DNA of 21,469 bases. Origin: a virus. The notes beneath the pieces were generated by a model, which was given only the letters and a program-made list of their open reading frames with translations, was not told the origin of the DNA and did not search any database. The stretch covers positions 1 through 21,469 of IMG/VR virus record IMGVR_UViG_3300009183_000420. One strand, 5' to 3'. This document shows positions 1 to 21,469 of this stretch, in pieces (position 1 is the stretch's first letter; each line of letters starts with the position of its first letter). A program made the translations under genes and the position numbers.

Positions 1-519
1 CAGTGGAGACTGCGCCGCTGGCGTACCGGTAAGCATCCATAGCCCCTTAGCTGCGGCGGCTACGTCGCGCAGCACCTTCCAGCGGTTGGTCATGGGGTTC
101 TTGTAGGCGTTAGCCTCGTCCACTACGATCAGGTCGAAACCGCCATTGATGATCTCGTCCTTGACCACGGCAAGCCCGTCAAAGTTAATGACGACGAAAT
201 CCGAGCCAGCCGCGATGATCTTCTTGCGCTGCTTGGCATCCCCGTGGGCTACCGAACAACTGCGGTGCATGGCGAACTTGAACATGTCCTGCTGCCATGC
301 CGACTTCATGATGGACAGGGGGCAGATTATAAGGACCCGCTTGATCCTGCCCAGCTTCATTAGGTAGTCAGCGGCCCAGATAACAGATGCAGTCTTACCT
401 GTACCCTGCTCGTTGAAGCAGAATGCCTTGCGGCGGCGGGACAAGAAGTCAGACGTTTCCTTCTGGTGGGCAAATGGTTTGAACTTGCCCGTCCACGTGT
501 AGTCGGTGAGTATGGTCAT
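1..519 (-). CDS. SNF2/DEAD-like helicase, N-terminal part (runs off window)
   Basis: ATP-dependent superfamily 2 helicase or translocase, probably acting in phage DNA replication or recombination. Only the first 173 residues are in the window. Visible motifs in order are a Q-like segment (KPFAHQ, about residues 14-19), Walker A (EQGTGKTAS, 37-45), a Walker B variant (VVDEAN in place of DEAD/DEAH) and motif III (LTGTPAAQSP) at the window edge. This order and the LTGTP signature fit the SNF2/Rad54-like branch often found beside phage DNA polymerases. The ATG at 517-519 is the first in frame; no good Shine-Dalgarno sequence precedes it. The gene lies directly downstream of the periodic repeat array, so its mRNA leader may include that array. 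The C-terminal helicase lobe is not seen. Confidence 0.9.
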   Translation of the reverse strand, partial: MTILTDYTWTGKFKPFAHQKETSDFLSRRRKAFCFNEQGTGKTASVIWAADYLMKLGRIKRVLIICPLSIMKSAWQQDMFKFAMHRSCSVAHGDAKQRKKIIAAGSDFVVINFDGLAVVKDEIINGGFDLIVVDEANAYKNPMTNRWKVLRDVAAAAKGLWMLTGTPAAQSPL

Positions 520-542
520 GTTGTTTCTGCTAAGGGGTTAAG

Positions 543-1028
543 GATTACGCACCGCTTGTTTGGTTTTCGCATCGAGCGTGGCTCGCACCAGAGTTATGGT
601 TTCCACATCGACTTTGGCTCGCACAGTTTAAATGGTTTTCGCTTGGGACATGGCTCGCACGCATTCCGTGGTTTTCACGCTTATTTTGGCTCGCACGAAA
701 CTTATGGTTTTCACGATGAGCTTGGCTTGCATTGACACCTTGGTTTTCACACTTTGTATGGCTCGCACCGTTCACTTGGGTTTCACTTAGGTTATGGCTC
801 GCATCGCCTGTTTGGTTTTCGCACGAAGTTTGGCTCGCACAACGATCTTGGTTTTCACTCAGGGAATGGCTCGCGCTAGGTACCGGGTTTTCACATTGAT
901 CTTGGCTCGCATCTTCCTTTTGGTTTTCATTTATGACGTGGCTCGCACAGTTGTGGTGGTTTTCACGAGTTTTATGGCTCGCACCGATCATTTGGTTTTC
1001 GCTGGTTGCTTGGCTTTTTCTTACGGAG
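543..1028. repeat. 18/36-bp alternating periodic array with variable 8-bp spacers
   Basis: From 561 to 1010 there are 25 consecutive 18-bp units without a single insertion or deletion. Units alternate between core A (TGGTTTTCAC or a close variant) and core B (TGGCTCGCAC), giving a 36-bp super-period. Each 10-bp core is followed by 8 bp that differ from unit to unit. Degenerate units flank the array (543-560 keeps only CGCAC; 1011-1028 starts TGGCTTTTTC). All cores point the same way. Because 18 is a multiple of 3, several frames read through as 12-residue repeats, notably a minus-strand frame of Ala-Ser-His/Gln-x3-Glu-Asn-His/Gln-x3. The cores are almost fixed at the DNA level, including third codon positions, while the spacers are unrelated. 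I therefore favour a DNA or RNA element over a protein gene. I do not recognise it. Confidence 0.95.
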
Positions 1029-1818
1029 GCGGCGGGATATAGTCTGCGTGACCCCCGATAGCAATGATATACGGCGTAGTCGGCTCGATACCGTTAGCTC
1101 GCTGTGCCATTTCTAGATAGTGGGACAGGAACAATTTAGTAGCGTAGCGCCGCGCACGGGCGTGGATGTGTGCGGGGGGCAGCTTGCCTATGATGTATGC
1201 TTTGTATGCGTCAGTATCCTTGCCGATCTTTTTAGCAATTAAGATATTAGCCGCTTGCTCCGCAAACAGACCCTCTTCGTTGCGTTCAATCTCAAGCTTC
1301 TTGCGGGTACTGTAGACAGGCCCATAGAAGCTATTCTCGTTATTGCAGGTTTTGACAAAACTCTCGCCCGCTTTCCAGCACAATAGCTTCAAGCCAGCGT
1401 TCCACGGGCGCTTCTTGCCTTTCTCCCACTTCGAAGTCGGGTCCAGTCCCGCGTACCGCCACAGCTTAGTGGCCGTCGTAGTAGTCTTAAGGTCAATGTG
1501 CGCCAGCAAACCAGCGGTGATAACCGGACCAATACCCACCTGACGACGTGCCCACTGCCCTTCCGGTAGAGATGCAGAGTAAGCATCTAGCGCCTTGGCG
1601 ATCTGGCCTTCAAGCGACTCCGACTGTTCCGCAAACCAGCGCAGCAGTTCATGTGGTTCTTTTTCTTTTTCCAGCGAACGATCTTGGTTCCAAGAACGCT
1701 TACGATCTTCTTGTATAATGTAGTAGGCATCTACTAGGAACCGTGCTTCGTCCCGGCCCAGCGTTGTAGACGCGTTCTTAAGGTCTTTAGTAAGTTTGGT
1801 AATAACATCAAGGTCCAT
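1021..1818 (-). CDS. Protein with IS110/IS116-type transposase C-terminal (Transposase_20-like) domain
   Basis: 265 residues. The centre (about 90-160) reads like the C-terminal domain of IS110/IS116/IS902 transposases: a helix-hairpin-helix-like VGIGPVITAGLLAHI (94-108) followed by LWRYAGLDP (119-127) and a Lys/Gly-rich stretch. The N-terminal DEDD (RuvC-like) catalytic domain of true IS110 transposases is absent; instead there is a charged helical region (1-85). It is therefore probably a domesticated DNA-binding protein rather than an active element, and no terminal repeats are seen. The tail is a run of four prolines. The ATG follows a clear AGGAG. It lies immediately upstream, in transcription order, of the periodic repeat array. 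The domain call is by eye; the function in phages is unknown. Confidence 0.75.
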   Translation of the reverse strand: MDLDVITKLTKDLKNASTTLGRDEARFLVDAYYIIQEDRKRSWNQDRSLEKEKEPHELLRWFAEQSESLEGQIAKALDAYSASLPEGQWARRQVGIGPVITAGLLAHIDLKTTTTATKLWRYAGLDPTSKWEKGKKRPWNAGLKLLCWKAGESFVKTCNNENSFYGPVYSTRKKLEIERNEEGLFAEQAANILIAKKIGKDTDAYKAYIIGKLPPAHIHARARRYATKLFLSHYLEMAQRANGIEPTTPYIIAIGGHADYIPPPP

Positions 1819-1839
1819 GTTGTTGCTCCTTTGGTTGGT

Positions 1840-2142
1840 TTACTTTTTCTTCTTCGTCCGTTCGCGCTTGCTGACTTCGGATACGAGGTTGTGCTTGCTG
1901 TCTCTCTTGAAGGAGCGGTTAGCCGACGCGCTCTCCACACGCACACCGTCTGCGTTGGAACCGCCCTTGTCGAACGCCTTCTTGTGGGCAACGTCCTTAC
2001 CGTCACCCTTGCTCACCTTGCCAGCCTTCATCAGCTTATTGCGGGCGGCGTTGCGGGCTACGCGGTTCTTCACCTGCTCCGGGCTGTCTTCATACTTGGC
2101 AGCGTTCTTATACTTACGATCCTTGGGGTTCTTGTAGGGCAT
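1840..2142 (-). CDS. Small basic HNH-like conserved phage protein
   Basis: 100 residues, strongly basic, with an all-Lys tail. The middle reads GKVSKGDGKDVAHKKAFDKGG and later SANRSFKR (residues about 74-81), which resembles the layout of small phage HNH-type proteins (usually DVHHKN...G...N..S...NRS). The usual second His of the HH pair is Ala here (DVAHKK), so nuclease activity is doubtful; a DNA- or RNA-binding role is equally possible. The start has a good AGGAG 6 nt upstream. It sits between the IS110-domain gene and a 116-aa hypothetical gene in the leftward operon. Family assignment is from memory of the motif pattern. Confidence 0.8.
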   Translation of the reverse strand: MPYKNPKDRKYKNAAKYEDSPEQVKNRVARNAARNKLMKAGKVSKGDGKDVAHKKAFDKGGSNADGVRVESASANRSFKRDSKHNLVSEVSKRERTKKKK

Positions 2143-2155
2143 TAGTTTCTCCTGC

Positions 2156-2506
2156 CTATCTTTTGTTTATCATAAGTTTGGTCAGTGGTTCGCCGGAATA
2201 GAAAGCTTTCATAACCACCGAAGCCATATGCACACGGGCTTTGCCTGTGAAAGCACCGTCATAAAACCACGCTTGATGTTTGTGCACTATCCAACCGGAA
2301 GCTTTGACTATATTTTTACCCTTAGCATCACGTTGAATGATTGGTTCGTAACACCTGTTAAACAAAGTTTCCGTGCCGTCTTCCCCGATGTAAACCCCAT
2401 AAGGCATCGCGGAAGTTCTGTTGCTCAGTGCTAAGATTTCTTTGCGTCCTATTAGCTTGTAAACAGACTTTTTCGGGGCTTCATTTTTTTCGTTAATTTC
2501 CGTCAT
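2156..2506 (-). CDS. Hypothetical protein, 116 aa
   Basis: I do not recognise a family. The N-terminus is charged and Glu/Asn/Lys-rich (residues 1-13). A body of mixed alpha/beta character follows, with an aromatic-rich segment GWIVHKHQAWFYDGAF (about 77-92) and a C-terminal helix ending in KLMINKR. There is no signal peptide or membrane segment. The ATG overlaps the stop of the upstream nuclease gene by one base (TAATG) and is preceded by AGGAGAAG, so translation is probably coupled. Coding potential is supported by this overlap and the ribosome-binding site. Confidence 0.8.
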   Translation of the reverse strand: MTEINEKNEAPKKSVYKLIGRKEILALSNRTSAMPYGVYIGEDGTETLFNRCYEPIIQRDAKGKNIVKASGWIVHKHQAWFYDGAFTGKARVHMASVVMKAFYSGEPLTKLMINKR

Positions 2507-3171
2507 TATCTTCTCCTGTAATGTTCACAACTAGTTACGGGGCACCAGCCGCATAGCGGCCCGGTCTTGGCATTCCAAACACCCGACTCATGGGCACCAG
2601 CTAGGCGCTCCAGTTCATCGCTAAAGACTTCAATATAAGCATCACGCTTCGCGGCATCGTGGGTCTTCTTGGGAAACGCTTCGCAGACTACATACGCCAG
2701 CGCCGACTTAATCCTCTGAAGCTGTGGGAAGTGCAGGAACGCAGCGCCAGCCAGTAAGTCCAACTGCATAGTGTCTGCGTACTTGGCGCTCTTGCTGGTC
2801 TTGTAGTCCACCAGCCACCCCCTACCACGGTCTATAATGAGCAGGTCGGCAATGCCGCGCCACCACACGTCCTTGTCGAAGAACCCGCAGGGCTCGTAGC
2901 CAGCGTCCGTCTTCTTGACACCCAGCTTGAGCTCCGTGTGCTTCTCGCCGGGGATATTGTTAAAGGCAGCTACGGTAGGCTCAATGAACTTGAACTTGGC
3001 AGGGATCGGCGTACCAAACTTGATGTAGTCTTCAGCGGCCTTATGTACTTCCTGCCCGTAGACCGTGGCATCGCTGCCCGTGTCCTTAACGTCCTTGGCT
3101 ACCTTAAGGTGGTAGTACTTCTTCGGACACTGGTCGAAGGTCTTGATGCTACTGTAGGACCACGTAATCAT
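2506..3171 (-). CDS. PD-(D/E)XK nuclease, Cas4/RecB-like with Cys cluster
   Basis: Predicted exonuclease of the RecB/Cas4 superfamily (Cas4_I-A/PDDEXK_1 type), likely working in phage recombination or end processing. Motifs in this 221-aa product: a N-terminal WSYSSIKTFDQCPKKYY with Cys15, a His motif (YGQEVHKAAE), GIADLLIID followed by WLVDYKTS (the D...D-x-K active site), and a C-terminal C-x2-C-x4-C (Cys207, 210, 215). One N-terminal and three C-terminal cysteines match the Fe-S cluster arrangement of Cas4 and AddB. I chose the ATG at 3169-3171 over a TTG 15 nt upstream because it overlaps the stop of the preceding 44-aa gene (ATGA) and keeps the conserved WSYSS start. Confidence 0.9.
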   Translation of the reverse strand: MITWSYSSIKTFDQCPKKYYHLKVAKDVKDTGSDATVYGQEVHKAAEDYIKFGTPIPAKFKFIEPTVAAFNNIPGEKHTELKLGVKKTDAGYEPCGFFDKDVWWRGIADLLIIDRGRGWLVDYKTSKSAKYADTMQLDLLAGAAFLHFPQLQRIKSALAYVVCEAFPKKTHDAAKRDAYIEVFSDELERLAGAHESGVWNAKTGPLCGWCPVTSCEHYRRR

Positions 3172-3302
3172 GTGTCTAACAACCAATTCCCAACAATAAT
3201 AATCGTGGCCCAGAAACCGGAACCGAATAGTATCAATATCAAGCAGCCGCTAATACCCAGCGGTTGCCCAAGCTCATCACGCTGTCTTGGTTTTTTGTTC
3301 AT
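3168..3302 (-). CDS. Small single-pass membrane protein, 44 aa
   Basis: A short charged N-terminus (NKKPRQRDE) is followed by a strongly hydrophobic stretch (about residues 18-42: Gly, Leu, Ile, Phe, Trp) long enough to span the membrane once, then LLDT. It starts inside the end of the upstream 88-aa gene (26-bp overlap) and its TGA overlaps the ATG of the Cas4-like nuclease (ATGA), the same coupling used throughout this operon. AGGA lies about 11 nt upstream. No family is recognised; small phage membrane peptides can be holin-, inhibitor- or host-takeover-related, but nothing here decides it. Confidence 0.7.
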   Translation of the reverse strand: MNKKPRQRDELGQPLGISGCLILILFGSGFWATIIIVGNWLLDT

Positions 3303-3543
3303 CTTGTCTGTATCCTAAAACGGCATCCACCAGCCGGGTCCCCCATATACGGACCATAGAAGACCGAGACATTCCGCGCTCCGCGCTGTACTGCATGAGC
3401 TCAATGCTGTCCTTATGGTGTGCTATATAACGCTCTTCGTCTAGGCGGCGAGCCCAGTCCTGCATGGCTTGCGTATCCTTTGCGTCACGATCTCTGTTCA
3501 CCCGTTTGTGTTTCAGGTCCCGCAAGTCTTTCAAGTAGTTCAT
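3277..3543 (-). CDS. Hypothetical protein, 88 aa
   Basis: Highly charged and helical, with a basic N-terminus (LRDLKHKRVNRDRDAKD), a central DEERYIAHHKDSIELMQYSAERGMS and a C-terminal segment containing RIWGTRLVDAVLGYR. The central stretch (about residues 36-75) could form a helix-turn-helix, but I am not certain. No family is recognised. The ATG overlaps the stop of the upstream 62-aa gene (ATGA), and its own 3' end overlaps the start of the 44-aa membrane protein gene, consistent with a genuine gene in a translationally coupled operon. Confidence 0.75.
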   Translation of the reverse strand: MNYLKDLRDLKHKRVNRDRDAKDTQAMQDWARRLDEERYIAHHKDSIELMQYSAERGMSRSSMVRIWGTRLVDAVLGYRQDEQKTKTA

Positions 3544-3728
3544 GGGCGTATTGCTCTTACTTTGCTTGGTGTTTCAATTCGTTCCCCGGCAGGGCGGTAA
3601 GGCCAACCGTGGGATGCTTTAGGCGGGGGAGCAGGATACCGCAGACCCCACACGTTTTCCACATATTGTGTATCCGAACCCGCCATGTTCCGCAGGTTGC
3701 TCAGTACTTCCCTAGCTGTTTCTAACAT
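3540..3728 (-). CDS. Hypothetical protein, 62 aa
   Basis: The start at 3726-3728 was chosen because a near-perfect AGGAGG lies 6 nt upstream; a longer reading (to 3812) has no such site and would overlap the DUF6378-like gene heavily. The product has an N-terminal amphipathic helix (MLETAREVLSNLRNMAG) and a Pro-rich C-terminal half (RYPAPPPKASHGWPYRP). The gene overlaps its upstream neighbour by 17 bp and its downstream neighbour by the ATGA arrangement. No function can be assigned. Confidence 0.75.
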   Translation of the reverse strand: MLETAREVLSNLRNMAGSDTQYVENVWGLRYPAPPPKASHGWPYRPAGERIETPSKVRAIRP

Positions 3729-3993
3729 CACTATCCTCCTGACATTCGCGCAGCACCGCAGCGTAACCTGCAATATCAACTGCTGAATCCTCGTGGCCCG
3801 GTGTTTGAACAAGTCTAGCCAGTTTAACGGCTACCATACAGCACGCAACCTGTACCGGGGTGATAGGCACCCCGAGACAAACAGCCCAAAGGGCCGCAAT
3901 CCTGTCCATGTTCTGGTTCATGGGGCCATACGTTAGCCCCCGCTCCTTGATAACTTGGCTGGCTTTGAGCAGCATGTCCGATCCGATTGTCAT
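3712..3993 (-). CDS. DUF6378-like phage protein
   Basis: 93 residues matching the pattern of a common phage/prophage family (DUF6378): an N-terminal helix (LLKASQVIKERGLTYG), then IAALWAVCLGVPITPVQVACCMVAVKLARL (residues about 32-61), and a His/Asp-rich end (GHEDSAVDIAGYAAVL). The spaced acidic/His residues and all-helical pattern recall MazG/HAM1-like folds, but the biochemical role of the family is not established. The ATG overlaps the upstream gcrA stop (ATGA). Family call is from pattern memory; high confidence that it is a gene. Confidence 0.85.
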   Translation of the reverse strand: MTIGSDMLLKASQVIKERGLTYGPMNQNMDRIAALWAVCLGVPITPVQVACCMVAVKLARLVQTPGHEDSAVDIAGYAAVLRECQEDSDVRNS

Positions 3994-4478
3994 TTTACTT
4001 TCCCCGGGGGTCTTGGCGCACCAAAGTCACGATAGGCTTTGTGGCAGTGTTCTTTGCAGTACGGGTAGTTCTCTAGTTTCTTACTCCCGCAGTACATAAA
4101 CCTGTCCGTATAGGGATCACCCATAGGCCAGCGGCAGTCGTCAACCTTAAGCGCCATAGTGGCGGCGCACACGTCACCCACAGGGACAGTCTCGTTCACG
4201 ATAGGTCTAGGCGGTATTGGCTTAGACACCGTCGTAGTCTTGCGCGAACCCTTTAGCTTCGACTTCGCAGCAGGTTGGGCAGACTTAACCCTCTGTATCC
4301 TCTGCCTAACCGGTACCCGCGCTGGCTCCCCCCGGGGCGTTAGCTTCAGCCTATGGGCCTTACCAATAACTGCGTTCCTAGTCGCACCAAGCTTGTCGCC
4401 AATATGCTGCGCGGTCCACCCTTGGGTCCAGTACCGTTCAAGCAGGGCGATCTTCGCCGGGGTCCAGAACACGATCAT
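3990..4478 (-). CDS. gcrA: GcrA-family cell cycle regulator (phage copy)
   Basis: GcrA is an alphaproteobacterial transcription factor that binds sigma-70 RNA polymerase and activates promoters carrying CcrM-methylated GANTC sites. This 162-aa product has the N-terminal SANT-like helix-turn-helix (FWTPAKIALLERYW, then GATRNAVIGKAHRL, residues about 31-44), a basic Pro/Lys linker (45-95), and the C-terminal RNA-polymerase-binding module with CRWPMGDP, FMYCGSKK and YCKEHC. That is the full canonical architecture. It lies between a glycosyltransferase and a DUF6378-like gene with ATGA overlaps on both sides. Likely role: redirecting or mimicking host cell-cycle transcription during infection. 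It is the best host clue in the window. Confidence 0.93.
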   Translation of the reverse strand: MIVFWTPAKIALLERYWTQGWTAQHIGDKLGATRNAVIGKAHRLKLTPRGEPARVPVRQRIQRVKSAQPAAKSKLKGSRKTTTVSKPIPPRPIVNETVPVGDVCAATMALKVDDCRWPMGDPYTDRFMYCGSKKLENYPYCKEHCHKAYRDFGAPRPPGKVK

Positions 4479-5257
4479 TTCAGGTTACCCCCCGACTTCA
4501 CGATGTCCCCGCCGTACACATACGTACCCACGTGCTGCAACTGGAGGAACGGGTTGGCGTAAATCTTACCGCCGTGCTTCCTGAACAGTTCGCAGAAGTG
4601 GTAGTCCTCAGACAGCAGTGCGCCGCCTTCGTCGATACTGGTAGCGAAGTACTCGTGGATCAGCGGCTTGGCATACTCACCGTTCTCGTCCTTGAAGGAT
4701 GCTACACGGTACGTAGGCACGTGGGGCTTCAGGTGTTCGAATACCCCCCGTTTGATTAGCATGAAGCCAGTACCAGCGTGGCGCACTTCGATCATGCCTT
4801 CGGGGTCGGTCTCCGCGTGGCCTGTGCCGATCATGTTGAACACGAAAGACCCAGCGTAGTCCTGTAAGCCTTCCTTGCCATCCTTCGCGGCCTTTTCTAT
4901 CCGCGCCCAGTCCACTTCCTTCTTGGGGTAGATACCGCAAGCAACGTCCCGATCAGCGGCAAGCAGAGTAAGCACAGCCTCGGCGGTAAAACCAACGTCT
5001 GCGTCGATAAACATAAGGTAGTCGTGGCCGCGCTCCAGAAACGCATTAGCCAGATCGTTACGCGCCCGGGTAATCAGGCTCTCGTTCATCATCTGCGCCC
5101 AGTACACCCGCACACCCATGTCACGCAGCTTGGACACGGCGGCGAGTAGGCCGCTTACGTAATGTCCAGTACACATACCGCCGTACATCGGCGTGGCGAT
5201 CATAATGCTAGGCTTCTTCTCGGGGCCTTTGACGGCTACTTTGATTTCGTCGGTCAC
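4475..5257 (-). CDS. Glycosyltransferase, GT-A fold (family 2-like)
   Basis: 260 residues; starts with GTG that overlaps the upstream methyltransferase stop (GTGA), with GAGGAAAG ahead of it. The core is a Rossmann-like N-terminus (SIMIATPMYGG, about 17-27), a helix with ITRARNDLANAF, the metal-binding DxD in YLMFIDADVGF (about 80-90), and an acceptor-side region with HAGTGFMLIKRGVF and a late SEDYHFCELFRKHG, the typical acidic catalytic segment of GT2 enzymes. No membrane segment, so a soluble cytoplasmic enzyme. Phage enzymes of this type modify phage DNA bases, virion proteins or host surface sugars; the neighbouring methyltransferase suggests joint modification of one substrate, which is inference. 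Confidence 0.88.
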   Translation of the reverse strand: MTDEIKVAVKGPEKKPSIMIATPMYGGMCTGHYVSGLLAAVSKLRDMGVRVYWAQMMNESLITRARNDLANAFLERGHDYLMFIDADVGFTAEAVLTLLAADRDVACGIYPKKEVDWARIEKAAKDGKEGLQDYAGSFVFNMIGTGHAETDPEGMIEVRHAGTGFMLIKRGVFEHLKPHVPTYRVASFKDENGEYAKPLIHEYFATSIDEGGALLSEDYHFCELFRKHGGKIYANPFLQLQHVGTYVYGGDIVKSGGNLK

Positions 5258-5844
5258 TTTTCTTTCCTCACTATGTACTGGTAGCCCATGTGCACGGGCT
5301 TCAGTTGCTCTGCGAATATGTTGGTAAAGGCATCGATAGCTAGTTTGGGCCTGTGCAGGATGTTATTGAGGTCGCCCCACAGGTAGTCATCGAACACCAT
5401 AATGCCCTTGTCCTTGAGCATCGGCCAAGATACGCAAGCATCGGTAAGCACGTCAGGCGCAGTATGCGAAGCGTCGATGTAGATGAAGTCGAACTGCGGT
5501 CCACCGGCCAGCTTGGTAAGGGCTTCGTAGGAAGTCATCTTGAACTTGAGCACCGCCCGTTCGGGATACTGCTCACCTAACAGGCGCAGGTTGTGGTCGT
5601 AGTTATCTTCGGCGTCTGGCATCGCCAGCCCCATTTTAACGTGCTCCTCTGCGCCTTCCCACGTATCAACAGAGATAAGTGAGCCGTCGTCTTCGAGCAT
5701 GTTCTCCACGATCCATGCAGTGCTACGCCCTTCAAACGCGCCTAGTTCCAAGAAGCGTTTACGTCCCGGTAGAGAAGGGACCAGTTGTTCCCATATAGCG
5801 GGTGACCAGTGGAACCAGTCTTGGGTGAACTTGAAGTCGGTCAT
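5254..5844 (-). CDS. Class I SAM-dependent methyltransferase (Methyltransf_24-like)
   Basis: 196 residues with a Rossmann methyltransferase core: motif I (FLELGAFEGRST, about 32-43), motif II acidic end (LISVDTWEG), a central FDFIYIDASHTAPDV and the post-core LKDKGIMVFDDYLWGD. This pattern fits the small-molecule/sugar O-methyltransferase type (Methyltransf_24), rather than a DNA methyltransferase: no DPPY or PC motif is present. The ATG overlaps the upstream stop (ATGA) and its stop overlaps the glycosyltransferase GTG, so the two enzymes are made together. Substrate unknown; a sugar or surface glycan is a plausible shared target. Confidence 0.88.
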   Translation of the reverse strand: MTDFKFTQDWFHWSPAIWEQLVPSLPGRKRFLELGAFEGRSTAWIVENMLEDDGSLISVDTWEGAEEHVKMGLAMPDAEDNYDHNLRLLGEQYPERAVLKFKMTSYEALTKLAGGPQFDFIYIDASHTAPDVLTDACVSWPMLKDKGIMVFDDYLWGDLNNILHRPKLAIDAFTNIFAEQLKPVHMGYQYIVRKEK

Positions 5845-6158
5845 GGTTGTCCTAGTTTCTTGTAGGGGATGTTATTGGTTAGGGCGTTTTGGGCTCGGGC
5901 TAAGACTTGGTTTTGGTTTGTAAACAAATCCGTCTGCTCAGGCTCTGGGTTCAGCAGGTCCTTCATCATCTCCCTGTGCGTGCCATCCAGCATTATCTTG
6001 CTGTAAACAGGCTTTATCGCGTCCTTATCTGCCTGTGACCCGTGCTCTAGGATACGTTCTAGTACCCAATGCCATTTGCCACCGGCCATTTCCTCCGGGT
6101 TAGACGCAGCACGCCTTAGGAATAGGTCTGTTAGTGGGTGTAGTTCTTCAGTGGTCAT
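5841..6158 (-). CDS. Hypothetical protein, 105 aa
   Basis: I chose the ATG at 6156-6158 (GGGAG about 7 nt upstream) over an in-frame start at 6275, because the extra 39 residues (Cys/Gly/Ala-rich) overlap a separate small gene in another frame. The product begins MTTEELHPLTDLFLRRAASNPE and continues with helical charged segments (WHWVLERILEHGSQADKDAIKPV, shortened here), ending NNIPYKKLGQP. No known domain is recognised. The stop overlaps the methyltransferase start (ATGA). Confidence 0.78.
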   Translation of the reverse strand: MTTEELHPLTDLFLRRAASNPEEMAGGKWHWVLERILEHGSQADKDAIKPVYSKIMLDGTHREMMKDLLNPEPEQTDLFTNQNQVLARAQNALTNNIPYKKLGQP

Positions 6159-6171
6159 GTGTTGGCTCCCT

Positions 6172-6288
6172 TCAATCAATCCAGCCGTCGCCACGGCACC
6201 AATGCCACAGCCTGTGGCAGACCACCGCCAACACAAGCCCGCGCAGGGTATCGTGTTCATACCAGTAATCACCAATTACTAACTTCAC
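6172..6288 (-). CDS. Small hypothetical protein, 38 aa, GTG start
   Basis: Begins at GTG (6286-6288), with AGGAG exactly 7 nt upstream, and ends in TGA 13 nt before the next gene. The product is short and rich in Trp/Leu/Val (DYWYEH near the start, then GLVLAVVCHRLWHWC and a final GDGWID). The hydrophobic centre is too short and His/Trp-laden to call a firm membrane helix. It fills the only gap between the 92-aa and 105-aa genes, which supports it. No function can be assigned. Confidence 0.55.
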   Translation of the reverse strand: MKLVIGDYWYEHDTLRGLVLAVVCHRLWHWCRGDGWID

Positions 6289-6300
6289 GCCGTCGCTCCT

Positions 6301-6579
6301 TTATTTCTCATCGGGTTTCGTAGAACATTCCAGCGCGGCGTCGATCATGGTCTTCCACAGTTCGTCGTATGATGTGCATATGCCGTCCCGCAGGTCTGCT
6401 GCTGTTAACATCTCCCCACTAGGCTCCCGCATGGCTGCGATTGCAGCGCGGGCTTGGCTGTAGGCGTGGTCCTTTGCATGGTTAGGGAGCGTAGACCATG
6501 TCTGCGTTAGGTCTGGACCCAAGGCACTCTTTTGGTAGTCGGCAAACAACGCCTTCGCCACCCGGTCAATCATGTCCAT
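6301..6579 (-). CDS. Conserved small phage protein, 92 aa
   Basis: All-helical: MDMIDRVAKALFADYQK at the N-terminus, then HAYSQARAAIAAMREPS (about 38-54) and a C-terminal ELWKTMIDAALE. The combination of an N-terminal I.RVA.AL helix, ARAAI.AMREP and W..MIDAAL is a pattern I know from many uncharacterised phage and prophage proteins. The ATG overlaps the polymerase stop by one base (TGATG) and GGAGA lies upstream. Function unknown. Confidence 0.82.
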   Translation of the reverse strand: MDMIDRVAKALFADYQKSALGPDLTQTWSTLPNHAKDHAYSQARAAIAAMREPSGEMLTAADLRDGICTSYDELWKTMIDAALECSTKPDEK

Positions 6580-8396
6580 CAGCAGTCTCCATAGCTCTTA
6601 CCCGCACCTGCTTCACAGTTAAGCGGTAGTTCCAGCGCCCATGCGGGGCGCACACGCATAAACATCTCGATATTCTCCTGTGCAATTTTAGCTTCGTCTT
6701 CGTCAACTACGCACGCGATAGCATCGTGCACCGTCATAACGACCTTGTACTTCTTGGCTATCAGCAGCATCTGTTCGCCAATGATAATGCGGGCCAGCGC
6801 CTGACACAGGTTTTCGATAACCTTGCCGCCGTAGATACGGTTAGGCACAGTCGTCTTGCCCTTCTTGGTATCGTAGACGTACTCGGACTTACCGTCGTCG
6901 TTGTTCTGCTTACGCAGGTTGGGGTATCGCAGGTACAGCCCGTTAGGTAGGCGTATACCTTTCTCGCCTTCAACTACCAATATCCCACTACGACCAAGCT
7001 CCACGGTCTGGTTGTTTATGACCGCGTCCAATGCGGTACCAGCTTCGCGCCACAGCTTCGTAATGGCAGGGTAGCTTGTGCGGTAGGTGTCGATGATGCT
7101 CTGCGCTTCTTCCTCACTGATCTCAACACCAAACGTCTTCAGCTGCTTCTTGAACTTGGCGGCACCCATGCCGTAGCCGCATCCAAGGATAGTGGTCTTA
7201 CCTACGAACCGTTCGTCCTTGGTAACGTCTTCTTCGGCCTTGTTGTAAATCTTAGACGCCATGATCTTGTACACGTCCTCGCCCTTCTCAAAGGCTTCGA
7301 CCAAGTCATTTTGCCCCGCTAGCCACGCCAGAGTACGTGCTTCGATCTGGCTGCTGTCGCTGTCGATTATCGCGTGACCCTCGGGGGCCAGCATGGCATC
7401 CTTAAGCGGTGACTTGCGCGGCAGGTTCTGCATATTCACCTTGTCGTCGCCTCCCCACCGTCCGGTGTGCGCCGCGTAGTAACGCAGTGGGATGGGCAGC
7501 TTGCCCCGCTTAGATATACCAATGAACCGCTCAGTCCTTGTTTCTTCCAACGTAGACTTCACGCCCAGACGCGCAGCTACCAGTGCTTGTACGGCAGGGT
7601 TTTCGTGCTCCAGCAGTGCCTTGAAGTCCTCGTCGGTCTTGCCAAAGGCCCAAGTCTCCTTGCCCGTGGTCGGGCTGATCTTCACGGGCGGCTCAACGCC
7701 CATATTCTGTAGGGCGAGAGCAAACTTCGGGTTGGACATAAGTTCTTCTTTGTCGGCCAGCACCTTTTTTAACAAGGCTTCCTTATCGAAGCGTACACAG
7801 TCCAAGTGCGCCTTGAGTGCCCCTTCGTGCAGTTCCAGTACTGGCTCGCTGAACATCCGTATGGTCAGGTCAATAAGCTTGAACTCGGACACAGGGAAGT
7901 CAGGGCCAAGGGTCTGGAACAGCTTGTACGTAAGCTCAGTGTCGTTCTTGCAGTACGCACCGTAGCGGCGCAGCGCCGCCGCATCGAAGTCCAACCGCTT
8001 CTTGCCCAAGGCATTGATGACCTCGTCGCCCTTCTCACCCAGTTTGTACTGCTTCACCAAGTTAGCAAGGCTGACACTACCCGCACCCAGCGCACGTGCC
8101 ATAGACAGCGTATCTGCAATGCGCTTGGGCCGGATGTCATACACCCACGACAAGATAGCCATATCGAACATGGCGTTGTGGGCTACCGCTATCGCATTGT
8201 CCCAGTCAAACCGGTTAAGGAAGTTCTTGGTATCGGCCCATGACCCGCTGAACCAAACGGCAGGTGCGTCGTCCACCTTAACTGATACGCCTATCGTCTC
8301 GAACTCAGGCGAACGGACGTACTCCTCCGTCGTTATCTTGGATAACGAGAAGCTCTGGGAGTAGTAGGTTTCGAAGTCTAAGGTGATGATGTTCAT
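6579..8396 (-). CDS. Family A DNA polymerase with 3'-5' exonuclease
   Basis: The replicative polymerase of the phage, 605 aa. Exonuclease domain: Exo I LDFETYY (6-12), Exo II NAMFD (74-78), Exo III YCKND (148-152), all catalytic acids present, so proofreading is expected. Polymerase domain: TGRWGG (311-316), motif A DSDSSQIEAR (345-354), motif B region KTTILGCGYGMG (400-411) and motif C VHDA (556-559). Motif C normally reads HDE; here the Glu is Ala, while the metal-binding Asp is kept. Length suits phage A-family enzymes lacking the 5'-3' exonuclease. It overlaps the VRR-NUC gene upstream (ATGA), and shares an operon with the nucleases and helicase. Confidence 0.96.
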   Translation of the reverse strand: MNIITLDFETYYSQSFSLSKITTEEYVRSPEFETIGVSVKVDDAPAVWFSGSWADTKNFLNRFDWDNAIAVAHNAMFDMAILSWVYDIRPKRIADTLSMARALGAGSVSLANLVKQYKLGEKGDEVINALGKKRLDFDAAALRRYGAYCKNDTELTYKLFQTLGPDFPVSEFKLIDLTIRMFSEPVLELHEGALKAHLDCVRFDKEALLKKVLADKEELMSNPKFALALQNMGVEPPVKISPTTGKETWAFGKTDEDFKALLEHENPAVQALVAARLGVKSTLEETRTERFIGISKRGKLPIPLRYYAAHTGRWGGDDKVNMQNLPRKSPLKDAMLAPEGHAIIDSDSSQIEARTLAWLAGQNDLVEAFEKGEDVYKIMASKIYNKAEEDVTKDERFVGKTTILGCGYGMGAAKFKKQLKTFGVEISEEEAQSIIDTYRTSYPAITKLWREAGTALDAVINNQTVELGRSGILVVEGEKGIRLPNGLYLRYPNLRKQNNDDGKSEYVYDTKKGKTTVPNRIYGGKVIENLCQALARIIIGEQMLLIAKKYKVVMTVHDAIACVVDEDEAKIAQENIEMFMRVRPAWALELPLNCEAGAGKSYGDC

Positions 8397-8701
8397 GACA
8401 GTTCCGTCTTCCGCAGCACGTTCAGCAGCACAGCCACTTCACCTAGGTTCTTCTCGTTGACCACCAGCTGCATACCGCCCGCCGCCTTGATAGCCGCAAG
8501 TTCCCTATCCTGTAGTGCCGTGGTCTTACCCGCGCCAGCCTTGCATTCAATGGCTAGGAACTTACCTCGGTAGCAGCAGATGATATCAGGGACGCCACTG
8601 CGCCCCATGCCGTAGGTAGCAGGGAAGAAGTAGTAGGCACCGTGCGACTTAAGTATCTCGACTACCTTGTTCTTTACCTTCTTCTCGGGTGTAGCGGCCA
8701 T
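8393..8701 (-). CDS. VRR-NUC domain nuclease
   Basis: 102-aa member of the VRR-NUC branch of PD-(D/E)XK nucleases, which cut branched DNA such as flaps or Holliday-type junctions. The active site is complete: GVPD (residues 36-39), then FLAIECKAG with Glu52 and Lys54, followed by the conserved TALQ-rich helix (KTTALQDREL). N-terminal KKVKNKVVEILKSHG is the usual first helix. This stand-alone short form is typical of phages. It is the first gene after a strong promoter (TTGACT/TATACA) and its stop overlaps the polymerase start. Confidence 0.93.
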   Translation of the reverse strand: MAATPEKKVKNKVVEILKSHGAYYFFPATYGMGRSGVPDIICCYRGKFLAIECKAGAGKTTALQDRELAAIKAAGGMQLVVNEKNLGEVAVLLNVLRKTELS

Positions 8702-8724
8702 GTGCTCTCTCGTTTGTTAGCTGG

Positions 8725-8753
8725 TGTATAAGTCTCGTACTGGACAAAGTCAA
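8725..8753 (-). promoter_or_regulatory. Sigma-70 type promoter for the VRR-NUC/polymerase operon
   Basis: On the minus strand: -35 TTGACT (8753-8748), 17-bp spacer starting TTGTC, -10 TATACA (8730-8725). The transcription start should fall near 8718, 17 nt before the VRR-NUC ATG. Three other promoters in the window have the same -35, the same spacer length and a near-identical -10. A CTGATACGTATCAG palindrome is centred about 60 bp upstream of the predicted start. Confidence 0.85.
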
Positions 8754-8770
8754 GACTTCTCCACTGGAAA

Positions 8771-8786
8771 CCTGATACGTATCAGG
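8771..8786. promoter_or_regulatory. 16-bp perfect palindrome CCTGATACGTATCAGG, copy 1
   Basis: Perfectly symmetric 16-mer lying 17 bp upstream of the -35 box of the 8.7-kb promoter, a position where an activator, or a repressor looping to another site, could act. It also supplies the TGA stop codon of the ribbon-helix-helix gene. Flanks are AA on the left and TT on the right, as in several other copies. Confidence 0.9.
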
Positions 8787-8961
8787 TTTTATTTTTCGTG
8801 TAGTCAATATCGCCGTAAGCGAAGTCCGTTAGTATCTCCCGCATACGTTTGGTGTAGCTAGGCGACTGCTTATAGAAGCCAAGCACTACATCTGGTATGC
8901 GAAGGTTAACGTGCACCAAGGCAGCGACTTCCCGTTTCTTTCGGATGCGTTTTTCTTTCAC
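8782..8961 (-). CDS. Ribbon-helix-helix (BrnA-like) small DNA-binding protein, 59 aa
   Basis: Starts at a GTG that overlaps the upstream stop (GTGA), with GAGGTGAG just ahead. After a basic N-terminus (KEKRIRKKRE) the product reads VHVNLRIPDVVLGFYKQSPSYTKR (quoted in part: LRIPDVVLGFYKQ), then MREILTDFA. A beta strand with alternating polar residues followed by a V-x-x-F helix and a second R-x-x-x-L helix is the pattern of BrnA antitoxins and similar RHH regulators. No BrnT toxin is next to it, so it is more likely a stand-alone transcription regulator. Its coding end runs into a palindrome, which makes it a candidate for the palindrome-binding protein; that link is inference. Confidence 0.72.
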   Translation of the reverse strand: MKEKRIRKKREVAALVHVNLRIPDVVLGFYKQSPSYTKRMREILTDFAYGDIDYTKNKT

Positions 8962-9815
8962 GGCTCACCTCGCACAATAAAGAAGGTGGTGGCGTCAAGC
9001 CGATACCCCACGTCCTTCATGAAGTGATTGTCCTCAAGCAGCTTGAGTAGGCCAATCTTACCCTTGAGGTCGCTTGGTAGCTGTTCACTGGATAGTATGA
9101 GCGGGCTCTCGTCCTCTCCCTCCCGCACAAGGTAGTCCCCGCCGCTAAGTAGAACGAGCGATCCATTGTAGGTGGAGTAAGCCCTAGCAATAGGGAGAGT
9201 CGTGTCGTAATCCTCCTTCATCTGCGGGATACTGTTAATAGCGCTGGGCTTCGCACCTGCGGCTATTGCAGCAGCACTTACTTCCTCAAGGTTAGCTAGG
9301 ATATAGTCGTCAAGGTCACGCTTCAGAGCGTGCATCGCCCCGGCATACGCAGCTTGCTTAGACTGATTACCGCCGTGAAGCTGGCCCGATAGTTTGGCAT
9401 TGGCTTCGTTAAGTTTCTCGGTGGTTGTTTTCCCACCGAACGACTTAGCCATAAGCTTCAGGGCTTTCTTAAGGTCGCCTGTCTCCGCATAGTTGCCACG
9501 CTTGCGTGTCTTCTTGATGCGCTCGTTGCCGATAACGTACTTGGTACCTTGCCGGGTCTGGGAGGTACTGATGGTCCCGATCTTCTCCCGGTTCTCGTAT
9601 ACGTTAAGCTTCGCTACCTCGTTCCGGTCATCGTAACCTAGGCTGGGCAGACCCATGAACTTCCATCTCGGGAACTTCTTGGCTGCTTCGTACGCTAGTG
9701 GTGCCAGCCTCATACTAAGTGTAACGGGCTTGCTTGGTGGGGTAGCCTTACTCTTAGCCCACACAAGGTTGGGCAAGCCAAGGTCGATGTAGTCAAAGTC
9801 AATATCGTTAAGCAT
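8958..9815 (-). CDS. Hypothetical phage protein, 285 aa
   Basis: No family recognised. The N-terminal third (residues 1-110) looks like alpha/beta with FPRWKFMGLPSLGYDDR, then a basic stretch (RIKKTRKRGNYAETGD). The middle (115-195) is helical with KLMAKSFGGKTTTEKLNEA and an Ala-rich segment; the C-terminal part ends in YRLDATTFFIVRGEP. No signal peptide, membrane segment or catalytic motif is seen. The ATG has AGGAG 6 nt upstream. It leads a short group with the RHH gene and follows the 122-aa gene. Confidence 0.85.
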   Translation of the reverse strand: MLNDIDFDYIDLGLPNLVWAKSKATPPSKPVTLSMRLAPLAYEAAKKFPRWKFMGLPSLGYDDRNEVAKLNVYENREKIGTISTSQTRQGTKYVIGNERIKKTRKRGNYAETGDLKKALKLMAKSFGGKTTTEKLNEANAKLSGQLHGGNQSKQAAYAGAMHALKRDLDDYILANLEEVSAAAIAAGAKPSAINSIPQMKEDYDTTLPIARAYSTYNGSLVLLSGGDYLVREGEDESPLILSSEQLPSDLKGKIGLLKLLEDNHFMKDVGYRLDATTFFIVRGEP

Positions 9816-9832
9816 TGTTTGCTCCTAGTTTG

Positions 9833-10201
9833 TTAGAAATAATTTATTGACCTGCTAACCGTAAGCAGACAATCCGATCCACCGGATTGTTTTATTTCTA
9901 TATCTTCGTACTCCTCTCCAAGGCGCACAAACTCCATAGCTACCTCCACGGCTGCATTTTCTCCGTCAAACAAAGCACAGAAGTCGTTCATTGCTTTTTC
10001 TATAGCCTGTACTTCGGGGTAGCTTTCATACCATTTCCACCCAGAGAAGCTGAACTCCATTATCTTACGCCCGTTCATTTCACGTTCTTCATAGTCGAAG
10101 TCATCCTTTGGAAAGTTCTCGTCTACCCACAGCTTGATAGCTGCATGATCCTTCTGCTTCAGAGCGTAGAACACGATCTTGCCGTCACTTCGATACCCCA
10201 T
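9833..10201 (-). CDS. Conserved phage protein with MGYRSD start, 122 aa
   Basis: The N-terminus MGYRSDGKIVFYAL, followed by LKLWVDENFPKDDFD-like text (here AAIKLWVDENFPKDD), a Trp/Tyr-rich KWYESYPEVQAIEK and AMEFVRLGEEYEDIEI, is a pattern I know from many uncharacterised phage proteins. It is acidic and probably a compact alpha/beta fold (residues 1-110) ending in a beta strand LLTVSRSINYF. No catalytic motif. AGGAG precedes the ATG closely (3-nt spacing after GCAG). Function unknown. Confidence 0.87.
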   Translation of the reverse strand: MGYRSDGKIVFYALKQKDHAAIKLWVDENFPKDDFDYEEREMNGRKIMEFSFSGWKWYESYPEVQAIEKAMNDFCALFDGENAAVEVAMEFVRLGEEYEDIEIKQSGGSDCLLTVSRSINYF

Positions 10202-10207
10202 CTGCTC

Positions 10208-11065
10208 CTACCAATCATACTGCTTGAGGATGGCATCGACCTTGCCCTTGATGTCGGCACGTTCAGTGGCGCTCTCCTTGATGGTCTCGATGTCTGCACC
10301 GGCCATAGTACGCTCAAGGTCACGACGTGCCTGCTCCAGCTTGGGATCGCCTGCCACGTTGAGGTGGGTAAGCATCCCGCACAGGGACTGGGCGTTAGTG
10401 ATAAGCGTGTCGTGGTAGCGCTTCTTGGTCTCCTCATCACCGTCCACATCGGTCAGCTTCTCGCTGATGGTGGTCAACGTCTTGTGCAGACGATCCCACG
10501 GTTCCTTCATGGCATCGGCCAAGCGGTCCTTGAAGCTATCCTCATAGCCACGCTTCACCTCGTCCAGCTCCTGCGCTGGCAGGTCCAGTCGAAAGTCACC
10601 GCTCTCAGGCACCGGGCTGAACACCATGCGGAACCCGAACTTGCTGCGTACAGTCTCAGCATCGGGGTAGTCCTCGGCATTGAACAGGTTGCCCAAGTAG
10701 TTGTGCGCTGTACGTACCAGAGCAGGGTAGTCCTGAATGAACTGGTCAACCATCTTGTGGAAGGTATCCCTGCGGATGTTGGCCTCGGACTTGTAGTCCA
10801 AGAACAAGCTAGTCGGCATCAGCCTTGCACCCTTGTCGGCCCACGGCAGCGTCTGGGTATTGTGCCAGAGCCTACAGGATGCAGCGTAGTCAGCGATTGC
10901 CTTGCGTTGGTGGGTACCGGCCATCAGGTTCTTGCGAACTTGAGCGGCATCCTTAACTGCGTATGCGTTGTTAGTCACATTATCGGTGGCACCCTTGTCC
11001 AGCTTGTTAGCAGTCCAGACAGAGATGTTCAGTTCAGTCAGTACGGCAGATGATGTAATGCTCAT
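10208..11065 (-). CDS. DUF3150-like protein partnering the MoxR/VWA module
   Basis: 285 residues from the ATG at 11063-11065, chosen for its AGGAG about 8 nt upstream; a longer reading adds an unsupported 14 residues. The N-terminus (LTELNISVWTANKLDKG) followed by KNLMAG and a helical middle with WDRLHKTLTTISEKLTDVDG looks like the DUF3150-type proteins that accompany MoxR ATPase and VWA proteins in phages and bacteria. It is largely helical, without membrane segments. Together with the 355-aa AAA+ and 412-aa VWA genes it forms a probable three-part machine, interrupted only by two small genes. The family assignment is tentative. Confidence 0.8.
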   Translation of the reverse strand: MSITSSAVLTELNISVWTANKLDKGATDNVTNNAYAVKDAAQVRKNLMAGTHQRKAIADYAASCRLWHNTQTLPWADKGARLMPTSLFLDYKSEANIRRDTFHKMVDQFIQDYPALVRTAHNYLGNLFNAEDYPDAETVRSKFGFRMVFSPVPESGDFRLDLPAQELDEVKRGYEDSFKDRLADAMKEPWDRLHKTLTTISEKLTDVDGDEETKKRYHDTLITNAQSLCGMLTHLNVAGDPKLEQARRDLERTMAGADIETIKESATERADIKGKVDAILKQYDW

Positions 11066-11086
11066 TGTGTTGCTCCTTGGTGGTAT

Positions 11087-11110
11087 GGGGTGCGCTGTTA
11101 CACGCACCCC
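11087..11110. other. Intergenic hairpin, 8-bp GC-rich stem
   Basis: GGGGTGCG, 8-nt loop, CGCACCCC. A perfect stem between the 144-aa gene and the DUF3150-like gene. No T-run follows on either strand, so it is not a standard terminator. It may be an RNA processing or stability element, or a weak attenuator between the two genes. Confidence 0.6.
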
Positions 11111-11118
11111 GGTTGGTC

Positions 11119-11553
11119 CTAACGATGTGCTGCTACGCGAACGCCCACGACTACCGTGTACTTCTTGCGCTTCTTGCGAAGGTGACGGGTCTTGTCGTTC
11201 TTATCCACAGACTGGCTCTGCTTCTTGCCCGTGCTCTTAGTCGGGGGTGGCGAAGCCACGGTATACACAGAGGGCAGGAACTCACCGCCGCGATCATACG
11301 CAATGATCTCAGCACGCATGGCGCTCGGCGTGAAGTACCGGGTCCAGTTCTGCTCGTTGTGACGGACATAGATACGCGAGAGATGCACGCGCACCTCCTT
11401 GGCTTTCCACTCCCGCATACACGCCTTAGCCACGGCGCAGTTACCCGGTGAATGTTTCCTTGCGGCTTTGATATCAAGCGGCGTTACGTGCAGCTTGAGG
11501 GTCTTCTTCGCATTGACAACAGGCAAGCCTTCAATCGTTGTAATCACAGTCAT
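11119..11553 (-). CDS. Hypothetical protein with basic tail, 144 aa
   Basis: The globular part (1-100) includes LHVTPLDIKAARKHSPGNC, VAKACMREW and FLPSVYTVA; the remainder is strongly basic (KKRKKY near 128-133) and could bind nucleic acid. The 'TPLDIK.....SP.NCAVA.A' pattern is shared with other uncharacterised phage proteins I recall, but I cannot name a family. The start has AGGAG about 10 nt upstream. It lies inside the MoxR/VWA region, between the VWA-side small gene and the DUF3150-like gene, so it may belong to that module. Confidence 0.82.
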   Translation of the reverse strand: MTVITTIEGLPVVNAKKTLKLHVTPLDIKAARKHSPGNCAVAKACMREWKAKEVRVHLSRIYVRHNEQNWTRYFTPSAMRAEIIAYDRGGEFLPSVYTVASPPPTKSTGKKQSQSVDKNDKTRHLRKKRKKYTVVVGVRVAAHR

Positions 11554-11576
11554 TGTAGTTACTCCTAGTTGGTTGG

Positions 11577-11813
11577 TTACTTGGTTGGTCTGCCCGCAAG
11601 TTTAGCCATGCGGTACAGGTCGTCAGGCATTAAGTCTAAGCTACGCAGTTTGTCTTCCGGCAATTGTGGAAACACAAAGTATGATCTGCCGGTATCATTG
11701 TCATACTTTGTTTCGTAGAGATCCGCCTTGTCCAGTATGTCGATCACCGTCAGGGCGTCTGCTACATCTACTAGATACTCCTTGTAGTCGAACCTAAGCT
11801 TAACCTTGGACAT
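11577..11813 (-). CDS. Hypothetical small protein, 78 aa
   Basis: The start at 11811-11813 follows AAGGAG by 9 nt; a longer in-frame reading overlaps the VWA gene and is not supported. The product (SKVKLRFDYKEYLVDVAD, then ALTVIDILDKADLYETKYDND) looks like a small alpha/beta domain, with a C-terminal LPEDKLRSLDLMPDDLYRMAK helix pair (quoted in part: LMPDDLYRMAK). Acidic overall. No family recognised. It directly follows the VWA gene. Confidence 0.8.
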   Translation of the reverse strand: MSKVKLRFDYKEYLVDVADALTVIDILDKADLYETKYDNDTGRSYFVFPQLPEDKLRSLDLMPDDLYRMAKLAGRPTK

Positions 11814-11826
11814 TGTCAAGTGCTCC

Positions 11827-13065
11827 TTATTCCTCAATATGGATAGACTTACCGACTGGAGCTGTAATGCTGCTGGAGCCTTTGATAACCCACAGAACCG
11901 GCGCAGCCCATTCAGTACCCCAGTTACCACCTACTTCTCCATCAGTTAGGATTACGATGCACTCAGGCTGCATGTTGCGGTTGTTGATGTAGTTCGTGAC
12001 GCACCTCGGATCAGTGCCGCCACCACCTCGGGGTTTAGTCGAGCTAACAATGTTAGACTGTGTCGAGATATCGTACTCCTCATGTCCCGCAACAACGGTG
12101 TCCCAGTAGAGCAGGTCGATCTTCTCGGGATGCACCTCGTCAGCGATAGCCTTCACCTCGGACAGGAAGCGAGTGATAACGTCACCACCAATCGAACCGG
12201 ACGTATCAATAGCCACTACGATATGCCCGACTGTCTCTCCGACCAGCGTAGGCATATACACGTCTGAGCTGAGGAACCTACGGTTGACCCTACGCCAGCT
12301 AGAGGTATCCTTGGATGAACAGATAGACTTGACGTACTCACGCAGCTGCTCGCGCCAGTCCACCTTGGGTGTGAGCATGTCACCGATCTCGCGCTCCATG
12401 TCACCCGCACCAACGCCAGCTTTCTTTGCCGCCGCTAGTCCTTGGCGAAGCCCTTGGTCGATCTCGCGCTCCAGCTCCTTCTGCTCCTCCTCTGACAGTT
12501 CCTTAGCACCATCCCAATCGTGATCGTCAAAAGACCCGCCCCCATTAGGATCAGGATTGCCAAAGTCAGTATCTTCGCCACCTTCACCACCGCCTTCCTC
12601 CTTCTCCTGCTTAAGAATATCGAACACTTGCTTAGCGTTCATCTTGGCAAAGCGCCTGTCGATCAGTACGTATATCTTACCATCCCTGCGAGGCGGCGAG
12701 ATGTACTGCTCATGGGGGTCCATCTTCACAAGCATCAGGTTGATGACGTAGTCACAAGCCTTGTTAGCCAGCTTGTGATCTTCATCGTACAGCTTGCGCC
12801 ACGTGGTCAGGTGCTTGAACGCCTTGTGCAGGTTCTCATGCAGCACAACAAACGCCAGCTCCTTATCATCGACAGACTTGATGAACTTGCGCCCATACAT
12901 TTCGTCCCGTCCGTTGGTGCAAGCAGTGGGCACGTTGTCCACTACCTTGGTCGAGCCTAGCATCAGGATGCCAGACCACAGTGCGAACTTGGGCTCACGC
13001 ATCAGGCCGATCTTGGCCTTCTTGAGCCTGCGCTCTTCGGTGTCTCTTGCTACTTCGGTATACAT
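11827..13065 (-). CDS. VWA-domain protein with putative metallopeptidase-like N-terminus
   Basis: 412 residues. The N-terminal half carries a zinc-peptidase-like HENLH (residues 76-80) in VVLHENLHKAFKH, as in the VWA-like/DUF2201 group (COG3864). A flexible Gly/Glu/Asp-rich linker (about 155-200) follows. The C-terminal VWA domain has a complete MIDAS: DTSGS (287-291), TDP (351-353) and LTDGE (373-377). In this protein class the VWA acts with a MoxR AAA+ ATPase, which is encoded directly upstream, as a chaperone or remodelling pair. The leader contains a CTGATACGTATCAG palindrome 21 nt before the ATG, followed by GAGGAGCAAC. Confidence 0.92.
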   Translation of the reverse strand: MYTEVARDTEERRLKKAKIGLMREPKFALWSGILMLGSTKVVDNVPTACTNGRDEMYGRKFIKSVDDKELAFVVLHENLHKAFKHLTTWRKLYDEDHKLANKACDYVINLMLVKMDPHEQYISPPRRDGKIYVLIDRRFAKMNAKQVFDILKQEKEEGGGEGGEDTDFGNPDPNGGGSFDDHDWDGAKELSEEEQKELEREIDQGLRQGLAAAKKAGVGAGDMEREIGDMLTPKVDWREQLREYVKSICSSKDTSSWRRVNRRFLSSDVYMPTLVGETVGHIVVAIDTSGSIGGDVITRFLSEVKAIADEVHPEKIDLLYWDTVVAGHEEYDISTQSNIVSSTKPRGGGGTDPRCVTNYINNRNMQPECIVILTDGEVGGNWGTEWAAPVLWVIKGSSSITAPVGKSIHIEE

Positions 13066-13086
13066 TACGTTGCTCCTCGTTGGTTT

Positions 13087-13102
13087 CCTGATACGTATCA
13101 GG
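13087..13102. promoter_or_regulatory. 16-bp palindrome CCTGATACGTATCAGG, copy 2 (leader of VWA gene)
   Basis: Perfect 16-mer 21 nt before the VWA start, embedded in a block shared with the MoxR leader: AACCAAAA before it and GGAAACCAACGAGGA after it on the minus strand. No promoter is visible immediately upstream, so this copy lies within the operon transcript and would be a 6-bp hairpin with an ACGU loop in RNA. Confidence 0.9.
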
Positions 13103-13108
13103 TTTTGG

Positions 13109-13180
13109 TTAGTCTCTTGGAAAACCCCAGAACATTACTAAGGCGAAGAAAACTATGGCGGCTACAATGTAACCATCCAT
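13109..13180 (-). CDS. Tiny membrane peptide, 23 aa
   Basis: The ATG overlaps the MoxR gene stop (TGATG) and the peptide is essentially one hydrophobic helix: YIVAAIVFFALVMFWGF between a short MDG start and a final PRD. Its stop falls a few bases before the palindrome-containing leader of the VWA gene. The size, overlap and uninterrupted hydrophobicity argue for a real mini-gene, but at 23 residues chance cannot be excluded. Confidence 0.5.
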   Translation of the reverse strand: MDGYIVAAIVFFALVMFWGFPRD

Positions 13181-14247
13181 CACAGCATGTCCTCGTTGTT
13201 GCGCACCCAGTCAGCGAACTTCTTGCTGCTGAACGCCACGGCTTGCTTGGTCTTGCTCTTGGCAGCGTTGATGCAGAACGCAGCTTGCCACTCAGGCTCC
13301 ATGCGCTCCACGTAGTCCATGAAGGGACCAATGTTGTTCTTGTCCAGCTTGGCAATCGCACCAAAGACCATAACGGCACACGCGCCGGGGCTGTCGGGCA
13401 CGGTAGCAGTAGTAGGCGACCTCATGATGCTCTCCCACGTGGGCAGCTGATCCTGATACGTGATGAAGGCTTGCATGTCCCTAGCTGCTGCTTCGCCAAT
13501 AGTACCAGACAAGGCGGCGATGACGCTGTCCTGATCCAGTAGGCCTCTGGCTCGCACGATGTGGCTCGCACGTTCCAGTGAGCGGGGTGACACGAAGGCA
13601 GTCTGCACCTTCTTGGGGTTGTAGATGTACGGGTTGCCCTCGTCACCATCCAGATAGGACGCCATGCAGTGCGGGAACCGCTGGACCCACGCCATGATGA
13701 CCGGCTCAATGTCATGGTCCACTGCCCACTCCAGCCACTCGTCTGCGGTTGGTTTGGATACGTGCAGCGTGATGATGCGGTTGCGGGTATGTGCTTTGAG
13801 GTTGTCGCCCACGCCATCGCTGTTGAGGTTGCCTGTCATTACGATGATGGACGCAGGGTCCAGCATAACGTCACCAATGCGCGGGTTGTAGACCTCAAGC
13901 GAGGGGTGCAGCATATTCATAACGGGCGGTGCGCCTTTGGAGTACTCGTCATACATGGCAAGTATCGGCTTGCCCTCGTTCAAGCGGAAGCGGCTGTTGG
14001 GGTAGTACCTAGTGACCTTGTGCTCATGGTCGATGACCGGCATGGCGATGTCGCCAAGGTCCATGTTGGGTACGTCGATGAACACAGGCAAATACTCAGG
14101 CAGTGCGGCGCACAGGTAACCGTGTAGGCTGGACTTGCCACAACCCGGCTCGCTCCGCAGCATGTAGCGGTTCATAGGGGTGGCAAGGATGATCTGCGCT
14201 GCTTGCTTAAGGGTCACAGTCTTACCAAAGTTAATCACGTTGCTCAT
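13180..14247 (-). CDS. MoxR-type AAA+ ATPase
   Basis: 355 aa. AAA+ motifs: Walker A SEPGCGKSS (32-40), Walker B LAMYDE (96-101), sensor 1 TGN (138-140) and an arginine-rich HTRNRI (153-158) likely holding the Arg finger. Architecture and the VWA gene immediately downstream place it in the MoxR/RavA/CbbQ group, ATPases that remodel or activate proteins with a VWA partner. GAGGA precedes the ATG. A promoter at 14326-14354 and a palindrome in the leader show it is the first gene of its transcript. In phages this module is common but its target is unknown. Confidence 0.92.
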   Translation of the reverse strand: MSNVINFGKTVTLKQAAQIILATPMNRYMLRSEPGCGKSSLHGYLCAALPEYLPVFIDVPNMDLGDIAMPVIDHEHKVTRYYPNSRFRLNEGKPILAMYDEYSKGAPPVMNMLHPSLEVYNPRIGDVMLDPASIIVMTGNLNSDGVGDNLKAHTRNRIITLHVSKPTADEWLEWAVDHDIEPVIMAWVQRFPHCMASYLDGDEGNPYIYNPKKVQTAFVSPRSLERASHIVRARGLLDQDSVIAALSGTIGEAAARDMQAFITYQDQLPTWESIMRSPTTATVPDSPGACAVMVFGAIAKLDKNNIGPFMDYVERMEPEWQAAFCINAAKSKTKQAVAFSSKKFADWVRNNEDML

Positions 14248-14267
14248 AGCTTAGTCCTCGTTGGTTT

Positions 14268-14283
14268 CCTGATACGTATCAGG
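14268..14283. promoter_or_regulatory. 16-bp palindrome CCTGATACGTATCAGG, copy 3 (leader of MoxR gene)
   Basis: Perfect 16-mer 20 nt upstream of the MoxR ATG and about 36-51 nt downstream of the predicted transcription start. The surrounding 35 bp almost match the VWA leader. The position allows either a road-block operator or an mRNA hairpin near the ribosome-binding site. Confidence 0.9.
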
Positions 14284-14325
14284 TTTTGGTTGGTTGCTCG
14301 GTTGGTCTGTTCTTATTGTAGATGT

Positions 14326-14354
14326 AGTATACACTAGTTCTTAGACAAAGTCAA
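14326..14354 (-). promoter_or_regulatory. Sigma-70 type promoter for MoxR/VWA operon
   Basis: Minus strand: TTGACT (14354-14349), 17-bp spacer starting TTGTC, TATACT (14331-14326). Predicted start near 14319, giving a leader of about 70 nt with a palindrome inside. It matches the 8.7, 17.5 and 18.97 kb promoters. Confidence 0.88.
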
Positions 14355-14367
14355 GTAGGTTTAGGAG

Positions 14368-15180
14368 CTACCCCACGGCCCACGCATAGCGGTCCTTGAC
14401 CATGCTGCCGTCAGTTACTGTGTGTCGGGTTAGCACTGTGTCGCGGTACCCTTGGATAAGCTCCTCATCGAACTGGGCCAGTGCGTCCTTGAGTTTGACC
14501 ATCGGAATGTTTGCGTTGGGCTGGCCGTATTTCGGGTATCTCCTTACTCTGCTAGCAATGAACAGCGCAGCCTCGTGCATCTGCACGTGCGTACCCTTGG
14601 CAAGGGATAAGACAGTCTGGTTGGGCATAGTCCACGGCACACCCTCCAGCATGTCCTTGTCGAAGCCTGTCTCGCCCACCAGCTTGATGAAGCCACTCAG
14701 GTGCTTGGTGAACGGGGCGTAGTCCTTACGCAGGGCGTTCATGGCCTGTTTTTTAAGGTGGTGAACTACCGGGTGGATGGGGTCGGTGATCTTGTGGTTG
14801 CGGTAATAGTCCCCTGCCTGTAGCTGCATCCCGTTCTTGAACGGGTAGTGCTTGCCGTCATGGTCCTGCACCCATACCGGGTTGGTGCCTTGTATGGTTA
14901 CCCCAGTAACCGCATGGATAGCAGCACGGGTGGAGACGGTATTTTCCCCGCCCATATTTAGAGTTACCCGGTTGTCCGGGGTGTAGGTCACGATATCGGT
15001 GCGGTAGAGGCGCACGATGATGCTGTCGCCCTGCTTCCTGATATCGAAGTGCTTCTTGGTGCGCTCGGCTATGGGTCGGCAGTTGGAGTTGCGGACGGGG
15101 GTGATGCTGTCGTGGTGGGCCAAGGCACCTGCGTAGTTGTGCAGATACTTGGTGTTGCGGGTGTCGAGACTGAAAGACAT
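14368..15180 (-). CDS. Conserved hypothetical phage protein, 270 aa
   Basis: The N-terminal part holds TPVRNSNCRPIAERTKKHFD, then IIVRLYRTDIVTYTPDNRVTLNMGG (shortened: VRLYRTDIVTYTPD, about 55-68), a beta-rich pattern I recall from other uncharacterised phage proteins that read IRLYNTDVVTY. The C-terminal half is helical with several His residues and ends HTVTDGSMVKDRYAWAVG. No catalytic motif or membrane segment. The ATG has AAGGAG about 10 nt upstream and a palindrome copy 30 nt upstream. It ends just before the MoxR promoter. Confidence 0.87.
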   Translation of the reverse strand: MSFSLDTRNTKYLHNYAGALAHHDSITPVRNSNCRPIAERTKKHFDIRKQGDSIIVRLYRTDIVTYTPDNRVTLNMGGENTVSTRAAIHAVTGVTIQGTNPVWVQDHDGKHYPFKNGMQLQAGDYYRNHKITDPIHPVVHHLKKQAMNALRKDYAPFTKHLSGFIKLVGETGFDKDMLEGVPWTMPNQTVLSLAKGTHVQMHEAALFIASRVRRYPKYGQPNANIPMVKLKDALAQFDEELIQGYRDTVLTRHTVTDGSMVKDRYAWAVG

Positions 15181-15210
15181 TGTGTGATACTCCTTCTCTG
15201 GTAGGTGTTT

Positions 15211-15224
15211 CTGATACGTATCAG
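15211..15224. promoter_or_regulatory. 14-bp palindrome CTGATACGTATCAG, copy 4
   Basis: Perfect 14-mer (the outer C/G pair is lost: T on the left) 30 nt upstream of the 270-aa gene, again followed on the plus strand by GTTTTGGTTGG. It lies between two genes with no promoter in sight. Confidence 0.88.
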
Positions 15225-15240
15225 GTTTTGGTTGGTCGGG

Positions 15241-15420
15241 TTACTTCCACTTGGTCTTGCGGTGCTTCTTCCAAGACTTGGCGTTCACATCGGTGCGTGC
15301 CTTGTCATCCCACAGGGTAGGAAGTAGGCGCGGTGAACGCTTGCTGCGTCTCTTCACTTCAGGTGCCATGAACCATGCAGCCATCTCCTGCTTGGTATGC
15401 GGGTGCTTAAGCCACGCCAT
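15241..15420 (-). CDS. Small basic protein, 59 aa
   Basis: Starts at an ATG with AAGGAG 7 nt upstream, overlapping the end of the 84-aa gene by 14 bp. The N-terminal helix HPHTKQEMAAWFMAPE is followed by a very basic stretch (VKRRSKRSPR) and a Lys-rich end (SWKKHRKTKWK). Strong positive charge suggests nucleic-acid binding. No family recognised; the clear ribosome-binding site makes it a likely gene. Confidence 0.75.
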   Translation of the reverse strand: MAWLKHPHTKQEMAAWFMAPEVKRRSKRSPRLLPTLWDDKARTDVNAKSWKKHRKTKWK

Positions 15421-15661
15421 TGTCGTCTCCTTTTAGGGCCAGCAGTTCGTCTTGCAGTTCGCAGATCATACCCATCAGTTCCCAGCTTTCGTCCAGTCGG
15501 CGTAGCAGTTCGTCGTTGTCGTACAGCAGGTAGCCGCCCGTATCGTCATAGTCCTTCCACCCATCGCACGTAGCGCAGCCGGGGTCGTATGTCTCACACC
15601 GGGGGCCAAAGTGTTCCTCTGCGTACGCTAGGGCCACCTTGATCTTGATCTTGTCGGTCAT
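15407..15661 (-). CDS. Small Cys-motif protein A, 84 aa
   Basis: Carries RCETYDPGCATCDGW (about residues 21-35), i.e. C-x6-C-x2-C-x2-W, the same cysteine spacing as the 95-aa protein two genes upstream. The remainder is acidic and helical (DNDELLRRLDESWELMG, then ICELQDELLALKGDD). The three cysteines plus a nearby His (EEHFG) could bind one zinc. The ATG overlaps the upstream stop (ATGA). Function unknown. Confidence 0.82.
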   Translation of the reverse strand: MTDKIKIKVALAYAEEHFGPRCETYDPGCATCDGWKDYDDTGGYLLYDNDELLRRLDESWELMGMICELQDELLALKGDDNGVA

Positions 15662-15855
15662 GTCTCGCTCCTCTTGGGGTTGAGCTGCTTCAGTTCTTGC
15701 AGGTTCGTCACTAGGTGGTAGTTGGACTTGTGACCGGGGGCCACGGTGAAGACCCTCTGCCTAGCAGTCCAGTCCCCGCACTCAAGGCATAGTTCAAAGC
15801 CTATGTCCCATCGGCCAGCCGGGATGGTCCCGCCGCACTTGCATTCATGTCTCAT
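15658..15855 (-). CDS. Zinc-ribbon small protein, 65 aa
   Basis: Two Cys pairs, CKCGG (residues 5-9) and CLECGDW (about 23-29), form a zinc-ribbon-like knuckle at the N-terminus; the C-terminal half (VAPGHKSNYHLVTNLQELKQ) is polar. The start at 15853-15855 was chosen because GGAG lies about 9 nt upstream and it overlaps the end of the preceding gene; the longer reading to 15990 has no site. It is one of three adjacent Cys-bearing small proteins. Confidence 0.78.
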   Translation of the reverse strand: MRHECKCGGTIPAGRWDIGFELCLECGDWTARQRVFTVAPGHKSNYHLVTNLQELKQLNPKRSET

Positions 15856-16132
15856 CGTTGGTTTCTCCGTTGTTGTACTGGTCAAACAGTTGGCGGTCGT
15901 TCTCGTTGTCGAAGGCCATGTGTTGCAGGACGCGCTCGATCTCAGGGTGTTTCCCAAACCTTCCTGCCTCGTAAGCAGCCCGCAAGTCATACTCAGCCCA
16001 TGCCTTGCACACGGCGCAGCCGGGGCTGAACTCAGGGCATCTGCCCCCGTCCTGCTCTAGTTCTTCCTTGGTGAAGGGCTTGGACAGGGTTTCCGCCAGT
16101 TCCTCCCACAGCTTGTCTTGTTCCTCGGTCAT
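15845..16132 (-). CDS. Small Cys-motif protein B, 95 aa
   Basis: Starts at 16132 with AGGAG 8 nt upstream. N-terminal charged helix (TEEQDKLWEELAETLSKPF), then RCPEFSPGCAVCKAW (about 33-47): C-x6-C-x2-C-x2-W, matching protein A. The remainder is acidic (HMAFDNENDRQLFDQYNNGE). Probably a paralogue of protein A that diverged apart from the cysteine core. Function unknown. Confidence 0.8.
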   Translation of the reverse strand: MTEEQDKLWEELAETLSKPFTKEELEQDGGRCPEFSPGCAVCKAWAEYDLRAAYEAGRFGKHPEIERVLQHMAFDNENDRQLFDQYNNGETNDET

Positions 16133-16142
16133 TGTCGTTCTC

Positions 16143-16430
16143 CTATATCTTGTGCAGGGTGTTGTCTTTCTTGAAGGTATCGAAGTCGGCTTTGAACTTC
16201 GCTGTCTCGTTGTCCCAGTAGGCAAACATGTCGGCCACCTCCTGCTCCCGTGCGGCCCACTTGGCTTCCTCCTCGGCCCAGTTGTCGCCCCAGTAGAACT
16301 CATCGGACCAGCACTCCAAGCCACCGCCGATATTGAACAGCCAGCGCCAGTTCATGCGTATCCCTGCTTCGGTAAGCACACACGAGACGGGGTGGGTGAC
16401 GTGCCAAACGGCTTTCCTAAACTTAGTCAT
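16143..16430 (-). CDS. Hypothetical protein, Trp-rich, 95 aa
   Basis: Basic N-terminus (TKFRKAVWHVTHPVSC), a Trp-dense centre (MNWRWLFNIGGGLECW, then FYWGDNW) and an acidic/Lys helical C-terminus (EEEAKWAAREQEVADMF and FKADFDTFKKDN). The nine or so tryptophans in 95 residues are unusual. GGAGAACGAC precedes the ATG, the same site as the neighbouring 95-aa gene. No family recognised. Confidence 0.78.
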   Translation of the reverse strand: MTKFRKAVWHVTHPVSCVLTEAGIRMNWRWLFNIGGGLECWSDEFYWGDNWAEEEAKWAAREQEVADMFAYWDNETAKFKADFDTFKKDNTLHKI

Positions 16431-16626
16431 TGTCGTTCTCCACGGCTTTCAAGTAAGTTATGGCTGCTTCGACAAACACACGCTCATGGTTGTCATCCGG
16501 GCCGCACCGCCCCAGCTGGTTGATAAGTTCATCCCGGCTCGCCGTATCTAGGCACAGTCCACTTCGCACCATGAAGTCCAAGACGTTGTGGTAGAGCGAA
16601 CCCACCATGTTCTGTTCCTTGGTCAT
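16423..16626 (-). CDS. Hypothetical protein, 67 aa
   Basis: Helical, acidic: KEQNMVGSLYHNVLDFMV, then SRDELINQLGRCG and RVFVEAAITYLKAVEND. Two consecutive ATG codons (16627-16629 and 16624-16626) are possible starts; the second overlaps the upstream stop as ATGA, the arrangement used by its neighbours. The end overlaps the 95-aa gene by 8 bp. No family recognised. Confidence 0.75.
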   Translation of the reverse strand: MTKEQNMVGSLYHNVLDFMVRSGLCLDTASRDELINQLGRCGPDDNHERVFVEAAITYLKAVENDND

Positions 16627-16823
16627 CACGCCCTCACCGCTATGATCTTGTCTGCGCCTACGCCGAAGTAAGCAGCGGCCTTCTCGCGGGCAGCGAAGCG
16701 ACCATCGGCACGGATACGGGTGTTGCGGCTACCGTAGTGGCAGATGAAAGAGAACAGTTCGAGGTTGTACAGGGGCTTGGCCTTGTATGGTGTGTAGTAC
16801 ATGTAGGTGTAGTGGTTCGACAT
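16626..16823 (-). CDS. Hypothetical protein, Tyr-rich N-terminus, 65 aa
   Basis: Start at 16821-16823, with CGGAG 7 nt upstream and a palindromic site exactly 20 nt before the ATG. The first 20 residues are Tyr-rich (HYTYMYYTPYKAKPLYNLE), followed by CHYGSRNTRIRADGRFAAREKAAAYFGV (quoted in part: RIRADGRFAAREKAA). The longer reading to 16856 would run through the palindrome and is not favoured. No family recognised. Confidence 0.75.
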   Translation of the reverse strand: MSNHYTYMYYTPYKAKPLYNLELFSFICHYGSRNTRIRADGRFAAREKAAAYFGVGADKIIAVRA

Positions 16824-16843
16824 TGGTTTGCTCCGTTTGGTTT

Positions 16844-16857
16844 TGTGACGTGTCACA
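16844..16857. promoter_or_regulatory. Variant dyad TGTGAC-GT-GTCACA in a palindrome leader position
   Basis: A 6-bp perfect inverted repeat with a 2-nt centre occupies exactly the place (20 nt before the ATG, with a GTTTGG block on one side and TTGGGTTGG on the other) where the other leaders have CTGATACGTATCAG. It shares only the TG..ACGT..CA framework with them. Confidence 0.7.
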
Positions 16858-16875
16858 GTTTGGGTTGGTGGTGGG

Positions 16876-17226
16876 TTAGGCTGTGTGAAACTTGCATTGG
16901 CTGATGATCTTCAGGCTCTCGGCACCATCGTACTCGGTGATCTCGAACTGCTCGCCCTGCGGCACCCAGTGGACGGTGAGTTCTTCGATACCCCCGATGT
17001 GGGCCTTGAGTACGTCGAGCGCATCGTATTTCTCCCGGGCGTACTGCACGGCGGCATCGCGGTCTCCAGCTAGTATGTGCGCCACAAGCACAGCGTCGAA
17101 CATCATGCCGTCCCGCGCATCGGGGTCGTAGGCCCACGTGGACCAGCCAGCGCCAAAGCCATGCGACACAAGCACGGCGACTTTTCCGTCTTTGATATAC
17201 TTGGTGAACTCGATCTTCTTAGTCAT
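16876..17226 (-). CDS. Conserved hypothetical phage protein, 116 aa
   Basis: Reads KDGKVAVLVSHGFGAGWSTW (about 13-31), then FDAVLVAHILAGDRDAAVQYAREKYD (quoted in part: AVQYAREKYD), GIEELTVHWVPQGEQFEITEYDG. The SHGFGAGWSTW segment followed by a FD..LV helix occurs in other uncharacterised phage proteins I recall; the last part resembles a small beta domain (WVPQGEQFEITEYDGAE). No catalytic motif can be claimed. The leader contains a lone CTGATA half-site but no palindrome. Confidence 0.83.
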   Translation of the reverse strand: MTKKIEFTKYIKDGKVAVLVSHGFGAGWSTWAYDPDARDGMMFDAVLVAHILAGDRDAAVQYAREKYDALDVLKAHIGGIEELTVHWVPQGEQFEITEYDGAESLKIISQCKFHTA

Positions 17227-17251
17227 TGGTTTAGTCCTTTTCTGATAGGGG

Positions 17252-17413
17252 TTAGTGACTGGCGCGGTAACCGGCTAGGCCGAAGGATGCAACGGACAGG
17301 AACAAGAGGACTACGGCTTCGACGGACTGCTGAAGGTCCATGAACAACAGCGCCATGACAAAGCAGAACACGGCGAAGGCGGTGAACAACATGGCGTCTA
17401 CGAACTGGGTCAT
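17252..17413 (-). CDS. Small membrane protein with two transmembrane segments, 53 aa
   Basis: Starts at an ATG with CGGAG 7 nt upstream. Two hydrophobic segments (about residues 7-25, Leu/Phe/Ala/Val-rich, and 31-48, AVVLLFLSVASFGLAG) are separated by a short MDLQQSVE loop. It is the first gene behind the 17.5-kb promoter, with a palindrome exactly 20 nt before the ATG. A two-helix hairpin of this size is compatible with a holin-like or host-membrane protein, but there is no lysis gene beside it. Confidence 0.72.
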   Translation of the reverse strand: MTQFVDAMLFTAFAVFCFVMALLFMDLQQSVEAVVLLFLSVASFGLAGYRASH

Positions 17414-17433
17414 TGGTTTGCTCCGTTTATTTT

Positions 17434-17449
17434 CCTGATACGTATCAGG
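17434..17449. promoter_or_regulatory. 16-bp palindrome CCTGATACGTATCAGG, copy 5 (leader of small membrane gene)
   Basis: Perfect 16-mer 20 nt upstream of the 53-aa gene's ATG and about 42-57 nt after the predicted start of the 17.5-kb promoter. Confidence 0.9.
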
Positions 17450-17497
17450 TTTTTGTTGGTGGGCTGGGTTGGCTTAGTGGCTTTTCCCATTATGTTA

Positions 17498-17526
17498 AGT
17501 ATACCAGAGTAGGTGGTAAAAGTCAA
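17498..17526 (-). promoter_or_regulatory. Sigma-70 type promoter for the small-gene operon
   Basis: Minus strand: TTGACT (17526-17521), 17-bp spacer, TATACT (17503-17498). Predicted start near 17491. It drives the leftward block of small genes from the 53-aa membrane protein onwards. Confidence 0.88.
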
Positions 17527-17850
17527 TAGGGGTAATGTAGGTACGTCGGAAAATAAAAAAGCGTTCCTACGATGTTTCCTGCGTTCGGGCGCGGCTCGGA
17601 AGTGGTTGAAAATAAAAGGTTTTTAGATAGAATAGAATAGAAAAGTAAGTATGTAGGAGTAAAAAAGAGGTATGGATGAGTTCTGGCTTTTTGTGGGGAG
17701 AGGTTGCTTGTGTGGGGGGACCGCTTGCGTAGGAAGCCAAACAGTTTGCATTTTTGCCTATATATGTTTTCGGCTCCGACAACGTGAAAAGTCCGAATAG
17801 CTCAACAGCCACAAAGACTTAAGCCAAAAAACACGTTCCGACATAGCTCC
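17527..17850. other. Non-coding A/T-rich stretch of control region
   Basis: No gene is supported here. The composition is visibly more A/T-rich than the genes, with short A-tracts and repeated TAGAATAGAATAG near 17629. Reading frames in it lack ribosome-binding sites and have atypical composition. It is part of the ~800-bp gap between the small-gene operon and the 218-aa gene. Confidence 0.6.
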
Positions 17851-17891
17851 TTTTTTCCGACACTTGGTGCGCTTGACAAGCACCGAAAAAA
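17851..17891. other. Interrupted stem: TTTTTTC...GGTGC / GCACC-GAAAAAA
   Basis: GGTGC (17866-17870) pairs with GCACC (17880-17884), and TTTTTTC (17851-17857) with GAAAAAA (17885-17891), leaving an 8-nt bulge and a 9-nt loop holding TTGACA. Adjacent to a second larger stem-loop, so the pair may be a structured RNA or origin element. Confidence 0.5.
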
Positions 17892-17892
17892 G

Positions 17893-17940
17893 TGTTATTC
17901 GGCAAGCGTTCCGCATGAGCGGCGCTGCACTCGAATAACA
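17893..17940. other. 48-nt imperfect stem-loop (19 bp)
   Basis: Outer arms TGTTATTCG/CGAATAACA (9 bp), then GCAAGCG/CGCTGC (6 bp with one bulged A), then CCGC/GCGG closing an ATGA loop. Bulges of 3 nt and 2 nt separate the stem parts. Such length is well beyond what is common by chance, and no gene overlaps it. Confidence 0.7.
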
Positions 17941-17948
17941 GCAAGAAA

Positions 17949-17964
17949 CCTGATACGTATCAGG
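17949..17964. promoter_or_regulatory. 16-bp palindrome CCTGATACGTATCAGG, copy 6 (control region)
   Basis: Perfect 16-mer between the 48-nt stem-loop and the tandem 13-mers, far from any start codon. Confidence 0.9.
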
Positions 17965-18003
17965 TCCTGTCGCTCCGTCCTGTCGCTCCGTCCTGTCGCC
18001 CCA
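17965..18003. repeat. Three tandem 13-bp repeats (TCCTGTCGCTCCG)
   Basis: Two exact copies and one with changes at the last bases (TCCTGTCGCCCCA), directly adjoining palindrome copy 6. Confidence 0.85.
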
Positions 18004-18010
18004 TCCTGAG

Positions 18011-18079
18011 GAACTATCAGAAGAACTATCAGACCTAGGAACTATCAGGTTCTAGTAACTATCATCAGGGAACCATCAT
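18011..18079. repeat. Five iterons of GAACTATCAG type
   Basis: GAACTATCAG at 18011, 18023 and 18039, then TAACTATCAT (18056) and GAACCATCAT (18070), all in one direction and 12-17 bp apart. The TATCAG part equals a half-site of the dispersed palindrome, so the same protein may bind both. Spacing and clustering resemble iterons of replication origins or partition sites. Confidence 0.8.
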
Positions 18080-18121
18080 AGTTAGTAGTAGGTTATAGCC
18101 AAGTAGCTTTAGTATATTAGA

Positions 18122-18144
18122 GCCTAGGTACTTCGTACCTAGGC
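18122..18144. other. Perfect hairpin, 10-bp stem, 3-nt loop
   Basis: GCCTAGGTAC, TTC, GTACCTAGGC. Fourth of four consecutive hairpins downstream of the 218-aa gene in its direction of transcription. Confidence 0.8.
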
Positions 18145-18145
18145 G

Positions 18146-18164
18146 GGCGCGAAAAAATCGCGCC
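18146..18164. other. Hairpin, 7-bp stem with poly-A/T loop
   Basis: GGCGCGA, AAAAA, TCGCGCC. Third of the four hairpins; G/C-rich stem with an all-A (plus) or all-T (minus) loop. Confidence 0.75.
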
Positions 18165-18176
18165 GGGGCGCGGGCG

Positions 18177-18206
18177 AAAAAAAAGCCCCCCGGTTTCCCG
18201 GAGGGC
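18177..18206 (-). terminator. Rho-independent terminator of the 218-aa gene
   Basis: On the minus strand: stem GCCCTCCGG, loop GAAA, CCGGGGGGC (one mismatch), followed by eight Ts (18184-18177). It lies 34 bp after the stop of the 218-aa gene. Standard strong intrinsic terminator. Confidence 0.93.
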
Positions 18207-18214
18207 GAAAATGT

Positions 18215-18234
18215 GGGGCGGCTCGCGCCGCCCC
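18215..18234. other. Hairpin just after stop codon, 8-bp GC stem
   Basis: GGGGCGGC, TCGC, GCCGCCCC, five bases downstream of the 218-aa gene's TAA. On the minus strand it is followed by ACATTTTCG, so it could be a second weak terminator or a 3'-end protecting stem. Confidence 0.8.
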
Positions 18235-18239
18235 GTTTG

Positions 18240-18896
18240 TTAGGCCGGGATCAGGTTTTTGACAGCGGCCAGATACTTGACCGCCCAAGGACCGGCACCT
18301 TCCTTAGATGCCAGCTTGAAGATACGCGCGGCCAGTTCGGCGCACTTGCCTTCGTCCGTAGCAGCGGCGCTTTCCTTGGAGCTTTCTGCGTTGTCCCGGA
18401 CTTCCTTTTCCTTGGCTTTCTGGATTTTACCGGCAGGCGTACGGTAGGCCATCGTCTGGAGAGCTTCGTTCACTTCGTCGGAAATCTCCGGCCCGGTGTA
18501 TTCGTTAGTTTCCATAAGCGCCAGCACATACTCCGCCGCATAATCGCGGGCATATTGCGGGTATTTATCGGCGGAGCTTTCGGACTTACCCGCAGCCAGA
18601 ACCTTATCCTTAATCCGGGTATTGACCGATTGCAGGTATTTCAGGTCGTAACCCGGCGCACCCTTGACCATCCAAAACAGGGAGGGCGCATCCATCGTTG
18701 CGCGGATACCGAGGGTCTTGAAAACGCTTTCCTTCTTGGCTTCCGCCGCATCGGCACCCTTTAGCGCCGGGATGATCGCATCCAACGCTTCATGCATCAG
18801 GGGGATGGAAGCCTTGACCTTGCCAGCATCCTGATACGTATCAGGAAAACCGGAGACGACGAGGGCAGTAGAGGACTTGAGGGACTTCTTGCTCAT
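18240..18896 (-). CDS. Monocistronic hypothetical protein, 218 aa
   Basis: Start at 18894-18896 chosen because the product then begins MSKKSLKSSTALVVSGF with a predicted 50-nt leader from the 18.97-kb promoter; the in-frame upstream ATG (18929) is only about 18 nt after the predicted start and adds a basic stretch. The ribosome-binding site is weak (AAGAAAGA). The product is Lys/Ala/Glu-rich and mostly helical, e.g. KASIPLMHEALDAIIPALKG (23-aa region quoted in part) and a charged Ala/Ser segment near 165-185 (NAESSKESAAATDEGK). No known domain. It has its own promoter, hairpin cluster and terminator, and palindromes on both sides of the promoter, so it is probably an abundant early protein. 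Confidence 0.85.
   Translation of the reverse strand: MSKKSLKSSTALVVSGFPDTYQDAGKVKASIPLMHEALDAIIPALKGADAAEAKKESVFKTLGIRATMDAPSLFWMVKGAPGYDLKYLQSVNTRIKDKVLAAGKSESSADKYPQYARDYAAEYVLALMETNEYTGPEISDEVNEALQTMAYRTPAGKIQKAKEKEVRDNAESSKESAAATDEGKCAELAARIFKLASKEGAGPWAVKYLAAVKNLIPA
18830..18845. promoter_or_regulatory. 16-bp palindrome CCTGATACGTATCAGG, copy 7 (inside gene)
   Basis: A perfect copy lies inside the 218-aa gene, encoding part of Pro-Asp-Thr-Tyr-Gln-Asp, about 100-120 bp after the transcription start. Confidence 0.9.
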
Positions 18897-18953
18897 TGGT
18901 TTGGTCTTTCTTGTTATGGCCGGGATCATTCATTCCGTCTCGACCATGTAATA

Positions 18954-18982
18954 AGTATACGCCCAATGTTGGACAAAGTCAA
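18954..18982 (-). promoter_or_regulatory. Sigma-70 type promoter of the 218-aa gene
   Basis: Minus strand: TTGACT (18982-18977), 17-bp spacer starting TTGTCC, TATACT (18959-18954). Predicted start near 18947. Consensus-quality and identical in layout to the other three promoters. Confidence 0.9.
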
Positions 18983-19005
18983 ACGGGTATCAGAGCATGG
19001 GCAAA

Positions 19006-19021
19006 CCTGATACGTATCAGG
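19006..19021. promoter_or_regulatory. 16-bp palindrome CCTGATACGTATCAGG, copy 8 (upstream of promoter)
   Basis: Perfect 16-mer 23 bp upstream of the -35 box. Together with copy 7 it brackets the promoter (centres 176 bp apart). Confidence 0.9.
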
Positions 19022-19372
19022 AAAATTTCCCCTGCGGGGGGCTTAGTAAGAACCAAGTAAGAACAAGGAGAACTAAGTAGCGGCAACGCATAACAAAATC
19101 GGCTGGAGTCTGACCCCACTATACCCCATCCCCCCAAAACTGAGAGATCGAGCTTGGTCCCCCCCTACTTACTAATTCACTCGTTAAATCACCTTTCCCC
19201 CTACTTTATCCTACACTGTACCACAGAAACCCCCCCTTACCCTTTTCAAACGCAGACCCCCCGGGGGGTATATTTTTTTGGGTATTTGCTAGCAGATACC
19301 CTTTACTCCCCATTCTTCATCTCGTACTACTCTACTAACTGAGGCCCCAAACGGCGTGCAGACACCACACTT
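19022..19372. other. Divergent intergenic region, C-rich on the plus strand
   Basis: No gene is supported. The plus strand is markedly pyrimidine-rich from about 19130, with runs of 5-7 Cs, a CCCCCCGGGGGG palindrome (19257-19268) and a 22-bp near-perfect palindrome (19280-19301: GGGTATTTGC TA GCAGATACCC, one mismatch). AAGTAAGAAC also appears twice near 19046-19065. This strip lies directly before the small terminase gene, where cos or pac packaging sites often sit. No clear rightward promoter is visible. Confidence 0.7.
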
Positions 19373-20017
19373 ATGCCTATTGTTTTCGTAGAGCCTACCG
19401 ACGAACACCCGGTTCCCTATGACATCTCAGACGAGGTGTCCCCGACTTTTCTTGAGGAAATGGCGGTAGCAGGTGCAACTGTGGAGCTTCAGGTAGACTT
19501 AGGCGCTTCGCTAGAGCTGGAGCCCGACGAGGCTAGCAAGCAAAAAACCCTGCTCCAAGCCGTTATCGAAAAGCAAAAATCCAAGAACCTGCGTGACCCC
19601 AACACTGCCTTTGCAGCCGCAGCTTTCCTTAGGACTTACGGGGCACAGCTGGCACTAGACGCAGCCAGCGCACGTGCTGCCATAACGAACAAGTTGATGG
19701 AGATCGCCAACTGCGGCGACCCTAAGTTTGAACTTAAGGCCTTGGAACTGCTGGGTAAGCACTCGGATATCGGGATATTCACCGAGCGCAGCGAAATTAC
19801 CATCAACTACAAGAACCCCGAGGACCTTGAGAACGCCATCAAGGAACGGGTCAAGCGCCTGCTCAACGCCAACATTATCGACATTACCCCCTTGGAATCC
19901 AGTCTGGACGACGAGCTTGGCCTGAACAAACGCGATGGCTTCGAAGAGCTTAATCTGGACAAGAGCAACGGCGTGGGTGCGAACGATACGGGTACTGAGG
20001 AAGGGGAAACCCCCTGA
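19373..20017 (+). CDS. terS: Terminase small subunit
   Basis: DNA-recognition subunit of the packaging motor, 214 aa. N-terminal acidic region (1-60, poorly conserved in the family), then a helical stretch (LLQAVIEKQKSKNLRDPNTA, about 63-82) and the typical C-terminal core: ARAAITNKLMEIANCGDP, FELKALELLGKHSDIGIFTER. The combination of KALELLGKHSDIGIFTER-like text with a basic ending (ERVKRLL) is the usual signature. The tail is acidic and disordered (Glu/Asp/Asn-rich). No good Shine-Dalgarno precedes the ATG. The stop overlaps the large subunit's start. Identity inferred also from that neighbour. Confidence 0.86.
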   Translation: MPIVFVEPTDEHPVPYDISDEVSPTFLEEMAVAGATVELQVDLGASLELEPDEASKQKTLLQAVIEKQKSKNLRDPNTAFAAAAFLRTYGAQLALDAASARAAITNKLMEIANCGDPKFELKALELLGKHSDIGIFTERSEITINYKNPEDLENAIKERVKRLLNANIIDITPLESSLDDELGLNKRDGFEELNLDKSNGVGANDTGTEEGETP

Positions 20018-21469
20018 CCGACCTCCCGGAGTTCCTAGACAACATCTCACTTAAAGACATCCCGACTATACTCTCGGCCCTGTCCGTACCAGAGCAGGAG
20101 AAGCTCCTAGCTGAGCTGGATCACCTCGAAGCCCTGAAAAAACAGAAGTTGGCCCAGAAGAAATTCTTGGCCTTCGTGGGCCAAGTCTGGCCGTCATTCA
20201 TTGGGGGTAGGCACCATGCCCGCATGGCCGATGCCTTTGAACGGGTGGCTAACGGGACCTGCAAGCGCCTGATAATCAATATGCCGCCCCGCCATACTAA
20301 GTCCGAGTTCGCCAGTTACCTGCTGCCAGCTTGGTTCCTAGGCAAGGAACCGGGCAAGAAGGTCATCCAGACCAGCCACACTGCCGAGTTGGCCGTGGGC
20401 TTCGGGCGTAAAGTGCGTAACTTGGTGGACACAGAGGTCTACCATAAGATTTTCCCTGACTTAGTCCTGCAAGCGGACTCCAAGGCGGCGGGCCGGTGGA
20501 ACACCAGCAAGGGTGGTGACTACTTCGCCATCGGTGTTGGGGGTGCGGTGACCGGTAAGGGTGCCGACCTGCTCATAATCGACGACCCGCACAGTGAACA
20601 GGAAGCGGCAATCGCGGAAACCAGCCCGGAAGTCTATGATAAGGTGTACGAATGGTACACTTCGGGACCCCGGCAGCGACTTCAACCGGGTGGTGCCATC
20701 GTCATAGTGATGACGCGGTGGTCAAAAAGGGATTTAACAGGGCAAGTAGTCAAGGCGGCGCTCCAACGGGGCGGTGAAGAGTGGGAAGTCATTGAATTTC
20801 CTGCCCTTTTGCCCTCCGGTAACCCACTTTGGCCTGAATTTTGGTCACTTGAGGAGCTGACGGCCCTTAAAGAAGAGCTACCCAACGCAAAATGGATGGC
20901 TCAGTACCAGCAGAACCCCACATCTGAGACTTCGGCCATTGTTAAGCGGGACTGGTGGATGATTTGGGAGGACGAGAAGCCCCCCAAGTGTAATTTCACC
21001 CTAATGGCGTGGGATACGGCCTTCGAAAAGAGCCAGCGGGCTGACTATTCGGCCTTGACTACGTGGGGGGTGTTCTACCACCCCGATGCGACGGGCAAGG
21101 AGCAGGCAAACATCATCCTGCTGAACGCCTTCAGAGAACGCATGGAGTTCCCCCAGCTCAAGCAGGTGGCGGTGGACCAGTACAAGTCGTGGAAGCCCGA
21201 CAGTATCATCATCGAAAAGAAGGCCAGCGGTGCCCCACTTATATATGAGATGCGGGCCATGGGCATCCCGGTGCAGGAGTTCACACCGAGTAAGGGTAAT
21301 GATAAGATCAGCCGACTGAACGCAGTTAGTGACTTATTTGCTAGTGGTAGGGTATGGTGCCCCAACACCCACTGGGCTGAAGAGGTGGTTAACGAAGTCG
21401 CTGAGTTCCCTGCGGGTGAGCACGACGACTATGTTGACTCTGTCTCCTTGGCCCTGATGCGGTTCCGCA
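20014..21469 (+). CDS. terL: Terminase large subunit, 5' part (runs off window)
   Basis: ATPase/nuclease of DNA packaging; 485 codons visible. Walker A PPRHTKSE (91-98), Walker B LLIIDDPH (186-193), coupling motif MTRWSKRD (233-240), then the RNase H-like nuclease: WDTAFEKS (333-340) with D344, IIIEKKASG, and HDDYVDS near the window end. No ATG lies in frame before about 20221; starting there would cut off conserved sequence (QVWPSFIGGRHH). A CTG at 20014-20016, overlapping the terS stop as CTGA and preceded by GAGGAAGGGG, is the best start and is otherwise consistent with this phage's overlapping-gene style. The 3' end is missing. Confidence 0.93.
   Translation, partial: MTDLPEFLDNISLKDIPTILSALSVPEQEKLLAELDHLEALKKQKLAQKKFLAFVGQVWPSFIGGRHHARMADAFERVANGTCKRLIINMPPRHTKSEFASYLLPAWFLGKEPGKKVIQTSHTAELAVGFGRKVRNLVDTEVYHKIFPDLVLQADSKAAGRWNTSKGGDYFAIGVGGAVTGKGADLLIIDDPHSEQEAAIAETSPEVYDKVYEWYTSGPRQRLQPGGAIVIVMTRWSKRDLTGQVVKAALQRGGEEWEVIEFPALLPSGNPLWPEFWSLEELTALKEELPNAKWMAQYQQNPTSETSAIVKRDWWMIWEDEKPPKCNFTLMAWDTAFEKSQRADYSALTTWGVFYHPDATGKEQANIILLNAFRERMEFPQLKQVAVDQYKSWKPDSIIIEKKASGAPLIYEMRAMGIPVQEFTPSKGNDKISRLNAVSDLFASGRVWCPNTHWAEEVVNEVAEFPAGEHDDYVDSVSLALMRFR

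What the first reader, a model, noticed from the sequence alone, without database searches (positions are those of the whole stretch)
543..1028. Array of 25 perfectly phased 18-bp units alternating two fixed cores, with random 8-bp spacers
Two 10-bp cores (TGGTTTTCAC and TGGCTCGCAC) alternate strictly for 450 bp without any indel, yet the 8-bp segments between them are unrelated. Ordinary tandem duplication would copy spacers too, so cores must be held constant while spacers drift or are replaced. Core conservation includes silent codon positions (GCG AGC and GAA AAC on the minus strand almost never change), which argues for selection on DNA or RNA, not protein. The open minus-strand frame is weak evidence: each unit has only two fully free codons, so 50 in all, and no stop among them is expected by chance about 9% of the time. 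It is not CRISPR, not iterons of any type I know, and not inverted. It may be a protein-binding scaffold, a replication or recombination site, or an mRNA element.
Basis: partly seen in the sequence, partly recalled or inferred. Interest (0 to 1): 0.92.

Follow-up and report, generated by a model that had tools for sequence, protein, structure and literature searches.

The report
Phage TIGR-TasA guide RNA array
A phage carries a compact, non-CRISPR set of 13 two-part guide RNAs beside the gene for their RNA-binding partner protein, a known type of system called TIGR-Tas, and comparison with sister phages gives leads to what such guides aim at in nature: another, temperate, phage.

Summary
The array is real: 25 full 10-bp repeats in strict 18-bp phase, alternating two cores, with half-repeats at both ends. 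It is a dual-repeat TIGR array on the minus strand, directly downstream of a solo Nop-domain TasA gene (1818-1021). The protein's closest solved structures are TasH and TasR, and the array hallmarks I could test fit, except that no terminator was seen. It predicts 13 guides of 36 nt (1015-548). TIGR-Tas was published in 2025 (PMC12045711), so this is a new member of a known kind. Added here: 42 of 43 relatives carry an array; units are inherited whole (28 of 37 against 5 of 31); tas plus array is missing from a close relative; some sister phages hold the same unit with spacers swapped; and guides of sister phages match several sites in one operon of a temperate phage family, gapless, as A plus reverse complement of B (held-out units: 4 exact against 2 in 19 control cells; 6 against 13). 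Targets of this window's own guides were not found.

The parts
1021..1818 (-). tasA: 265-aa solo Nop-domain protein (Pfam Transposase_20, weak; PHROG 4285 'transposase')
   Evidence: profile vs PDB: TasR 9mty 2.1e-22, TasH 21kl 2.4e-15; fold Z 19.5 to TasH
1011..1020 (-). first edge repeat, 5'-truncated (GAAAAAGCCA; keeps AGCCA), starts right after the tas stop codon
553..1010 (-). array body: 13 loop repeats GTGAAAACCA and 12 full edge repeats GTGCGAGCCA (RNA sense) with 8-nt spacers
543..552 (-). last edge repeat, 3'-truncated (GTGCGTAATC; keeps GTGCG)
980..1015 (-). predicted tigRNA 1 (A AGCAACCA, B AATGATCG)
   Evidence: spacers; ends inferred from the truncated edges
944..979 (-). predicted tigRNA 2 (A TAAAACTC, B CCACAACT); spacer A present in all eight clade-1 arrays
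   Evidence: ends inferred
908..943 (-). predicted tigRNA 3 (A CGTCATAA, B AAAGGAAG)
   Evidence: ends inferred
872..907 (-). predicted tigRNA 4 (A AGATCAAT, B GGTACCTA)
   Evidence: ends inferred
836..871 (-). predicted tigRNA 5 (A TTCCCTGA, B AGATCGTT)
   Evidence: ends inferred
800..835 (-). predicted tigRNA 6 (A AACTTCGT, B AACAGGCG)
   Evidence: ends inferred
764..799 (-). predicted tigRNA 7 (A TAACCTAA, B AGTGAACG)
   Evidence: ends inferred
728..763 (-). predicted tigRNA 8 (A TACAAAGT, B AGGTGTCA)
   Evidence: ends inferred
692..727 (-). predicted tigRNA 9 (A AGCTCATC, B TAAGTTTC)
   Evidence: ends inferred
656..691 (-). predicted tigRNA 10 (A AAATAAGC, B CGGAATGC)
   Evidence: ends inferred
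620..655 (-). predicted tigRNA 11 (A TGTCCCAA, B TTTAAACT)
   Evidence: ends inferred
584..619 (-). predicted tigRNA 12 (A AAGTCGAT, B TAACTCTG)
   Evidence: ends inferred
548..583 (-). predicted tigRNA 13 (A CGCTCGAT, B AACAAGCG)
   Evidence: ends inferred

Best explanation
This is a TIGR-TasA locus. The minus strand is transcribed through tasA into the array (inferred). The transcript is cut in the middle of each edge repeat (GUGCG^AGCCA, inferred from the published processing rule and from the half-repeats at both ends), giving 13 guides of 36 nt: half edge, spacer A, loop, spacer B, half edge. A TasA dimer holds one guide; A pairs with one DNA strand and B with the other, over 16 adjacent base pairs reading A followed by reverse complement of B (inferred from the paper and from sister arrays). 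As TasA has no nuclease, it most likely binds and bends DNA and so blocks transcription or replication of a competing mobile element (inferred). For sister phages the likely targets are sites in one early operon of a temperate phage family (shown statistically, not experimentally). For this window's own guides the targets are unknown.
For: Protein: TasR and TasH are the best PDB profile matches, ahead of IS110; AlphaFold model pLDDT 86; Foldseek ranks 1-11 are TasH/TasR; Z 19.5 TasH, 17.9 TasR, 13.4 IS110-type. Named phages: tblastn finds Salicola CGphi29 (two records), whose TIGR/TasH locus is the published SpTIGR, and Microcystis Mvi-JY20, nothing else; CGphi29 holds AAGCGAGCCA repeats, the same edge core. 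Array; in 42 of 43 relatives. Edge pairs covary as published: 97.4% and 98.6% of 578 edges paired, with G-C, A-T, G-T and C-G, T-A, T-G types; the inner pair is mostly absent from loops. Units. Cassette. Targets of sister arrays; swapped units.
Against: No expression, processing or binding data. No terminator-like site on the minus strand of 1-2600, where published arrays typically have one. None of this window's units hits the target phage family within 1 mismatch, and there is no excess of hits in the window's own phage family. The excess in the target family is in units with 0 or 1 mismatch only; at 2 mismatches 57 units hit against 35-59 in control cells. Box D is UG in the window's clade but AG, AC, AA or AU in the other clades. 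Loops of the GACAG group lack the box C/D pair (68 C-C cells).
Confidence: 0.85

Rival explanations
1. An IS110-type transposase with a bridge RNA region: the protein moves DNA and the repeats are its guide or target.
For: Weak Pfam Transposase_20 match (in 22 of 22 aligned relatives at E up to 1); Nop fold shared with IS621 and ISCro4.
Against: 265 aa with only the Nop part: no DEDD/RuvC-like domain match, and the model aligns to IS621 only from its residue 125 on. Sequence and fold are nearer TasR/TasH. Bridge RNAs are single units, not arrays of 13 (paper).
Confidence: 0.02
2. The minus-strand frame (991-545, 148 aa) is a real repeat-protein gene.
For: Frame open in all eight clade-1 arrays; 0 stops in 96 spacer triplets of 48 deduplicated spacers, 5.4 expected, chance 0.0038 before correction for about 54 frame-and-clade tests.
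Against: No family match; 29 of 34 arrays outside the clade have stops in all six frames; repeats covary as RNA pairs.
Confidence: 0.03
3. A TIGR array whose guides act on the phage's own or closely related genomes, for gene regulation.
For: Unit AGCTCATC|TAAGTTTC matches the scaffold-like gene of related phages with a 2-base gap; unit TAAAACTC|C(C/A)AC(A/T)ACT matches another gene of that family with a 1-base gap (capped scan); one unit of L003 matches L416 exactly without gap.
Against: 459 units show no excess in Tas-bearing contigs or with terminase relatives added (13 units against 5-13 in controls). The in-frame gap excess is explained by codon bias (KFxDEL in unrelated proteins) and the gaps differ from that of the better-supported targets.
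Confidence: 0.1

Closest known systems
SpTIGR of Salicola phage CGphi29 (TasH; Faure et al. 2025, PMC12045711)
   Same: Phage-borne; 16 nt of spacer per guide; edge core GCGAGCCA; homologous Nop domain (28% identity).
   Different: TasH has an N-terminal HNH nuclease; the window's protein lacks those residues (model aligns from TasH residue 64-66 on).
TIGR-TasA, e.g. FpTIGR of Flavonifractor plautii (PMC12045711)
   Same: Solo Nop domain plus dual-repeat array, no nuclease.
   Different: FpTIGR has 18 nt of spacer per guide; here 16.
TaTIGR (TasR, PDB 9mty)
   Same: Box D UG and box C CCA, A-rich loop repeat, extra pair in the edge repeat, 36-nt unit.
   Different: RuvC nuclease present, 9-nt spacers.
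IS110/IS621 bridge-RNA transposase (8wt6)
   Same: [quoted passage not shown] that the two parts pair with opposite DNA strands is recalled.
   Different: Catalytic domain absent here; array instead of one bridge RNA.
CRISPR arrays
   Same: Repeats alternate with variable guides.
   Different: Two alternating 10-nt repeats, 8-nt split spacers, no cas-like family among the proteins scanned; by eye no clear growth at one end.

Membership tests
TIGR-Tas, dual-repeat (PMC12045711) | Effector with Tas-type Nop domain | tested here: met
TIGR-Tas, dual-repeat | Adjacent array of two distinct alternating 8-12-nt repeats with short spacers (8-9, exceptions up to 12 nt) | tested here: met
TIGR-Tas, dual-repeat | 36-nt unit | tested here: met
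   13 x 36 bp in the window
[quoted passage not shown]
TIGR-Tas, dual-repeat | Box D / box C motifs in both repeats, covarying; extra covarying pair in the edge only | tested here: met
   exception: loops of the GACAG group (not the window's) lack the box pair
TIGR-Tas, dual-repeat | Rho-independent terminator after the array (typical, not defining) | tested here: inconclusive
   simple consensus scan of 1-2600 found none on the minus strand; only 23 bp lie between the array and the next gene
TIGR-Tas, dual-repeat | Array processed to 36-nt tigRNAs bound by Tas | not testable with these tools
   needs small-RNA sequencing
TIGR-Tas, dual-repeat | Tandem-spacer DNA targeting, A on one strand and B on the other | tested here: inconclusive
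   supported for sister arrays; no target found for the window's own units
TasA subtype | No nuclease domain | tested here: met
IS110 transposase | DEDD RuvC-like catalytic domain | tested here: not met
   no such match; alignment to IS621 starts at its residue 125
CRISPR-Cas | Single repeat type with cas genes | tested here: not met
   two repeat types; no cas-like family among the window proteins scanned (3, 6; not every ORF was scanned)

The most novel reading that the evidence does not exclude
TIGR-TasA is an RNA-guided weapon that one phage family uses against temperate phages that share its hosts. Its arrays hold many guides, each reading 16 adjacent base pairs as A plus reverse complement of B. 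Several arrays aim independently at one small early operon (sigma-like gene, a 154-aa unknown gene, Sak4) of one temperate phage family, and guides are made from the target in either strand orientation, which would leave the swapped A/B twins seen here. Arrays then evolve by gain, loss and reshuffling of whole 36-bp units plus point drift, not by addition at one end.
Probability: 0.5. Interest if true: 0.87.

Novelty: new member of a known kind. Interest (0 to 1): 0.7.

Why it matters
The discoverers of TIGR-Tas wrote that genuine targets are difficult to identify and that the origin and growth of arrays is an enigma (PMC12045711, discussion, read). The sister phages of this window bear on both. 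They supply 459 distinct guides, close relatives whose arrays can be compared unit by unit, and a set of contigs with predicted target sites that can be tested by binding or silencing assays. If confirmed, nuclease-free TIGR-TasA would be a guide-RNA system for conflict between phages.

Tried and rejected
Targets near tas loci: no excess. Targets in Tas-bearing contigs: 459 units in 1.86 Mb gave 3 exact matches against 0-4 in five shuffles and 2-7 in three wrong orders. I rejected them: the gap that is in reading frame is favoured by codon bias in unrelated proteins, other units showed no clear excess, and the hit contigs had been chosen by the match itself. Spacer drift shows no clear codon rhythm. 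Shifted overlaps between units are not above control. The apparent match of one swapped unit to a terminase P-loop (motif recalled) with a 1-base gap gave way to the gapless match. Clade-1 units: no two independent units recur convincingly in one contig set. The target protein has no match among named phages, none in seven genomes with tas-like loci and one weak match, with a stop inside, in 369 genomes of one class, so the target's host is unknown.

Full report
THE OBSERVATION. On the minus strand the cores read GTGCGAGCCA and GTGAAAACCA. At the two ends lie half-repeats of the first type: GAAAAAGCCA (1020-1011) keeps the AGCCA half and GTGCGTAATC (552-543) keeps the GTGCG half. The array begins directly after the stop codon of a 265-aa gene (1818-1021) and ends 23 bp before an SNF2-type helicase gene.

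THE PROTEIN. Pfam gives only a weak Transposase_20 match (E 0.0026, below cut-off), found at E up to 1 in all 22 members of an alignment of relatives. A profile of these 22 against PDB sequences gives TasR 9mty at 2.1e-22, TasH 21kl at 2.4e-15, then IS621 at 4.2e-4 and ISCro4 at 0.003. The AlphaFold model (pLDDT 86.1) matches TasH and TasR in Foldseek ranks 1-11 and IS110-type recombinases after that; the second look gives Z 19.5 for TasH, 17.9 for TasR and 13.4 for ISCro4. The part aligned to TasH and TasR starts at model residue 18-21, so there is no room for an HNH or RuvC domain: a solo Nop protein, TasA. Among named phages tblastn finds Salicola phage CGphi29 (two records) and Microcystis phage Mvi-JY20, three records in all. 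CGphi29 is the published SpTIGR/TasH phage, and downstream of its gene are repeats AAGCGAGCCA and AAG.CA.CCA.

WHAT IS PUBLISHED. Of PMC12045711 I read sections 4-10, 23, 24 and 49 and searched passages. [quoted passage not shown] A pairs with one DNA strand and B with the other; swapped spacers work; gaps of 1-2 bp are tolerated. Natural targets and array growth were left open. The cleavage geometry (8-nt 3' overhangs, cut 5' to the nucleotide pairing with the 5th spacer base) implies, by my own reckoning, a top strand of A followed by reverse complement of B. In the held library, 19 papers hold 'TIGR-Tas' or the full name (listing seen) and 5 hold 'tigRNA' (one of them is about ice). In the review PMC12385481 I saw passages only. 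Two further searches gave 1 paper, the same one, and a list of 8 of 170 papers, none of the 8 with TIGR-Tas. I saw no report of natural targets, within these searches.

FIT TO THE FAMILY. Edge = GTGCGAGCCA, loop = GTGAAAACCA (A-rich, as in TasR). Taking cuts at GTGCG^AGCCA gives 13 tigRNAs of exactly 36 nt, 1015 to 548, with the half edges supplying the outer ends. Of 43 IMG/VR relatives, 42 have an array, parsed with the repeat pair that one search showed for each clade; in L044 the contig ends inside the gene. In 38 of the 42 an array starts within 51 bp downstream of the tas match; L035 has one upstream as well, L034 and L036 only upstream, and in L040 and L043 they lie about 0.5-3.5 kb downstream. 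Most spacers are 8 nt, a minority 6-11. Repeats change together by clade. In 578 edge repeats (four near-duplicate loci and chains under 12 repeats left out) the box C/D pair is G-C 298, A-T 213, G-T 52 and the inner pair C-G 467, T-A 74, T-G 29, that is 97.4% and 98.6% paired. In 593 loops the box pair is 82% paired and the inner pair 18%. This is the published pattern. Not fitting: no terminator-like site on the minus strand, and one group of loops (GACAG, not the window's) without the box pair.

HOW THE ARRAYS EVOLVE. Among five distinct clade-1 arrays (window, L003, L004, L006, L007; near-identical L002, L005, L008 left out), when two arrays share spacer A the B across the loop is also shared in 28 of 37 cases; when they share B the next A across the edge is shared in 5 of 31 (up to 1 mismatch; exact: 14 of 27 and 4 of 19). 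So the inherited unit is edge-A-loop-B, independent evidence for which repeat is the edge. By eye, units are lost, gained and reordered inside the array as well as at its ends, with no clear growth at one end; L004 holds one unit that combines the A of one unit with the near-identical B of another. A phage with a 97% identical terminase (L414, 62.9-kb contig) lacks tas (0 of 12 contigs tried) and has a 56-aa ORF between the same neighbours, leaving no room for the array. So tas and array look like one accessory cassette.

SWAPPED TWINS. Comparing all 459 distinct units with 8-nt spacers (105,111 pairs), 12 pairs match within 3 mismatches of 16 when A and B are exchanged, against 0, 0, 1 and 1 for reverse-complemented, reverse-complemented and swapped, reversed, and reversed and swapped controls. 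The 12 pairs fall into six families. At most 1 mismatch there are four pairs in three families (L012/L021/L027; L039/L040; L015/L025). Swapping A and B names the same duplex read from the other strand.

TARGETS OF SISTER ARRAYS. One swapped family was used as a scan pattern with gap 0-2: 49 hits. After grouping by flanks there are 27 groups, and the one large group is 17 contigs, all gapless. In those contigs other units, not used in the scan, also match gaplessly. I then fetched relatives of the 154-aa protein under the site (51 loci, 412 kb) and tested the 453 units outside the finding family. With order A + rc(B), gap 0, 4 units have an exact 16/16 site and 13 one within 1 mismatch (two of the 13 share a site, and eight of them have only one or two such hits). 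The 19 other order and gap cells hold 2 exact in total and 0-6 within 1; shuffled partners gave 0, 0, 0 exact and 3, 1, 3 within 1. Within 2 mismatches there is no excess: 57 against 35-59, shuffles 48-56. Requiring only positions 1-7 of each spacer, 6 units hit against 13 over the other 19 cells. The sites, relative to the gene start: -42 (unit of L023/L024; 19 exact, 37 within 1), +198 (finding family, position from L559), +291 (L023/L024; 1 exact, 17 within 1), -125 (L014/L022/L025/L028; one within 1, 7+7 exact in 32 contigs), -1033 (L021/L027/L030; 1 exact, 7 within 1) and +2719 (L009; 3 exact, 20 within 1). Mismatches often sit at spacer position 8, next to the junction, or would allow G-T pairing, but plain mismatches elsewhere occur too (by eye). 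Contig counts are not independent; the unit counts are the test. The target contigs hold no tas match, and their best 36-bp self-match is 0.47, against 0.56 or more where listed for array loci. One contig of 44 kb with a homologue of the target gene has an integrase, terminase, portal, head and tape-measure genes, a temperate phage layout. In L559 a sigma-factor-like gene (3.5e-6) lies before the target gene and, after one ORF of unknown function, a Sak4-like gene behind it; the target protein itself matches no PHROG. The metagenome numbers 3300037508, 3300032116 and 3300023179 occur both among clade-3 TIGR phages and among target contigs; I did not test this against a base rate.

LIMITS. The first target family was found after several scans, so the finding unit proves nothing by itself; the weight lies on the held-out units, and those are few. 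None of the window's own 13 units, nor any other clade-1 unit, is among the units that hit this family within 1 mismatch or by the 7+7 rule, and no set examined gave them a convincing target. Binding, silencing and the benefit to the phage are inference from the absence of a nuclease and from the paper's TasR structure.

VERDICT. Identity as a TIGR-TasA locus: close to certain. Function as RNA-guided binding of a rival element: likely for the sister arrays, by extension for the window. The element is a known kind; the sister arrays make its open questions testable.

Noticed in passing
window 545-991 (minus) and clade-1 arrays L002-L008: One frame through the array has no stop in any clade-1 array (0 of 96 spacer triplets, 5.4 expected), unlike other clades; unexplained, may be chance after correction.
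   Followed up: partly
L416, L419, L463, L464, L469, L473, L487, L047: A dispersed palindrome CCTAACA(A/T)TGTTAGG occurs repeatedly in related phages; one near match in the window (which looked at 80 terminase loci, four clade-1 pieces and the window). It may be a regulator site.
   Followed up: no
L153 and L154 (Pelomonas MAG, Woesearchaeota MAG): Tas relatives beside arrays of 34-bp instead of 36-bp period.
   Followed up: no
L033 5808-7295: Longest array chain parsed, 83 repeats.
   Followed up: no
PHROG family phrog_4285: Annotated 'transposase, integration and excision', yet the window's Tas protein matches it over residues 7-263 at 1.9e-45; the label is probably misleading.
   Followed up: partly
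L034 (contig G033 103742-104659): The tas match falls into two pieces (query 3-183 and 186-264) within one open frame of 319 codons, suggesting an insertion.
   Followed up: no
all parsed arrays: The base before box D is G in 564 of 709 (after A) and 585 of 709 (after B), mostly A otherwise; a ninth, mostly fixed spacer position or part of the repeat.
   Followed up: partly
window 17964-18008 and 18023-18064: Short tandem repeats of 13 bp (3.5 copies) and 17 bp (2.5 copies).
   Followed up: no
L495 2531-2701: 56-aa ORF takes the place of tas plus array in the relative L414.
   Followed up: no
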